Part shown: positions 1 through 64,000 of the stretch, piece after piece
Position numbering within the stretch: the first letter of the stretch is position 1
Layout of the letters: each line of letters begins with the position of its first letter
DNA from: Bacteroidota bacterium
GTDB lineage: Bacteria > Bacteroidota > Ignavibacteria > Kapaibacteriales > NICIL-2
DNA: 64,000 nt
Direction: 5' to 3'
NCBI GenBank assembly: GCA_019695345.1
Contig: JAIBAE010000014.1
Span: 1 to 64,000, forward strand
Notes under the pieces: generated by a model
Database searches by the model: none
Told to the model about the DNA's origin: nothing
Seen by the model: only the letters and a program-made list of their open reading frames with translations
Made by a program: the position numbers and the translations under genes

Positions 1-443
1 TAAGGAAGCTTGTTATATGAACCGGTTATCTTCATTTTAAAATCAGAGCCACTGTTCATTCCTGCTTTTGTTAAGACCTCCTTTACAACTTCCTCTACTG
101 TTAAATCTTGAAAAACTTTACTATCTCTGCGATGCTTTAACAAAGTAAATTTGGGAACGATAGTCAACATCAACTGAATCCTTATTTGCGAATCAGTGTT
201 CATTCTGTATTTACTTACAATACCTGTGTATTCCTGCATCAATCCTTCTTGTGTAATAGTACCCTGGCTTATTTTACACGTTACTTTACTTCCAACAAGA
301 TTTGCTAACGATATACTATGATCCAATACATCAATCGTGAGAGTATATTCATACGGTTTAGAGATACCTTCACTACCGGTGAAACTTGTAAACTCTATAG
401 AATTAGTATCTAAAGAAGATAGTATTTGGGTTAAAACAGGCAT
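1..443 (-). CDS. vgrG: VgrG (TssI) T6SS spike protein, N-terminal part only
   Basis: Reading the minus strand from the ATG at 443 gives 147 residues with no stop before the window edge. The product begins MPVLTQILSSLDTNSI and contains FTGSEGISKPYEYTL, EYTGIVSKYR and RRDSKVFQDLTVEEVVKEVL. These match the gp27-like N-terminal domain of VgrG: the FxGxEGLSxPYEF segment, the FxGIVT segment and the RRDSxIFQ(D)xSV segment. VgrG trimers cap the Hcp tube and carry effectors. The position as the last gene after clpV fits a T6SS cluster. The C-terminal gp5-like needle and any effector or PAAR extension lie outside the window, so the cargo cannot be judged. Confidence 0.88.
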   Translation of the reverse strand, partial: MPVLTQILSSLDTNSIEFTSFTGSEGISKPYEYTLTIDVLDHSISLANLVGSKVTCKISQGTITQEGLMQEYTGIVSKYRMNTDSQIRIQLMLTIVPKFTLLKHRRDSKVFQDLTVEEVVKEVLTKAGMNSGSDFKMKITGSYNKLP

Positions 444-498
444 TGTTACCACACTCAATAATTTTATGTTATGGAATTAAATCGGGTATACACCTCAT

Positions 499-647
499 CT
501 ACCGCAAAGACCCTTGTGCGCCGTCACTCAGGCGGAGCCGAACCTTCAGCTTCGCAATGGTATGTACAGTTATCTGTATTCCAGCGAAGCAGAAAGGCCA
601 CTTACCCGACCGGGTTGCGGCGCACATCGGTTGCTACGGCAAAAGCC
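499..647. repeat. MITE-like element, family 2, between clpV and vgrG
   Basis: This GC-rich block lies in the 216-base gap between clpV and vgrG. Its ends are imperfect inverted repeats: the left end has TACCGCAAAGACCC followed by TGTGCGCCGTC, and the complement of the right end has TGCCGTAGCAACC followed by TGTGCGCCGCAACCC. The inner GTGCGCCG...GGCGG and GACCGGGTTGCGGCGC segments recur at 20685-20876, 42190-42330 and 46924-47093. No transposase or credible ORF is inside. The rest of the gap shows no clear promoter. Confidence 0.6.
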
Positions 648-659
648 AGTAACAAACTA

Positions 660-3296
660 CTAAAAATTATATTCAAAATCTCCAGCTTCGTTAACCGTAA
701 TAGTAGCCGAACCAATTGTTTCTTTTTTGGCAATTTTATCTAAAATCCGTAAGGATAATTCAGGCAATATGGTTTGCGTTAAAATATTATCAATGTTACG
801 AGCACCAGAGTCAGGGTCGGTACAACGATTTGCAATTGCTGTAATCAATTCATCGGTTACATGCAACGATGCATTGTAACGTTCTTTGAATTGACGTTGT
901 GCCTTACCAATTTTCAATCGGGCAATTTCAGCCAATTGCTCCACGCCTAAAGGATAATATGGAACAACAACCATTCTACCTAACAAAGCAGGTTTGAAAA
1001 ATGCTTGTAACTCAGGCCGGATTGCATTGATAAGTGTTTCTACTTCCGGGTCTTCTTCGCTTGCATAACACAGGTTCATTAATGTATCAGTTCCAAGATT
1101 TGAAGTAAGGATTAACACTGTATTTTTAAAGTTCACCTCAATACCCTCACCATCTTCTAACAATCCTTTATCAAACACCTGATAAAACAATTCAAGAACG
1201 TCGATATGTGCTTTTTCTACTTCATCTAAAAGAACAACAGAATACGGATTACGCCGAACAGCTTCGGTTAACACACCGCCTTTGCCGTAACCAACATATC
1301 CCGGCGGCGAGCCTTTCAGTAAAGACACGGTGTGTGCTTCCTGATACTCACTCATAGCAATAGAAGTTATGCTATGCTCACCACCAAAGAAAGCATCAGC
1401 CAATGCTAAAGCAGTTTCAGTCTTTCCTACTCCGCTGGGGCCAACTAACAGAAACACAGCGGTCGGTTTATTGGGGTCACTTAACCCTGCAATAGAAGTA
1501 CGCATGCGTTTACAGATTTCTTCAATAGCTTGTGGCTGACCTTTAACACGGGCACTCATTGTTTTTTCTAGTGTATGAATTGCATCAACATTATCGCTCA
1601 TCATTTTACCGGTAGGAATACCTGTCCAATTTGAAATTACCGATGCAACTGTGTACCCATCTACAAACGGCAGCACTAATGGTGAATCTTGTTGAAGCTG
1701 TTTCAACTCTTCACGCATAGCTAGAAGTGAATCTAATGATGATTGATAAGAGTCATCTTGGTTTTCCTCAGCAGCTTCAACTACTTTTTGTTGTTCATTT
1801 ATTTTCTCAACAAGTACTTGTTCTTTTTGCCAACGTTCTTCGAGTTGATTAGCTTCTGCAACGTTTTGTTCAATCAACCTTTGATTCAACTCAATTTTCT
1901 CGGTGTGAATTGGAGTTGTTACCTGTTCACGTTTTAATGCAACCAATTCTTTTTCCAAAAACTCTTTATCAGATCGTAGTTTTTCTAAAGCTGCAGGTAT
2001 TGATGACTGAGTAATTGAAACTCTGGCACAAGCAGTATCTAAAACCGAGAGCGCTTTATCTGGCAACTTACGTTCAGGTAAATATCTATGAGTTAATTTA
2101 ACTGCCTGTTGCAATGCTTCTTCAAGGATACGTACTTTATGGTGGTGTTCAAACTTCTCTATCATACCACGCAACATATTTGTAGCATTTTCAATAGATG
2201 GCTCTTCTACTTTTACCACCTGAAAACGTCTGGTCAAGGCCGGGTCTTTTTCAAAATATTGTTTGTATTCCGACCACGTTGTAGCGGCAATAGTTCTGAG
2301 TTCCCCGCGAGCTAATGCAGGTTTTAATAAATTGGCAGCATCATTTTGCCCTGCCGCACCACCGGCACCTATCAATGTATGCGCTTCATCTATAAACAGA
2401 ATAATTGGTTGGGGCGATGATTTAACCTCTGTAATAACCTGTTTCAATCTATTTTCAAATTCACCTTTCATACCGGCACCTGCCTGTAGTAACCCCATAT
2501 CTAGCGATAGCAAACGTACATCCTTTAACATTGGAGGAACTTCATCACGAATAATTTTTTGAGCTAATCCTTCTACAACGGCTGTTTTACCTACTCCAGG
2601 TTCGCCGGTTAAAATAGGATTGTTCTGTCGGCGACGAGTGAGTATATCAATGGCTTGACGAATTTCTGCATCACGACCAACTATTGGGTCTAATGCACCT
2701 GATTTTGCTTGTGCGGTTAAGTCTGTAGTGTAAGCATCAATTGCTTTTGTTGATCGTTGGGGATGATGAGGTTGATTACCTTGTTGTCCGGTAGATTCTT
2801 GAGTTGAAGGTGCATCAGGTCTGTCTTCATATGAAGCATCCTGAATATCTTGTAATGCACCTTTCAAAACATCCTTAGTAAGAAATGCCATAGATGCACT
2901 CATTTCAATCAGAATTTTCCTAAGTGCATCATTTTGATACAGTGCCATTATGATATTACCGGAGCGAATTTTATCCTGATTAAGCGATAGAGTAACTTTA
3001 CGTGATTCGTTTAATAAATCTACTAATTGGTTTGAAATGCTTGGAGTTTTTGTATTCCCGGATTTCATTTTGGACAGCGAATACAAAATATCTTTTTTAA
3101 CATCAGCAGCTGGGATTTTAAAGTCACGAAGAATAACATCTAAATCTGTATTCTGCATTTCTAACAATGCCAGAATGTAGTGCTCAATATCTACAGCATA
3201 ATGTGTTTGTTTTAAACACATGGAAGCAGAACTTTCCAATGCTTTTCTGCATGTAGCATTTAACTGTTCTACTAACAAACGAATATTAGAATCCAT
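660..3296 (-). CDS. clpV: ClpV (TssH) T6SS AAA+ ATPase
   Basis: 878 residues, the usual size for ClpV/TssH. The order is an N-terminal Clp-N-like domain (about 1-150), AAA1 with Walker A GEPGVGKT near residue 232 and Walker [10 protein letters not shown], a ClpB-type middle coiled coil (about 400-530), AAA2 with Walker A GPSGVGKT near 620 and Walker [12 protein letters not shown], then a D2-small domain. ClpV is a cytoplasmic hexamer that disassembles contracted TssB/TssC sheaths. The ATG is preceded by AGGGGAATAT, a good SD. It lies 33 bases downstream of the methyltransferase gene. General ClpB is the alternative, but the location at the end of a T6SS operon and the N-domain favour TssH. 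Confidence 0.95.
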
Positions 3297-3329
3297 ATAT
3301 TCCCCTATGATAAATTATAACGAATTTAT

Positions 3330-4853
3330 TTAGTTACTTAGTAAACCTGATTTTTTGCACGCCTTAATTGATTTCAATAAGAACTCTTCTACATCCTCAT
3401 CTTTTTGCCAATCTAATTCTCTACTGCTTATCAATGAAGAAATTGCTTCAACATTTTCACGAAAATGCGCAGTCCCATCACACAGCTTTAGAAATTCACG
3501 CTCAACATTCCCTTCAACATGATACATTACATTATTTTGTGTAGGAATATTTAAACGCAATTCTAATAATTGTTTTGCATACTCCCACAACTTTGGTTTT
3601 TCAGTGTCAATTGATATTTCTGCACGCTCTGCATAAACCTCTATCAAATCTGCATAATACATTTTTAGTAAAACACTTTGTACCGTAGTTAAGTCAGTTG
3701 GTGATTCTTCAAGTCCTAATGTTTTATTTGCCATTTCAACTATTTCTTTTGTATTAAACCTTTTAGGATATTGAGCAGAAACAGTTACTAACGCAGCTTT
3801 TACCAATGGGCTATCTGTTCCCATGCCTTTGCCGGATTCATCTTTGAATTGAACAACTGAATTATCATAGATCAACGTTGGAGTTTCAGTTGTTAGATTT
3901 ATGCTAATAAATAAGGAGTCTAAAAAGCAGGAGTCAATAACACGTTTCAAATCAGTATGGTCATGCACCAGCATTGTTTGTCTGAACCTTCTATATCGAA
4001 GATAATCCATGTATTGTTCTTTTTGTAATAAATCTCCTTTGTGCAGGTTTTTGAACACCTGCGTAATTTCTTCATTAGGCATCTCATCATTCATTTCAAC
4101 AAAATCTGCTTCACCTAAATATGTTAGACTGTGTTTACTTGCATGGTTAATAAAGTCAGTAAATGAAATTGGTGTATAAATTTCGCCTAAGTCGTCGTGA
4201 ATGAATGCAGCATCCGGATAGCTTGCAATACGTTTTAATTCTTCTTGAAGTATATATTTATATGCACTCTGCATTCCTGAATTGGCTTTTGCCAAAAAAT
4301 ATATCATGGCACGTGCTTCTCTGACTTTATCCTTTGTTGTGGAAAACTGTTGAGTATGGAATCTCATTATTTCACGTGTCATTAATCGAATATGTCCGCC
4401 CGGCATAGTATTGTAACTAACAACACAGATTCCATTTTCCGAGAGATGCTCTTTACACTTCAACAAAATGGCTTCTTTTATACTATCGTGAACCCAAGCA
4501 TACAAGCCATGTACAATGATATAATCAAATTTGTAATCACTATACGTAAAGTCTTGTATATCAGCACATATAAATTCTATATTATCTATACTTAGATGAC
4601 TTTTACATTCTACTGCCTTTGTAATATTTGTTGATGCATAATCCAAACCAACAACTTTACTTTGCGGATGCCTCCATGCGTGAGGTAAAATATGCATTCC
4701 ATCTCCACAACCAATTTCAAGTACAGTTGCAGTTTCAATTGGAGTTGGTTTTACTCCTAAAATCTTACCCATTACATACAATCTATCAACAGTAACAGAT
4801 TGATGTATACCCGTTGGGTAAAATACATCATCGTACGGAGTATGTGTATCCAT
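3330..4853 (-). CDS. Class I SAM-dependent methyltransferase with regulatory domain, T6SS-embedded
   Basis: 507 residues. The SAM-binding motif I is VLEIGCGDG (about 45-53), followed by VVGLDYA, an FICADIQDF acidic segment and the post-motif SYNTMPGGHIR. The YNTxPG segment and the long helical C-terminal half resemble methyltransferases carrying the 'methyltransferase regulatory domain' (Pfam MethyTransf_Reg). The start lies 6 bases after the tssG stop, and its SD (AGG) overlaps the end of tssG, so the two genes look translationally coupled. It is therefore an integral gene of the T6SS operon rather than a bystander. The substrate is unknown. Modification of a T6SS component or effector is an inference from position only. 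It is not a standard T6SS core component. Confidence 0.85.
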   Translation of the reverse strand: MDTHTPYDDVFYPTGIHQSVTVDRLYVMGKILGVKPTPIETATVLEIGCGDGMHILPHAWRHPQSKVVGLDYASTNITKAVECKSHLSIDNIEFICADIQDFTYSDYKFDYIIVHGLYAWVHDSIKEAILLKCKEHLSENGICVVSYNTMPGGHIRLMTREIMRFHTQQFSTTKDKVREARAMIYFLAKANSGMQSAYKYILQEELKRIASYPDAAFIHDDLGEIYTPISFTDFINHASKHSLTYLGEADFVEMNDEMPNEEITQVFKNLHKGDLLQKEQYMDYLRYRRFRQTMLVHDHTDLKRVIDSCFLDSLFISINLTTETPTLIYDNSVVQFKDESGKGMGTDSPLVKAALVTVSAQYPKRFNTKEIVEMANKTLGLEESPTDLTTVQSVLLKMYYADLIEVYAERAEISIDTEKPKLWEYAKQLLELRLNIPTQNNVMYHVEGNVEREFLKLCDGTAHFRENVEAISSLISSRELDWQKDEDVEEFLLKSIKACKKSGLLSN

Positions 4854-4859
4854 TATAAC

Positions 4860-5852
4860 CTATAAACTAAAATGAAATTCCGAAGAATACTTATCCAAAG
4901 TATTCAGCTCCCCTATCCATGAAAAATGCCCCAACTGCACTCCTCGGGAAGTCATGAAGGGTTGGGGTATCTCCGAGTGTTGTAGTTGCATATTAACAAC
5001 AATATTCATCGTATCGTTGAATAAAAATCTAATCAAATCTGTAAATGCCCCATACTCTCTGCCACCCGGACGTATTGCTGCATACCGTTCGTACTGTAAT
5101 TCACTAATGTATATCTTACACGATGCAATGGGGTTAAATGCTCTGCTACCACAAATTGCATTAACACCAAGTTCAGTATTAAGCCCTTTTTCACCAATTG
5201 TAGTTAGCTCACTTTTATCAATCGTTACCCACTCACCTCTAAAATCATCAATCCGAACTTTTGCATTACAAAACTCAGCTATCATACATTCGTATACACT
5301 TTTACTTGCTTGTTCACCACTTAACATACCGGTAAATGGTATCAACTCTTCATCGTGTAAACGCATTTTGTTTCGCACTGTTGAATGTCCTAATCCAACA
5401 AGCGAATATAAAACTTTGTTTGCAGGCGAACGAGAGGGTTCGTCGTTAGTATATGCCGGACGGTATTTTCTGCGTACTCTTGAATGTATCGAAACTAATC
5501 TGTGATTAAATATATCTAAAAAGTCTCGCAGTATGGGTTCGCCTCTTTTTTCTTGCTCAAGAACTAAGTCGGTAACATATAAGGGTAAAGAGCCATGTGC
5601 GCCGGCTAATCCTAAATGTGTTACTTCCATCACATGACTATTCGACTCATCTAACTTTAAATCTTTAATTACCGATACTGGAAATTTATAATCGATGCTG
5701 GATCTAAATGCTACAAGTTCACTATCTAACATAGCTGTCTCGCCCGGACTTAAAGTGCCAGGTTTCATTTTTTCTAAAATCCTCAGTGCCTGATGTAAAT
5801 CAAAGTCTTCAGGATTATCGAGAAATTGTTGCTGAACAGTTTTCTTTTTCAT
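4860..5852 (-). CDS. tssG: TssG, T6SS baseplate subunit
   Basis: 330 residues, the normal size for TssG (VasB/ImpH family). Typical features are the N-terminal FDLHQALRILEKM segment, THLGLAGAHGSLPLYVTDLV (family pattern GLxGxxGpLPxxyt), and FLDIFNHRLVSIHSR (family pattern FxDxFnHRlls). TssG forms the baseplate wedge with TssE, TssF and TssK. It follows tssF, but an inserted repeat element at 5865-6026 separates them. The next gene, the methyltransferase, starts 6 bases after its stop. Confidence 0.93.
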   Translation of the reverse strand: MKKKTVQQQFLDNPEDFDLHQALRILEKMKPGTLSPGETAMLDSELVAFRSSIDYKFPVSVIKDLKLDESNSHVMEVTHLGLAGAHGSLPLYVTDLVLEQEKRGEPILRDFLDIFNHRLVSIHSRVRRKYRPAYTNDEPSRSPANKVLYSLVGLGHSTVRNKMRLHDEELIPFTGMLSGEQASKSVYECMIAEFCNAKVRIDDFRGEWVTIDKSELTTIGEKGLNTELGVNAICGSRAFNPIASCKIYISELQYERYAAIRPGGREYGAFTDLIRFLFNDTMNIVVNMQLQHSEIPQPFMTSRGVQLGHFSWIGELNTLDKYSSEFHFSL

Positions 5853-5864
5853 TATAGTACTATG

Positions 5865-6026
5865 TTTTGCTGTCGCCGGACGGCACCAAATTCGTATACA
5901 TTAAACTACCTCATTTTGCCGATGATACTGTCAGAATTAAATCTATAATGTACAAAGTTGGTATTTTTCCCGCACAGTAACCTTGTTTTGTGAAAAAGGT
6001 TAGGTGCGGTCTGCGGTAGCATAAAA
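5865..6026. repeat. MITE-like element, family 1, between tssF and tssG
   Basis: 162 bp with clear imperfect terminal inverted repeats. The left end reads TTTTGCTGTCGCCGGACGGC followed by ACC. The complement of the right end reads TTTTATGCTACCGCAGACCG followed by CACC. An internal CCCGCACAG...GGTT segment recurs in other copies. The right end lies 12 bases beyond the tssF stop, and the element fills nearly all of the tssF-tssG gap in an otherwise tightly packed operon. It has no ORF of its own that looks real. Confidence 0.75.
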
Positions 6027-6038
6027 TTATAGCTATCA

Positions 6039-7853
6039 TCAAACCACTTGAATATCAGGCTTCCAAGATTTCCACACCTCGGTTTTCTTAATACCATTTA
6101 CTTGAACTTGTGTAAACGAATTAACGCGTTCGTGCAATTGATAAAACTCATGTAAAATTCTACCTAATAATAATGCACTACTACCGGCAAAGTTTTCTTC
6201 GTTAAATGTTATGTTAATCTCTTTTCCACGTACATATCCAAATGCATCTAGGTTTCCTACTCTTTTAACTATTGCACGAATGTTCATTGCGGTAATAGCA
6301 TCTATCTGACGTTCAATATATGGTTCGTCATTTATATTATACAACCTAAGCATTTCCTTCAGAGCTGATAAAGCTGTTTGCGGATTACTTAGAGATATAT
6401 AATTCATAGACAGATGTGAAATTAACCGCCATCTCAATGATCCAGATAGTGGCGGATCTAACTGTTTTGTGGGTTGATGTAAACAAAATATTTTTGATAC
6501 AGGTAACCCCTTAACTTCAGTTTGAAGTACCGAACGTTCAGGTAAGCTTTGTGCCAAGTGTCTGTTTGTACATAACACGTGCCCATACACTGTTCCACCA
6601 GTACTACGTGATGGGTTAAACTCTTTATCAACAAATGAAACATACATTTCTGTACCGGGCTTATCTTTTCTATTAGTAGGTACTCGGCGAGCATACCAAT
6701 ATGCCTTATCGGATGCAGCCACACGCGACCCATGATGCAACGAAAAGAACGGTCGTAAAACGTGAGTTTCCGCCTTGGTATCCATAGAGCCGGTAATACT
6801 TGTTATTGAATGTATTTCGGTTAATAAATCTCTACGTAAGTCTGCTGTTAATTTGTATTGCATTGATTTATGGTCAACAAATAACGGCTCTGAAACTTTA
6901 GGAAATAAATTAACTATAGGAGTACAATACAATAGAAAATTATCACTTGTTACCAACCTATGTTCCTGTATCATATTCTTGAGAACAAAAAGTAGCTGTA
7001 ACTTATCATTCTTTATAGTACGCCTATCAAGGTTCTGTACATCAATAAACAAGAATTTTTCAGGAAATGCAAAATACTCTTGTAAGAGTCGGTATTGTGG
7101 ATGAGAAGTAGGGCGTGAAGGCAATATATTTTCATCATCTTCAAAGCCAACTTCTCTCAGACTTTCTTTTCCAATCCATACTACTGTATCGTTTTCAGGA
7201 TTATGCAAACCAATATCTAACAATTGTGTTGTTAGTAGTTCATACAATTCATAAGAGACTGATTTATTCCCACCTAAGTAAAACCTGAGTTCCGAACAGT
7301 CAATTTGTGGAAAAGGTACTTTTGAAGATTGTAATGATACGTTAATTACTGCTTCTGCATCATCATACCTTTTAACTTGATGAAACATTGCAGGGGAGCA
7401 GACATCAACATCCGAAACTTCGAAGGGGTAGAGGGTAACAGGATATGTTGTTCTCATATTTATACTATATCCTTCACCTAACTGTGCCAGCAATTGAGAG
7501 TCGCGTTCAACACGAAGGCCGGATGTAAAGTTTGCTTTACTATCGAGAACAAATCTTGCTACAGAAAACGCAGGAATAGGTTCTAAAAAGTGCGGATACA
7601 AGTTATCCAATAGAGCGAATGAAATTTCCGGGAACTCGCTATCAATATTGTATTGGATTCTGGCAGTTAGAAAAGCAAATGCCTCTATTAAACGTTCAAC
7701 ATGTGGATCACCTGATTGTGATGAAGATAGCTCTAAACGTGAAGCAATTTTAGGGTACTTTTTTGCAAATGCAGCGCCAGCCAAACGGAAGTAATCCAGT
7801 TCAGTTTCGTAATACCGTAGCAAATCTTCGCGTTTACTCTCCTTCATATACAT
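6039..7853 (-). CDS. tssF: TssF, T6SS baseplate subunit
   Basis: 604 residues, typical for TssF (VasA/ImpG). The N-terminus has LLRYYETELDYFRLAGAAFA (family pattern yYerEL.yLrelg.eFA), followed by DPHVERLIEAFAFLTARI and FPEISFALLDNLYPHFLEPI, the most conserved blocks of the family. TssF is the main wedge protein of the baseplate. The start overlaps the end of tssE by 20 bases, which indicates coupling. A second ATG at 7847 is an equally possible start, because ATG-TAT-ATG occurs here. The stop lies next to a family 1 repeat. Confidence 0.95.
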   Translation of the reverse strand: MYMKESKREDLLRYYETELDYFRLAGAAFAKKYPKIASRLELSSSQSGDPHVERLIEAFAFLTARIQYNIDSEFPEISFALLDNLYPHFLEPIPAFSVARFVLDSKANFTSGLRVERDSQLLAQLGEGYSINMRTTYPVTLYPFEVSDVDVCSPAMFHQVKRYDDAEAVINVSLQSSKVPFPQIDCSELRFYLGGNKSVSYELYELLTTQLLDIGLHNPENDTVVWIGKESLREVGFEDDENILPSRPTSHPQYRLLQEYFAFPEKFLFIDVQNLDRRTIKNDKLQLLFVLKNMIQEHRLVTSDNFLLYCTPIVNLFPKVSEPLFVDHKSMQYKLTADLRRDLLTEIHSITSITGSMDTKAETHVLRPFFSLHHGSRVAASDKAYWYARRVPTNRKDKPGTEMYVSFVDKEFNPSRSTGGTVYGHVLCTNRHLAQSLPERSVLQTEVKGLPVSKIFCLHQPTKQLDPPLSGSLRWRLISHLSMNYISLSNPQTALSALKEMLRLYNINDEPYIERQIDAITAMNIRAIVKRVGNLDAFGYVRGKEINITFNEENFAGSSALLLGRILHEFYQLHERVNSFTQVQVNGIKKTEVWKSWKPDIQVV

Positions 7854-8316
7854 TCACCATTCCATATTTACTTTGTACCACTAGGTAAAACTTAACATCT
7901 TCAGTTAATGGTTCTACATGTAGCATTGCAGTAAGTTGTATTCGAATTGACTGATCGGGGTCATCACTTTTTACCGGAATTACTTCTACTCGTACGTTTC
8001 TCAGTCGTGGTTCGAAAAATTCAATTCGTTCTCTCATTACATTAGTTAGCTTACGAACTTGATTAAAATCACCGGTAGACAGCGTAGTAGTATCTGGTAA
8101 GCCATAATCAATAACCGTAGGTGGTGTTCCGGGTACCTGAGCAGGATGCAATCGTGTGTTCAGTAAGTATTCTAAGTTTTGTGCAACAGAATATTTCACA
8201 TCTTCTAAATTGTACAAACCTAATGTATCATCAACAAGCACATCTGTGAGTTTACTATACGATAATCTATCGAATAAAGGGGCTCGTACTTTATGGAATA
8301 TATTATCTTTTTGCAT
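7834..8316 (-). CDS. tssE: TssE, gp25-like T6SS baseplate protein
   Basis: 160 residues with the gp25/lysozyme-like fold pattern: APLFDRLS near the N-terminus, SVAQNLEYLLNTR (family pattern sv.rdLe.LLNtR), then IDYGLPD and a C-terminal region including RNVRVEVIP. TssE nucleates sheath assembly on the baseplate, as T4 gp25 does. It is the first gene after the terminator at 8347-8382, only about 30 bases away. Transcription must therefore come from read-through of that terminator or from a promoter overlapping it. I see no convincing promoter in that short gap. Confidence 0.92.
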   Translation of the reverse strand: MQKDNIFHKVRAPLFDRLSYSKLTDVLVDDTLGLYNLEDVKYSVAQNLEYLLNTRLHPAQVPGTPPTVIDYGLPDTTTLSTGDFNQVRKLTNVMRERIEFFEPRLRNVRVEVIPVKSDDPDQSIRIQLTAMLHVEPLTEDVKFYLVVQSKYGMVNVYEGE

Positions 8317-8346
8317 AAAGAAAGAATCGGCATTTTTAATGATTTC

Positions 8347-8382
8347 TAAAAAAAAACCCGCAGATAAAGTAATCTGCGGGTT
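8347..8382 (-). terminator. Strong intrinsic terminator after the hcp pair
   Basis: On the minus strand the 11-bp perfect stem AACCCGCAGAT / ATCTGCGGGTT has a 6-base loop and is followed by a run of eight T. It stands 19 bases past the second hcp stop and about 30 bases before tssE. It should stop or reduce transcription between the tube/sheath genes and the baseplate genes. Confidence 0.9.
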
Positions 8383-8400
8383 GATTCTTGTTTAGGGTAA

Positions 8401-8895
8401 TTAACCAGCTAAATTTTGCACTCTATCATATGCAATAACTTGCTTGTTTGCAGAACCTTTACCTGACAATTTTTCAGAATCGGTATATTTTAATGAAATT
8501 TTACCATAGTTGAGCATAACACTTTCGGTTGGTACTCCAGATGAAGCACCAATAAGAAAGTCAGAAACAACACAACTTTCTAAAAGAATATTAAGATATT
8601 CGATTCTCCCTGTATTATGTGCTCTATAACATTTGACAAGTACTTTTTCGAAATGTGTTCCAATCCAGCAATGCTTCATCAGTGGTACACTTGCAGAATC
8701 GGTTGACTTAACAAATGAAAAGTCGCTCATATGAACTTTACCTGTTGTGCCAGAACCTGCATAACTTCTTGCATCAGTTGTTGGCATATCACTACCAAAG
8801 CTAAAACTCATAATTTCAATTGCACCTATGTTTTCGGAATCTTGAGAATCACCAGCAACATCAGGTCCATGAAAATATAAATATACATCTGTCAT
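8401..8895 (-). CDS. hcp: Hcp-family T6SS tube protein (second copy)
   Basis: 164 residues of the Hcp (TssD) family. It starts MTDVYLYFHGPDVAGDSQD, has IEIMSFSFGSDMP, then HMSDFSFVKSTDSASVPLMK (family pattern dftftk.vDkaSp.L) and ends VMLNYGKISLKY. Hcp hexamers stack into the tube expelled by sheath contraction. It is paralogous to the adjacent upstream Hcp and shares the GPDV.GDSQD start, the GTHF.K block and the NYGKI..KY block. The two copies differ over much of the rest, so they are not recent identical duplicates. They may form mixed tubes, or one may carry a specific effector. It is the last gene before a strong terminator. Confidence 0.93.
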   Translation of the reverse strand: MTDVYLYFHGPDVAGDSQDSENIGAIEIMSFSFGSDMPTTDARSYAGSGTTGKVHMSDFSFVKSTDSASVPLMKHCWIGTHFEKVLVKCYRAHNTGRIEYLNILLESCVVSDFLIGASSGVPTESVMLNYGKISLKYTDSEKLSGKGSANKQVIAYDRVQNLAG

Positions 8896-8914
8896 GATTA
8901 CTCCGGAATAATAA

Positions 8915-9415
8915 TTAAGAAGCTTTGTTTGTTATCCGGTTATAACCGGCTGTTACAGTATTGGAAGATGGCTTCCCAGTATCTTTTTCAGTTGGTGTAT
9001 ATTTAACAAATATTTTACCATAGTTAATTGAGTATGATTCACTTGGTAGACCTAAGCCACCCATACCCGATGTTGAGCACATATTTATTACAGAATCTTC
9101 CAACAAAATATCAATGTAACAAGCCCTTCCATTTTCAAAAGCTCTGTACATCTTAAAATTAATTTTTTGGAAGTGAGTACCTTGCCAAGCATGCTTGGTA
9201 AGGGGTAAAGACGATGTGTCCATATTTTTTGTAAAGATGAAATCTCCCATATTTACTTTACCAGAAGTTGCCGAACCCGAGCCACTTCTTGCACCCGTAG
9301 TTGGCATATTAAACGATGTTTGTAGTGTATCAATTTCAATCCATGATTGATTCAATTGATCTTGAGAGTCACCAGTTACATCCGGACCGTAAAACATTGC
9401 ATAAATATCAGTCAT
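8915..9415 (-). CDS. hcp: Hcp-family T6SS tube protein (first copy)
   Basis: 166 residues. It starts MTDIYAMFYGPDVTGDSQD and shows the family blocks IEIDTLQTSFNMPTTGARSG, NMGDFIFTKNMDTSSLPLTK, KMYRAFENGRACYIDILLED and SINYGKIFVKYTPTEKDTG. It follows tssC by 37 bases and precedes the second hcp by 19 bases. The tssB-tssC-hcp-hcp order gives high co-expression of sheath and tube, which are needed in hundreds of copies. The Gly/Ser-rich segment around residues 110-125 (SGMGGLGLPS) is a likely exposed loop. Confidence 0.93.
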   Translation of the reverse strand: MTDIYAMFYGPDVTGDSQDQLNQSWIEIDTLQTSFNMPTTGARSGSGSATSGKVNMGDFIFTKNMDTSSLPLTKHAWQGTHFQKINFKMYRAFENGRACYIDILLEDSVINMCSTSGMGGLGLPSESYSINYGKIFVKYTPTEKDTGKPSSNTVTAGYNRITNKAS

Positions 9416-9452
9416 AATGTATACTCAATGTAATTAAAAAATCGGTTTATTG

Positions 9453-10928
9453 TTATGCTGCTGATTTTGGAAGTTTAGCTACTAAACGCAATGAAGTAGT
9501 TAAACCTTCTAATTGGAAATGTGGGCGTAAGTAAGCAACAGCTTGATACTCACCTGGCTTGCCTGCTATATCTGTAACATCTACTCGAGCTTCAAAAAGT
9601 GGATAGCGTGCCTTAGTCTCCTGGCCTGCATCCTCCATATTATTAACATAATTTCCTATCCAATTATTTAAAAATGTTTCAACATTTCCTTTAGATTGGA
9701 AGGAACCTATTTTATCGCGCATTATTGCTTTTAGATAATGTGCAAATCTGGAGGCAACTAAAATAAATGGCAATTGACTTGATAATTTTGCATTTGCAGT
9801 AGCATCAGGTGATTCATATTTTTTAGGCTTTTGAACTGTTTGCCCACCAAAGAAGGCCGCAAAATCACTATTTTTAGAATAGCAGAGTGACATAAATCCT
9901 AAATCACTTAACTCTTTTTCACGACGGTCACCAATTGCAATCTCAGTTGGACATTTAACAGCAATGTCACCATCATCGGATGGGAATGTGTGTACTGGTA
10001 GTCCTTCAACCAAACCTCCACCTTCAACACCGCGAATAGCAGCCGTCCAGCCATATTCTGCAAAAGCTTTCGTTATACACGTTCCTAATGCATAGGCAGC
10101 GTTACCCCAACAATATTTATCATGATCTTTACCAGAAACACTTTCAACATAGTTAAATCCATCAACTGGAATTGTATCTGGACCGTACGGCAATCTCATT
10201 AAAACTCTTGGTAATGCCATAGCAATATATCTTGAGTCATCACTTTCACGGAATGAGCGCCACTTAATCAGTTCATTTGATTCAAACTGTTTTGATAAAT
10301 CTCTTGGATCTGATAATTGTTGAAATGATTCCATATCAAACAACTCAGGAGATGGCGAAGTAACAAATGGAGCATGCGCTGCAGCTGCTACTGATGCTAC
10401 TTTTTCTATCAGCGCCATATCTTGTGGATGTCTGCCAAACTGATAGTCTCCAATAAGCATTGAGAAAGGATTTCCTCCTAATGTACCGAACTCCTCCTCA
10501 TATATTTTTTTGAATAGATTGCTTTGATCGAACTCAGCAGCCCTGTCTAAGTCATTAAACAGTTCTTTTTTTGACATTGGAATAACTTTGATTTTTAGTC
10601 CTGTACCAGTTTCTGAATTCATCACCAAATAATTTAATCCACGCCACGCACTTTCAAGTTTCTGAACATCTGCATTGTGCATTACCGCATCAAGTTGCAA
10701 ACTCACTAACTGATCTATTTCGGCGATTCGGCGATTAACCATGGTTATTAAATCTTGATCTACCGTCATACTACCGTCAACAATTTGGTTAACAAATGCA
10801 CCAATAATGTCTTTAGCAGCATCACGTTGATACTCGTTACGTGCCATCTTACCATTATCTATAATGGCATCAAGTAATGATCCATCGGAGAATGAAGCTT
10901 CATTTGATTGTTGTTGCTGTTGTTCCAT
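9453..10928 (-). CDS. tssC: TssC, large T6SS sheath subunit
   Basis: 491 residues, the expected length. Conserved blocks include LESAWRGLNYLV, GGNPFSMLIGDY, LPRVLMRLPYG, WGNAAYALG, GYTxxIRGxEgGG-like WTAAIRGVEGGGLVEGLPVH, and the C-terminal YLRPHFQLEGLTTSLRLVAKLP. With TssB it forms the contractile sheath. The N-terminus carries a short Gln run (MEQQQQQ) before the helical segment that in other systems is recognised by ClpV. The ATG shares one base with the tssB stop (TAATG), so translation is coupled. Confidence 0.97.
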   Translation of the reverse strand: MEQQQQQSNEASFSDGSLLDAIIDNGKMARNEYQRDAAKDIIGAFVNQIVDGSMTVDQDLITMVNRRIAEIDQLVSLQLDAVMHNADVQKLESAWRGLNYLVMNSETGTGLKIKVIPMSKKELFNDLDRAAEFDQSNLFKKIYEEEFGTLGGNPFSMLIGDYQFGRHPQDMALIEKVASVAAAAHAPFVTSPSPELFDMESFQQLSDPRDLSKQFESNELIKWRSFRESDDSRYIAMALPRVLMRLPYGPDTIPVDGFNYVESVSGKDHDKYCWGNAAYALGTCITKAFAEYGWTAAIRGVEGGGLVEGLPVHTFPSDDGDIAVKCPTEIAIGDRREKELSDLGFMSLCYSKNSDFAAFFGGQTVQKPKKYESPDATANAKLSSQLPFILVASRFAHYLKAIMRDKIGSFQSKGNVETFLNNWIGNYVNNMEDAGQETKARYPLFEARVDVTDIAGKPGEYQAVAYLRPHFQLEGLTTSLRLVAKLPKSAA

Positions 10929-11434
10929 TATTCACCATCACCTTTCTTTGTCTCTTCTGCTAACTTTTGCAGTTGTTCAGTATTTGATAAAATTCCTTCC
11001 AATTGTTCGTACAAGGCATTATTACCATCGAGTTTGGCAACCATTTCCACTAATTTTTGACGCAGGTCTAAAAGTTGTTTAACAGGTTCAACTTTATTAG
11101 CGATTACTTCCGGTCGAAAGTCTTCCATACTTTTGAATTCTAAATCTACATTGAACGCAGTACCGTTATCTTGGAGTTTATTTTCGACATTAGTAACTAC
11201 ACGTGGTTTAATACTATTCATTACTTTGTCGAAATTATCGCGGTCAATTTCAGTGAACTTTCTCTTTTTCATATCAGGTAAAGGTTCTTTTGGGTTACCC
11301 GCTAAATCACTCATTACACCTACTACAAAAGGCAGCTCCTTTTTTTGAATAGCACCACTTGTTTCTACATCATAGGTGATTTGAACTCTTGGTGGACGAA
11401 CACGCGTGAGTTTCTTCTGTGTATTATCTGCCAT
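10928..11434 (-). CDS. tssB: TssB, small T6SS sheath subunit
   Basis: 168 residues from the ATG at 11434. GGAG lies 6 bases upstream of this ATG. A TTG 12 bases further up is in frame but lies on top of that SD, so ATG is preferred. The protein has RPPRVQITYDVETSGA, ELPFVVGVMSDLAGN, RKFTEIDRDNFDKVMNSIKP and DLEFKSMEDFRPE, all hallmark TssB (VipA/ImpB) blocks. It pairs with TssC in the sheath. The gene sits one base from tssC and 53 bases after the unrecognised T6SS-locus gene. Confidence 0.96.
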   Translation of the reverse strand: MADNTQKKLTRVRPPRVQITYDVETSGAIQKKELPFVVGVMSDLAGNPKEPLPDMKKRKFTEIDRDNFDKVMNSIKPRVVTNVENKLQDNGTAFNVDLEFKSMEDFRPEVIANKVEPVKQLLDLRQKLVEMVAKLDGNNALYEQLEGILSNTEQLQKLAEETKKGDGE

Positions 11435-11487
11435 ACATTTCTCCAAAAAGTTAGGAATAAAAAAATACTATTAAATTTCAATTTTAA

Positions 11488-12147
11488 CTATACTTCAACA
11501 TCAGAGATTTCAGTAATTGTTAATCCTGTTGCAGATGGTAAGTACACTTCCTTGTAATCTGTTGACCCTTTATGACCTGAACCAATGATCGATTTACACA
11601 AAGCTATTGCCCAATTTGCATCTTCTTCAGAAACTCTAAGTAAACCAGTGCCATCAATTGCTCCTTGTGTTAAATCTCGCCCAAATTGTGTATGATGCAT
11701 ATCGGCATTATACAAAGGTCTGTCTTCGGCACACAGCCATTCTACAACTCCATCAAAAAGATTTTTCGGAGGTTTTCTTTGCCATGCAGTAAGCGACCTC
11801 ATTATACCTTTTTTTTGCTTTGCTGTATTAATATCGCTGGTAACTTGCATATATAGAGGAACAAAAGTTTTAAATGCATCAGATGCATAAAACTCTTCTG
11901 TTAAATGATATGGATTTGTACCATCGAATTTACCACTTATGCCTTTACCACGTGCTGGTAACAAAAACATAAGTGTTAACTTGGCTGCCTTTGTTTTTGT
12001 TGGCGATGCTCTATAAATTTTTACACATGAATAGAATGCAGTAGCTGACGCAGCTGGTCTATCGCCGCGTATAGTGTTAGAACAAAATATAGATCTTATT
12101 TTCCCCGGAGAATCAAAATTACTTGCAAGTCTTTCTTCGTTAGGCAT
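11488..12147 (-). CDS. Unrecognised protein encoded between tssA and tssB
   Basis: 219 residues from the ATG at 12147 (AGAGG upstream with 5-base spacing; an in-frame GTG 6 bases earlier overlaps that SD). I do not recognise the family. The protein has no signal peptide or membrane segment. Visible features are a basic N-terminal third (IYRASPTKTKAAKLTLMFLLPARGKG), an aromatic region with EEFYASDAFKTFVPLYMQ, a KQKKGIMRSLTAWQRKPPKNL basic stretch, and an acidic C-terminus. It is the first gene downstream of a Bacteroidota-like promoter and directly precedes tssB-tssC-hcp-hcp. A role as a sheath/tube accessory or regulator of this T6SS is inferred from position only. Confidence 0.75.
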   Translation of the reverse strand: MPNEERLASNFDSPGKIRSIFCSNTIRGDRPAASATAFYSCVKIYRASPTKTKAAKLTLMFLLPARGKGISGKFDGTNPYHLTEEFYASDAFKTFVPLYMQVTSDINTAKQKKGIMRSLTAWQRKPPKNLFDGVVEWLCAEDRPLYNADMHHTQFGRDLTQGAIDGTGLLRVSEEDANWAIALCKSIIGSGHKGSTDYKEVYLPSATGLTITEISDVEV

Positions 12148-12208
12148 ACACACCTCTACTTTTGAATAAAATAAAATGAATCTTATTAGTATGATGAAGT
12201 TGGATAAA

Positions 12209-12234
12209 TGAGAATAATTTCCCTAATTTTCTCA
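12209..12234. other. Imperfect inverted repeat in the leader of the tssB operon
   Basis: TGAGAA and TTCTCA, separated by 14 A/T-rich bases, form an imperfect palindrome between the putative promoter at 12271-12301 and the first gene. It could be an operator or a weak leader hairpin. The rest of the 345-base gap (12148-12492) is AT-rich and holds the promoter, a small GTTAG/CTAAC inverted repeat at 12372-12388, and a fragment of the family 1 repeat at 12464-12487. Confidence 0.3.
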
Positions 12235-12270
12235 TTTTTGGAATATTATCTGAAGCATGTTTCCCTTAGC

Positions 12271-12301
12271 CAAACATAACGAAGTTAACTGCGTATTGCA
12301 A
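12271..12301 (-). promoter_or_regulatory. Putative Bacteroidota-type promoter of the tssB-tssC-hcp operon
   Basis: On the minus strand TTG (complement of 12299-12301) is followed after 20 bases by TATGTTTG (complement of 12271-12278). This matches the Bacteroidota sigma-A pattern of a -33 TTG, 19-21 bases and a -7 TAnnTTTG. It would start transcription about 115 bases upstream of the unrecognised gene. The same TATGTTTG octamer occurs about 32 bases upstream of tssK (20528-20535), but without a matching TTG. Confidence 0.5.
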
Positions 12302-12463
12302 GATATTTTTTGTGGGTTGCATAAAACAAATCAATTTATCTGAATTTGAAGTATTGACACTGATTTTCTTTGTTAGAAATTTCCTAACTGTAAGTTTTTT
12401 GTGTGGTTAGTTACTTATATATGATTCTAAACGGCATGCTCCATTTAATTTAATGTGAATGCT

Positions 12464-12487
12464 GGATGCCGTCCTGCGAAAGCAAAA
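12464..12487. repeat. Family 1 repeat end fragment beside the tssA stop
   Basis: The complement reads TTTTGCTTTCGCAGGACGGC followed by ATCC, matching the terminal repeat of the 5865-6026 and 51301-51440 elements. It lies 6 bases beyond the tssA stop codon. The opposite end is not recognisable, so this looks like a remnant or a solo end. Next to it, CGGCAT/ATGCCG at about 12431-12470 can form a small hairpin. Confidence 0.5.
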
Positions 12488-12492
12488 GGACA

Positions 12493-13620
12493 TTACCAAC
12501 CAGATGAAGCAGAAGTGTTTGATGTTTGTTGTTCTTCAGTGACAATATCCAAAAGCTTGAACAACTGCTTAGTGTCAGATGCGTTATTATATAGTTCTTC
12601 AAGTAGTTCTTGTGCTGACATTCGTCCCCACTTTGCTGCACGTTTTAAGAGGTATGGAACCGGACTATGTGGTTCAATTCGCATTAAAAAATCGGATATT
12701 CTGTGAATTGCATTATAGGCTTCTTCTCTGGATGTAATAGCATTAATATCAGTTCCAGCTTGACGTGTAAGTATAGTAGTTCCATCTTGAGTGACAGATT
12801 CTACTGCGTTATCTGGTACATTTCCTACCCCACGTTCTGATAATATACGTGCAACCCATTTCTGGATTAAACCTAAAGTTTCGTACAGTTGATTAAATGA
12901 AAAATCAGCATCGCTTTGTTCATCAAGATCATTGCGTAATGGCTCAACTTTGGATTGTAAAACGTTTTCTAAATTCTGAGCAGATTCTACAGATAACTCT
13001 ATTAACTCTTTAAATTCTGTATAAAATTCGGTTGGGGTAGATTGTACAGCCCCATTAAACAAATACGCAGTAGGTCGTCCATTTTGATTAGCTTCTTTTT
13101 TCTCCGTTTCAGACATTTTATCAATGTAAGAACACTCTAAATAATTACCCCATGTATACTGTGAGTACTCCGTAGAAGAGGGCTGAGTAATTGATAGAAT
13201 ATTTGCTTTTTCTTCGAACTTGGCAAAGAACTTATTGATGACATTCATTCGACGATAGAGGTCATTTGGTTCCTCTAAAGCCGGGAATAGCGTTTCCCAG
13301 AAAGTATCAATGACTTGTGTCAATAACTGAATTCCGTCATTAAGAGCTGCAATGCCTTCTTTGCGGATACCTGCTTCAATCATCCAGACAACCAATTGTA
13401 TGTCCTTGGTTTTTGTGCTAAGCAGAGTATCACTTAGTGACAGTACCTTTCCCCAGTCAGCAACTTTCAATTCTTCCCAATCTTGCCTACTAAGATTAGG
13501 ATCATCTTCTTTCATAGCATCGATTATCTGAAGATATTGAGACGTACCACTTTGGTCAATACCGCTTGGCTGTGAATCACTGATTGGCTCTAACAACGAT
13601 TGTATATCAAATACGGACAT
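12493..13620 (-). CDS. tssA: TssA, T6SS baseplate/sheath-assembly organiser
   Basis: 375 residues from the ATG at 13620, which has GAGG upstream. A longer in-frame ATG at 13656 would add 12 residues (MYKKKSLFIEVS) but has no SD. The N-terminus MSVFDIQSLLEPISDSQPSG and the following DWGKVLSLSDTLLSTKTKDI and FWETLFP blocks identify the ImpA N-terminal domain of TssA. The C-terminal SDFLMRIEPHSPVPYLLKRA block is also family-typical. TssA binds the membrane complex and baseplate and coordinates tube/sheath polymerisation. It follows tssM by 61 bases and appears to end the tssK-L-M-A transcription unit. Confidence 0.9.
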   Translation of the reverse strand: MSVFDIQSLLEPISDSQPSGIDQSGTSQYLQIIDAMKEDDPNLSRQDWEELKVADWGKVLSLSDTLLSTKTKDIQLVVWMIEAGIRKEGIAALNDGIQLLTQVIDTFWETLFPALEEPNDLYRRMNVINKFFAKFEEKANILSITQPSSTEYSQYTWGNYLECSYIDKMSETEKKEANQNGRPTAYLFNGAVQSTPTEFYTEFKELIELSVESAQNLENVLQSKVEPLRNDLDEQSDADFSFNQLYETLGLIQKWVARILSERGVGNVPDNAVESVTQDGTTILTRQAGTDINAITSREEAYNAIHRISDFLMRIEPHSPVPYLLKRAAKWGRMSAQELLEELYNNASDTKQLFKLLDIVTEEQQTSNTSASSGW

Positions 13621-13681
13621 AGATACCTCGATAAAGAGAGATTTTTTTTTGTACAAAATACAACAAGTGTTACAAATAACA

Positions 13682-16600
13682 TTACTCAGGTGTTGGTGGT
13701 GAACTTAACACCGGGAATACCATAGCTTCATCTTTATACTTAGGAGATATCTCAACGTCAACATACAACAAAGTACTAGAATCTGATGAAGTAGCACCGG
13801 AAGGTGCAGAAGTAATTACATGTAAAGCAAGTTGAACTTTACCATTGCGCTTACCATTTTGATTATTAGCAATAAACCTAAATAATGACCATACACCACC
13901 AGCTTTAAAGGATACTGTTTTATCGTTGACTAATACATATTTTTCTCCACCTGAAACTGGAGAAACAGTGCCATCTTTAGCCCATCGTAACTCAAACTTA
14001 AACTCGTCGCCAGGTCTCCATTGAAAAGTTGCTTGCTCGCCAGGTGCAAACATGTTCTTTTCAAATTGAGCCCCACTGGGTGTTTGTGAGATGACTTTAC
14101 CAAAAACAATACTTGCATTTTGTTCCTTTTGTGTGTTTGTTCTAAATGTAAATGTTACATTATAACTTCCAGTATTGTTTTCTCCACTATAAATTATAGG
14201 TTTAAAAAACTCTTTTGCTGCTGTGACATCTTTTAGGAATTCATTATGTTCATTAGGAATAACTCCACCGGTTGATAACAACAATCTGGCAAAGTTCAAC
14301 TCGTTTCCAATTTTTGTAAAATACGCTTTTACTTTTTCGGGTTCTAAGTCATTATCACTTTGTCCGAATGGGAAATACTGTAAGACATCATTTGTAGCCT
14401 TGTAAATTTTGTTGTAGTCTTCTCTGAATCTAGGAGACGAATGTTGAGCGATACCCTTTCGTACTTCATCGGATATTTCACGAATCTTGTTTAGAAAAAA
14501 ATCTTCTTTATTAAAACCATTCCTAACAAGTGCTACTTTCTGTACATCTTCAATATTTTGAACATAAATATGCCCAAGTCCAGAGATGTAATCCTCTAAT
14601 TTTATTAATGAATTGTTTGGCGATTTAGCAGCATAGCCCTCCATAGCTTTAACAATTAACTGCCACTTTCTGATAGTAGCTTCGCCGTTAGATGAAATTC
14701 TAGCATTTGCATTAAGCCCATTTGTATTATAGAATGTAATTACAGGGGTAGCAATGTCTGTACACCAAGTTTCAATTGGCTTTCGTTGTTTCTCAAGATA
14801 ATCACCAAGATCCTCTGTGTTATCTATATCGAAACCAAGACTTAGCAAGGATCTATCTGATTTCCAGCCAAGAACCCTTTGATCTGTAATTTGTGCAGAA
14901 TATAATGCTCTATCATTAACCCATCCATCAACAGAATACAATATACCTGATATTTGTTTTCCTAACAGAGTTGCAAGTGCTACACCCGATCCATCCTCGC
15001 TTCCGCTTAACTGTTTTAGTGATAACGCAAGATATGGAGCTGACTCATTCATTGCCTGAACTTCCGAAGATATTTCTTGCTCACTTCTTCGGGCAGTGGA
15101 AGGTTCAATGTTCGCTGCTCTGGCTACAATGTCAGCAACAACAGTATGGATGCCATGCCTAACTACAATTTCCGCTGGAATTTGTAACTCGGGTGGGAAT
15201 TTCCCTATTCCTTCAGTAAGATATTTTGTATAGTTCTCGAGTGTAGATGGAATTGTTTTTAATAAACTACCATTCCAAACGATACGATAATTATCTGAAT
15301 ACAGCTGATTAATCTGATTTAACTTCTGCCCTTTACCAACTTTTGAAGCAAACGACTGTTTCTTCCACTCATTTAATGCAATCAGTGTATTAACAAGGTT
15401 ATTTGATAATGTAAAAGATTTACTTTCTGGATTAATAATTAGTACTAACGTTGTATCAGAATTACCATTTTGCATTGGCACAGAGAGACTTTGTAGTTCG
15501 TTCCTCATCTGAGTAAAAGTAGTATCAAACCCTCGTTCAATGGCAATTTTTAAGTCTTGACCTAATAACTTTGATGATGCAATTGATTCTATAAACTTTC
15601 TGCCTGTTACATCAAGTGTAAACTGTTCTGTATTTATCCAACTAGTTTCTTTGCTCTTTAATGCACTGTTTAAATTCTCTAGGTTTTGTGCCATTGAAAA
15701 GAAGGAATCATACACTTCTTTATCATCAACTGAGTGTAATGCTGAATTATAAGCAAGAGTAAAGTTATTAACCGAACTCACAATAGGATTAGAATGTGAG
15801 AACTTAGTCAGTAAATCATTTCGTAATGTTAATCCTTTATCATAAAAAGAAGTTGCCAAATCATCAGTTCTAACATTATCCAACTTATCTACACTCTTCA
15901 TCAGCTGATAATCGCTTTCTATCATCTGTAGTACATCTGATTCAATATTCTTTCCATACAAGTAATAAATAATTTTTGAAAGGCGTTGATCTGAGTGTGG
16001 AGCTGACAATGTATTAAACAACTTTACATGGTGTTCGAACTCAGTTGTAGCAAACACAAAATTCTGTAATGCTAAATATTCTGGTGTCGAGTTTATTGAA
16101 TACCGATTCAAGGAAATAGTATCTTTTGGTGTGTACTTTCGTTGTTCATCTGTTAGTTCACTGGCTCTACGCCAGAATTCTTCTTTCATTCCAGTAATGA
16201 CAACATCCTTAAGAGATAATGCAATGCACTTTCTGAAATCCTGGTGTAAATAACCAAACCATGATGCTGGTATTGCAGTGTTATACAACTTATTATGTTC
16301 TAACTCAGCGAAATAGGCAATATACTTTTTTGTTTGATCGGCATAGAAGAATGGCTTTCTGGATTTTTCGACTTGATATTTTGAAGTTTGACGTTCATCT
16401 CTGATCTCCTCAGCTTTTTGTTTTAGTACCTCACGTTTACGAAATAGTTCCTTCCACGAAAGACCAATGCTTAAACAACCGGTAATTAACAATAAGAATG
16501 TAAATGTGTGAAGTATTATTGATAATCTGCTCTTGGAAATTAAATGATTCTTGAGTGGTTGAGCGATTGAGAATTCAGGAAATATCTTTTTTTGCAGAAC

Positions 16601-17710
16601 ACCACTAAACAAGATATTTTGTTTACTAACTGAAGTATTGGCTGTTATGGACTGAGTCTGAAGATCGAATGGAGAAACATATTGAGGAATTTGCGTTGGT
16701 TGAACTATTACATTTTCTTCAACTTCGTCATGGCCTACAAAATACATTCCTCTGAAAATCTGAATATTAGTTTGCACTTTTCCATTAAACAATATCGAAA
16801 AAATTACATTAATGCCCTCTTGCAATCCATTGAAGGTATTATAAAAATCATAAATACTGTCTTTCTGAGAATCGTTATCTGTTGTTCTCAGTAAGTATGT
16901 CTGAACACGGGTGATATTAGATAACATTTCAGAAAAAGCAATTTCAAGCCAATGTTTTTCGTAACCTATTTCAGGAGAATATGGTGAATTCCATCCTAGT
17001 ATATCATCTCTATACAGAGCAACCTGATGTTTATGGAATTCAGAATAATTAGGAATAATATCACACTTGCTAAACACTACATAAATAGGTAGCTTCATTC
17101 CAACTCTTTTACTAAGAAGGGTAAGTTTGTTTTTTATATTTATTGTTGTTTCCTCAATCTGAGCTATGTTTTTAACATTGTTAACAATTGTGGTAATAGG
17201 AATTGTTACAATTACTCCATCTAAAGGTCTTTTCTCCCTTACACCATTTATCAATTTAACCAGTTTCTTCCAAGAACGGTTTTTAAACACCTGAATGCCA
17301 TCTGACATATTAGGTGGTGCAAAGTAACGTGAGTTGATATCAAGAATTACTCCATTTTCAAAAATACCCCAGTTTACATGGTGATTATCCTGACTTTCAT
17401 CAATATTCAGTTCGTTACGTATCAGAGATGTTTTGCCGGAATCATCAGCACCAACCATTAAATACCAAGGTCTATCATATTTATAGTTCTTTGAAGTTGT
17501 GTTTGATTTTAGTGATTTAACGCCATACTTCAAAGCAGATTTTAAATCATAGAAGGTAATACGTTTAAGCCACGCAACAAACTCCGTGAATAAAGATATA
17601 CCGGTATCACTTATTTGCTTTGCAAACTCTAATCTGGTTCGTAACAACACTACTAATGCGATGAGCACTACTAATCCTACGGGTATAAATATATAGAGAT
17701 ACCAAAGCAT
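13682..17710 (-). CDS. tssM: TssM (IcmF-like) T6SS membrane-complex protein
   Basis: 1342 residues, somewhat long for TssM. Only one hydrophobic segment lies at the N-terminus (residues 1-23), and a second lies near 395-417; many TssM proteins have two N-terminal segments. Between them is the IcmF NTPase-like domain with an intact Walker A (GADDSGKTS, about 87-95). The large C-terminal part, ending in a beta-rich region (QFEKNMFAPGEQATFQWRPG), should be periplasmic. TssM spans the inner membrane, contacts TssL and normally reaches the TssJ lipoprotein. No tssJ is seen here. AAGGA precedes the ATG, and tssL ends 19 bases upstream. Confidence 0.95.
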   Translation of the reverse strand: MLWYLYIFIPVGLVVLIALVVLLRTRLEFAKQISDTGISLFTEFVAWLKRITFYDLKSALKYGVKSLKSNTTSKNYKYDRPWYLMVGADDSGKTSLIRNELNIDESQDNHHVNWGIFENGVILDINSRYFAPPNMSDGIQVFKNRSWKKLVKLINGVREKRPLDGVIVTIPITTIVNNVKNIAQIEETTINIKNKLTLLSKRVGMKLPIYVVFSKCDIIPNYSEFHKHQVALYRDDILGWNSPYSPEIGYEKHWLEIAFSEMLSNITRVQTYLLRTTDNDSQKDSIYDFYNTFNGLQEGINVIFSILFNGKVQTNIQIFRGMYFVGHDEVEENVIVQPTQIPQYVSPFDLQTQSITANTSVSKQNILFSGVLQKKIFPEFSIAQPLKNHLISKSRLSIILHTFTFLLLITGCLSIGLSWKELFRKREVLKQKAEEIRDERQTSKYQVEKSRKPFFYADQTKKYIAYFAELEHNKLYNTAIPASWFGYLHQDFRKCIALSLKDVVITGMKEEFWRRASELTDEQRKYTPKDTISLNRYSINSTPEYLALQNFVFATTEFEHHVKLFNTLSAPHSDQRLSKIIYYLYGKNIESDVLQMIESDYQLMKSVDKLDNVRTDDLATSFYDKGLTLRNDLLTKFSHSNPIVSSVNNFTLAYNSALHSVDDKEVYDSFFSMAQNLENLNSALKSKETSWINTEQFTLDVTGRKFIESIASSKLLGQDLKIAIERGFDTTFTQMRNELQSLSVPMQNGNSDTTLVLIINPESKSFTLSNNLVNTLIALNEWKKQSFASKVGKGQKLNQINQLYSDNYRIVWNGSLLKTIPSTLENYTKYLTEGIGKFPPELQIPAEIVVRHGIHTVVADIVARAANIEPSTARRSEQEISSEVQAMNESAPYLALSLKQLSGSEDGSGVALATLLGKQISGILYSVDGWVNDRALYSAQITDQRVLGWKSDRSLLSLGFDIDNTEDLGDYLEKQRKPIETWCTDIATPVITFYNTNGLNANARISSNGEATIRKWQLIVKAMEGYAAKSPNNSLIKLEDYISGLGHIYVQNIEDVQKVALVRNGFNKEDFFLNKIREISDEVRKGIAQHSSPRFREDYNKIYKATNDVLQYFPFGQSDNDLEPEKVKAYFTKIGNELNFARLLLSTGGVIPNEHNEFLKDVTAAKEFFKPIIYSGENNTGSYNVTFTFRTNTQKEQNASIVFGKVISQTPSGAQFEKNMFAPGEQATFQWRPGDEFKFELRWAKDGTVSPVSGGEKYVLVNDKTVSFKAGGVWSLFRFIANNQNGKRNGKVQLALHVITSAPSGATSSDSSTLLYVDVEISPKYKDEAMVFPVLSSPPTPE

Positions 17711-17729
17711 ATTTAAAATTCCTTACGAA

Positions 17730-19124
17730 TTAATGTCGTGGCGTAAAAACAATTTCAACTCTTCTATTCTTCAACTTACCTGCATCTGTAGAATTATCAC
17801 CAACCGGATTTGAACTTCCCAACCCTTTCGACTTCAAGTTTTCCGGGTTAACTCCATCACGTACTAAGAAATTCAAAACACTTTCAGCACGATCACGAGA
17901 AAGAGTTTCGTTAGACTTTTTCAAGCCGGTGTTATCTGTGTATCCTATTATTTCTGTAAAAACTGATTCCTTGGTATTCTGAAGCAAAGTAGAAATACGG
18001 TGTAGGAATGTGAACGAACGTACATCTAACTCGGAGCTTGATGAACCAAATGATATATGTTCTAAAATTATGTTTTTACCATACAATGATTCAAGCGTTT
18101 GTAGATGAACTTCCTGCTTTAAAACATTATCGTTCTGTGTTTCAATCTCGGTCATGTAAGGATAACAGCTATTTGCTTCTATTAATAACTTTAACTTATT
18201 GTTTTTTGGAAGTTTTACTACTGTAGGCTTGTCTGATTGTACTATTTCATTGGTTGTAATTTCAGTAAAACCGGTTGAGTCTAAGATTGTACAACGACCT
18301 TTTATCTTTTCCCCTTTTTCATTTACTATGTTCATTTCCAACTGTGGCTCTGTTATATATACAGGCTTTTTAACTGCTGGTTGAACTGAGTTATACACAG
18401 GAGTCTCATAAAACTCATGCAACGCTGTCCGTATGGGATTTGTTAAGTAGAACCAAAAGATGGTTGTAGCTATCACAAATAACCCCAATAAACTCAACAA
18501 CATCATGTACCGCTTATATGACGGCGGGAAATATTGTACATCAGGTGAGTGATATACATGTAACTGCTCCGGCAATGTTAATCGTTCGTCGTCCTCAGTA
18601 TAGGTAATCGGTTTATCAAATACATATTCGTATAATCTGGCAGTATAATTTTCAATAAACTGGTCACCACCTTCATATCGGAATTTACCCTTAAATCCCA
18701 ACCAAAGACATAATAAATATACTCTGGCAGCTTCGATATACTCTACAGATTTCCGTTCTGATAGTATTCTATCAGCTCTCTTAAAAAACTCTTCGCCAGC
18801 TATATACGATCCATTAACTGTCATTTCCAATAAGTCACTTTGCCATGTACCAGCATGCTCCCAAGTGCTATTAATCAATACTTCATCAGCAAGTCCTATC
18901 ATTGCATATCGGGCATCCGAAAATGGCTCCAGAAAATACCCGCCAATTTTAGCTGCAACCTTCTCTTGTTTATGAATGATGGAGACTAATGTATTCTTTA
19001 ATACTGATGGTTCAATAATCATACTATTAGATTGTTCATTCACAGCACGTTTCACCTTTAAAAGTTCATTATAGAACTCTCTAAAGTTTTTTAGTATTAA
19101 CGATTCACCCTGTTCACTAAACAT
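17730..19124 (-). CDS. tssL: TssL (DotU) fused to an OmpA peptidoglycan-binding domain
   Basis: 464 residues. Residues 1 to about 205 are the cytoplasmic DotU domain with SDARYAMIGLADEVLINSTWEH (family pattern aRyalaAfiDEavL.t.wg), followed by a single membrane segment near 207-228. After a periplasmic linker comes a C-terminal OmpA module with GYTDNTG, LSRDRAESVLNFL, KGLGSSNP and NRRVEIVF, including the Asp and Arg that bind diaminopimelate. This is the 'evolved' TssL layout, which anchors the membrane complex to peptidoglycan and may partly make up for the absent tssJ. It lies between tssK and tssM. No good SD is visible. Confidence 0.94.
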   Translation of the reverse strand: MFSEQGESLILKNFREFYNELLKVKRAVNEQSNSMIIEPSVLKNTLVSIIHKQEKVAAKIGGYFLEPFSDARYAMIGLADEVLINSTWEHAGTWQSDLLEMTVNGSYIAGEEFFKRADRILSERKSVEYIEAARVYLLCLWLGFKGKFRYEGGDQFIENYTARLYEYVFDKPITYTEDDERLTLPEQLHVYHSPDVQYFPPSYKRYMMLLSLLGLFVIATTIFWFYLTNPIRTALHEFYETPVYNSVQPAVKKPVYITEPQLEMNIVNEKGEKIKGRCTILDSTGFTEITTNEIVQSDKPTVVKLPKNNKLKLLIEANSCYPYMTEIETQNDNVLKQEVHLQTLESLYGKNIILEHISFGSSSSELDVRSFTFLHRISTLLQNTKESVFTEIIGYTDNTGLKKSNETLSRDRAESVLNFLVRDGVNPENLKSKGLGSSNPVGDNSTDAGKLKNRRVEIVFTPRH

Positions 19125-19161
19125 TTTTGTTGTATGATATTGATTGTATGACTACCAGTAC

Positions 19162-20496
19162 TTAAATCTTCATTTTAACATATAAACTCATCTCTGCAGG
19201 AAGATAATCTTGTTGCTCGCGCAATAAATTTTCTATGCAGAGATCCTCACCAAAAATTACAAAGTCGTCATCGGGTTGCATAGAGTATAGTATCGTGCCT
19301 TTTGATACCATTACATCCGATAATCTATCTATTCTATTCCTGTTGCACCCTAAGATTCTTCTTGTTTTTAACGATACGTGTACACTTTCCGTCCCTATTA
19401 CTGCGCCTTGTACCCATGAATGTAACTCATCTGAATTAACATTAATTTTAGGATGTGCACCAATTACAAAATCACTACCTTTCCACTGAGGCTTTAATTC
19501 CACTTTGTATTTGCCATCTTCAAAGCGGAATGGTATTCTCACAAACGACTCAACTATCCCTTCTGCAATCATCTTCAGAATGTACTTCCTTAACTGGTCA
19601 AGTGATGTATAAATATCATTATGATTATATGCCTTAAACTGGGGTGGAATTCTATCACTGCCTAATGCGGTTAATCTGCCGGCACTTTGGGTTAAAGCTA
19701 AAAATAATTGATGTGGATGTGCTTTACCAGAATAAATCAATGCTTCCAAGTACGGCACCAATTCAGTCAGACAAGCAACATAAAACTTGTATTCATCAAT
19801 TACTAACTCACTTACACCCTGAGGCGGATTATTAATTCTATTCACCAAATACTGTGCTTTTTCTCTTTTACGCTGTATGATATGTAATATCATTTCACCA
19901 ATTTCCGATTCTGCTGAAACATGTAACATTGGTGATACAAACTGTGTTACGGCAAACCCTTCGTTTTCCCATTCTATTTGTACTAATGGTATCCCAATAT
20001 ATCTGGCTGGCAAGCTATCACCAAAATACAATTGTAATTGTGGCTCTAAAGTTATTATCTCGTTATGTTCCAGTCCTTTGTTCCCATAGGTTACAATGGA
20101 TTCATCTGCTATTTTAAACCGTGTCACACTGCTTTGAAACTCTTCTTCCGAGATATTAGGTAAGGCAAGAAAAATATACCCCGGACCTTCCATCAACTGT
20201 TCTGTAAACTGCTTAAAGTTAAAACGTAATGGGTTTGTTTTGTCATCAAAGGCATTATACGTAACAAAAGTCCCATCCGGTAAAAGTGCTTCAATCTTCA
20301 ATGGTTCAAACACCCCTTCACCAATCAGACTTTTGTTATATTCAAACTCTACACATCCCCAGTTGTAGGGTTGTATTTTTGAAGTTGTATAGTGAAGTAG
20401 CACATCACTTCTGGAATGCGCATATCTAAAGTGGTATGGCATCAATAACATGCCATCATACCAATGCAGTGTATTTTTAGGTACTTCGTTTTTCAT
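19162..20496 (-). CDS. tssK: TssK, T6SS baseplate-to-membrane connector
   Basis: 444 residues, the standard TssK (VasE/ImpJ) length. The N-terminus has WYDGMLLMPYHFRYAH (family pattern W.eGmlL.PqHFq) and the later IPLVQIEW. The middle has FLALTQSAGRLTALG (family pattern l..LagrLstf), and the C-terminus has LKTRRILGCNRNRIDRLSDV. TssK is trimeric and links baseplate TssFG to TssL/TssM. It is the first T6SS gene. AAGGA lies 6 bases before the ATG. A TATGTTTG octamer about 32 bases upstream resembles a Bacteroidota -7 element, but no -33 TTG is correctly spaced. Confidence 0.95.
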   Translation of the reverse strand: MKNEVPKNTLHWYDGMLLMPYHFRYAHSRSDVLLHYTTSKIQPYNWGCVEFEYNKSLIGEGVFEPLKIEALLPDGTFVTYNAFDDKTNPLRFNFKQFTEQLMEGPGYIFLALPNISEEEFQSSVTRFKIADESIVTYGNKGLEHNEIITLEPQLQLYFGDSLPARYIGIPLVQIEWENEGFAVTQFVSPMLHVSAESEIGEMILHIIQRKREKAQYLVNRINNPPQGVSELVIDEYKFYVACLTELVPYLEALIYSGKAHPHQLFLALTQSAGRLTALGSDRIPPQFKAYNHNDIYTSLDQLRKYILKMIAEGIVESFVRIPFRFEDGKYKVELKPQWKGSDFVIGAHPKINVNSDELHSWVQGAVIGTESVHVSLKTRRILGCNRNRIDRLSDVMVSKGTILYSMQPDDDFVIFGEDLCIENLLREQQDYLPAEMSLYVKMKI

Positions 20497-20684
20497 TGCA
20501 AATCCTTGTGTTTTGATAAAGTTCCGGCAAACATACTACATGCCCGATACTTTTATCATGCTCATTCCTTTAAGCAACTTCTCAAGTATTGCAAGTACTA
20601 TGCCACTATTATTCATTAAAGACACCACGTTCCATAATTGGAAAATTCACACAATTCTATCTTAAAGCTTGCTTAGAGCATCCC

Positions 20685-20876
20685 TCTGCTGCCGCAGCAA
20701 ACCTTCATCTCGGCAACCCTGTCCGGTCCGACCCTTTAATTATCGCAAAAAAAATCCCGTTAAACTTTACATTCAACGGGTTTACTGGAAACACCTTCTG
20801 ATTTAATGCGATGCTGAAAGGTTCGGACCGGACCGGGTTGGCGCGCTTAAGGGTCGCTTCGGCGCAGAACCGAACC
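20685..20876. repeat. MITE-like element, family 2, with about 45-bp inverted ends around a terminator
   Basis: This is the best preserved family 2 copy. The left end reads CTGCCGCAGCAAACCTTCAT then CTCGGCAACCCTGTCCGGTC. The complement of the right end reads CCGAAGCGACCCTTAAGCGC then GCCAACCCGGTCCGGTCCGA. Between them lies the intrinsic terminator for the upstream macroglobulin gene. It occupies most of the 389-base gap 20497-20885; the remaining 188 bases near tssK are AT-rich, with only the TATGTTTG octamer noted. Confidence 0.75.
20747..20780 (-). terminator. Intrinsic terminator downstream of the macroglobulin gene
   Basis: On the minus strand CCCGTTGAA, a 7-base loop and TTTAACGGG form a 9-bp stem with one G-T pair. 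It is followed by A and a run of eight T. It lies about 105 bases past the macroglobulin stop and inside the family 2 element, so macroglobulin transcription should not enter the T6SS genes. Confidence 0.8.
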
Positions 20877-20885
20877 ATTTTGCTT

Positions 20886-23800
20886 TTATTGGATAATTTT
20901 CACGTAACCACCTCCGTTGTACGAATGGAAGTCGCCGTTGTACATTGCATCCGCAGCAGCCGGACCAACCTTAAACACACCCGGTGTTACAGCCCGAACT
21001 ACGTAATAGAACACGCGCTCTTGCCCAAACACGGTTGTAAAGATGTTCACTCTGTCATCTCGGTAATCAATATTATCTGGTTGTGATTTGTTCGTAGCCC
21101 AGCTTAGTTCCGGTGTTTCTGTAATCCGAGGATTTTCAATTTCGAAACCAGCTGGAAGTAAATCTGATAACACAACATTTTCTAACGTAGCACCGTTTAA
21201 GCTACTAACGCTCAGTTTTACAACTACCATATCGTTTTGGAGGAACGTGTTTCCACTAACTTCTTTACCAAATCTATCAAGATAAGTTCTTCGTATCTTC
21301 ATCATATTATCTTCCTGCTTGATATCATTGCCATTACTGATACCACTTACTTCCCAGTAATAGTAAACATTACCATTTTTAGCTGAAATGCTAACGTTTT
21401 GTCCGGTAATGTTATCCTTTACAACAACATCTTTACCAGTCATTTCACCAACCTTTTTACCGTTAGCGGTGATTACTGCAGTAGAGTTACTACTTCCGTT
21501 TTTACGTGCAACTTTCCCTAATGCAAGTAATGAGAATGAATTTTCTTGCGTGGAATACCATTTACGTCCTTTTAGTTGCTGGGATAAATGTCTTGCCATA
21601 ACATTTACTTGTGGATTGTTGGGGTCAACATCAATCATAACAGAAAGTATTAATGCTTCATCTCTAATCCACGATGAAAAACTACCACCTAAAACCGGTT
21701 GTGAGTATTCTTCAATTTTCATTGGTAAGAGTGATTCATAACTTTTTCTATCACCCAAATACAAGTACGTACAAGCTAACATATAGCGGGAATCATATGT
21801 TAATGCTCCAATGCTACCTTTGTAGTAGTTCATTGTAGCTAAGTCTTGCTTACCCGCAAGTGCCATTACATACAATGAATAGAATATCTCTTGTGGAACA
21901 ACCTTTCTGTTCTTTGTGGTGCCTGCATAATCAAAGTAATAGTAGGTATAGTAATCTTTAGCTTGTATTTTCTTGCCAAGATATTGTACAATCTGGTCTA
22001 TGGTTGATTGAGAAACATCATATCCGGCTTTTTTGGCTTCAATCATAAAGTGACACGCATAAGCACTACCCCACCAGCTATCATAGGTTCCACCTTGCCA
22101 ATAACTTAAACCACCATTATACATCTGCATTGTTTTTAATTTATTTACCGCCTCTTGTACGTTTAACGCAGCATTGTTTGATTCCATAGAGGATAACGAT
22201 GATGACAAATCCGCAAGGTATAACTGTGGAAATGCTTTCGATGTAGTTTGCTCAACACAACCGTAAGGATAGCCAATTAGTTCAGATAGATTTTTGGAGA
22301 ATTCAACAACAGGTGAGCGACTTACAACAAGTTTACCTTTCATGGTACCTTGCATATAGTTGGCACTGAGGTTTACAGATTTTGTTTCGTTATTCTGTAC
22401 GGTTCCTCCACCCGTCGTTTTCATAAGCGGAGATATAGGTCGTACCGCAATTTCGGTTTTATCGGTGTACGTTTCCCCGCCAACCGATGCTCTAACTTCT
22501 ACATTTGAAACACCTACACTTGGTTGTGCAAGAATAGTAAACACAACTCTCTCTTCAGCGTTTGGTTTGATGGTAACAGATTGAGATGTAGCACCCGCAA
22601 CCTTCAACATTCCGTTAGTGGTTATTGATGCAGAACCGGAAAGTTGTTTTGATGTAGTGTTAGATAGTGTTACAGGAACAGTAACAGAATCACCCGGACT
22701 TATGAATCTTGGTAATCCAGTACTCACTACAAGTGGGTCAGCTACCTTCATGCTTTTTTCAGCGGAACCAAACGACTTACCTTTATATGCTACTGCCATA
22801 ATTCGGAGAGCGCCGGAGAACTGAGGTATATCAATTGTAAAGCTTCCTTCGCCACTACCGTTTGTTGTTACAACACCACTCCAGAATGCAACTAGGTTAA
22901 CACGTTTTGCTAAAATTGGCGTAAGCCTACGGTCGTACTCATCATCACCGGCACCATACGAATACTTCCCGGGTTTTAACTCAGGAAAGATGTAGGGATA
23001 CACATCAAATGTCCCAACTTGTAATGCCCTGCGTTGGTAGAAATATTCATGCGGGTTTGGTGTCTTTGTTCGTTTAATTGCTAGTATTCCTTCATCAACA
23101 ACAGCAATGGTCATTTGAACATTAGAGTTATTCTGAGCACGTACTTTTATGGTTTGTTTTGTATTAGAGCGAGACTGATTTGGCGCGTCTATAGCCAATT
23201 GAATTTTAGTATTATCTAATTCAGCAAATAATGGAGCAGAACCGTGTGCTACAGTTAAAGGCATAGCTCCATCATCTAATGGTTTGAATAGTGTAGCAGT
23301 AACATATACATTGGGTAAGAAATCCTCTGTTACCTTTAACTTTATGCTTGCAGATTTTTGATCGGTTGTAACATACTGATAACTCTTAACACCATCGCGT
23401 TCTACCGTTACTAACATTTTACCTGCAAATGGAGTTTTAAATAAAACACTAGCTTCCTCTCCAACGGAGTATTTTGGTTTATCAAACGCAATATCAATCT
23501 GCCCTTCACGTTGAACTTCAAATGCAGTTGTTTGGGTTGCTCCCCATCCCCAAACATAGAACTGACGGGATACATAGGTTTCCGCATCGGGTTTCATAAC
23601 ACGTATTTCATAATCACCGGATTGTTGCGGAGTGTAGCTAAAGGTCATCCCGTTTGTACCCATGGAAATAGATTTATCCGATACAACAATCTCTTTTTTA
23701 CGAGACACATAATTAAAACTTGAGTAGCCACTATTTTCCAAAACTGTTTGCCACTCTTTACGAACAACCTGAACTCTCGCCTGTGCTGAAACTCCATTTC

Positions 23801-26363
23801 CATTCATATCAACTGCAACAAGTGGGACATTTAATGGAACCCTTGCATCGGCATAAGAATCTATTTTCCGTATTCCATAGTACACCGGCTGTGTTGACAC
23901 ATCAAATGTTTGCATTCTGCTAACCGGTCTTCCGGTCTCATCAAAAACAGTGGCAAACACTTTACCGGTTAGCATCCCGGTATTTGCATACTCTGCAGGT
24001 ACACTAAACACCTCTTTTACATTACCATTGGCATCAGTTTTACCTTGTTTTACAACATCGTTAACTCTACTAGTATTCTTTGAGACAACTGTAAAGTTGT
24101 ACCCTGCATATTTTGTTGGATTAAAGTACTTTCTGGATAGTTGATATTGGACTTCGTAATTACGAAGCGCTGCAGGTGGTCCAAAGTAATTTACTGCATG
24201 TATGGTACTAATAACTGAATCGCCAGCAGCATACATCGATTTACTGAGATTTAACTTCACGTCAATTCTATCGGGAAAGAATTCTTCAATACCTATTGTT
24301 TTACTGGTTAAAAATACATCGTTGGCTGTATAAATATCAACCACATAATTCCCTGTCATCAAACTTTGCTGTATGGGTACATCTAACTGAACAGATCCCT
24401 CTTTATCAAGATTTCTCTTAACAGTCATAAACTCATCACCACTTGGTCGCATTATTTTAATCTTTATAGGGAATTGTCCCGGAACTGTCCATTTTTTATC
24501 ACGTACAATAGTGTTCAAGTGGATTGTCTCTCCAGGGCGGTACACATCTCTATCTCCATAAACAAACGCTTGTAAACCTGCTGTGTTTTCTTGCATGCCA
24601 CCAACATCAAATCTTGAGGTCTCAACTTTGGTGTCTTTAAACATCATGTAATTAAAATCACCGGCTAACCTCGTAGTAATCATACCAACAGTAAAATTCT
24701 TAGCCTTTGTAAGTACATTCTCAAACTTAGCTACACCATTGCCATCGGTGGTAACCTGTTGAACCTTTTGATTATTTGTTGAGATAAAACTCACTTGTAC
24801 ACCGGATAATGGCTCGGCAGATTTTATGGAATTACAAAATACAAGCACATCATTATCACTTGATTTGGCAATCATTCCAATATCCGAAACGGACACCAGT
24901 TTAGCAGATGAGGTCCATCTATCATCCAACGATTCTACCTTTACTACATATATCCCTTTGTATTCTGTGTAAGTATCTTCTAACGACATGTTGAGTAAAG
25001 ACACATTACCGGCCTTAGGTAGACTTTTCGTTTCATACGTGCGTTCACTTATAACATTACCGTAAACTTTGTAATCTTCTACATCTAAATCAAAATTTCC
25101 ATAACCGCCCTTTTTCGATGAGGTTCGTTGTACATCATACTCTTCATCCGTCATTTCGCTGTTTTCATCGTAGTAGTAATCTTCATCATCATAATAGTAT
25201 CGCCGTGCAGTACGCAGGAAGGACTGGATATTGTTTTCAAACACCTTAATGATGGTAACTTTTACTTTAGGTATTGCCACTATTCTAACACCAATATTCC
25301 TATTACCCTTAGGTGTAAGGTAAAGTGCTTTTTTAGAGGTAAACGTAATTCCGGGTTGTAGCTCACCAAACGTAATTGTCTTGGTAAACTCACCCGACAT
25401 CACGCCACCAAGTACACCTCTCAACGTATTTTTAATGGTAATAGTATAAGGTTGTTTAGGGTCAAACGCACCCTTTAAGACTAAACCAAAATCTGCTTTT
25501 TCCACCGAGAGGGCTACCACCGGATTTATGCTCACCGCCGAACTTACATCGGCATTTTCAACAGGTTGTGAAGTAACCACATTGATAACTCCGGCTCCTT
25601 CTTCAAACTCTGTATTCACGTCAGTTATTTCTAATCGTTTTCTCGATGGAACATGTGCTTCCAACGTAAATGCTTTGTCAGACTTCCATGCACTTTCAAC
25701 ACATTGTGCTCCTGCATCAACAGTAATTTTTAGAGTACCATCATCAAACTCGTCAGTTGTTTGTTGCATACTCAATGCTACATCCTTCCCAACTGAGGTA
25801 CTAAGCAACACAAAAGGGACATCCTTATTATTCACTTGTAAGTGTATAAGATCACCTATCTTCTTTGGATTTACATCGTAATTAAATTTTAGAGTAGAGC
25901 GAAGTTCAACTGCTCCACCGCGGTCTTCGGCTTTTAACCAGTAGGTTTCCGCACCATCTAAATTAAGGTATGGCGTGTGGAATGTAAACTCGGTTTTACT
26001 ACCAAGCGAAGTATATTCACTGCCCATTCCAAGTACGGATTTTGTGACTTCGGCTTTGTAATCGGTGCATGCCTTAAACCCTATACTTGGCGAAAACACT
26101 AACTCCGTGGGCGATTGCCACTTAAACTGACCTTTAATATCAGGAGTAAATTTAATATAATCGGTAGTATCCCAACGGTCTACCAGCGAGTCTTGTACAA
26201 CCTTAGCGTTAAAGATAAACGTTAGGTTTTGTTGGGGTGAAATAACATCGGTAAAATTGGTTTGGCTAACTTCCAAACCACTGCCAAGGCAACCATAAAA
26301 CACAACAGACAATACAAGCACTGTGGCAACGCCAACTGCCAAGCGAGGAATGAAGCGGTACAT
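20886..26363 (-). CDS. Alpha-2-macroglobulin family lipoprotein with thioester
   Basis: 1825 residues from the ATG at 26363 (GGGAG upstream; a TTG 15 bases earlier is less likely). The N-terminus MYRFIPRLAVGVATVLVLSV ends at FYGC, a lipobox-like site with an unusual Phe at -3. Repeated MG domains follow, including the macroglobulin block DRDVYRPGETIHLNTIVRDK. The PYGCVEQTTSKAFPQLYL block near residue 1367 carries the CxEQ thioester that covalently traps proteases, followed by an alpha/alpha-toroid region. An acidic Tyr/Asp/Glu-rich insertion lies near residues 388-415. Such proteins act as periplasmic or surface protease traps, often next to pbpC, which is absent here. A family 2 repeat and a terminator follow. 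Confidence 0.95.
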   Translation of the reverse strand: MYRFIPRLAVGVATVLVLSVVFYGCLGSGLEVSQTNFTDVISPQQNLTFIFNAKVVQDSLVDRWDTTDYIKFTPDIKGQFKWQSPTELVFSPSIGFKACTDYKAEVTKSVLGMGSEYTSLGSKTEFTFHTPYLNLDGAETYWLKAEDRGGAVELRSTLKFNYDVNPKKIGDLIHLQVNNKDVPFVLLSTSVGKDVALSMQQTTDEFDDGTLKITVDAGAQCVESAWKSDKAFTLEAHVPSRKRLEITDVNTEFEEGAGVINVVTSQPVENADVSSAVSINPVVALSVEKADFGLVLKGAFDPKQPYTITIKNTLRGVLGGVMSGEFTKTITFGELQPGITFTSKKALYLTPKGNRNIGVRIVAIPKVKVTIIKVFENNIQSFLRTARRYYYDDEDYYYDENSEMTDEEYDVQRTSSKKGGYGNFDLDVEDYKVYGNVISERTYETKSLPKAGNVSLLNMSLEDTYTEYKGIYVVKVESLDDRWTSSAKLVSVSDIGMIAKSSDNDVLVFCNSIKSAEPLSGVQVSFISTNNQKVQQVTTDGNGVAKFENVLTKAKNFTVGMITTRLAGDFNYMMFKDTKVETSRFDVGGMQENTAGLQAFVYGDRDVYRPGETIHLNTIVRDKKWTVPGQFPIKIKIMRPSGDEFMTVKRNLDKEGSVQLDVPIQQSLMTGNYVVDIYTANDVFLTSKTIGIEEFFPDRIDVKLNLSKSMYAAGDSVISTIHAVNYFGPPAALRNYEVQYQLSRKYFNPTKYAGYNFTVVSKNTSRVNDVVKQGKTDANGNVKEVFSVPAEYANTGMLTGKVFATVFDETGRPVSRMQTFDVSTQPVYYGIRKIDSYADARVPLNVPLVAVDMNGNGVSAQARVQVVRKEWQTVLENSGYSSFNYVSRKKEIVVSDKSISMGTNGMTFSYTPQQSGDYEIRVMKPDAETYVSRQFYVWGWGATQTTAFEVQREGQIDIAFDKPKYSVGEEASVLFKTPFAGKMLVTVERDGVKSYQYVTTDQKSASIKLKVTEDFLPNVYVTATLFKPLDDGAMPLTVAHGSAPLFAELDNTKIQLAIDAPNQSRSNTKQTIKVRAQNNSNVQMTIAVVDEGILAIKRTKTPNPHEYFYQRRALQVGTFDVYPYIFPELKPGKYSYGAGDDEYDRRLTPILAKRVNLVAFWSGVVTTNGSGEGSFTIDIPQFSGALRIMAVAYKGKSFGSAEKSMKVADPLVVSTGLPRFISPGDSVTVPVTLSNTTSKQLSGSASITTNGMLKVAGATSQSVTIKPNAEERVVFTILAQPSVGVSNVEVRASVGGETYTDKTEIAVRPISPLMKTTGGGTVQNNETKSVNLSANYMQGTMKGKLVVSRSPVVEFSKNLSELIGYPYGCVEQTTSKAFPQLYLADLSSSLSSMESNNAALNVQEAVNKLKTMQMYNGGLSYWQGGTYDSWWGSAYACHFMIEAKKAGYDVSQSTIDQIVQYLGKKIQAKDYYTYYYFDYAGTTKNRKVVPQEIFYSLYVMALAGKQDLATMNYYKGSIGALTYDSRYMLACTYLYLGDRKSYESLLPMKIEEYSQPVLGGSFSSWIRDEALILSVMIDVDPNNPQVNVMARHLSQQLKGRKWYSTQENSFSLLALGKVARKNGSSNSTAVITANGKKVGEMTGKDVVVKDNITGQNVSISAKNGNVYYYWEVSGISNGNDIKQEDNMMKIRRTYLDRFGKEVSGNTFLQNDMVVVKLSVSSLNGATLENVVLSDLLPAGFEIENPRITETPELSWATNKSQPDNIDYRDDRVNIFTTVFGQERVFYYVVRAVTPGVFKVGPAAADAMYNGDFHSYNGGGYVKIIQ

Positions 26364-26506
26364 AAAGTACTCTCCCAAAGTTAAGTGGATTGAATGGGTA
26401 GGAATTGTTGTGCGAAAATAATGTTTCTGTTTACCTTTACAACAGAAATTTCTAACTTTCTTGTTAACAAAAAGATAAAGTCAATAAATTGAAATAGTGG
26501 ATATAC

Positions 26507-26575
26507 TTTTCTGTGCCAGTCCGCACCTAGTATCCACCTATCCCGCGCCTCATATTGCGGGACAAAACGGCATTA
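26507..26575. repeat. Degenerate family 1 repeat upstream of the macroglobulin gene
   Basis: TTTTCTGTGCCAGTCCGCAC followed by C resembles the family 1 terminal repeat, and the TCCCGC...GCGGGA inverted pair at 26541-26562 resembles the internal hairpin of other copies. The right terminal repeat is not clear. It lies in the 238-base gap before the macroglobulin ATG, 27 bases beyond the stop of the neighbouring T9SS-type protein. Confidence 0.4.
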
Positions 26576-26601
26576 TACATATACCATTTACAATCTATGA
26601 A

Positions 26602-28182
26602 TTAATGTTGCACAACAAAAGGTGTAACTTTATCACCTATTTTACAGAAATAAATACCGGATTGGAATTGTGAAGTGTTTAGTACAACTGTAGTATTAAA
26701 AGTACATTGATAAACAATTTTACCAAGAATATCGTAAACTATACACTCACCTGAGTTAAAGCCAGATATTAGGATCTGATCTTGTGCTGGGTTAGGTTGA
26801 ATCGATTCTTGTCTAATGAAATCATATTCACCGGATTGTATGTCAACAGTAGTATGATTGATTGGTATGTTTTTTAATCCATTAGGATTATAAACATAAA
26901 TACCTTTTTCACTTATCATCATCCAAATGTTTTCATATTTGTCCTTAATAACATCTGTCACATAAGAATTTTTATTCCCAAATGGATTAAAGATCTTCCA
27001 AACACCCATGTGTGTATATAACAAACCCATATTTGTACCGATATAATAGTTATTGTAATCATCAACATAAAAAGTACTGACATTGTAGTTACTTCCATTA
27101 ATTCTAGCTGGAATATCCTTTGCTCTCAACTCCCAAGAATTTCCAAATAATCTAATGACTCTGTAGGTAGAGTCAAATTTATTCAATGTGTACACGGTAT
27201 CATTCTTACCCAAAAAAAGTCTGACATTATCTTCAGATGCCACACTAGAGTCATTTATCCAAATTGGTTTTTGAACTGTGTCTATGATACTAAGTATACC
27301 TGTATTTGATGGCACAAGTAATTCAACATTATTTCTAATAATAAAGTTATTATAGTATATACCATTGCGATTTTTCAATTGAATTGGCTTAAGTGGAAGT
27401 TGTATCCAATCTGAACCTGAAAATATATTTAACAAATTTACATCTTTACATTTTGAAGCAACACCTGATTTATTTAATGGTTGTAATAAATGAGAAGGCG
27501 ATGAACTTATATTTGAGTTCTGGGTGTTGTATAAGGATACGTACGATTGGTTGTACCTAAACATTCCTGATGGTATATTGAACCAGATGTTGTCAGAATT
27601 ATCAATACAATATTCAACTTGTGAGTTTAACATCAAACTGTAACCAATGGGTATTGTATCATTTTTCCAATCTGTATTAATAAAATGATGAATTAGAAAA
27701 TGTTTATTGGTTTTTTCAAGAACTGTTGAAACCGTGATATTACTATCCCTGTCATATTTAAATGGTTTACCTATACCAGATGTACTAAACCCATGTGGTA
27801 TGGGTACTATAGTCCAATTATTATCCGGTTTTATCCTTACATAACAACTTGCTATATCTAAAAACCCTTGATTATCTGCTCTAATAGAAATAGTAAAATT
27901 TCCAGTGTCTTTAACTCCAGGAGACACCGTCATTTTGATATTACTATACGGTGGGTTAGGGTACTGGTTTGAAAGCTTGACTGTCCCATTAGGAAAATCA
28001 GTTATCACTGATAAAAATATAGTACCATTAAATCCATTTAAAGGAACAATATTGATCGTGAACTCAGCATTTTCACCAATAATCAAGTCCTTTGATTCCG
28101 GATTAATAGAAAGTTTAATTTTTTGTGCTAACATCAACTGACCTGCAATCAGAAATAAAAGTAACCAAAGTAAGGTCTTCAT
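26602..28182 (-). CDS. Exported propeller-like protein with T9SS-type sorting domain
   Basis: 526 residues. A signal peptide (MKTLLWLLLFLIAGQLMLAQ) is followed by an Ig-like domain (about 20-120; pattern NPESKDLIIGENAEFTINIVP) and a central region of repeated short strands with motifs such as DYNNYYIGTNMGLLYTHMG and KYENIWMMISEKGIYVYN. These resemble the two-component-regulator/ligand-binding propeller repeat. The last 80 residues have IQPNPAQDQILISGF, VYDILGKIVY and FQSGIYFCKIGD, the T9SS type A sorting pattern. It is therefore probably secreted across the outer membrane by a T9SS encoded elsewhere. GGAG precedes the ATG. Function unknown; extracellular sensing or adhesion is possible. Confidence 0.8.
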   Translation of the reverse strand: MKTLLWLLLFLIAGQLMLAQKIKLSINPESKDLIIGENAEFTINIVPLNGFNGTIFLSVITDFPNGTVKLSNQYPNPPYSNIKMTVSPGVKDTGNFTISIRADNQGFLDIASCYVRIKPDNNWTIVPIPHGFSTSGIGKPFKYDRDSNITVSTVLEKTNKHFLIHHFINTDWKNDTIPIGYSLMLNSQVEYCIDNSDNIWFNIPSGMFRYNQSYVSLYNTQNSNISSSPSHLLQPLNKSGVASKCKDVNLLNIFSGSDWIQLPLKPIQLKNRNGIYYNNFIIRNNVELLVPSNTGILSIIDTVQKPIWINDSSVASEDNVRLFLGKNDTVYTLNKFDSTYRVIRLFGNSWELRAKDIPARINGSNYNVSTFYVDDYNNYYIGTNMGLLYTHMGVWKIFNPFGNKNSYVTDVIKDKYENIWMMISEKGIYVYNPNGLKNIPINHTTVDIQSGEYDFIRQESIQPNPAQDQILISGFNSGECIVYDILGKIVYQCTFNTTVVLNTSQFQSGIYFCKIGDKVTPFVVQH

Positions 28183-28257
28183 AAAAACTCCAAGATTAAA
28201 AATTTGGTTGCTTTGAAGTTAAGCCCATATAATTTAATAACCAAGGTATTTAATCTT

Positions 28258-28326
28258 TGCGCCGCTCCAACGGTCGGCTCGGACTGGGTTGCCGCGCTGG
28301 TTGAGTTGCTTCGGCAGCTGCGGGGA
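28258..28326. repeat. Single family 2 end upstream of rsgA
   Basis: GGCTCGGACTGGGTTGCCGC followed by GCTGGTTGAGTTGCTTCGGC matches the right terminal repeat of family 2 (compare 20815-20876 and, in complement, 36064-36098). The matching left end is not recognisable. It lies between the divergent genes for the propeller protein and rsgA. Confidence 0.55.
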
Positions 28327-28400
28327 ACATCCATAAATTTTATGAAACCTAAGTTCTGTATTTTCGTACTGCACGTTCTGTTTTAACCACTTAGCAGTTT

Positions 28401-29486
28401 ATGTCCAAACAGTTTAGAAGAAAGCCATCGCGTAAATCTATTGAGAGAACAGATAAGACATCCCTTCGAGGAGATGACCATGTAGAGCTTTCGCGCAGAG
28501 TAAAAAGTACTAATATTAAGCGTGATATTTCGGAGCATTCGCAAAAGGCCACTAAGCGAGGAAGAGTTGTAGGCAGTAAAGGAAGAGACTGGTATATTAT
28601 TGAAGATGGGACACAATCAAATGTAGTTGGTGAATATCACGATACAATTGCCTGCCATGTTGGAGGGTTAGTTTTAACCGAAAATGAAGATGATACAACC
28701 TTGATTGTAGTAGGCGATTATGTTCGGTACCAACCCGATGAGACTGAGCCTAAAGGTGTGATTGTAGAAATTGAAAAACGTACTTCTTTTTTAGAACGTA
28801 AAACCGCCGGAAACCGCTCTGACACTCAGGTTCTGGTATCCAATGTAAATCAGGCAATTATTGTTCATGCTGCAGCTGAACCTTTTTACAGTCGTCGTTC
28901 GATTGATAGATATTTAATATCTGCCGATCAAGGAGAACTATCTCCAATTTTGGTAATCAACAAGATTGACTTGATGGTGAAGCAAATGCTTGAAGAAGAC
29001 CTGATAGTGTATTCTGATGTTCTGGGGATTCCGGTTGTTTTTACCAGTGTTGAAAAGAATGAAGGTATTGAAGAATTACTACAACTTTGTGCAGGTAAAA
29101 CATCGGTGATTGTCGGTCCTTCCGGTGTTGGGAAATCATCGTTAGTGAATGCAATGTTTGGCGAGGATATACAGCTAACCGGTGAGATTAGTGATAAATA
29201 TCAAAAAGGGAAGCACACTACTACGACTGCTTCCCTTTTGGCTTTACCGGATTCAGGTTGTTTGATAGATACACCGGGACTCAGAGAGTTTGGAGTATCA
29301 AATGTTCTAGTTGAAGAACTACCGTTTTTCTTTCACGACTTCGATGAGTTTTACCCCAATTGTAAGTTTCTTCCGTGTACCCACACGCACGAACCTAATT
29401 GTGCTGTAAAGGCAGCTGTAGAAGAAGGTCTGATTGACGAACAACGTTACGATAGCTACCTAAAGATATTAGAATCACTCCAATAA
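28401..29486 (+). CDS. rsgA: RsgA, ribosome small-subunit-dependent GTPase
   Basis: 361 residues with the circularly permuted GTPase order G4-G5-G1-G2-G3: NKID near 186, GPSGVGKSS near 239 (G1), the GKHTTTTA segment (G2) and DTPGLREF (G3). An N-terminal OB-fold region includes GRVVGSKGRDWYI. The C-terminal zinc-binding motif is CKFLPCTHTHEPNC (pattern CxxxxCxHxxExxC). RsgA checks late maturation of the 30S subunit. The first 50 residues are Lys/Arg-rich. Its stop is separated by one base from the gyrB stop on the other strand. Confidence 0.96.
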   Translation: MSKQFRRKPSRKSIERTDKTSLRGDDHVELSRRVKSTNIKRDISEHSQKATKRGRVVGSKGRDWYIIEDGTQSNVVGEYHDTIACHVGGLVLTENEDDTTLIVVGDYVRYQPDETEPKGVIVEIEKRTSFLERKTAGNRSDTQVLVSNVNQAIIVHAAAEPFYSRRSIDRYLISADQGELSPILVINKIDLMVKQMLEEDLIVYSDVLGIPVVFTSVEKNEGIEELLQLCAGKTSVIVGPSGVGKSSLVNAMFGEDIQLTGEISDKYQKGKHTTTTASLLALPDSGCLIDTPGLREFGVSNVLVEELPFFFHDFDEFYPNCKFLPCTHTHEPNCAVKAAVEEGLIDEQRYDSYLKILESLQ

Positions 29487-29487
29487 G

Positions 29488-31485
29488 TTATACGTCGAGA
29501 TTCTTAACATACATTGCGTTCTTCTCAATGAACTCACGTCGTGGTTCTACTTTATCACCCATTAACGTATCAAAGATTAATGCGGCTTCCGCAGCGTTTT
29601 CGATTGTTACTTGAAGCAATGTGCGGGTTTCGGGATTCATTGTTGTTGACCACAATTGCTCCGGGTTCATCTCCCCTAATCCTTTAAAGCGGGAAATAAC
29701 AATACCATCGGCGGTAGCGCCTTCCAGTACTTCTTCAACTTCTTCGGTAATACCTGCTTTAGCTTTTGCTTTGTCTGCTTTCTCTTTACGGATACGGGCT
29801 ATAATTGCATCACGTTCTGCATCATTATACGCATAGTACTCTTGTTTGCCTTTCTTTAACTTATAAAGTGGCGGCTGTGCGATATACACTTTACCAAGCG
29901 TAATCAATTCACGCATATAATTAAAGAACAACGTCATCAACAGCGTACGAATGTGCGAGCCATCCACATCAGCATCTGCCATCAGAATGATTTTACCGTA
30001 ACGTGCTTTTGTGGCATCAAAGTCGTCGCCAAATCCAACACCAATAGCTGTTAGAATTGTACGAATTTCCTCGTTCTCAAGAATCTTATTTAAACGTGCT
30101 TTATGTACGTTTAAGGGCTTTCCTTTTAATGGCAGAATAGCTTGAAATCTTCTATCGCGACCTTGTTTAGCAGAGCCACCCGCAGAGTCACCCTCAACAA
30201 TGTAGAGTTCACAATCTTCCGGCGAGTTGAGTGAACAATCCGCAAGCTTCCCCGGAAGCATGGATGATTCCAAAGCATTTTTACGGCGGACAAGTTCGCG
30301 TGATTTCTTAGCAGCCATTCGGGCTTCGGCAGCTAATACAGCTTTTTCTAATATTCGTTTAGCAACCGAAGGATTTGCATCTAAATACACATTTAATTGC
30401 TCATTCATAATGGTACGAACAATGCCTTCGGTTTCACTATTACCAAGTTTGGTCTTTGTCTGACCTTCAAACTGAGGTTCTGCAACTTTTACAGAAATGA
30501 TTACTGTTAGCCCTTCCTTAAAGTCATCGCCGGTTAACGAGATTTTGTCCATCTTGTTAGCTGCCGCATAACTATTAAGAGTACGCGTCAATGCGGAACG
30601 GAAGCCTGAAACATGTGTTCCACCCTCAACTGTATTGATGTTGTTTACATATGAACTGATTCTATCAGTAAATGTATCATTGTATTCAAAACAAACGTCA
30701 ACTACAGTTTCAGTACCACTATCGCCAGTTGCTTTACCGGTTATGTAAATCGGTTTTATAATAGCTGTAACGGCACTATCAATGTGACGTACAAAATCCA
30801 CTAAACCACCACGGTAGGCAAATGTTTCTCGGCTGCCATCGCGTTCATCGTATAACTCAATTGTAATGTCCGGATTCAAGAAGGCAAGTTCACGTAAACG
30901 GTCGGATACACGTTCACTTTTGAAGTTAACTGTGGAGAAGATTGTAGCATCAGGATAAAAACGTACATTCGTTCCAGTTTTTTTGGTCTTACCAGTTTCG
31001 TAGACAGGTCCGGTAGGAATTCCCATTTCATAATCCTGACGGAAGATTTTTCCTTCACGTTCTACGGTTACTTCGCAACGAGTAGAAAGTGCATTTACGC
31101 ACGATACACCTACACCGTGTAAACCGCCGGATACTTTATATGAGTTCTTATCAAACTTTCCACCAGCGTGAAGTGTACACATAACTACTTCAAGAGTCGA
31201 GATTTTCTTTACAGGGTGCGGACCCGTTGGAATACCACGTCCATCATCTTGTACAGAGCAAGCGCCATCGGCATGAAGGGTCACCAAAATACTCTTACAG
31301 AATCCTGCCAACGCTTCATCAATAGCATTATCTACAACCTCCTGAATCAAGTGGTGCAAACCACGTTCAAAGGTATCACCAATGTACATGGCAGGGCGTT
31401 TACGAACCGCCTCTAATCCTTCAAGTACTTTAATACTGTCTTCACTATACCCACCGTTATTTACTTCATTTTCGTTCTGGGACAT
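29488..31485 (-). CDS. gyrB: DNA gyrase subunit B
   Basis: 665 residues, lacking the large C-terminal insertion of enterobacterial GyrB. The GHKL ATPase motifs are EVVDNAIDEALAGF, DDGRGIPTG and GGLHGVGVSCVNALS. The transducer segment is followed by the TOPRIM motifs EGDSAGGSAKQGRDR (near 430) and DADVDGSHIRTLL (near 503). The C-terminus has GLGEMNPEQLW and RREFIEKNAMYVKNLDV, the GyrB ending. With GyrA it introduces negative supercoils. ParE is the alternative, but the C-terminus and the SAKQGRDR segment favour GyrB. dnaA, recF and gyrA are not adjacent. Confidence 0.95.
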   Translation of the reverse strand: MSQNENEVNNGGYSEDSIKVLEGLEAVRKRPAMYIGDTFERGLHHLIQEVVDNAIDEALAGFCKSILVTLHADGACSVQDDGRGIPTGPHPVKKISTLEVVMCTLHAGGKFDKNSYKVSGGLHGVGVSCVNALSTRCEVTVEREGKIFRQDYEMGIPTGPVYETGKTKKTGTNVRFYPDATIFSTVNFKSERVSDRLRELAFLNPDITIELYDERDGSRETFAYRGGLVDFVRHIDSAVTAIIKPIYITGKATGDSGTETVVDVCFEYNDTFTDRISSYVNNINTVEGGTHVSGFRSALTRTLNSYAAANKMDKISLTGDDFKEGLTVIISVKVAEPQFEGQTKTKLGNSETEGIVRTIMNEQLNVYLDANPSVAKRILEKAVLAAEARMAAKKSRELVRRKNALESSMLPGKLADCSLNSPEDCELYIVEGDSAGGSAKQGRDRRFQAILPLKGKPLNVHKARLNKILENEEIRTILTAIGVGFGDDFDATKARYGKIILMADADVDGSHIRTLLMTLFFNYMRELITLGKVYIAQPPLYKLKKGKQEYYAYNDAERDAIIARIRKEKADKAKAKAGITEEVEEVLEGATADGIVISRFKGLGEMNPEQLWSTTMNPETRTLLQVTIENAAEAALIFDTLMGDKVEPRREFIEKNAMYVKNLDV

Positions 31486-31762
31486 TGACGTGCCTTAAGA
31501 ATCTGTTCAACAAATATTTTACAACTTCATACCCAACGGACTTATTCAAAAATCCGCTACAGAGAATTATTGGGTGCAGGAAAAATACATTTGGAGTGTT
31601 ACGTTTTTGCTGCAAAAATTGCAATACAAAAATACGGATAAATTGGCGTAGAATAAAGGAATTAAAGCCCAACATAGCCCCAAAAACAGGAAAAGTTTTC
31701 CACGTTTTGTTAATGATATTTTTGGCTGGCAGCCCGTATGGCTAAATAAGCAATTACCGTTG

Positions 31763-31919
31763 TTTTTGCATGGACATAACCGCCTGCTACATACACTCGT
31801 TTCCGTGCGACGGAACTGAAACCCGTCCGCGTTAAACCTGCTGTTATAGTAAAGGATACTTCCCGCAAGCTGCGGGTGTTGTGTAGGTACTGATTGGAGC
31901 GGTTTGCGGTAGCAAAACC
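31763..31919. repeat. MITE-like element, family 1, between gyrB and the biotinyl carrier gene
   Basis: The right end GGAGCGGTTTGCGGTAGCAA followed by AA is a good family 1 terminal repeat. The left end (TTTTTGCATGGACATAACCG) is degenerate. The inner part contains a perfect hairpin, CCCGCA-AGC-TGCGGG, at 31862-31876. The right end stops 4 bases beyond the carrier-protein stop. The rest of the 438-base gap, 31486-31762, holds only weak ORFs that overlap on both strands; gyrB promoter elements must lie there but none is distinct. Confidence 0.6.
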
Positions 31920-31923
31920 TACG

Positions 31924-32439
31924 TTATGCTGTAATTACACACAGTAAGTTCCCTTTTTCTACTGCGGTGCCTGCCTCTGCCTGCACACTTTGTATCGTTC
32001 CTGCAATTGGGGATTTAATAATGTTCTCCATTTTCATGGCTTCAAGAACAAACAGATTTTCACCCTTTTTTACGTGTTGACCGGCTGAGACAAACAATTG
32101 TTTTAATAGCCCGGGCATTGGTGCTACAACTTTCTGTGCTGAGTTTTGGTTACCTGCACTGGATTTCAACATCGTTAAGAACTTCACGTTACGCTCATCA
32201 TGCACCTGAAGTTGATATTTATATCCACGCATGGTAATCTCAACATCTCCTTTGGAGTTGGTGTGGAGAATAACCGGAATAGTAGTTCCATTGGTAATTG
32301 CGCGGTACAAATTAGGATGCCCTTCTGCTTTAACTAAAGTAATTTCTGAACCATTAGATAGGGTAACTGTGTTATTTTGTACAGTGATGTCGGTATTTGT
32401 GTTGTCGGGTAAAAAATCGGCTGATACGTTGTACTTCAT
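31924..32439 (-). CDS. Biotinyl (biotin carboxyl carrier-like) protein
   Basis: 171 residues. The C-terminal 70 residues form a biotinyl domain: VVAPMPGLLKQLFVSAGQHV, the biotinylation motif EAMKMEN near 133-139 (the Lys is modified) and SPIAGTIQSVQAEAGTAVEKG. The N-terminal part is a beta-rich domain like that of propionyl- or methylmalonyl-type carriers. It should carry carboxyl-biotin for an acyl-CoA carboxylase or decarboxylase. No carboxylase or carboxyltransferase gene is adjacent, so it is an orphan here. It is divergent from the M14 peptidase with only 17 bases between the starts, so its promoter must overlap the other gene. Confidence 0.88.
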   Translation of the reverse strand: MKYNVSADFLPDNTNTDITVQNNTVTLSNGSEITLVKAEGHPNLYRAITNGTTIPVILHTNSKGDVEITMRGYKYQLQVHDERNVKFLTMLKSSAGNQNSAQKVVAPMPGLLKQLFVSAGQHVKKGENLFVLEAMKMENIIKSPIAGTIQSVQAEAGTAVEKGNLLCVITA

Positions 32440-32456
32440 AGCTTAAAGATAATTTC

Positions 32457-34835
32457 ATGGTTGAATTGTTTGCAAAAATGCGAAATCCTATTGTATTACA
32501 TTCCATATTGGTAATACTTGTTTGTGTTCAGGGTGTACTAGCGCAACCGGCATGGTCGGGTTATTCTGTGGCTCGTTGTTATTTCAATGCTACATTTTCT
32601 CAGAATGAACTGGAAATAGTTGGAATTGAGGCAGAACATGCTATTGTGAAGAATTCTTATGTAGAGGCAGTTGTTGATAGGTTTACCATTCAAGAGTTAC
32701 AACACAGAAATGTAAGAATAGAAATTCTTGTTCCGGACGCCCAGGCATATTACCAGAGGCGTATGGTGGATTCTCAGAATGAGAAGTTAAACCGTATTGC
32801 ATTGCAAAGTGCTCCCCCATCGTTCAACTTGGGAACATACGGAAGTGGGTACTTTACACTTAGCGGTATTTACAGTGAGTTTGCCCGCATGCAAACGGTA
32901 TATCCTGAATTAGTAGCCAACCCTATAACTATTGGAAAGACCTTTGAAAAACGAGACATGTTTGCATGGAAGTTTGGTAGTTCTTCTTCGGGAAACAAAC
33001 CAGAAGTACTCTATACATCGCTTCATCATGCCCGTGAACCGGGCGGAGCTCTTACACTGATATACTTTTTGTGGTGGCTTTTAGACAACTACAAAACTGA
33101 CAGTGAAGCTGCTTACTTACTTAACAACAGGCAAATTTGGGTTATACCGGTTGTAAACCCTGATGGGTATGCCTACAACGAAAAAATAGCTCCTTCCGGC
33201 GGTGGATTGTGGCGAAAAAACAGACGACAGTTTAACGATAGTACATATGGTGTTGATTTAAATAGGAACTATGGTCCGCAGGAGTCTTGGGATGCAAAGA
33301 ATGGCGGTTCATCGGAAGACATGAAAACCGATACCTATCGCGGGACGTCGGCTTTCTCGGAATTAGAAACACAAGCAATAAGAGACTTTTGCAAACAACA
33401 CTCGTTTGTGACAGCTATAAACTACCACACATACGGTAATTTATTGATTTACCCTTTTGACCACATAGCACGCGAATCACCGGACTCTACCCGTTATCGT
33501 TTATTTGCTTATGATGTAACACGTGGAAGCATGTATTCAGCTGGAAGATCAATTCAGACTGTGGGCTACAATGTGCGTGGTGATGCAGATACATGGTTGT
33601 ACCTCCCTTCCGATAAATCAACTCAAACATTTGCATGTACAATTGAAGCCGGTACTGTAGCCGATGGCTTTTGGGCACCAAAGGCAAGATTGATTCCACA
33701 ATGTGCAGAGAACCTCCGTGCAAACTTGCAGGCGGCATGGAGTGCCGCAGGCAATGTTGTTCTTCATCAAAGTACCATCCAAGAACAGTCAAATGGATTA
33801 CAACTATTGTATCGGTTAGCTAACATCGGTTCAGCAAATATTTCAGATGCGCAAGTACAGGTATCCGCCATAACAAATACTATAGAAGTTGATACCACAC
33901 CTCAATCAATTGGTACCATGCAACCTGGTAATGTGCAAGAGTTCATGAGTGATGTAACAACAAAGAGTGGTATAACGAACGGAACAAACGTAAAGGTTGA
34001 AGTTAGAATTACACACTCGGGTGTTTTGAGACGTGACACTATATCGTTTAAGGTGTACAAGCCAACTACGATTGTATTATATGATAGTGCTACATCGGAA
34101 AATGTATCAAAATGGGGTATGAATAAATGGAATAAAGAATATGATAATGAACTAAAACGTTCTGTATTATCCGATAGCCCTTTGGCAAATTATAAAGGTG
34201 ATACAGCTAACTATGTTGTAAGTAATACACAATTAGATTTAACGGATTGCAAAACAGCAACGCTAACCATTACATCGAAATGGAATATGGATGCACATAA
34301 CGATTATGCAACAATTGAAGCATCCACCGATTTTGGTTTTTCATGGATACCGTTGCATGCTAACAGAATGAAACTTGGGCTTGGATTAAGTGGAAGTAAA
34401 CAGAAGAAAGGTGTGTACGGTTTTGCAGGCAACAACCCAATTTGGACAACAACTGAATGTCCGCTTGATACTGTAATAGGAAAAAAGTGTTTTTTGCGCT
34501 TTGGTATGCTAAGCGATGCGTTCAACAACTTTGATGGTTGGAAGATATCAGAGGTTATTGTAAAAAAGTATCCGGAAATCAATACAGAAGTTTACGTAGA
34601 TGAAAATCCTAAATCAACAGTTCAACTACAAGATAACACGTTAAACATTATACCAAATCATAATTTCCGATTGTTAGAATTCTATGACATCTTAGGCAGA
34701 GTACTTTATAAGACCGACGATTTCTCAAAGGGCGACTCCGTAGTATTTCCCTTCAAAATTGAATCTGGTTTGTATGTTTGCATTATCCATTATTCACAAA
34801 ATTTACCTTCCCAAACATTTTTGGTCATCAAATAG
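32457..34835 (+). CDS. Secreted M14 zinc carboxypeptidase with T9SS-type sorting domain
   Basis: 792 residues; the start could instead be the ATG at 32478, which gives the more compact signal peptide MRNPIVLHSILVILVCVQGV. The catalytic domain (about 115-420) has the zinc ligands HAREP near 191 and NYHTYGN near 321, the substrate-binding block VNPDGYAYNEK, DLNRNY, and the catalytic Glu in TIEAG near 396. This is a carboxypeptidase T/A-like M14 enzyme. It is followed by Ig-like regions and a C-terminal sorting domain (LNIIPNHNFRLLEFYDILGR ... GLYVCII ... TFLVIK). It probably trims peptides outside the cell. The next gene starts 14 bases after its stop. Confidence 0.93.
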   Translation: MVELFAKMRNPIVLHSILVILVCVQGVLAQPAWSGYSVARCYFNATFSQNELEIVGIEAEHAIVKNSYVEAVVDRFTIQELQHRNVRIEILVPDAQAYYQRRMVDSQNEKLNRIALQSAPPSFNLGTYGSGYFTLSGIYSEFARMQTVYPELVANPITIGKTFEKRDMFAWKFGSSSSGNKPEVLYTSLHHAREPGGALTLIYFLWWLLDNYKTDSEAAYLLNNRQIWVIPVVNPDGYAYNEKIAPSGGGLWRKNRRQFNDSTYGVDLNRNYGPQESWDAKNGGSSEDMKTDTYRGTSAFSELETQAIRDFCKQHSFVTAINYHTYGNLLIYPFDHIARESPDSTRYRLFAYDVTRGSMYSAGRSIQTVGYNVRGDADTWLYLPSDKSTQTFACTIEAGTVADGFWAPKARLIPQCAENLRANLQAAWSAAGNVVLHQSTIQEQSNGLQLLYRLANIGSANISDAQVQVSAITNTIEVDTTPQSIGTMQPGNVQEFMSDVTTKSGITNGTNVKVEVRITHSGVLRRDTISFKVYKPTTIVLYDSATSENVSKWGMNKWNKEYDNELKRSVLSDSPLANYKGDTANYVVSNTQLDLTDCKTATLTITSKWNMDAHNDYATIEASTDFGFSWIPLHANRMKLGLGLSGSKQKKGVYGFAGNNPIWTTTECPLDTVIGKKCFLRFGMLSDAFNNFDGWKISEVIVKKYPEINTEVYVDENPKSTVQLQDNTLNIIPNHNFRLLEFYDILGRVLYKTDDFSKGDSVVFPFKIESGLYVCIIHYSQNLPSQTFLVIK

Positions 34836-34849
34836 ATATTCTTGTTACT

Positions 34850-36031
34850 ATGTTATCAAAAAATACCATCTATCGTTTCTATGCTATTTCAACGGTTATT
34901 GTATGTTGTTTAACTTTATTACTATCCTGCGGTGAATCATCGGAACACAAGTTAAGTACCGTTGATACAGTTCAAAAAACAACTAAGAAACAAAAAGCAA
35001 AGCACTTAGATATACCTACAGTAACTGAACAGGAATCACAACAAAATATAACGTATAAAGGTCGCAGTATTAATATATCTGTTTGTGGTGTTGATTCCCG
35101 ATTAAATGAGAACGTTCAACACGCAGATGCAAACCATGTGTTACGTTTTTGGGTTGATGAAGGTGCTCTCGAGATAATAGATATTCCAAGAGACACACCA
35201 TGCGAAAATGCGGGTTTAGACTCTAATCTTAATAACTTAGCTAACTTAAGAGCTAACAAAGGTAGAAACACATATTTAAAACGTGTTGCTGAGATTTGTA
35301 GAATACCTAAAATTGACTACTATGTTGAACTGGGCTTTTCGCAAGCAATGGGTGTACTTGAGTTATTAGGACATAAAAAGGAAGCGGATAAGACATTACG
35401 GGTTTTGCGTTCACGCCAAGGGTTCGATGCCGGAGATTACCAACGGTGTTTCAACCAAGGCAATTTTATGAAACAAATGGCTTTGAAACATTTCGATAAG
35501 TCTACAGGCTGGTTTAGAGATCCTTTATTGCGGTCGGGGTTGTTTTTGGTTGAAAGTAATGTTCCACTTGATACTCTAAAATATCTTGTAGATAAATTAG
35601 AAGAGAACGGTTTCCCGGATAACAAAAAATGTTATGTTCATATTATGCCTAATTACGGCTACAAACTTCCTGTGTATGATTTATCTGATGAGAGTATCGT
35701 TACATCACTTAATACGAAAATAGATGAACGATTAAAGCTTAACAGTACAACAGAAACTGACCAAGAGGCATATTGCAATAAGTTTAATAAACTCTTAAGT
35801 GAAGCAACCTCCGATACAGCAAAAAAGCCAAGGGAAACCATTCGGTTATTGACACGACCTTATAACCAACGTTCTTGGATGCAGGTTAAAGATAAATCAA
35901 AACGTTCTGAGTATGCTAAGCAGGTTTGCTTATTGTTAATTACTGCTCATAACAAAGTAAAACAACCCAAAGATGCTCTTAAAATTCTTTCTTTTTATGA
36001 AGAACATAAAGATCTTTTAGAACATTTATAA
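34850..36031 (+). CDS. LytR-CpsA-Psr (LCP)-like lipoprotein
   Basis: 393 residues from the ATG at 34850. A longer in-frame ATG at 34778 would overlap the peptidase gene and bury the signal sequence. The N-terminus MLSKNTIYRFYAISTVIVCC is followed by LTLLLSC, a good lipobox. The LCP-like core has NISVCGVDSR near residue 80, IDIPRDT and IPKIDYYVELGFSQAMGVLELLG. LCP enzymes move glycopolymers from lipid carriers to cell-wall or other acceptors, so a link to the polysaccharide locus that follows is possible. The region after residue 200 is divergent, so the function is less certain. An all-helical C-terminus (about 290-393) is not part of LCP. Confidence 0.7.
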   Translation: MLSKNTIYRFYAISTVIVCCLTLLLSCGESSEHKLSTVDTVQKTTKKQKAKHLDIPTVTEQESQQNITYKGRSINISVCGVDSRLNENVQHADANHVLRFWVDEGALEIIDIPRDTPCENAGLDSNLNNLANLRANKGRNTYLKRVAEICRIPKIDYYVELGFSQAMGVLELLGHKKEADKTLRVLRSRQGFDAGDYQRCFNQGNFMKQMALKHFDKSTGWFRDPLLRSGLFLVESNVPLDTLKYLVDKLEENGFPDNKKCYVHIMPNYGYKLPVYDLSDESIVTSLNTKIDERLKLNSTTETDQEAYCNKFNKLLSEATSDTAKKPRETIRLLTRPYNQRSWMQVKDKSKRSEYAKQVCLLLITAHNKVKQPKDALKILSFYEEHKDLLEHL

Positions 36032-36063
36032 TATTGTTTCCCTCACAGGTTTTCAGAACAATA

Positions 36064-36194
36064 CAGCGCGGCAACCCTGTCCGCTCCAACCGTTGGGAAT
36101 ACGTTCGCGAGAAGTGATGTGATTTAAGCGAGGTTCTCTCCCGCAAGAAGCGTTGAGTTTTGTGTTGATTGTTTGGTGCGGTTTGCGGTAGCAA
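36064..36194. repeat. Composite repeat (family 2 end plus family 1 end) overlapping a gene end
   Basis: The left end, CAGCGCGGCAACCCTGTCCG followed by CTCCAACC, is a family 2 end in inverted orientation. The right end, GGTGCGGTTTGCGGTAGCAA, is a family 1 end preceded by the typical GAGGTTCTCTCCCGCAAGAA block. The right half lies inside the 3' part of the gene at 36124-37431 and supplies its stop codon. Confidence 0.6.
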
Positions 36195-37431
36195 CAACAA
36201 CATTTGTTAACGCATAGAAAATTTGCGCTTGTGCCCATCGGATATATGGAACCTTATTCTTGACGATATTGAAGTGTACTTTTGTGGTAAAATAACCATC
36301 GGGTTCTTGGTACAAACTGAGTAAGCTGTTTACCATAACATTACAATTCTTTGCCGCAGTATTTTTAACTTGTTCGGAAGAACTTCTTTCAGGAAAATTT
36401 TCGCTTATTAAGGTGGCAAGAGAAATACCTTCGGCGTAATCATACATTTCCTTAGAAACTATATTTATTCGTTGTAACTTGGCAAATGGAATAGGCTCTC
36501 CATCGTTTCCAAGCAAGTGTGTTGAATAATATCGATATCCTTTTTCAATTGCATCCCAAAGTGAGTTATTACCTAACACACGGTTGGTTTTCATCAAGTT
36601 TTTCAAGACAAGACATGTATGAAAGTTATCTACAAATGCATCGTTTCTATTAGAAAGAGAATATAACCATGAGCCATCTTCTTCCTGAGTATCTACAATA
36701 AAATTAAGATTACGTTTTGCTGCATTTATATATCTATCACTACCAAATCGTTTCCATGCTTCGGTTAACACAAAAGCACGATATGCATTTGCATTCACTA
36801 CCATTGTGTTATCAATTGGTGAATACGATGTAGAAGACGTTGATGGTGTAATATATTTCTCGTTTAAGTCTTCCAGTGCAAAGGTTGCAATAGATGAAGC
36901 AATTTGTTCATACTCAACCTTTCCTGTGCAATCATATAATTTCAGAAATGCTTCAAAACAATATGGTGTAGTTGTTATGATAGGTGTTGAGCGCTTCCAA
37001 AGGCCTTGATTTGTCTGCCAATCAAATGGATAACCCCAACAATGCCCGTGATAGTTTGCCCCTAACGATTGCTTTAATAATTCCTTACCAACCTCTTCTG
37101 CCTCACGAAGGAATTGTTCATTACCAGTGACTTCGTATAAATTACAGTAACCAAGAATAAAATGTGCATCGGAAATTGGGAAGCGATGTTTCTGCATTCC
37201 TATCCGAGCTACTTTGGGAAACAATATATCAGCAGCAACTAACGGTGCAACTAAAACTCCGCCAACAATTTTACTTTGTAAGTAAACTCTTTTTGCAGTA
37301 ATACCATACCAAGTGCTCCATAAATTATACGGGTCATACGAAGCATATCCATTCTTGTTAACCCACTTTAAGAATAAGTTAATAGAATTTTCAACCTTCA
37401 TTCTATCTATGGAACTACACATATTCTTCAT
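36124..37431 (-). CDS. Predicted alpha/alpha-barrel (six-hairpin glycosidase-like) protein
   Basis: 435 residues with no signal peptide. Repeated helical hairpins with aromatic and Gly-rich turns (NANAYRAFVLTEAWKRFG, NLNFIVDTQEEDGSWLYS, DNFHTCLVLKNLMK, YCFEAFLKLYDCTGK) resemble the toroid found in glycosidase-like and lyase-like proteins of polysaccharide loci. No catalytic residues can be assigned. It overlaps the upstream glycosyltransferase by 17 bases; ATGs at 37422 and 37401 are alternative starts. About 25 C-terminal residues (VVVATANRTKQSTQNSTLLA and on) are encoded by the repeat at 36064-36194, so the original C-terminus has probably been replaced. Confidence 0.7.
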   Translation of the reverse strand: MKNMCSSIDRMKVENSINLFLKWVNKNGYASYDPYNLWSTWYGITAKRVYLQSKIVGGVLVAPLVAADILFPKVARIGMQKHRFPISDAHFILGYCNLYEVTGNEQFLREAEEVGKELLKQSLGANYHGHCWGYPFDWQTNQGLWKRSTPIITTTPYCFEAFLKLYDCTGKVEYEQIASSIATFALEDLNEKYITPSTSSTSYSPIDNTMVVNANAYRAFVLTEAWKRFGSDRYINAAKRNLNFIVDTQEEDGSWLYSLSNRNDAFVDNFHTCLVLKNLMKTNRVLGNNSLWDAIEKGYRYYSTHLLGNDGEPIPFAKLQRINIVSKEMYDYAEGISLATLISENFPERSSSEQVKNTAAKNCNVMVNSLLSLYQEPDGYFTTKVHFNIVKNKVPYIRWAQAQIFYALTNVVVATANRTKQSTQNSTLLAGENLA

Positions 37432-38557
37432 GCTGTGTTGGGTTGGGAGTATGTACTATCGTATACCCATGGTACTTTGTATCTATACTTAGAATGGACT
37501 TATAGATTGAGGTAAACTCACGGGATACAGCGACCTCCGAAAATGTTCTGGATAACTCTCTGTTTGCTTCTGATAACGAAACCCGTAACTCGGAATCTGA
37601 TAACAACGTGAGTATTGCATCTGCTATGGAATGTACATCCCCATATTTTGTAAACAAACAGTGTTTACCTTCTTTCATGTACGAACGGGAAAATCGCGTT
37701 GGAGTTGTAACAATGGGTACTCCGGCCGCCATAGCTTCTGCAATCACCATTGGCATTCCTTCCGGAAAATGAGTTGGGAATGCGAACACCCATGCAGAAC
37801 TATAGTAGGTAGATGTTTCGGTGTTAGTAACTGCAGAAAGACGCTTAACGTTTGTTTGCAAGTCCATAGCCGCCACACATCTGTCAAACTCAGCTGCATC
37901 AGGGCCATCACCTACAAAAGTGAAGTTAGCACTTGGCTTCTGTTCTAAAACATATGGTATGGCATTTAATAAATCAAACACACCTTTTCGTTTGATAAAT
38001 CTGGAAACAAACAAAACGGATGGTCTCTCAGATTCCTTCCGTTCAACATTGTAAAAGGTATCTTTAAGAATGTTCTTTACAACATGCATCTTCCCTTTTG
38101 TTTCGGGAAACTCATCTTCAAACTCATTTTTTTCAGCATAGGATAACACACCAAATCCTGTAGCATACTTTAACACATAATTTCTACAACGTGTTACTAT
38201 TTTGGATTCGGTTGTAAATGCTTCGGGCATTGAGCCATGTATTTTGATAAAGATTGGCTTCTTGAAACGTTTTGCCAGCCAAACTAAGGGTACATCACGC
38301 ACTATTGCTCTTGGGTCGAACGCAGAATTATGATGTATGATATCAACATCATTTTTTAGGAGAATCCTGCGAGTGGTTATCAAATCTCTGAATCTACCAA
38401 AAATCTTTTGCCAAACTGTTTCATTATCACTTTTTCTTCCATATTCATACGGGACTACCTGAACATGATTCCGTAATGCACGCTCAAGCATAAACAAATG
38501 TGTTGGCGGACCGCCACTCAAATTTTGATTTGGTGTATTGAATAGTACTTTTATCAT
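37415..38557 (-). CDS. Glycosyltransferase, GT4-like (GT-B fold)
   Basis: 380 residues. The N-terminus has LSGGPPTHLFMLERAL. The C-terminal nucleotide-sugar domain has VLFVSRFIKRKGVFDLLNAI, FTFVGDGPD and PEGMPMVIAEAMAAGVPIVT, the EX7E signature of GT4 enzymes. It should transfer a sugar from a nucleotide donor to the lipid-linked repeat unit on the cytoplasmic side. Its ATG overlaps the epimerase stop by 4 bases, and its own end overlaps the next gene, so the three genes form one transcription unit. Donor and acceptor are unknown. Confidence 0.9.
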   Translation of the reverse strand: MIKVLFNTPNQNLSGGPPTHLFMLERALRNHVQVVPYEYGRKSDNETVWQKIFGRFRDLITTRRILLKNDVDIIHHNSAFDPRAIVRDVPLVWLAKRFKKPIFIKIHGSMPEAFTTESKIVTRCRNYVLKYATGFGVLSYAEKNEFEDEFPETKGKMHVVKNILKDTFYNVERKESERPSVLFVSRFIKRKGVFDLLNAIPYVLEQKPSANFTFVGDGPDAAEFDRCVAAMDLQTNVKRLSAVTNTETSTYYSSAWVFAFPTHFPEGMPMVIAEAMAAGVPIVTTPTRFSRSYMKEGKHCLFTKYGDVHSIADAILTLLSDSELRVSLSEANRELSRTFSEVAVSREFTSIYKSILSIDTKYHGYTIVHTPNPTQHEEYV

Positions 38558-39516
38558 ACATGTAAAAATGCCGGTTTATATGGCATTGTACTGTTTATAA
38601 ATGATTCAACTGTCATTCTTAATCCGTTCTCAAAATCTACTTGCGGTGTAAAGCCCAGTCGGTCTATTATCTTAGTATTGTCTGCTCGTGAGTGCTTTAC
38701 GTCACCTATTCTGTCTTCACCATAAACCACTTTTGTAGCACGGCCACACATCTCAAACAATAACGCTAACATTTCATTTAAGGAAACTTGATTATTCAAA
38801 CCAACATTAAATACTTCACCGCCTACACCATCAACTTCCGATGCCAGGAAATTTGCATGCACAACATTCTGCACAAATGTAAAATCACGAGATTGATAGC
38901 CATCCCCGTGTATATTAATCTGTTCACCCTTCTTTATAGCTTCAATGAACTTTGGAATAACCGCACTGTATTGTGAATTTGGGTCTTGCCTCGGTCCGAA
39001 TACATTAAAGTAACGTAAGGAAACAACTTCCAATCCATATAACTGGTGGAATACACTTCCGTAATGTTCCATGGTAAGTTTACTAACGGCATACGGAGAT
39101 TTAGGCTGTGGTATCATTGACTCAACTTTAGGCAATGCAGGATTAGCACCATACACAGAAGATGATGATGCTTGTACTATTCTCCTTACACCACAATCTT
39201 TGGCGGCGTTCAAAATGTTCAATGTCCCGTTTACATTTACATCATTCGATGTAATGGGGTCACGCACCGAGCGAGGAACACTTGGCAAAGCTCCAACATG
39301 AAAAATCACATCACAACCACGAACCGCTTCATGAACTGTGTGATACGAACGCAAGTCGCCTTCAATCAAGTTAATATTGTTTGCTACATGGGCTAAGTTT
39401 TGTCTTCTTCCGGTTGAAAAATTATCGAGAACATTAACTTCATACCCACGATTTACAGCTTCATCGGTAATATGAGATCCAATAAATCCACCACCACCGG
39501 TTACAAGTACTTTCAT
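38554..39516 (-). CDS. NAD-dependent UDP-sugar 4-epimerase (WbpP-like)
   Basis: 320 residues from the ATG at 39516, which has AAGGA 6 bases upstream. A start 69 bases earlier would add residues before the Rossmann motif. The extended SDR features are VLVTGGGGFIGSH at the N-terminus, SSSSVYG, the catalytic YAVSK, and RYFNVFGPRQDPNSQYSAVI followed by GDGYQSRDFTFV. The last two resemble UDP-GlcNAc/UDP-GalNAc 4-epimerases of the WbpP type. It should supply a UDP-hexose or UDP-HexNAc for the polysaccharide. UDP-glucuronate or UDP-glucose epimerase remains possible. Confidence 0.88.
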   Translation of the reverse strand: MKVLVTGGGGFIGSHITDEAVNRGYEVNVLDNFSTGRRQNLAHVANNINLIEGDLRSYHTVHEAVRGCDVIFHVGALPSVPRSVRDPITSNDVNVNGTLNILNAAKDCGVRRIVQASSSSVYGANPALPKVESMIPQPKSPYAVSKLTMEHYGSVFHQLYGLEVVSLRYFNVFGPRQDPNSQYSAVIPKFIEAIKKGEQINIHGDGYQSRDFTFVQNVVHANFLASEVDGVGGEVFNVGLNNQVSLNEMLALLFEMCGRATKVVYGEDRIGDVKHSRADNTKIIDRLGFTPQVDFENGLRMTVESFINSTMPYKPAFLHV

Positions 39517-39638
39517 AATCAATCCTTCTAATGAAATGTGTACATACTTTCTTGTTAAGAGCACCGCAACATTATTGCAACTCATGCCTCAATATTGCGT
39601 GGACAGTAACGCCAGCATCAAATCAACCTATATCGTGA

Positions 39639-41501
39639 CTACATTGTATTTGATAACATAGCTAAAGTCCAAAGTGCATTGGCTCTATCTTTCAATCCTG
39701 TTTTATGATGCAATGTAATTTCAGCAACCGTCTCACGTTTTATTAAACCCGAATCTGTAACATACAACGCTCTACGTTCTAATGCATCAGCCGAACCAGA
39801 TCGCATCCAGTCACGTAATGGTACAACAAATCCGCGTTTCTTTGCCTTGAGCAATTCTTGGGGCAACTGTTTGCCCAACGTTGAACGCAACACATGTTTT
39901 CTGGTATAACCTTTTAGTTTTACGTCCATACTCACACCTGCCATTAACTCAACTAATCTATAATCCAAAAAGGGTACTCTGGCTTCTAAAGAGTTTGCCA
40001 TTGTTGCTCTATCAACCTTTGTAAGCATATCATCAGGCAATGATACTTTAGTTAACCAATAATTCAGTTGACTAAAAGAATCCAGGTGTCGTACTTTGCT
40101 CAATCGTTCTTGAACAAACTCAATTGCGGGACGTACATTTTGCGATTGTTCTAACAATATATCCCGTTCAGTTTGCATAAATCCTGTTTGTTTCGACATC
40201 AATCTGCTAACAAAATCACTATTCGATGAGTGTATCAGAGTTCCAATTCTGTCTAGCTTCTTGGAAACCGATTGTGGACTAACTGCTTTAGCTCCATGTA
40301 ACATTGTTGGAAGAACAAAACTTCTTACAATAGAAGGAACTTTACGAAACTGTCTTGCAAACTTCTCACCCTGATGTATTGTGTAACCACTCAACACCTC
40401 ATCTCCACCATCTCCTGTTAAAACCATAGTCACGTGTTCCCTTGCCATCTTACTGACTATATACGTTGGTAATGCGGATGAGTCTCCAAATGGTTCATCA
40501 TAATGGTAAGCCAAAACAGCTAACATTTGTTCAGCATCTTCCGGAACTACTAAATTTTCAGTATGAATACTATTGTATTGCTGTGCTACTAATTTTGCTA
40601 GATGTCGTTCATCATATTGTTGATTTTCAAAACCTATAGTGAACGTTTTTACTGCATGGTTGCTGTGTCTAGTCATTGCCTGAACAACTGATGCCGAATC
40701 CAAACCACCACTTAAAAATGCTCCAAATGGTACATCACATCTCATACGTAACTGTACACTGTTATCAAACAGGTAGCTAAACTCTTCCTTAACACGGTCA
40801 GTATCGGTACGTAGAATGTCGGTATGGTTAAGCGGTAAATCCCAATATTCAGATATACTAATGCCGTTTGATTTTACTATCAGATTATGACCCGGTAATA
40901 GCTTGTGAATATTCTTAAAATAGGTGTAGGGTGCCGGAATATACGTAAAGCAAAGATATGCGTCGAGTGTTTCACTATTAACTTCTTTAGGTATACCATA
41001 GGCAAAGAGTGCTTTTATCTCTGACCCAAATGCAAAAGTATTATCGTATTCGGCATAGAAGAATGGCTTTTCACCTAATCTATCTCTCGAACAAAACAAC
41101 TCCTGTTTATTGTAATCCCAAATTGCAAAAGCCCACATACCATTGAGTTTATGTACGCAGGAAGTACCCCACTGTTTATATGCAGCTAACAATACTTCTG
41201 TATCGGAATTAGTTATAAAGCGATGACCATACGAAAACAACTCAGCACGAAGTTCAAGATAGTTGTATATTTCACCATTAAATGTAATAACATTCAGTCC
41301 ATCATGCGACTTCATAGGTTGCTGACCAGATGCAACATCAATTATTGCTAATCTCCGATGACCCAAAGCTACTTGCTCTTGAGTAAACATTCCTTCCCCA
41401 TCCGGTCCACGATGTACCAACGAATTAGTCATTCGTTGCAATACATCTGCCGAGGCGTTCCTTGCCTTTTCAAAATGGAGATATCCTGCTATACCGCACA
41501 T
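39639..41501 (-). CDS. asnB: Asparagine synthase (glutamine-hydrolysing)-type amidotransferase
   Basis: 620 residues. The N-terminal Ntn glutaminase begins MCGIAGYL with the catalytic Cys2 after Met removal, and has RGPDGEG and GHRRLAIID and GEIYNY. The synthetase domain has the PPi loop SGGLDSAS near 261 and DRATMANSLEARVPFLDYRL. It makes asparagine, or in polysaccharide loci may amidate sugar uronic acids, as proposed for WbpS-type proteins. The sequence cannot distinguish these. Location inside the sugar locus, 122 bases upstream of the epimerase, favours a polysaccharide role. It is transcribed divergently from the DUF2147 gene. Confidence 0.92.
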   Translation of the reverse strand: MCGIAGYLHFEKARNASADVLQRMTNSLVHRGPDGEGMFTQEQVALGHRRLAIIDVASGQQPMKSHDGLNVITFNGEIYNYLELRAELFSYGHRFITNSDTEVLLAAYKQWGTSCVHKLNGMWAFAIWDYNKQELFCSRDRLGEKPFFYAEYDNTFAFGSEIKALFAYGIPKEVNSETLDAYLCFTYIPAPYTYFKNIHKLLPGHNLIVKSNGISISEYWDLPLNHTDILRTDTDRVKEEFSYLFDNSVQLRMRCDVPFGAFLSGGLDSASVVQAMTRHSNHAVKTFTIGFENQQYDERHLAKLVAQQYNSIHTENLVVPEDAEQMLAVLAYHYDEPFGDSSALPTYIVSKMAREHVTMVLTGDGGDEVLSGYTIHQGEKFARQFRKVPSIVRSFVLPTMLHGAKAVSPQSVSKKLDRIGTLIHSSNSDFVSRLMSKQTGFMQTERDILLEQSQNVRPAIEFVQERLSKVRHLDSFSQLNYWLTKVSLPDDMLTKVDRATMANSLEARVPFLDYRLVELMAGVSMDVKLKGYTRKHVLRSTLGKQLPQELLKAKKRGFVVPLRDWMRSGSADALERRALYVTDSGLIKRETVAEITLHHKTGLKDRANALWTLAMLSNTM

Positions 41502-41681
41502 AGTTTTCGTCCATGAATAATCACAACTCTATTTGTACAACTATTATGCCACGTTAAACAAAAGGGTATCTGTTAAAACAATTTTTTACTTACTACATAA
41601 ACGAAGAAACAAAAAATGGTTTCAGATGCAACGGTTTACGTTATTTTAGAGAAAATTCATCATGTATTGGGAGATAATCTG

Positions 41682-42164
41682 ATGTCATATACACGTTTGA
41701 TTCTATTATTGTTAATTGCTTTTGTAATCGCTATTCCTACGGCTGTAACTGCCTTTGCAGAAAATAATGCCGACGATATTCTTGGAGACTGGATTTATAC
41801 CGATGGGCCTAAGCAAGTAAAAATCAACATATTTAAAAGAGATAATAAATACTACGGAAAGCTTGTATGGCTAAAAGAACCTAACGATGAAACAGGAAAA
41901 CCTAAAACAGATAAGTTTAATCCCGACCCTACATTACGAAGCAGACCATTGTTAGGGCTTGAAATACTCCGTGATTTTGTTTTTGATGGTGATGATACAT
42001 GGGAAAGTGGTCGTATCTACAAAACTGACGAAGGCAGTGATTATAAGTGTAAAATGTGGTTTAAAGATGAACGAACATTGTATGTAAAAGGGTATATAGG
42101 AATATCAATTATTGGTAAAACCAAAGAATTCACACGCCCAGTTGAATGGAAGCCAGCTAAGTAA
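41682..42164 (+). CDS. DUF2147-family exported protein, first copy
   Basis: 160 residues from the ATG at 41682 (GGGAG upstream); an earlier ATG at 41616 would bury the signal peptide. The N-terminus MSYTRLILLLLIAFVIAIPT and AVTAFA give a cleavable signal. The mature domain has DDILGDWIYTDGPKQVKINI, KYYGKLVWLKEPND, LGLEILRDF and YKCKMWF, the DUF2147 pattern (ILGxW, GKIxW, GxxIL, YxcxL). This family forms a small periplasmic lipocalin-like barrel of unknown function. It stands on the opposite strand to the surrounding polysaccharide genes, with a paralogue next to it. Confidence 0.85.
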   Translation: MSYTRLILLLLIAFVIAIPTAVTAFAENNADDILGDWIYTDGPKQVKINIFKRDNKYYGKLVWLKEPNDETGKPKTDKFNPDPTLRSRPLLGLEILRDFVFDGDDTWESGRIYKTDEGSDYKCKMWFKDERTLYVKGYIGISIIGKTKEFTRPVEWKPAK

Positions 42165-42189
42165 ATCCATAATTTTTGGATTCCCACAA

Positions 42190-42330
42190 CTGCCGAAGCA
42201 ACTCTACTGCGCCGGCACACAGGCGGGAACAAACCGTAAGCATCGCATGTTCACATTACATACATTCAAACAAAAAGTGATGCTGCACCGTGCGGCTCGC
42301 ACAGGGTTGGCGCGCTGAAGGTACGCTTCC
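42190..42330. repeat. MITE-like element, family 2, between the two DUF2147 genes
   Basis: The left end is CTGCCGAAGCAACTCTACTG followed by CGCCGGCACACAGGCGG. The complement of the right end is GGAAGCGTACCTTCAGCGCG followed by CCAACCCTGTGCGAGCCG. These are imperfect inverted repeats of about 40 bp. It fills most of the 210-base gap between the two paralogous genes. Confidence 0.65.
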
Positions 42331-42374
42331 TTTTGTGACAGGATCAAAATTATTATTACGATTATAGACTACTT

Positions 42375-42815
42375 ATGATAAAACTATTAAGCCGTACACT
42401 ACTACTATTGGTTGTTCTATCAAGTAAAACACTTGCCGGAAACCCAGATGCCATATTAGGTGACTGGATAGTTGAAGATAACAACAGTAAAGTAACCATA
42501 ACCAAAGTGGATGGTAAGTACGAAGGTAAAATAACCTGGATAAGAACCACAGGTAGTGAAAATTCAGACACAAAACTTGATTCTAAAAACGAGCAGTCAA
42601 CATTAAGAAGCAGGAAATTGATTGGGCTAATTGTGATAAAAGATATGACTTATAATGCATCGGCTGACTGTTGGCAAGGAGGTACTATCTATGCATACGA
42701 TGACGGTAAAGAATATGAATGCAAAATGTGGATTAAAAACGGGGCTTTGATTGTACGAGGTTTTGTGAAAGTTTCGATTTTAGGGAGTAATCAGGTATGG
42801 ACACGTCCGAAGTAA
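42375..42815 (+). CDS. DUF2147-family exported protein, second copy
   Basis: 146 residues. The signal peptide is MIKLLSRTLLLLVVLSSKTL followed by AG. The mature part has NPDAILGDWIVEDNNSKVTI, GKYEGKITWIRTTG, TLRSRKLIGLIVIKDMTY, GGTIYAYDDGKEYECKMWI and VRGFVKVSILG. It aligns over its full length with the neighbouring copy (ILGDWI, LRSR.L.GL, Y.CKMW), so the pair arose by duplication, but they have diverged strongly. It is convergent with the transglutaminase-like gene, 6 bases away. Function unknown. Confidence 0.85.
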   Translation: MIKLLSRTLLLLVVLSSKTLAGNPDAILGDWIVEDNNSKVTITKVDGKYEGKITWIRTTGSENSDTKLDSKNEQSTLRSRKLIGLIVIKDMTYNASADCWQGGTIYAYDDGKEYECKMWIKNGALIVRGFVKVSILGSNQVWTRPK

Positions 42816-42821
42816 AACAAT

Positions 42822-43733
42822 CTAAACATGGATACTCGTTTTGCCTTTAAACATGGGAACTGTGTTTATATTGGGAATAGTACTCTTTATTGATTTTATT
42901 ACTATTTTATACAAACTGTTCCTATAATACAAACCTAAAATAAAGAGCGATACTCCAAGAAAAAACAAGCAAGCATAAAAAATCGCCTGTCGCGGATGGT
43001 CGTACCATCTGGGGGTTTCCATCTTATTAAATCTCTCTTCACCTAGTATCGTTTTTATAGATTCCTGGACCCAAACAGGTAACTTAGACCAGTTTATATG
43101 CCTTGGATTATCAAACAAATACGGGAACTGTGGGTAGCGTTCATAAACCTGATTAAAGATTGCTCTATCGCTTTGGATTTCAGCAACACTTGCTATTTCC
43201 CCCTTTTGGTTTCTCCAAATTTGGGCTTGATCTGAGGGTGCTATTACTTTCCATTTTCCGTTATCGAAATACTCTACCATGGTGTGCCCACCACCTTTAC
43301 CATATTGGTTGTTCAGTAATTGAAGTTTCCGTGCCGGAATGTCTAAATCCCAAAGTGCGTTTAACAATGTTCTGGACATGGTACCACAAGGTCCAAAAAC
43401 ATAATGACCTCGAACACCATAACCACCATATTTTAATGCTACGGTTGAAGACATATTAAAGAAGAAGGTTGATTCAAACCTTTCATACCAGTCCATTTTT
43501 TGCAACTCTACCCCATAATCATTTTTAGTTAATGAATAAATAGAATTTGCTAACGTTAAAACAGTGTCATCTCTGGTTAACAAAGTTTTATTGGACAAAG
43601 AAACAGTTATAAATCCTTGCATGTATGCATTCCGTTCTTGTACCTTAATATACAAAAACACAGAGCTGACTGTAAAAAACAAACACCCTAAAATGGCAAT
43701 TAATCGATATGTCCTACTTAAAACCAACTTCAT
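42822..43733 (-). CDS. Membrane-anchored transglutaminase-like protein
   Basis: 303 residues with a membrane segment near residues 8-28 and another near 248-270. The part between has Cys in GPCGTMSRTLLNALWDL (near 114), His in GKGGGHTMVEYF (near 150) and Asp in VIAPSDQAQIW (near 166). This is the Cys-His-Asp order and spacing of the transglutaminase/protease-like fold, so the enzyme core probably faces the periplasm. Such domains act as peptidases, amidases or crosslinkers. It lies in the polysaccharide locus, 65 bases after a glycosyltransferase gene. A link of polysaccharide to peptide or protein is conceivable, but the sequence does not show it. Confidence 0.7.
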   Translation of the reverse strand: MKLVLSRTYRLIAILGCLFFTVSSVFLYIKVQERNAYMQGFITVSLSNKTLLTRDDTVLTLANSIYSLTKNDYGVELQKMDWYERFESTFFFNMSSTVALKYGGYGVRGHYVFGPCGTMSRTLLNALWDLDIPARKLQLLNNQYGKGGGHTMVEYFDNGKWKVIAPSDQAQIWRNQKGEIASVAEIQSDRAIFNQVYERYPQFPYLFDNPRHINWSKLPVWVQESIKTILGEERFNKMETPRWYDHPRQAIFYACLFFLGVSLFILGLYYRNSLYKIVIKSIKSTIPNINTVPMFKGKTSIHV

Positions 43734-43798
43734 ATTTTTTAGATTTTTCGTTCCTGTGTAATTATTGAGTATAGTATCGGCATTGAATGCAGTAACGT

Positions 43799-44896
43799 TT
43801 AGTGAAATTTTACAATCGATCTATAAACTTCATTCAAAGACGCGAGATGTTTATTCATTGAAAAATTTTGAATAGCCCAATTATAACCCTTCTTTGATAA
43901 CAATCTTCGGTCTTCAACATTCTGAATGAGCTTCAATATTTCTTGAGATAAAACATTGTGGTTTTTTAAAGGAAACAGTTTAGCATATCTGCCATCCCCA
44001 CTCATCTCTTTCATTACGTCAATATCACTTACTATACATGGTACTTTACGTAACATTGCCTCAACTAGTGCTAAGCCAAAAGTATCGTTTACTGTAGAGA
44101 ATACAAATAGATCTAAAGAAGTTAAGATATTGCCAATATCTTTTCTTTGTCCAAGAAAATGAACATTTTGTTGAATGCCACTCTGATGTAATGTTTCAAC
44201 ACATTCTTCGTACAACTTTGTGTCTTGTATACTTCCCACTAACACACAGTGTATGTTAGGGTTAACAAGTACTACCTCATTCATTGCTTTGCAAATGGTT
44301 AGCTGATCTTTGGCACTATTTATATTGCCAACCATACCAAGTAAAAATGTCTCTTCACCTAAACCTAACTCATCTCTAATGTTACCACCGGTTCCATCAA
44401 CTCTTTTTAAGCTTACCCCATTATAGACTACCGTTACATTAGGCACACTCTTAATCCATTCTTTACTTCTAATTTGAGTTCTCATAGTATTAGAAACCAA
44501 GATGTTTTGTTGGGTAAATGGGAGTATCACTTTTACCAACATCTTGTTTTTTACATCCTGTGTATATCCATGAAAACTATGTACTACAGGTACCTTGCTG
44601 AAGGCAGTAGCTAATAAAGCATGTAATGTAGAAACAGGTTGATGTGAATGAACCACATCAACCTGTTCTGTTTTAACTATCTGTCTAATTTTTTTTACCA
44701 ATGATAAATCAATTGGGTACGCCCTGTCGTGACGATATAGCTTTGATATTGAGGCAATAAACTCAGGCTCTAAAACACCACCTCCGCTTGCCAATACTAT
44801 ATTTGTAAACAACGTATTCTCAGAATTGCAAACGTCCAACAAAAGTGTTTCACTGCCTCCTCTACCCAAAGTATCTATAATATGAAGTACCTTCAT
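43799..44896 (-). CDS. Glycosyltransferase, GT4-like
   Basis: 365 residues. The N-terminus has VLHIIDTLGRGGSETLLLDV (family pattern GGaE), then VDVVHSHQP and VPVVHSFHG. The C-terminal domain has LGMVGNINSAKDQLTICKAM, HFLGQRKDIGNILTSLDLFV and NDTFGLALVEAMLRKVPCIV. The first acidic residue of the usual EX7E motif is Asp here. It should add a sugar to the repeat unit. It lies between the GT-like hypothetical gene and the transglutaminase-like gene. Donor unknown. Confidence 0.9.
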   Translation of the reverse strand: MKVLHIIDTLGRGGSETLLLDVCNSENTLFTNIVLASGGGVLEPEFIASISKLYRHDRAYPIDLSLVKKIRQIVKTEQVDVVHSHQPVSTLHALLATAFSKVPVVHSFHGYTQDVKNKMLVKVILPFTQQNILVSNTMRTQIRSKEWIKSVPNVTVVYNGVSLKRVDGTGGNIRDELGLGEETFLLGMVGNINSAKDQLTICKAMNEVVLVNPNIHCVLVGSIQDTKLYEECVETLHQSGIQQNVHFLGQRKDIGNILTSLDLFVFSTVNDTFGLALVEAMLRKVPCIVSDIDVMKEMSGDGRYAKLFPLKNHNVLSQEILKLIQNVEDRRLLSKKGYNWAIQNFSMNKHLASLNEVYRSIVKFH

Positions 44897-44932
44897 ATCA
44901 CTACCTCAATTTGGAGTGTGATATTTTGAGAG

Positions 44933-45892
44933 TTACAAACCAACCTTTGTATTGGTTCTATATGCAATTTTATGTTTGCCTTCATGTATAATTTTTTGTG
45001 TAAGAACAGATGGAGGCACCTCAGTATAAGTAGAGGCAGCGCCAACATTAAATCCAACATTTATTGCATCTACTGATGGCTTGTTAATAGCATCCGGAAT
45101 TACAAAGTGTAATTCATTCCCTTGTATATACTCATTATTGATTTCTTTTCTACTGAATGACTTAGCTTCATCAATATGAACTTCAACAACACGCTGACGG
45201 TGGAAACAGTAATTCTTCTGAAGTGCTTTGTATTTTTTCACCGACTCGCTTGCATACTTTTCTAACGTTTGAACGCTGTTATAGTATAATGGTCGTAAGA
45301 ATTCGATAAGAAACTCTGCATCGTACAAGTTACCTTTAACACTAAAGGATTCAGACCACAAACTTGAAACCTCGTTACCACTATTCCACGAACAATATCG
45401 CGTTTGATCTCTGATATTTTGTGGCTTTTGAATAACATTCATTCCCAAGCGTGTGCTGAATGTAGTACTACTTGAAGAAACAGATAACAAATTCAGAATT
45501 TCTGTAGTAATGCGCATTTGTTTATAAATGATACACTCATCTGTAAACAGCCCAATATGCGAACAACCAGTCAATGAACTTTCTAGTACTTCTTTGAAGT
45601 TTGTCTTTTTCTTATACAATGATGAATCTTTCAAAATGCGAGCCAAGTTCAACACATTAGTATATGCACTACTGTGATGTTTATCAGTAACCACAATATT
45701 TTTGAATTCAACATTTTGTTGGCTGTACTTTTTTTGCAAGTAGGTATACCCTTCAGCATAGTGTTCATTACTTGCACCAAATACAACGGTTACACTGTAT
45801 GGTATGGCTGCTTCAAATCGTGAAAAAATACTGGAAAGTAATACATCGCACTGCGATGCTCTGTCTTGTGAAAGTACTATCAACTTTATCAT
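44933..45892 (-). CDS. Unrecognised protein, possibly GT-A glycosyltransferase-like
   Basis: 319 residues with no signal peptide or membrane segment. The N-terminus MIKLIVLSQDRASQCDVLLS and the following SVTVVFGASN resemble the first strands of a GT-A fold, and CSHIGLFTDECIIYK could hold the acidic metal site (TDE). Apart from that, no family is recognised. The C-terminal 100 residues are unusually rich in Lys, Ser and His. It lies between GT2 and GT4 genes transcribed the same way, so a role in the same polysaccharide is likely. Confidence 0.6.
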   Translation of the reverse strand: MIKLIVLSQDRASQCDVLLSSIFSRFEAAIPYSVTVVFGASNEHYAEGYTYLQKKYSQQNVEFKNIVVTDKHHSSAYTNVLNLARILKDSSLYKKKTNFKEVLESSLTGCSHIGLFTDECIIYKQMRITTEILNLLSVSSSSTTFSTRLGMNVIQKPQNIRDQTRYCSWNSGNEVSSLWSESFSVKGNLYDAEFLIEFLRPLYYNSVQTLEKYASESVKKYKALQKNYCFHRQRVVEVHIDEAKSFSRKEINNEYIQGNELHFVIPDAINKPSVDAINVGFNVGAASTYTEVPPSVLTQKIIHEGKHKIAYRTNTKVGL

Positions 45893-45962
45893 AACTCATC
45901 AATCTATTGATTGCAGATGAGCATTTCCGTATGAATCTTGCAGTTCCTATCCGATAAAGAGT

Positions 45963-46910
45963 TTATAATGATGGGATTATTCGCTCTTTTTTGCTGTTAT
46001 AATTGATATATCGGACAATTTGGGGTAAAACTTTATGTTTAAAAAATCTGGCAACATTTATCGGTAGTCTTAACAACATCAACGGTAGTAAGGGTAGTCG
46101 TTTCAAGAGAAACAAATTTAGTCCTTCAAATCGTTCGGACAAATCTTCACGATTACCATCCTTAATCAGTTCTGTCAGATGGTACTTAAGAGCAGGTTTT
46201 ATGTATAACATATTAACCTTATCAAAGATACCAAAACGTAACTCGCAAACAGTACGTTCAATATTATTGATGTCCCCAGTTTTACTGATTCCTGTTTCCG
46301 GTGCTTCTAAGTAATACCCACAAACCTCAGGAGCTTTGGCAAATTTCCAATTACGAACAACTCGTAACTGGAAATCATAATCACCTGCCGAACGGAATTG
46401 CTCATCAAAATACCCAATGGTTTGATGTACAGATTTTCGCCACATAGGAAAAGGAGATAAGAAACAACTTCTGGAGAATTTCCAAGAATCAAATTCAGGT
46501 AGTTTATAGTGTACACCCTGTCTCTCGCCATAGGTTCGTACGCCAATGTACTCGCCGTACACTAATGCAACTTGAATATTGTTATCTAACATTTCTGCTT
46601 GCTGTTTTAAGGAATCTGGTGTACGAACATCATCCACATTCCAAACTGCTATATATTCGCCAGTTGCCATTTCTATGCCTCGGTTCCACGTTTTATACAA
46701 CCCTTCACGCTCCGGAATAACAATATGTTTTACGTTCTGATGCATTGCCGGTAACTCCGAGTTCAGAATGTCCATCTCAATGGTTGTGGGGGCATTATGA
46801 AGTAAAAGAACTTCAACCTCCTCAATGTTGCTTATTAATGCTACTGATTCCAAATATCCTTTTAGATAATTGGAACAATTATATAATGATGTTATGACGG
46901 ATATTTTCAT
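45963..46910 (-). CDS. Glycosyltransferase family 2
   Basis: 315 residues. The GT2 pattern is clear: MKISVITSLYNCSNYLKGYL at the N-terminus, EREGLYKTWNRGIEMATGEY and IAVWNVDDVRTPDSL (the DxD-type metal site near 92), then GYFDEQFRSAGDYDFQLRV. It uses a nucleotide-sugar donor on the cytoplasmic side of the inner membrane. The C-terminus has a hydrophobic patch (LLPLMLLRLPI) that may associate with the membrane. A family 2 repeat lies upstream, between it and the Wzy-like gene. Confidence 0.92.
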   Translation of the reverse strand: MKISVITSLYNCSNYLKGYLESVALISNIEEVEVLLLHNAPTTIEMDILNSELPAMHQNVKHIVIPEREGLYKTWNRGIEMATGEYIAVWNVDDVRTPDSLKQQAEMLDNNIQVALVYGEYIGVRTYGERQGVHYKLPEFDSWKFSRSCFLSPFPMWRKSVHQTIGYFDEQFRSAGDYDFQLRVVRNWKFAKAPEVCGYYLEAPETGISKTGDINNIERTVCELRFGIFDKVNMLYIKPALKYHLTELIKDGNREDLSERFEGLNLFLLKRLPLLPLMLLRLPINVARFFKHKVLPQIVRYINYNSKKERIIPSL

Positions 46911-46923
46911 TCTGAATTAAATT

Positions 46924-47093
46924 GGTTACCCTACTGCAACGAAGCAATCCATAGTGCTCGCAAACCCTGTGCGAACCAATCCTTTTGCTTCGCGTTTATG
47001 TATTAATACCTCTCACCCTTACGACGCTGAACCGCTTTGCCCCGCCCGTGTGACGGCGCTGGCACGTTCGCTTCGACTGATTGCAGTAACCCA
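46924..47093. repeat. MITE-like element, family 2, between the Wzy-like and GT2 genes
   Basis: The left end is GGTTACCCTACTGCAACGAA followed by GCAATCC. The complement of the right end is GGGTTACTGCAATCAGTCGA followed by AGCGAACG. The inner GTGTGACGGCGC and CAAACCCTGTGCGAACC segments match other family 2 copies. The element ends 2 bases from the stop of the Wzy-like gene and interrupts the polysaccharide operon. Confidence 0.65.
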
Positions 47094-47095
47094 AA

Positions 47096-48484
47096 CTATC
47101 TAAATTGTAAGCGGCGTTGGTACAATCCGTTGTTTGTAAGTATTGTGTCAATCTCTTGTGTGTATTGCTTTGACTTTTCTGTAAGTTCAATTGTAGTTGC
47201 TGCTGTAATCATACAATACACAATTATTGAAGTTGCTTCGATAAATGTTGTACTTGTAAACGACGTTAGAAAATACAGCAACATATAACTAACACCAACA
47301 ACTGCTATATTTGATTCTCTGTGTTTCCAGAGGTAAAATGTATTTCTGAAATAATACACTAGGTATAAAACTGAGCCAACTACACCGCACCACATGAACA
47401 TTAATGACCAACTAATATCAGCCGTATCAATTTGGCGTGTACCATACTTATCAGCCCAACCTACAGAAAAATTAAGATACTGTGATTGATTAGCATCTTC
47501 GGTCAGGAAGCCTACACCAAATATAACTCCGGCCGGTTCCCTTGTAATAAAGTCCCAACGTTCCAAAACGTGAGCAATACGAAATGAGAACGAATCTTCG
47601 AATTTATTTGTGTTAGCATTAAAGCCGCCGGACATAGCATTTTTAATATCATCGAGTCCACTTTCAAGTCGTTCTCCAACTGCAGGAAACAATATTGGCA
47701 ACAAAGCAAATGCAGAAATGGTAGTTACAGTAAGTATTTTCTTCCAGAGCCCTGATGTTCTAAACAACCCCACAAAACCAATAACTACAATAAACCAGGT
47801 TATCCATGAACGGTGCAAGGTCATTACAAAAGCAATACTCATGATTGAGACAAAGGAAACTCGGATAAAAGTTCTAATTTTATCGGTGAACATAAGGTAT
47901 AACATACAGAATACTGTGTACTCAGGCAGATTATACAAACGCTTCCACTCACCAATTGCACCGCGACCCGATAACTCAACCACTTCATCAGACTGACGAT
48001 TAAGCAAGGTTACTCCAAAATAGATTTGTGCAAGAAAGATAAGACATTGCACAAATGTTATACCCACCATTATGTGTATAATTTTTTCGACTTCTTTATA
48101 ACTAAGTTGTTTAAATACAAAATATCCTAATAGGAAAAGAAATCTTCTAGCTACACGCAAAATAACCATCATATCATATTGAAGTACAAACTTGCTGTAT
48201 ATGATACTTATAAACACAAATCCTATAAATACCATAATTGCTCTTGCAATTGGGTCGGTTCGTAACATCTTAACATTATCCATCAAAGAACCGGTAAATG
48301 CAGTCATAAGAATAATTAGAGCGAAGTCAGCTCCTTTCTGAATTCCCATTCCTGTATCAAACCATAAGGCCGGAATTAACTGAAATCCGTTGGTAAGAAA
48401 GAAAAAGAAGATAATAACCGTGGCAACTTTTTGCTTTGTGAACCATAATCCACACGCTATTGCCAACAAGCCTAACCATATCAT
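47096..48484 (-). CDS. Wzy/O-antigen ligase-like polytopic membrane protein
   Basis: 462 residues with about 10-12 hydrophobic segments (for example VATVIIFFFFLTNGFQLIPA, IMVFIGFVFISII and VSFVSIMSIAFVMTL). There is a large hydrophilic loop near 265-345 (LESGLDDIKNAMSGG ... FSFRIAHVLERWDFI), and RxxW/H-type residues in LHRSWITW. This matches the O-antigen polymerase/ligase superfamily, in which a periplasmic loop binds lipid-linked sugar. Next to a flippase and glycosyltransferases it is most likely the Wzy polymerase; a WaaL-type ligase is the alternative. It starts 30 bases after the flippase gene. Confidence 0.85.
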   Translation of the reverse strand: MIWLGLLAIACGLWFTKQKVATVIIFFFFLTNGFQLIPALWFDTGMGIQKGADFALIILMTAFTGSLMDNVKMLRTDPIARAIMVFIGFVFISIIYSKFVLQYDMMVILRVARRFLFLLGYFVFKQLSYKEVEKIIHIMVGITFVQCLIFLAQIYFGVTLLNRQSDEVVELSGRGAIGEWKRLYNLPEYTVFCMLYLMFTDKIRTFIRVSFVSIMSIAFVMTLHRSWITWFIVVIGFVGLFRTSGLWKKILTVTTISAFALLPILFPAVGERLESGLDDIKNAMSGGFNANTNKFEDSFSFRIAHVLERWDFITREPAGVIFGVGFLTEDANQSQYLNFSVGWADKYGTRQIDTADISWSLMFMWCGVVGSVLYLVYYFRNTFYLWKHRESNIAVVGVSYMLLYFLTSFTSTTFIEATSIIVYCMITAATTIELTEKSKQYTQEIDTILTNNGLYQRRLQFR

Positions 48485-48514
48485 AATAGTATGAACAAAA
48501 AGTATAAAGGATAC

Positions 48515-50017
48515 CTAACGTTTTGCCAAATGTGTGCCAATAAACGAAACTACTCTTAGTATTAATGGATTCTGATACTGAGTAATTAAAACAATTGCCG
48601 AAAAAACTATAACAGCCCCACAAACTGCTACATATGTGGATAAGAATGTCAGTGAGGTTAAGGATACTATCAACGTAACTAAACAAAACAGCAAAAGAGT
48701 TATAACTAACCAAACAGTATATCTGTTGAACACTTCGCTGAATGCAATGTTATAATTCTTATGAAACGTACTTATCAAATAAACACTCCCTGTTATTAAT
48801 GCTAATCCCCACCCTAAAATACCGCCGTTAAATCCCAAAAAGTAACTAAGTAATAATCCGGCAATCGTATTTACGCTACCCATAATTACGTGACATATAG
48901 TATTGCTTCGTAAATTTCCTGTTCCTAAGTTTATCATATATGCAGGTACATTGAGAGTGTTTATACACCAACCAATTGATAACACGTACGATGAAAAAAC
49001 AAATGCATCAACATAACTTCCAATCCAAAAACGACTGATAATCGGTGTAAACCCAATCACTGCTCCAAACATGATGAATGACACCAAAAACATAACTTCT
49101 GCAGAGCGTTTATACACTATAGGAATCTCATCCTTATTAGACTCCTGCATGGTTGCAATCATTGGAACTATAGCTTGATAAGCAGATAATACAACACTTC
49201 TTAACTGAGTAATCATTTTGGCAGCCATATCGTAATATGTTACCATTGCCAAACCACCAAAATTGGTTAACAGTGCTTTTGTAATTGGTTCGGAAAACAA
49301 GGTTATACTCACCGATGCAGCCTGTGCATTGATTCCATAAGATAGCAACTCTCTGAATCGCGTAGTATTCCATCCAAAAAATAGTAAGCCAATTTCAGGT
49401 AATACTTTCCTTATCATATAGTAATTACCAAACAACATAAACAACGATTGTAACACCTGTGCAATACCAAGCCCAGGTAATCCTTGTGAGTCCACTAATA
49501 TGATACAAGCAAAGAAGTATAACAGAGTAGAGAAGATTGACAAAAAGCTACGATAATCCATACGCTGACTACCATCTAAACCTGACTGATATACCGATGT
49601 TAATGCTCCTAACAAGAACGAGAGTAAGGCATACGGTAATATTGAGATAGCCAGTGGCGTGTATTCGTTACCAACTAAAAGTGGGATTGTCCAACTAGCA
49701 CTAAGGTACCCTACCATTAAAACAAAACCAATTAATAATGTAACAGCAGTTGCTGCAGTTTTAATTACATCGGCGGCATTGTTACGTTCATTTAAGGCAA
49801 GCCATTTTGCAACAAATTTTACTACTCCTGTACTAATTCCCAACTCAGCAATTTTACTAACACTTGCCGTTGCAAATATCACCGACCAAACTCCTAAACT
49901 TTTTGTATCCAAGTGATGAAGAAGATACCTGTATAAATAAAACAATGTCACGGCAACCACTAAAGATTGCGTGACAGAGCTTATTACATTTATCAGGAAG
50001 CGGCGTTTATCATTCAT
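48515..50017 (-). CDS. Wzx-like polysaccharide flippase (MOP superfamily)
   Basis: 500 residues with about 12-14 hydrophobic segments. The first block MNDKRRFLINVISSVTQSLV and TKSLGVWSVIFATASVSKIA ... LGISTGVVKFVAKW resembles polysaccharide-transport proteins (Wzx/RfbX). It should move undecaprenyl-linked repeat units across the inner membrane for Wzy. It lies between gmd (31 bases) and the Wzy-like gene (30 bases), in the same direction. A basic N-terminus and no signal peptide fit the family. Confidence 0.9.
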   Translation of the reverse strand: MNDKRRFLINVISSVTQSLVVAVTLFYLYRYLLHHLDTKSLGVWSVIFATASVSKIAELGISTGVVKFVAKWLALNERNNAADVIKTAATAVTLLIGFVLMVGYLSASWTIPLLVGNEYTPLAISILPYALLSFLLGALTSVYQSGLDGSQRMDYRSFLSIFSTLLYFFACIILVDSQGLPGLGIAQVLQSLFMLFGNYYMIRKVLPEIGLLFFGWNTTRFRELLSYGINAQAASVSITLFSEPITKALLTNFGGLAMVTYYDMAAKMITQLRSVVLSAYQAIVPMIATMQESNKDEIPIVYKRSAEVMFLVSFIMFGAVIGFTPIISRFWIGSYVDAFVFSSYVLSIGWCINTLNVPAYMINLGTGNLRSNTICHVIMGSVNTIAGLLLSYFLGFNGGILGWGLALITGSVYLISTFHKNYNIAFSEVFNRYTVWLVITLLLFCLVTLIVSLTSLTFLSTYVAVCGAVIVFSAIVLITQYQNPLILRVVSFIGTHLAKR

Positions 50018-50048
50018 CAGATATTGATGTCAGTGTTGATGTGTGAAA

Positions 50049-51206
50049 TTAACCAACTTCATTGGTTATTGCATCGTAATAGGAAAATTTGTTTGCCGTC
50101 CAACGCATGTTGTGATGTTCTAATGACATGATTCCTTTGCCCGGTGGTACAAGTCCAACCGAATGCATATCGCAATCAATCATAATCTGTACTAACTCAT
50201 CAAAACTAAAACGTGGTTCCCAACCTAACTTTTGTTTAGCCTTTGAAATATCAGCTTGCAGGAAATCAACTTCGGTAGGACGAAAATACTTCGGATCAAT
50301 CTCTACGACAGTATCACCTGTTGTGAGAACGTTTTCCCAACGTTTATCTAATGAAGCAACAATACCTTTGGTTGAAAGCCCTTCGCCTATCCATACTATT
50401 TCTACACCGGCATATTGAAACGCTTTGTTGATAAACTCTCTTACTGTGTATGCTGAACCGGTTCCTACAACATAATCATCTGCTTGCTCCTGTTGAAGCA
50501 TCAACCACATCATTTCAACATATTCAGCGGCATATCCCCAATCACGCTTAGCTTCCAGATTTCCCATATATACTTTTTCCTGTTTACCTTTTAAGATATT
50601 GGCAACTGCACGGGTGATTTTTCTGGAAACAAAGATTTCTCCTCTTCGTGGACTCTCATGATTGAATAGAATTCCATTACAAGCAAACATATTATATGCT
50701 TCACGATAGTTAACAGTCATCCAGTACGAATACAGTTTAGCAGCGGCATACGGACTACATGGTTGGAACTTTGTGTTTTCGCTTTGTGGTGGAAGTGCAG
50801 TTCCAAACATCTCTGAAGAAGATGCCTGATAGAACTTTGATTTTATTCCACTTCTTCTAATTGCTTCCAGTATTCTGGTTGTACCTAAGCCGGTTACATC
50901 GCCGGTAAACTCAGGCATGTCAAAAGATATCCTTACATGGCTTTGCGCTGCTAAATGATAAACTTCATCTGGTTGAATAGAATACACTAATCCGGTTATC
51001 ATACCAGGGTCGGTTAAATCACCATAATGCAAAAACATTCTTGCATCAACTTCGTGTGGGTCCTGGTAAATATGGTCAATACGATGTGTATTAAAGGTGC
51101 TAGCACGGCGAATAATTCCGTGAACCTCATATCCTTTGCTCAATAAAAGTTCAGCCAGATACGAACCGTCCTGGCCGGTTATTCCGGTTATCAATGCTTT
51201 TTTCAT
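50049..51206 (-). CDS. gmd: GDP-mannose 4,6-dehydratase
   Basis: 385 residues from the ATG at 51206, which has AGGA 6 bases upstream (an ATG 18 bases earlier lacks SD support). The Rossmann motif is [19 protein letters not shown], followed by [23 protein letters not shown] (catalytic Ser/Glu), the YAAAK Tyr-Lys pair, and [20 protein letters not shown]. It converts GDP-mannose to GDP-4-keto-6-deoxymannose, the precursor of GDP-fucose, GDP-rhamnose or GDP-perosamine. The next enzyme (fcl, rmd or per) is not in the window, so the final sugar is unknown. It is the first gene of the polysaccharide unit. Confidence 0.97.
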
Positions 51207-51300
51207 GTCAATCCTTTGATTCAATTAGTTAGCAACCCACACTATGGTGCGGAATCCAGTGTATAGCGTTGCAGGAATTATGCCAAAACATATTTTTTCG

Positions 51301-51440
51301 TTGTTGCTATCGCAGACGGCACCACATCGTGCATACTAAACACTCATTTACTTGCCGGCAAGAATGGCGTGTAAGGTACTTTCCTGCAATAGGATGGGTA
51401 TATATTGAATGCTGTTTGGGGCAGTCATGCGATAGCAAAA
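51301..51440. repeat. MITE-like element, family 1, between gmd and the SBBP gene
   Basis: This is the best preserved family 1 ends pair. The left end is TTGTTGCTATCGCAGACGGC followed by ACC. The complement of the right end is TTTTGCTATCGCATGACTGC followed by CCCA. An internal AAGGTACTTTCCTGCAA block matches AGGTTCTTTCCCGCAA of other copies. It lies in the 354-base divergent gap 51207-51560. The rest of the gap is AT-rich and must hold the promoters of both neighbours, but no element matches the TTG/TAnnTTTG pattern convincingly. Confidence 0.75.
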
Positions 51441-51560
51441 TCTATAAATAAGCGAGTTGATTCTAAAATTCCCTAAAATTATTGTTCTTAAGGTGAATAG
51501 TATTAACTTGCATCTAGAAATTGTAGCAGCATAACAATCTCTACTTCCTTATTTGTAGAA

Positions 51561-54500
51561 ATGTCAATCACATCACATTGTAAAAGTAATACACGTTTTG
51601 TGTTACTCTGTATAGTATTTGGCTTTATTAGCTCATGTACCGAACCACTATTTGCTTCAACTACCCATTTTTCGTTTCTTGAAAATCACGGACAGGTTAT
51701 TGATGATGCCGGAATCAAGAGGTACGAAATACTATTCTATGCAAATCTTCCTGGTTTAACGATGTACTTTACGAAGTCATCCTTTTACTATGTTCAAATA
51801 CAACAGGAAACAAGCAGCAAGACAATTGTTAACAATCCATTCCATACACACACACATGATGAGGTTTCGGATGTATTCTTTAACCGTTTTACAACACAAG
51901 TAAACTTTATTGGTTGTAATTCATTGGTAACAATTCAACCAAACAACATTACACCGTATTATCAAAACTTCTATCTTTCACATTGCGGTACAGGTATAGA
52001 ACAAGTGCGTACTTACAGTGAAATAGTATATCGCGAGATATACAAGGGAATAGATGTGCGTTTTTACTTCTATAATTCCGCATTAAAGTTTGAATATATT
52101 GTTCACCCGGGTGCCAATCCTAATCAGATTCAATTAGAGTACTCTAAAGATGCGAATTTGTTATTGAGTGAAGACGGTGATTTATTATTGAGAACAACAC
52201 TTGGTATAATTAGAGATAGTAAACCATTTACGTATTATCAAAGTGATGCTGAGGAATCAATCCGTTCATCTTTTGCAATTGATGATAACATACTTCATTT
52301 TAAGATAGCAGAATATAATACCAACAAAAAGATAATTATTGACCCTGCAATCCAGTGGTCAACGTATTTTGGTGGTGTAGGAGAAGATGAGGTTGCACAC
52401 ATATGTATTGATAAAAACAATAACAACATTATTATTGGTAGGACTTATAGTCTTAATTTTCCAATCAAGGTTGGATTTCAGTCCAAATCTGCTGGAGTTT
52501 CTGATGCTTTCATATCGCAGTTAAACTCTGATGGGAAGTTACTGTGGAGCACATATTTTGGTGGAACCCAAACTGAAGTGAATGACAAAGACCATTGTGA
52601 CTTATTTGTAGATAATAATAATGATATTGTTTTTACTTGCTGTACTAATAGTCTGGATATTCTTTGTAAGAATCCATTCCAGAGTTCAAAGTCATCTAAT
52701 TTCGATATAGTTATTGGCAAACTGACAAATACTGGGAATCTTATTTGGTCTTCGTATTGTGGTGGCAATGATGACGATGACAGTTTTGGAATAACGACCG
52801 ATAACAACAACAATATTTATGTTATTGGCATTACCGCATCAGATAACTTTCCGCAAACCGACAACCCAAATATTATTGAGCGGATAAACAAACGATTTGG
52901 GAAGGCAAAAGATGGATTTATTATTAAAATACGTTCCAACGGTACACCTGTGTGGAGTGAGTACTACGGTGGGAGCGATTTTGAGTATGTAAAAGGAATT
53001 GTAACCGACCAGAATGGTGGAATCTATGTTTGTGGATACACACAAAGTACTGACTTTAGAGTTACATCTTCTGCTATTCAAAAATCGAACAATGGTGGAA
53101 CCGATGGATTTGTTATGAGATTTGATGCATTTGGGTCAGTGATATGGAGCTCTTATTTCGGTGGAGATAATTATGACGCATTATATAGTATTAGCATTGA
53201 TTCTTCTTCATTGCGACAACCCAAAATCATACTCTGCGGTACAACACAAAGTACCAATCTCCAGAATCTACATACATTTGTCAGTGATACTCTATCTGGA
53301 AACTCAGATATTGTACTCTTATCCTTATCCAATGATGGAATTGCAAACTGGGCAAAGTTATATGGAGGCCTTAACCTTGATGAAGCAACAGCTGTTTGCG
53401 TTGATAGAGATAATCACCTTATCATGACTGGCTTCACAGGTAGTGACGTAATAACTTCTCACTTCCCTCTCTTGGGTGGTTTTCAGAGTACATTTGGTGG
53501 TTATGGTGACTGCTATGTTATGAAACTGACCGAATTTGGGAAACTGGAATTCTGTTCATATTTAGGTGGTTCGGGTGCAGAGCAGGCATTAGACATTGCA
53601 ACAGACTCAGCAACTAATTTTATTACTGTTGGTTATACAATAAGTAAAAACAACTTCCCAATTGTTAATGCAGAGTACCCTCAACCTCCTGAAATTACAG
53701 CAGTCAGCGATGGATTCATCACTAAAATTTGTAATATGGAGATACCTACTATTTCATATAACAATAAACCAGAGTATTGCAAAGGCAACACATTTGATGT
53801 TACACTCAAACAACAAACCTCTGTTGTATATTCTGATATTGAATGGTTATTGCTTCGATATGGATCGGCAACTGTAATAGGTAAGTCTCATTCATGTACT
53901 TTACCATCAACATTAGACTCAGGGCAATACAAATTGATTTGTAATGTAAAGAATTCTAAACAATGCCCAGGCAGCACCGATACCTTAATTATTAATGTTT
54001 TTGAGGCTCCGACACTTTTAGTTCGCGACTACAGAATTTGTAAAGGTGATGTCATAACAATTGACTCGCTGGGTATTAAAGGCCAGCAGCCGTTTTCTTT
54101 TCTTTGGGATAACACTTCAACGTTAGATGATCGTACAAAACAATACCCTATTGCATCTCCTACTGTTACAACACAGTATACAGTATTGGTTAGTGATAAA
54201 AATGGTTGTACTTCAACTGCAAAAGTTACGGTACAAGTTTTAGATTTACCTAAAGTAGTTATAAGTTCATCCGGTTCTTTAGAATTTTGTAAAGGTAATA
54301 ACGTAACATTGGATGCGGGTAATGGGTATGATAGGTATTTATGGTCCAACGGTGCAACCACGCAAACAATCACAGTAGATACCAGTGGAACTTTTTCAGT
54401 TTCAGTCTTCTATTCAAGTGGTTGTACGGCTACATCACCTTTAGTTAGTGTTGTTGTTCATGACTTACCTTTTCCAACAATCATCAGAGTTGGGGATGCA

Positions 54501-55352
54501 CTTCAAACTGAAAGTGCATCTACATATCAATGGTTTTTAGACGGTACTATGCTGAGTGGGGCAACCAACCAACAAATACAACTAACCAAAGCAGGTATAT
54601 ATTCTGTGAAAGTAAGTAATCAGTTTGGTTGTGTTGGAATATCTGCTCCATATAATGCGACTATACTTGGAAAATCAGAAATTGCAATTGGCAGTGCAAC
54701 CGGTTTTGTTGGTACGTCTGTCTCAATCCCATTATCATTGCTCTCTTCTGATAAACTGGATATATTACAAGCGGATTCTTTTGCCATCAAAGTTTCATAT
54801 AATGCAAGTTTGTTGAGTCTAACTTCACTCACAAACCAAGTGTTATTTACACCACCTATCATTAACAAAGGAAGAGCTACAGTCCTGTTAACCGGTAAAC
54901 GAAGTTCAACTTCGGGTGTGTTATCTGCATTGTCCTTTAATGTAACATTGGGCGACTCTGAAGAAACCGTTTTAAGTATAGATGATGTACAATGGAATGC
55001 TAACAACGTCTCAGTGAAACGTAGTAATGGATTGTTCACCCTAGCAGGGCTTTGCAAGAAAAACGGCACAAGATTGTTTAAGGATAATGGTGAAATACAA
55101 CTTCATCAGATTAAACCTAACCCATCCGGTGATAAAGCCGAGTTAGTTTTTTCGATAATAGAACAAGGCAGAACCACAATTCAGATGTTCGATATTAATG
55201 GGAAACTTATAGAAACTCTCCTTGACAAAGAACAAACAGATGGTGAATACACCCTGTTGATTAACACTCTGGAATATCCTGAGGGTACGTATTTTATAAG
55301 AATGCAAACTCCTTCGCAAGTTCGTTCTACATCATTTGTAATTCAGCGATAA
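51561..55352 (+). CDS. Secreted SBBP seven-bladed propeller protein with T9SS-type sorting domain
   Basis: 1263 residues. A hydrophobic N-terminus (about 12-33) could be a signal peptide cut after LFAS or a lipoprotein signal at FISSC. An N-terminal domain (FLENHGQVIDDAG ... YREIYKGIDVRFYF) typical of SBBP proteins is followed by exactly seven blades, each with a W-x-x-x-YxGG-like motif (WSTYFGG, WSTYFGG, WSSYCGG, WSEYYGG, WSSYFGG, WAKLYGG, CSYLGG; about 265-700). Ig/PKD-like domains with CKG.. and YLWSNGATTQTI motifs come next, then a cohesin-like domain (about 1040-1150) and a T9SS sorting domain (IKPNPSGDKAELVF ... GTYFIRMQ). Probably a surface adhesin or structural protein. The next gene follows with no gap. 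Confidence 0.88.
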   Translation: MSITSHCKSNTRFVLLCIVFGFISSCTEPLFASTTHFSFLENHGQVIDDAGIKRYEILFYANLPGLTMYFTKSSFYYVQIQQETSSKTIVNNPFHTHTHDEVSDVFFNRFTTQVNFIGCNSLVTIQPNNITPYYQNFYLSHCGTGIEQVRTYSEIVYREIYKGIDVRFYFYNSALKFEYIVHPGANPNQIQLEYSKDANLLLSEDGDLLLRTTLGIIRDSKPFTYYQSDAEESIRSSFAIDDNILHFKIAEYNTNKKIIIDPAIQWSTYFGGVGEDEVAHICIDKNNNNIIIGRTYSLNFPIKVGFQSKSAGVSDAFISQLNSDGKLLWSTYFGGTQTEVNDKDHCDLFVDNNNDIVFTCCTNSLDILCKNPFQSSKSSNFDIVIGKLTNTGNLIWSSYCGGNDDDDSFGITTDNNNNIYVIGITASDNFPQTDNPNIIERINKRFGKAKDGFIIKIRSNGTPVWSEYYGGSDFEYVKGIVTDQNGGIYVCGYTQSTDFRVTSSAIQKSNNGGTDGFVMRFDAFGSVIWSSYFGGDNYDALYSISIDSSSLRQPKIILCGTTQSTNLQNLHTFVSDTLSGNSDIVLLSLSNDGIANWAKLYGGLNLDEATAVCVDRDNHLIMTGFTGSDVITSHFPLLGGFQSTFGGYGDCYVMKLTEFGKLEFCSYLGGSGAEQALDIATDSATNFITVGYTISKNNFPIVNAEYPQPPEITAVSDGFITKICNMEIPTISYNNKPEYCKGNTFDVTLKQQTSVVYSDIEWLLLRYGSATVIGKSHSCTLPSTLDSGQYKLICNVKNSKQCPGSTDTLIINVFEAPTLLVRDYRICKGDVITIDSLGIKGQQPFSFLWDNTSTLDDRTKQYPIASPTVTTQYTVLVSDKNGCTSTAKVTVQVLDLPKVVISSSGSLEFCKGNNVTLDAGNGYDRYLWSNGATTQTITVDTSGTFSVSVFYSSGCTATSPLVSVVVHDLPFPTIIRVGDALQTESASTYQWFLDGTMLSGATNQQIQLTKAGIYSVKVSNQFGCVGISAPYNATILGKSEIAIGSATGFVGTSVSIPLSLLSSDKLDILQADSFAIKVSYNASLLSLTSLTNQVLFTPPIINKGRATVLLTGKRSSTSGVLSALSFNVTLGDSEETVLSIDDVQWNANNVSVKRSNGLFTLAGLCKKNGTRLFKDNGEIQLHQIKPNPSGDKAELVFSIIEQGRTTIQMFDINGKLIETLLDKEQTDGEYTLLINTLEYPEGTYFIRMQTPSQVRSTSFVIQR

Positions 55353-57491
55353 TTGAGTACATATTGTTATCCATATTACTCACTTCGTTCTTTTACAAAT
55401 TCATGTTTGTGTATTGGATTGTGTTTCCTTTCACACTTTGTTTCAGTTGCTCAAACACCAGATTCAACTTCCACACCCTATGGTGCTGTTGGTATTTGTG
55501 TTTCTCCTGTAATTGATTTTCACAAAGCATCGTTTTCCGAACTTCCTGGTGTTCCTAATTGTTGTCCACAATTTACATCTACATCGGGACTCGGCTCATT
55601 GGTTGGGTTAACCTGGGAAAAGTCAATGTCTTTGACTTCCTTGCCTTTAATAGGGAAACATATTCCATCATATATCACCCCTGCCCTACTAAGTAGCAAA
55701 TTATATTACGAGCAGAGCAATGCAAATTTTTTGGATTTTGAATCTACAAAAGTCAAGGTTAATGATAAAGAGCAAGAAGGAAAATTCAGCCATGAACTTA
55801 ATACATCAATATCCACTTTAAATCTTGAGTTAGCAATTGGCAAGGAGAACATCTGGAAGCAGCTTAGTTTGCACACCGGGTTAAAAATTGGCACTGTACT
55901 TTCGTCATCTTACCAACAGGTAGAACGCATAGCAGAACCTACATCTGTTGGAGTGTTTCCAGAAAATAATTTAAGAACAAGGAATCAAGATAGTGGTGCA
56001 ATTCCTGCCATCAATTCACCATCTATCGGTATGTTTCTAGGGGCTTCATGGAAATTACCTTTAACGCTTGACAATTCAGTTTATGCCAGACCGGAGTTGT
56101 TTGGGTATATCCCATTTACTAATAATGTCAGCGGGATTGCATGGAGTACTTATGCGGTACGTTTAGGGGTTTCGTTGTTTTATGTGCTTCCGGAGTATAT
56201 CAGTATCGAACCAAAGTATGATACAATTCCAATTCTCAGAAATCCTTTTGTACTTACTAACAATATTTACATTAAACCGGTTTGGCTAAGTGAACTAACA
56301 CCTGTGCGTGGTATTGTTGATTTGAGAGTTGTTCAAAAAAATGAACTTCTATCAGAAAAAAATGTGGATACCATTACCATAAATGGAAGTTATGAAACTA
56401 CAGTGAAGCCAATTCTAAACTACGTCTTCTTTGATGTTTTATCTTCTGACATCCCCCAACGCTACAAGTTATTAAAAGAAGATGAAGTTGAGAACTTCTC
56501 AATGAAATCATTGTATCACTCTGGTATGTTGGAAACTTATTATCACCTACTAAACATAATAGCACAAAGAATGCGCGAAATCCCGGAAGCGAAAATCACG
56601 TTAACTGGATGCAACATGGGAAATACCGTAGAAGGCGGGAAAACCGATTTATCGCGTAAACGTGCCGAGGCTGTTCGCGATTATTTGGTGAATGTTTGGA
56701 AGATAGATGAATCACGCATTAAAATTAATGCGCGTAACAAACCAGCAAAGCCTTCTTTTTATAGCGATGTTGATGGTGAAGAGGAAAACCGCCGGGTTGA
56801 GATTACATCTAATGTTCTTAACCTACTCGAGCCTGTGTATTCAACCGATACAATTTACACTGCCATACCAAATACTATTTACGTAAAGCCAACAAACAAC
56901 TTTGCCGGCGAAGCAAAAACTTGGTCGGTTACCGCATCGTTAAACAAAGAAATCAGTAAAGAGTTTAACACAGGAATTCCTGAACAACCAGAGTACGAAA
57001 TGAATGTTGAGGAATTTCTCAAATACATTACTCCTTCCGATTCTCAATTTGTTTTTTCGTATAAAGTAACCGATAGCAAAGGTGCCTCTTACACTTCTAA
57101 AAATGTAAATGTTGTGATCAAAACACAGACAACACACCGTACAGCAGTACAAGATTCTGTTGGCAAACACATAGAAAAATACAATCTAATTTTATTCGAT
57201 TACGATGATGCAAGTTTTACCCCATTGCACGAACGAACATTAAATTTGATACGCTCTTCTATCACTCCAGAATCCGTTATTTATATCACCGGATATACCG
57301 ACAGAATGGGCGATGATGATTACAATCAAAACCTATCGGAGAAAAGGGCTAAAGCTGTTGCCAATGCACTGGGGCTTAGTGCTAATGTTCATGTTGTGGG
57401 TATCGGAGAAAGTGTGATTCTCTATAATAATTCCACCCCCGAAGGTAGATTTTACAGCAGAACTATCGAAATCAAAATTGAAAAACCGTAG
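55353..57491 (+). CDS. Outer-membrane protein with two OmpA modules
   Basis: 712 residues if translation begins at TTG 55353, the base directly after the upstream stop. No ATG occurs before the signal peptide (LCIGLCFLSHFVSVAQ), so a TTG start or re-initiation is required. Residues 40-290 alternate like a beta-barrel (GAVGICVSPV, LGSLVGLTWEKSM, VRLGVSLFYVLP). The first OmpA-like module (about 355-480) has LSRKRAEAVRDYL and NRRVEI but GCNMGN where GHTD is expected, so the Asp ligand is missing. The second (about 611-710) has GYTDRMGDDDYNQNLSEKRA and SRTIEI. It should bind peptidoglycan and anchor a surface structure, perhaps the adjacent SBBP protein. Confidence 0.85.
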   Translation: MSTYCYPYYSLRSFTNSCLCIGLCFLSHFVSVAQTPDSTSTPYGAVGICVSPVIDFHKASFSELPGVPNCCPQFTSTSGLGSLVGLTWEKSMSLTSLPLIGKHIPSYITPALLSSKLYYEQSNANFLDFESTKVKVNDKEQEGKFSHELNTSISTLNLELAIGKENIWKQLSLHTGLKIGTVLSSSYQQVERIAEPTSVGVFPENNLRTRNQDSGAIPAINSPSIGMFLGASWKLPLTLDNSVYARPELFGYIPFTNNVSGIAWSTYAVRLGVSLFYVLPEYISIEPKYDTIPILRNPFVLTNNIYIKPVWLSELTPVRGIVDLRVVQKNELLSEKNVDTITINGSYETTVKPILNYVFFDVLSSDIPQRYKLLKEDEVENFSMKSLYHSGMLETYYHLLNIIAQRMREIPEAKITLTGCNMGNTVEGGKTDLSRKRAEAVRDYLVNVWKIDESRIKINARNKPAKPSFYSDVDGEEENRRVEITSNVLNLLEPVYSTDTIYTAIPNTIYVKPTNNFAGEAKTWSVTASLNKEISKEFNTGIPEQPEYEMNVEEFLKYITPSDSQFVFSYKVTDSKGASYTSKNVNVVIKTQTTHRTAVQDSVGKHIEKYNLILFDYDDASFTPLHERTLNLIRSSITPESVIYITGYTDRMGDDDYNQNLSEKRAKAVANALGLSANVHVVGIGESVILYNNSTPEGRFYSRTIEIKIEKP

Positions 57492-57507
57492 TGATAACGT
57501 CATTCGA

Positions 57508-57750
57508 TTTTGCTATCGCAGTCCGCTCCGCACGGTTGCGCTTCTAAGGGCGGGCTTTTGCGGGAAAGAACTGTACTGCAAATCCACACATTAATCGCTT
57601 AAGTGTTGGTAAGTACGAAGTAAAACATTATATATAATTTTTCAAACATACACTCTCCTATCACGATAACGTTTGTGATGCCGTAAAGGTTCTGAGCGGC
57701 ACTTTAAGGTTAATACTTGTATAAGGAACGGTGCCGACTGCGATAGCAAT
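57508..57750. repeat. MITE-like element, family 1, extended copy reaching a start codon
   Basis: The left end is TTTTGCTATCGCAGTCCGCT followed by CC. The right end is GGTGCCGACTGCGATAGCAA followed by T. The spacing of 243 bp is larger than in other copies, and the inner half near the left has the TGCGGGAAAGAACTGT block in inverted orientation, so this may be two elements or one with an insertion. The right end runs into the ATG of the transporter gene at 57749. Confidence 0.65.
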
Positions 57751-59080
57751 GATTGATAATTCAAAACCCATAACGTATAAATACATTCTCCTTTTCTGGT
57801 ACCCACTGGCATTAACATGGGCAATGATGGCATTAGAAGGACCGGTTCTCCAGGCGTTTGTATCGTGGCTACCTATGCAAAAAGAAAATTTAGCAGCATA
57901 CGGTTTAGCAACTAACATTGCTATGATTATCGAATCTCCTGTGATAATGATTCTTAGTGCTACGGTAGCATTGGTAAACAACCGTTCTTCTTTTGAAAAG
58001 TTAAAGCGATTTAGCAATGCATTAAACATTCTTGTTACAGTTGTCTACTTGATTCCGTTACTACCACCAGTGTTTAATTGGTTGGCATTTTCAGTCCTAT
58101 CTTTAACCCCAGAAATTGCAGCATTATTGTATAAAGGTTTGTTATGTTTAGTACTATGGTCGGCAAGCATTGGATACCGTAGATTTTACCAAGGTTTGAT
58201 GATTAAACGAGGTCAGACGCGCTTAGTAGCTATTGGCACAATTGCACGTTTAGTTACTATGGCATTATCTGCAATTGTACTCTCCTACTTCCCTATAGAT
58301 GGCGTGATAGTTGGCGCAGGAGCTTTAGGTGCCGGAGTATTGTTTGAGGCAATAGCAACCAGAATCATGGCTAACGATGTTGTGCGGTATTTCCGTCAGG
58401 CAGAGTCTTCACACACTCCATTAACATTACGTTCGGTTGTTTCCTTTTACATCCCTCTTGCATTAACTTCGGTAGTGGGAATGGCAATAAATCCACTGAT
58501 GGCATTTTTTATGGGAAGGTTTTTGAATCCTATTGAATCGTTAGCAGTTTTCCCCGTAATAGATTCGTTTGTGTTTCAATTCCGTAGTGCAGGTTTTTCG
58601 TATCAGGAAGTAGGTATAGCATTATTAGGTGAGCATAATAGAAATGAACGAAAGATTAGGAATGTAGGTATTGGTTTAATGGCAGTCACTACAATACTTT
58701 TAGTAGGGTTTGCCTTTACTCCGTTACTTCATATTGTATACACAGTTTTCCCGTATCACTTAACACCAGCGCTTTCTTGGTTTGCTATTCTACCAACTCA
58801 GATTTTAGTGCTGTTACCCATATTATCGGTGTTATATTCTTTACAACGTTCGTTACTAATTAATAGTCGCCTAACTAAACAAGTTACAGTATCTACTATA
58901 ATCGAAATCAGTGTTATTGGTTTAATGTTACTTCTGATGGCAAGTATGTTTACAATTACAGGTATTACAGCCGTCTCGATTGCGCTTATAACCGGCAAGT
59001 GTATTGCAAACGTGTATTTATATTGGTACTATCGTTTAGAATTACAAAAGAACCGCAACTATACAATTATTCAAGCATAG
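57749..59080 (+). CDS. Multidrug/polysaccharide exporter-like protein (MOP superfamily)
   Basis: 443 residues from the ATG at 57749. A GTG at 57731 is in frame but would place six residues (MPTAIA) inside the repeat's terminal sequence. About 12 membrane segments are visible. Distinctive motifs are WYPLALTWAMMALEGPVLQA, IGYRRFYQGLMIKRGQTRLV and FYIPLALTSVVGMAINPLMA. The two related halves (YPLALTW.. and IPLALTS..) indicate the internal duplication of MATE/MOP transporters, and the YRRFYQG segment resembles ANKH-like members. The substrate is unknown. Its 3' end overlaps the TPR gene on the other strand by 14 bases. Confidence 0.8.
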   Translation: MIDNSKPITYKYILLFWYPLALTWAMMALEGPVLQAFVSWLPMQKENLAAYGLATNIAMIIESPVIMILSATVALVNNRSSFEKLKRFSNALNILVTVVYLIPLLPPVFNWLAFSVLSLTPEIAALLYKGLLCLVLWSASIGYRRFYQGLMIKRGQTRLVAIGTIARLVTMALSAIVLSYFPIDGVIVGAGALGAGVLFEAIATRIMANDVVRYFRQAESSHTPLTLRSVVSFYIPLALTSVVGMAINPLMAFFMGRFLNPIESLAVFPVIDSFVFQFRSAGFSYQEVGIALLGEHNRNERKIRNVGIGLMAVTTILLVGFAFTPLLHIVYTVFPYHLTPALSWFAILPTQILVLLPILSVLYSLQRSLLINSRLTKQVTVSTIIEISVIGLMLLLMASMFTITGITAVSIALITGKCIANVYLYWYYRLELQKNRNYTIIQA

Positions 59081-60974
59081 ACTCTGTAAGTGTTTGAGTT
59101 TTATAAGCAACTAATTTTTTGTATAAATCTTTATCTAATCGTTCCAGTTTATCCAGGCACATTTGTAATTGCTGTGCAAGCCCAAGGTCAAAGCTGACCT
59201 TACCTACATAATAATATCCCTCGGCATATTCAGGATTTTTCTCAACAAGTTTTTTGTACATTTCAATTGCTTTATCGGGCTGATATGAGCGTTCTAATGC
59301 CTGCCCACAAGCAATATAGGCTTCGTAATAATCAGGTTTAAATAATATCACGTTATTAAAATGTTCAAGTGCTGCATTAAACCTGCCAATAGCAATTTGT
59401 GTAGTTGCTAAATGGTAATGCGCTTCGTATGATTGAGGATTTAATTTCAACACATGTTTTAAGGATTGTATGGCTTTTGCATACTCGCCATTTCGTTCGT
59501 ATAAGCTACCCCTGTGAAGATAAGATTGCTCATGAGATGGTTTGTAACGCAAAGTACTTGTAAATGCCTCAATTGCCTCTTTGTCGTTGCCAAGGTGCTC
59601 TTGTATTATTCCTAATCTGTATAATGCTTCTGGGTTCTTAGGTGCAGTTTCGAGTGCCTGTGTTATGTTTTCTAACGCCAAAGAAATATCATCTTGCCCA
59701 TAATAAACATCAGATAAACCAATATAAGCAGGAGTTAATCCGGGGTTATATTCAATTGCTAATTTATATTCTACAATAGCTTCTTCTATTTGCATTTGTG
59801 ATGCATAACAATCAGCCAAACCACAATGAGCTTCGGCATTGTTGTTTCTTATCTCAATTGCTTTATTGTAATATATTTTAGCTTCATCACAACGTTCAAG
59901 TTTTATCAGTATCTGAGCAGATTTTACATACAGATCAGACTTACGTGGATTCAGCTCAATTGCAGATTTCAATGCATCTAACGCTTCGTTGAATTCATGT
60001 ATTCTTGAGAACACATCTGCTGCCAATAACCACGTTTCAAACGTGCATTGTTTACGTGCTATTGCTTCTTTTAATGCTTCAGCCGATTCCTGAAACTTTT
60101 CTAACATTGCCAGTGCAATGGCTTTGTTCTTAAATCCGTGAGGATAATCTGAATCTTTTTCCAATACAGTAGAAAAGCTTTTTAATGCATCAATATAACT
60201 TCTGTTTTTAAGGTGTACTAAACCAACATTAAAGTGAGCATCAATAAAATTTCCATCTATGCCTAACGCCTCATTTAGTGCATAATAAGCTTCACTGTTA
60301 TTATTCAGATGGAAGTAACAAATACCAATGGAATTATAGATTGATGCATCTCGTGGCAATAACTTTAGCAGTGATTTATACGTTGTAATAGCTTCAGTAT
60401 ATTGCTTCTGCAAACTAAACGCATGAGCTAAACTTTTATAAGCATCAACGTAATCTGGCTTTAATGATAATGCCTTGTTGAAATTATTGATAGCATCGGG
60501 CTGTTTATTCCAATCGGTAAACAGAAGACCTAAATGGAAATAAATTTCCGGAGCCTCTGCTTGAATAGTATAAGCTTTCTGTAAAGATTTCTCAGCACGT
60601 TCAAATTGCCGTATGCATCTGTAATAGTCAGCAACCAAAATGTAAGCTTCAAAGCAATCGGGGTGTTTCTGAAGAGTTGAAAGTGCTAAATCGGAACACT
60701 GCTTATATTCATGAAGTTTGTTATACGTTAGTCCAAGTTGTAAAATTGCAGGATAAGATTCAGGATTCAGTTGAACTGCTTTTTCAAAATAACGAATAGC
60801 CTCTTTAAACTTATGGTTCTCAATCAACTTGTTACCACTCTCTAACAATAACGCCACTTTAGCATTAACTTCTTTTTCTATTGCAAGTGCGTTCCATACA
60901 AAATACCATTCACCCTCCTCGTTTTTCTTGAAGAATTTCTGTAAAAAAGTACCTTGTAGCATTGCCATTATCAT
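59067..60974 (-). CDS. TPR-repeat protein (about 16-17 tetratricopeptide repeats)
   Basis: 635 residues. After about 30 N-terminal residues the whole protein is made of 34-residue TPR units with the A/G8, Y11, A20, P32 pattern, for example FKEAIRYFEKAVQLNPESYP, QPDAINNFNKALSLKPDYVD and PDKAIEMYKKLVEKNPEYAE. No signal peptide, enzymatic domain or membrane segment is seen. TPR superhelices hold protein partners, so it is probably a scaffold; no partner is evident. Three close ATG codons (60974, 60968, 60962) leave the exact start open. A TAAGTTTG octamer about 80 bases upstream (complement of 61055-61062) is a possible -7 element without a -33 TTG. Confidence 0.9.
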   Translation of the reverse strand: MIMAMLQGTFLQKFFKKNEEGEWYFVWNALAIEKEVNAKVALLLESGNKLIENHKFKEAIRYFEKAVQLNPESYPAILQLGLTYNKLHEYKQCSDLALSTLQKHPDCFEAYILVADYYRCIRQFERAEKSLQKAYTIQAEAPEIYFHLGLLFTDWNKQPDAINNFNKALSLKPDYVDAYKSLAHAFSLQKQYTEAITTYKSLLKLLPRDASIYNSIGICYFHLNNNSEAYYALNEALGIDGNFIDAHFNVGLVHLKNRSYIDALKSFSTVLEKDSDYPHGFKNKAIALAMLEKFQESAEALKEAIARKQCTFETWLLAADVFSRIHEFNEALDALKSAIELNPRKSDLYVKSAQILIKLERCDEAKIYYNKAIEIRNNNAEAHCGLADCYASQMQIEEAIVEYKLAIEYNPGLTPAYIGLSDVYYGQDDISLALENITQALETAPKNPEALYRLGIIQEHLGNDKEAIEAFTSTLRYKPSHEQSYLHRGSLYERNGEYAKAIQSLKHVLKLNPQSYEAHYHLATTQIAIGRFNAALEHFNNVILFKPDYYEAYIACGQALERSYQPDKAIEMYKKLVEKNPEYAEGYYYVGKVSFDLGLAQQLQMCLDKLERLDKDLYKKLVAYKTQTLTESMLE

Positions 60975-61152
60975 TGTTGCATCATCCTTGAGCAGTTATC
61001 ATAGCCACTTTGTTTAGTTTATCGGCCAAAACTGTCCTTTTTGTAATAAAAACCCAAACTTACTACTTACAGAATGACTGATTTCTGCTCTCATAAAGCC
61101 ATTTTTCGAACTCTAAGCAGTAAATTGCAACAAAAACACACATATCACTACC

Positions 61153-62484
61153 ATGAACTATACTGTATTAGGGGCAGCAAAGAGTGGGTTAGCTGCAGCA
61201 GAACTGGCGCAACAATTAGGCGAAAACGTATTTGTAAGCGAATACAAATCAGCTGAACAATCTAAAAATGCTGTAGATTTCTTATCATCACGAAACATAG
61301 AATCGGAGTTTGGTGGGCATACATCAAAAGCGTTAAGTAATTGCGAGTGTATTATCGTTTCTCCGGGAATCAAACCAACAACGCCAATTATTCTTGAAGC
61401 AGAATCTAAAGGTATTCCTATTATCAGTGAACTTGAATTTGCATCACGCTACACATCAAATCCAATCATTGCCATCACCGGAACAAATGGAAAAACTACA
61501 ACAACAGCGCTAACCGAATACGTAATAAATCAATCGGGAAAAAAAGCTGTAGCATGTGGCAACATTGGTACTCCACTATCTTCGCTAGTTCGTTCGTTAG
61601 ATAAAGACACAATTATTGTTGCCGAAACAAGTTCATATCAATTAGATAGAATAGATACATTCCGTCCCAAAGTGGCTGTAATACTCAACATCACGCCCGA
61701 CCACATAGAATATCATGGCAATGTGGATAATTACATCGTAGCTAAGTGGAAAATTTTCAAGAATCAAACCGCTTCAGATGTATTACTTTTGTGCGCCGAC
61801 GATGCGATAGCAGCAAACGCAGCGTCAAAAACCAACGCAACTGTTCAATTCTTCAGTGCAAAACACCCTGTACAACACGGAATGTATTGTGCCGATGGGA
61901 ATGTTATAGTTGCTTCACAGCATAAAGAGGAAATACTTATGCGCTACAACGAGTTGCGCCTACCCGGCGTGCATAATGCATACAACTCAATGGCGGCCGC
62001 ATTATCTGCGCGCGCCTTTGAAGTACGGAACGAAAATATACGCGACTCACTCATGTCGTTCTCCGGTGTTGAACACCGCTTAGAGTTTGTACGGTTACTC
62101 GATGGTATCGAATACATCAACGACTCCAAGGCAACCAACGTAAACGCAACATGGTATGCGTTACAAGCATTTCCCAAACCAATCATCCTAATTGCAGGCG
62201 GTCGTGGCGATAACAACGACTACGCTTCTCTCGATGAACTTGTTCGCCAGCACGTAACAACAGTAATTGCAATTGGCGAAGAACAAGAGGCAATCTTCAA
62301 TCACTTCTGCACAATCATTCGCTGCATCCGTGCAACCTCAATGGAAGATGCTGTTCAGAAAGCAAAAGAAAATGCTCACAATGGCGATGCTGTTCTTTTC
62401 TCCCCTGCTTGTAAATCGTTCGATATGTTTATGAATTACGAGCATCGCGGACATGTGTTTAAAGAAATAGTGAATGCATTATAA
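61153..62484 (+). CDS. murD: MurD, UDP-MurNAc-L-alanine:D-glutamate ligase
   Basis: 443 residues, the usual MurD length. The N-terminal domain has YTVLGAAKSGLAAAELAQ and IIVSPGIKPTTP. The central ATPase domain has the P-loop GTNGKTTTTALTEY near 110, ACGNIGTP, AETSSYQLD and ILNITPDHIEYHG. The C-terminal domain has GVEHRLEFV, YINDSKATNVNATWYALQ, IAGGRGDNNDY and LFSPACKSFDMFMNYEHRG. It adds D-Glu to the peptidoglycan precursor in the cytoplasm. It is divergent from the TPR gene and precedes ftsW by 104 bases. mraY, murE and murG are not adjacent. No SD is visible. Confidence 0.97.
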   Translation: MNYTVLGAAKSGLAAAELAQQLGENVFVSEYKSAEQSKNAVDFLSSRNIESEFGGHTSKALSNCECIIVSPGIKPTTPIILEAESKGIPIISELEFASRYTSNPIIAITGTNGKTTTTALTEYVINQSGKKAVACGNIGTPLSSLVRSLDKDTIIVAETSSYQLDRIDTFRPKVAVILNITPDHIEYHGNVDNYIVAKWKIFKNQTASDVLLLCADDAIAANAASKTNATVQFFSAKHPVQHGMYCADGNVIVASQHKEEILMRYNELRLPGVHNAYNSMAAALSARAFEVRNENIRDSLMSFSGVEHRLEFVRLLDGIEYINDSKATNVNATWYALQAFPKPIILIAGGRGDNNDYASLDELVRQHVTTVIAIGEEQEAIFNHFCTIIRCIRATSMEDAVQKAKENAHNGDAVLFSPACKSFDMFMNYEHRGHVFKEIVNAL

Positions 62485-62487
62485 TAT

Positions 62488-62550
62488 GCTATCGCAAACG
62501 GCACCAATCAACAACGCATCAATACCGTCAACATGCCGGAAAGAACCGCT
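62488..62550. repeat. Family 1 repeat, one half, between murD and ftsW
   Basis: TGCTATCGCAAACGGCACCA followed by ATCAACAAC, then ATGCCGGAAAGAACCGC. In complement this matches the right half of the 36064-36194 element nearly word for word: the TTGATTG-GGTGC(C/G)GTTTGCG(A/G)TAGCA order and the GGTTCT(T/C)TCC(G/C)GCA block. It starts 3 bases beyond the murD stop. The opposite end is not recognisable. Confidence 0.6.
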
Positions 62551-62588
62551 GTGTTTGTCAGCACATTTATCGTGATACTGATTACACT

Positions 62589-63683
62589 ATGGCTAAAAAC
62601 TCAGGAAATATAGATTGGTTAATTTTACTTGCTGTTGTTGCATTAATGTTGTTTAGTGTAGCATTTGTTTATAGTGCAAGTTCTGCTGTTGCCAGTGCAA
62701 AGTTTGGGTCGTCGGAAAAACTGTTCTGGAATCATGCCTTCCGTGTACTCGGTGCCTTAGTTATAATGATAGTGATGGCAAAGATTGACTATCACCACAT
62801 CAGAGAATTCACGCGCCCATTAATGGTTGTAGCAATACTGTTTCTGTTATACGTATTTGTAGGCGGCGATAAAGCTAAGGGCGCAGTGCGTTGGGTACAC
62901 TTTGGGTTTATTAACTTTCAACCATCCGAGTTAGCCAAGTTTGCAATCCTTATCCACATCTCCAGAATTCTTTCCGATAAAAAAGAAAAAGTTCTCAGCT
63001 TTAAAGAAGGTTTGATTCCACCATTAGTTTGGATGGGAATTGTTTGCGGACTCATTGCATTACAACCTAACCTCTCAACTGCGTTTGTAATATTTATGTT
63101 GAGTTTTTCGTTGTTGTTTTTATCGGGCGCAAAAGTATGGCAGTTAGCCGGACTTGGAATAGTTGGTTTTGTAATGGCAGCTATCTATGCAATTGGAGCA
63201 GAGTACCGCTTAAACAGATTGTTGGCGTACATCAATGCACCCGGTTCGGAGGATTCACCGGTGAATTATCAACTACAACAAGCATTGATTGCATTTGGTA
63301 ATGGCGGTATAGTTGGCGTTGGTCCCGGGCAAAGCTACCAACGTGATTTATTTCTACCGGAACCTTTTGGTGATTTCATCTTTAGCATTGTTGGTGAAGA
63401 GTATGGATACACTGGTGTTTTGGCAGTTGTAATGGTGTTCGTTATAATTCTGTGGCGTGGTATTATAGCTGCACGAACTGCAAAAGATAGTTTCGGTTTT
63501 TTCCTAGCTTCGGGTATTACGTTAACACTTTCGGTATATGCGTTTGTAAACGCGGGTGTAACGTGTGGTATCTTACCTACTACAGGTTTACCAATGCCCT
63601 TTATAAGTTATGGTGGAACTAGTGTAATATTCTCGGCAGCCGCTGTTGGTATTTTACTTAATGTTTCATCGCAAAAGAAATAA
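62589..63683 (+). CDS. ftsW: FtsW/SEDS peptidoglycan polymerase
   Basis: 364 residues with about 10 membrane segments. Family blocks are SVAFVYSASSAVAS, AVRWVHFGFINFQPSELAK (FtsW/RodA pattern RW...g..fQPSElaK), LQPNLSTAFVIF, NYQLQQALIAFGNGGIVGVG (pattern Yq..qsl.Ai.sGG..G.G), LPEPFGDFIFSIVGEEYG and LPTTGLPMPFISYGGTS. The Asp in the PFGDFIF loop fits the catalytic position of SEDS glycosyltransferases. FtsW rather than RodA is favoured by the position after murD. It lacks the long cytoplasmic N-terminal tail of proteobacterial FtsW. No clear SD. Confidence 0.94.
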   Translation: MAKNSGNIDWLILLAVVALMLFSVAFVYSASSAVASAKFGSSEKLFWNHAFRVLGALVIMIVMAKIDYHHIREFTRPLMVVAILFLLYVFVGGDKAKGAVRWVHFGFINFQPSELAKFAILIHISRILSDKKEKVLSFKEGLIPPLVWMGIVCGLIALQPNLSTAFVIFMLSFSLLFLSGAKVWQLAGLGIVGFVMAAIYAIGAEYRLNRLLAYINAPGSEDSPVNYQLQQALIAFGNGGIVGVGPGQSYQRDLFLPEPFGDFIFSIVGEEYGYTGVLAVVMVFVIILWRGIIAARTAKDSFGFFLASGITLTLSVYAFVNAGVTCGILPTTGLPMPFISYGGTSVIFSAAAVGILLNVSSQKK

Positions 63684-63716
63684 CAATCAAATCCGTGGTA
63701 AACATAGTTTGGAGGT

Positions 63717-63780
63717 AAAGGTTCTTTCCCGCACAAATAAGGTTGTATTTATAAAACACCTTTAGGCGCGGGCGGACAAA
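63717..63780. repeat. Degenerate family 1 repeat fragment downstream of ftsW
   Basis: AAAGGTTCTTTCCCGCACAA is the conserved internal block of family 1, followed by a degenerate GGCGCGGGCGGACAAAG where the terminal repeat should be. It lies 33 bases past the ftsW stop, within the 183-base gap before the next gene. Confidence 0.45.
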
Positions 63781-63866
63781 GAAGAAGACTACTACCAGCT
63801 AACGTGTAAGCCAAAGGTTTTTTGTAACTTGCAATGCAGTATAAATTATATATACGTCAAGGAAGA

Positions 63867-64000
63867 TGACTTTCACAATTCGTGTACTAATAGTACTATT
63901 AGCTTATAATGCTGTGTACTATTCTAACGCACAAGTCCAACCACTTGTTACAGAGAACGGAGTACTTGAAGCAAATAACGCTACTATACTTGGTGATGAT
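63867..64000 (+). CDS. Exported protein, 5' part only
   Basis: The ATG at 63867 opens a frame that runs to the window edge (44 codons). AAGGA lies 2 bases before the ATG, closer than usual. The first 22 residues, starting MTFTIRVLIVLLAYNAVYYS and ending NA before Gln, form a short signal peptide with an SNA|Q cleavage site. The rest (VQPLVTENGVLEANNATILG) is too short to assign. It may begin a large secreted or T9SS-type protein like others in the window. Confidence 0.6.

What the first reader, a model, noticed from the sequence alone, without database searches (positions are those of the whole stretch)
11488..12147. Unknown protein leading the tssB-tssC-hcp-hcp operon
This 219-residue protein matches no family I know, yet it is the first gene after a promoter and co-transcribed with the sheath and tube genes. 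It is soluble, with basic and aromatic patches. It is a candidate new T6SS component, for example a sheath chaperone, Hcp adaptor or regulator.
Basis: partly seen in the sequence, partly recalled or inferred. Interest (0 to 1): 0.65.

Follow-up and report, generated by a model that had tools for sequence, protein, structure and literature searches.

The report
Orphan gene in type VI locus
A real gene with no detectable relatives in any collection searched sits at the head of a type VI secretion operon in one Kapabacteria-type bacterium; because the nearest relatives' machines lack it, it is probably lineage-private cargo or an accessory, not a missing part of the machine.

Summary
The gene is real: minus strand 12147-11488, ATG, ribosome-binding site, 219 aa, native codon usage. 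It lies between tssA and tssB, running the same way, after a 345-nt gap with a Bacteroidota-like promoter match, and 54 nt before tssB. It matches no family in Pfam, NCBIfam, PHROGs, PADLOC or PDB. I found no homologue in close scans of 84,980 species and viral contigs, in tblastn of phages and plasmids, or in six-frame searches of order, class and phylum samples. Its own genome has no paralogue. The 'new T6SS component' reading holds only in weak form. Same-family relatives with 77-80% identical TssB and 83-85% identical TssC lack the gene, and in more distant loci tssA is usually followed directly by tssB. In a sister genus the post-tssA position holds a different ~580-aa protein that diverges much faster (28% identity against 65% for TssA and 71% for TssM). 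I therefore read the tssA/tssB junction as a variable slot and this gene as lineage-private: most likely T6SS cargo (effector-like), less likely an accessory or regulator, or an unrelated passenger. No structure could be predicted (pLDDT 36). Function is not shown.

The parts
11488..12147 (-). The orphan gene (219 aa, pI about 8.6, no transmembrane segment or obvious signal peptide)
12148..12492 (-). 345-nt intergenic region after tssA; holds a promoter-like TTG-N20-TATGTTTG whose TATGTTTG box starts 131 nt before ATG, and SD AGAGG just before ATG
   Evidence: promoter match post hoc
12420..12492 (-). Hairpin just after the tssA stop (possible 3' end of tssK-L-M-A transcript, no proper T tract)
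   Evidence: -16.1 kcal/mol, z -1.46: weak
12493..13626 (-). tssA (ImpA_N)
10928..11434 (-). tssB (VipA)
9453..10928 (-). tssC (VipB)
8915..9415 (-). hcp, first copy
8401..8895 (-). hcp, second copy
660..8316 (-). tssE, tssF, tssG, methyltransferase, tssH/clpV (rest of the operon)
1..443 (-). 5' part of vgrG, continuing off the contig end; rest lies at the start of contig C143 with a MORN-like and a PAAR-like ORF (these two named by eye)

Best explanation
A species- or genus-private gene occupying a variable slot between tssA and tssB of a T6SS cluster. It is probably transcribed together with the sheath and tube genes (inferred). It most likely encodes T6SS-linked cargo: a small soluble protein made when the machine is made and exported by it (inferred, through Hcp or VgrG/PAAR). 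It is not a part the machine needs. Shown: a real coding sequence, no detectable relatives, absence from the closest T6SS loci, a different fast-diverging protein in the same slot of a sister genus. Inferred: co-expression, secretion, toxicity.
For: Real CDS. Absent from same-family loci with TssB 77-80% and TssC 83-85% identical. The same slot in G005 and G006 holds a ~560-596-aa protein with a long hydrophobic stretch in G005, 28% identical between the two genomes while TssA is 65% and TssM 71%: a variable, fast-evolving slot. The cluster is otherwise complete apart from a TssJ that I did not identify, with vgrG and a PAAR-like ORF following. Variable cargo regions between conserved core blocks are documented in Ralstonia T6SS loci (PMC11481896).
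Against: No immunity-like gene next to it, which antibacterial effectors usually have. No known effector domain or marker detected. Orphan status alone does not imply cargo. No structure. The slot pattern rests on one sister genus (two genomes). The native, well-adapted codon usage gives no sign of recent arrival.
Confidence: 0.38

Rival explanations
1. A lineage-specific accessory or regulator of the T6SS (like AsaA of Acinetobacter, first gene of its cluster and genus-restricted) that acts on TssB/TssC/Hcp assembly or on expression.
For: Leads tssB-tssC-hcp-hcp on the same strand, 54 nt from tssB; best-adapted codon usage in the cluster after one hcp. AsaA shows that genus-restricted leading genes can be needed for assembly (PMC6602968).
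Against: Closest relatives run a very similar TssB/TssC without it. AsaA has a signal peptide and binds periplasmic TssM; none is evident here.
Confidence: 0.27
2. An orphan gene with no T6SS role that landed in, or arose in, the tssA-tssB gap.
For: No relatives detected. No link to T6SS other than position.
Against: Kept intact and with adapted codons inside the T6SS transcription unit; same-strand placement without a terminator before tssB.
Confidence: 0.27
3. A very diverged or shortened form of the ~580-aa slot protein of the sister genus.
For: Same position after tssA; that family evolves fast (28% between two genomes of one genus).
Against: Length 219 against about 580; pairwise BLAST E 0.2-0.8 in non-matching regions for the two relatives, chance level.
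Confidence: 0.05
4. Not a real gene (spurious ORF).
For: No homologues.
Against: Codon usage, position-3 bias, SD.
Confidence: 0.03

Closest known systems
AsaA of Acinetobacter (PMC6602968)
   Different: AsaA has a 24-residue signal peptide and binds the periplasmic part of TssM; the present protein has no evident signal peptide. Sequences not compared.
Cargo genes in variable regions of T6SS main loci (for example Ralstonia aux clusters, PMC11481896)
   Same: Variable genes placed between conserved core T6SS genes; content differs between relatives.
   Different: Those are vgrG-linked toxin/immunity clusters; here a single gene without vgrG or immunity gene beside it.
P0002 slot protein of G005/G006 (L030:4238-6028)
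   Same: Same position directly after tssA, same direction, fast evolving.
   Different: About 580 aa with a long hydrophobic stretch in the G005 copy; no significant sequence similarity.

Membership tests
Known T6SS structural component (TssA-TssM, Hcp, VgrG) | Sequence match to the family profile | tested here: not met
   Pfam and NCBIfam none; hhalign against 14 cluster-protein profiles at decoy level
Known T6SS structural component (TssA-TssM, Hcp, VgrG) | Conserved in related T6SS clusters | tested here: not met
   Absent from the other sampled T6SS loci
T6SS effector/cargo | Known toxin domain or effector marker | tested here: not met
   No Pfam, NCBIfam or PADLOC match; markers such as MIX only looked for through Pfam and by eye
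T6SS effector/cargo | Adjacent immunity gene (usual for antibacterial effectors, not universal) | tested here: not met
   Single gene between tssA and tssB
T6SS effector/cargo | Position in a variable slot of a T6SS locus | tested here: met
   suggestive only, not by itself defining
T6SS effector/cargo | T6SS-dependent export | not testable with these tools
   needs a secretome experiment
AsaA-like accessory | N-terminal signal peptide, periplasmic | tested here: not met
   No hydrophobic N-terminus in the sequence (no dedicated signal-peptide predictor run)
AsaA-like accessory | Required for T6SS assembly | not testable with these tools
   needs a deletion

The most novel reading that the evidence does not exclude
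A new protein family, with a fold not yet recognised, that is exported or used by the T6SS of one Kapabacteria-type lineage as a new class of effector or a lineage-specific assembly factor.
Probability: 0.3. Interest if true: 0.5.

Novelty: new member of a known kind. Interest (0 to 1): 0.27.

Why it matters
If it is cargo, it adds an effector of unknown type and marks the tssA-tssB junction as a place to look for effectors in this little-studied phylum branch. If it is an accessory, it shows that lineages add private parts to a conserved machine. As it stands it is an orphan gene at a suggestive position.

Tried and rejected
Single-sequence AlphaFold2, full length and trimmed: pLDDT 36 and 37, not used for fold search. 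Weak tblastn hits in relatives (best E 4.9e-4 over 391 genomes): of five read in full, those that aligned at all gave short or low-identity alignments inside long surface-type or protease-type proteins, judged chance; first read some of these on the wrong strand and one search corrected it. Weak hit L054 (E 0.002 when re-scored in a small set) is a 27-29% match over about 85 residues of a 939-aa frame and was picked for that match, so it is not evidence. Diverged duplicate of Hcp, TssB, TssE and others: hhalign at decoy level. Rfam in the gap: nothing credible. Literature on T6SS in Kapabacteria: no paper held.

Full report
Observation. The frame at 11488-12147 is on the minus strand and encodes 219 residues from ATG, with AGAGG five bases upstream. 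It is a real coding sequence by codon usage: it scores above 82 of 83 equal-length segments of neighbouring genes; of the five other frames four are negative and one antisense frame is positive but lower (0.065 against 0.092). Position-specific base bias is strong. It lies between tssA and tssB; neighbours were confirmed by Pfam. The vgrG gene runs off the contig end and continues on contig C143, followed by a MORN-like and a PAAR-like ORF. tssK, tssL and tssM were named from their sequences and from BLAST among loci, not from a profile.

Transcription. A 345-nt gap precedes the gene. The generic sigma-70 scan shows no excess. A match to the Bacteroidota consensus (TAnnTTTG, PMC9723704) lies 131 nt upstream, found in 2% of shuffles, but I looked for it after seeing it. 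A weak hairpin follows tssA. No terminator-like site was found before tssB.

Homology. Nothing in Pfam, NCBIfam, PHROGs, PADLOC or PDB (16). No close relative in one genome for each of 84,980 species or in viral contigs; none in plasmids or phages by tblastn. None credible in 61 relatives, 123 order genomes, 391 class genomes and 395 phylum genomes by six-frame search, nor in 16 genomes with a related TssB (60). No paralogue in its own genome. The scans need exact 8-residue stretches and see only close relatives, so distant homologues in unsampled species are not excluded. Named relatives of the TssB place the lineage near Chlorobiota/Candidatus Kapabacteria.

T6SS relatives. In the order, 8 of 123 genomes carry TssB. 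In the same family, G002, G004 and G005 have TssB 77-80% and TssC 83-85% identical to the window, and none has this gene. G012 and G056 run tssA to tssB with a gap and no comparable gene between, as do most more distant loci where tssA could be seen. So the gene is apparently dispensable for this kind of machine across the family. All comparisons are to other genera; no second genome of the window's own genus was available, so presence within the genus is unknown.

The slot. In G005 a different 596-aa protein follows tssA, and G006 has a relative of it in the same place. Between these two genomes it is 28% identical, while TssA is 65% and TssM 71%. Its stretch of hydrophobic residues recalls pore-forming effectors, but this is by eye only and Pfam gives nothing above its cut-offs. 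This suggests that the tssA/tssB junction holds variable genes in this family.

Function. Position in a variable slot next to sheath and tube genes favours cargo; the lack of an immunity gene and of any known domain counts against a classical antibacterial effector. An AsaA-like accessory (PMC6602968) is the main rival. Structure prediction failed, so no fold search was made. I put cargo first with low confidence.

Noticed in passing
L030:4238-6028 and L077:6079-7824: A fast-diverging ~560-596-aa protein directly after tssA in two sister-genus genomes, with a long hydrophobic stretch in the G005 copy and no Pfam family: a possible T6SS effector.
   Followed up: partly
L030:6048-9604 (-), L032:1510-3162 (-), L077:7833-9440 (-): TPR proteins on the opposite strand between tssA and tssB (or before tssB) in the sister genus; the two L030 copies have a C-terminal LuxR-type helix-turn-helix by Pfam. 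Candidate T6SS regulators, absent from the window's slot.
   Followed up: partly
window 3330-4853: A methyltransferase with a MethyTransf_Reg domain (PF10119) inside the T6SS operon between tssG and clpV; the sampled same-family clusters G004 and G005 go from tssG directly to clpV.
   Followed up: no
window 1-443 and G000:C143:2-1789: vgrG is split by a contig break, the two contig ends sharing sequence; the part on C143 is followed by a MORN-like ORF and a PAAR-like ORF.
   Followed up: partly
window 8401-8895 and 8915-9415: Two adjacent, clearly different hcp genes; the pair is also present in the same-family relatives G002, G004 and G005.
   Followed up: no
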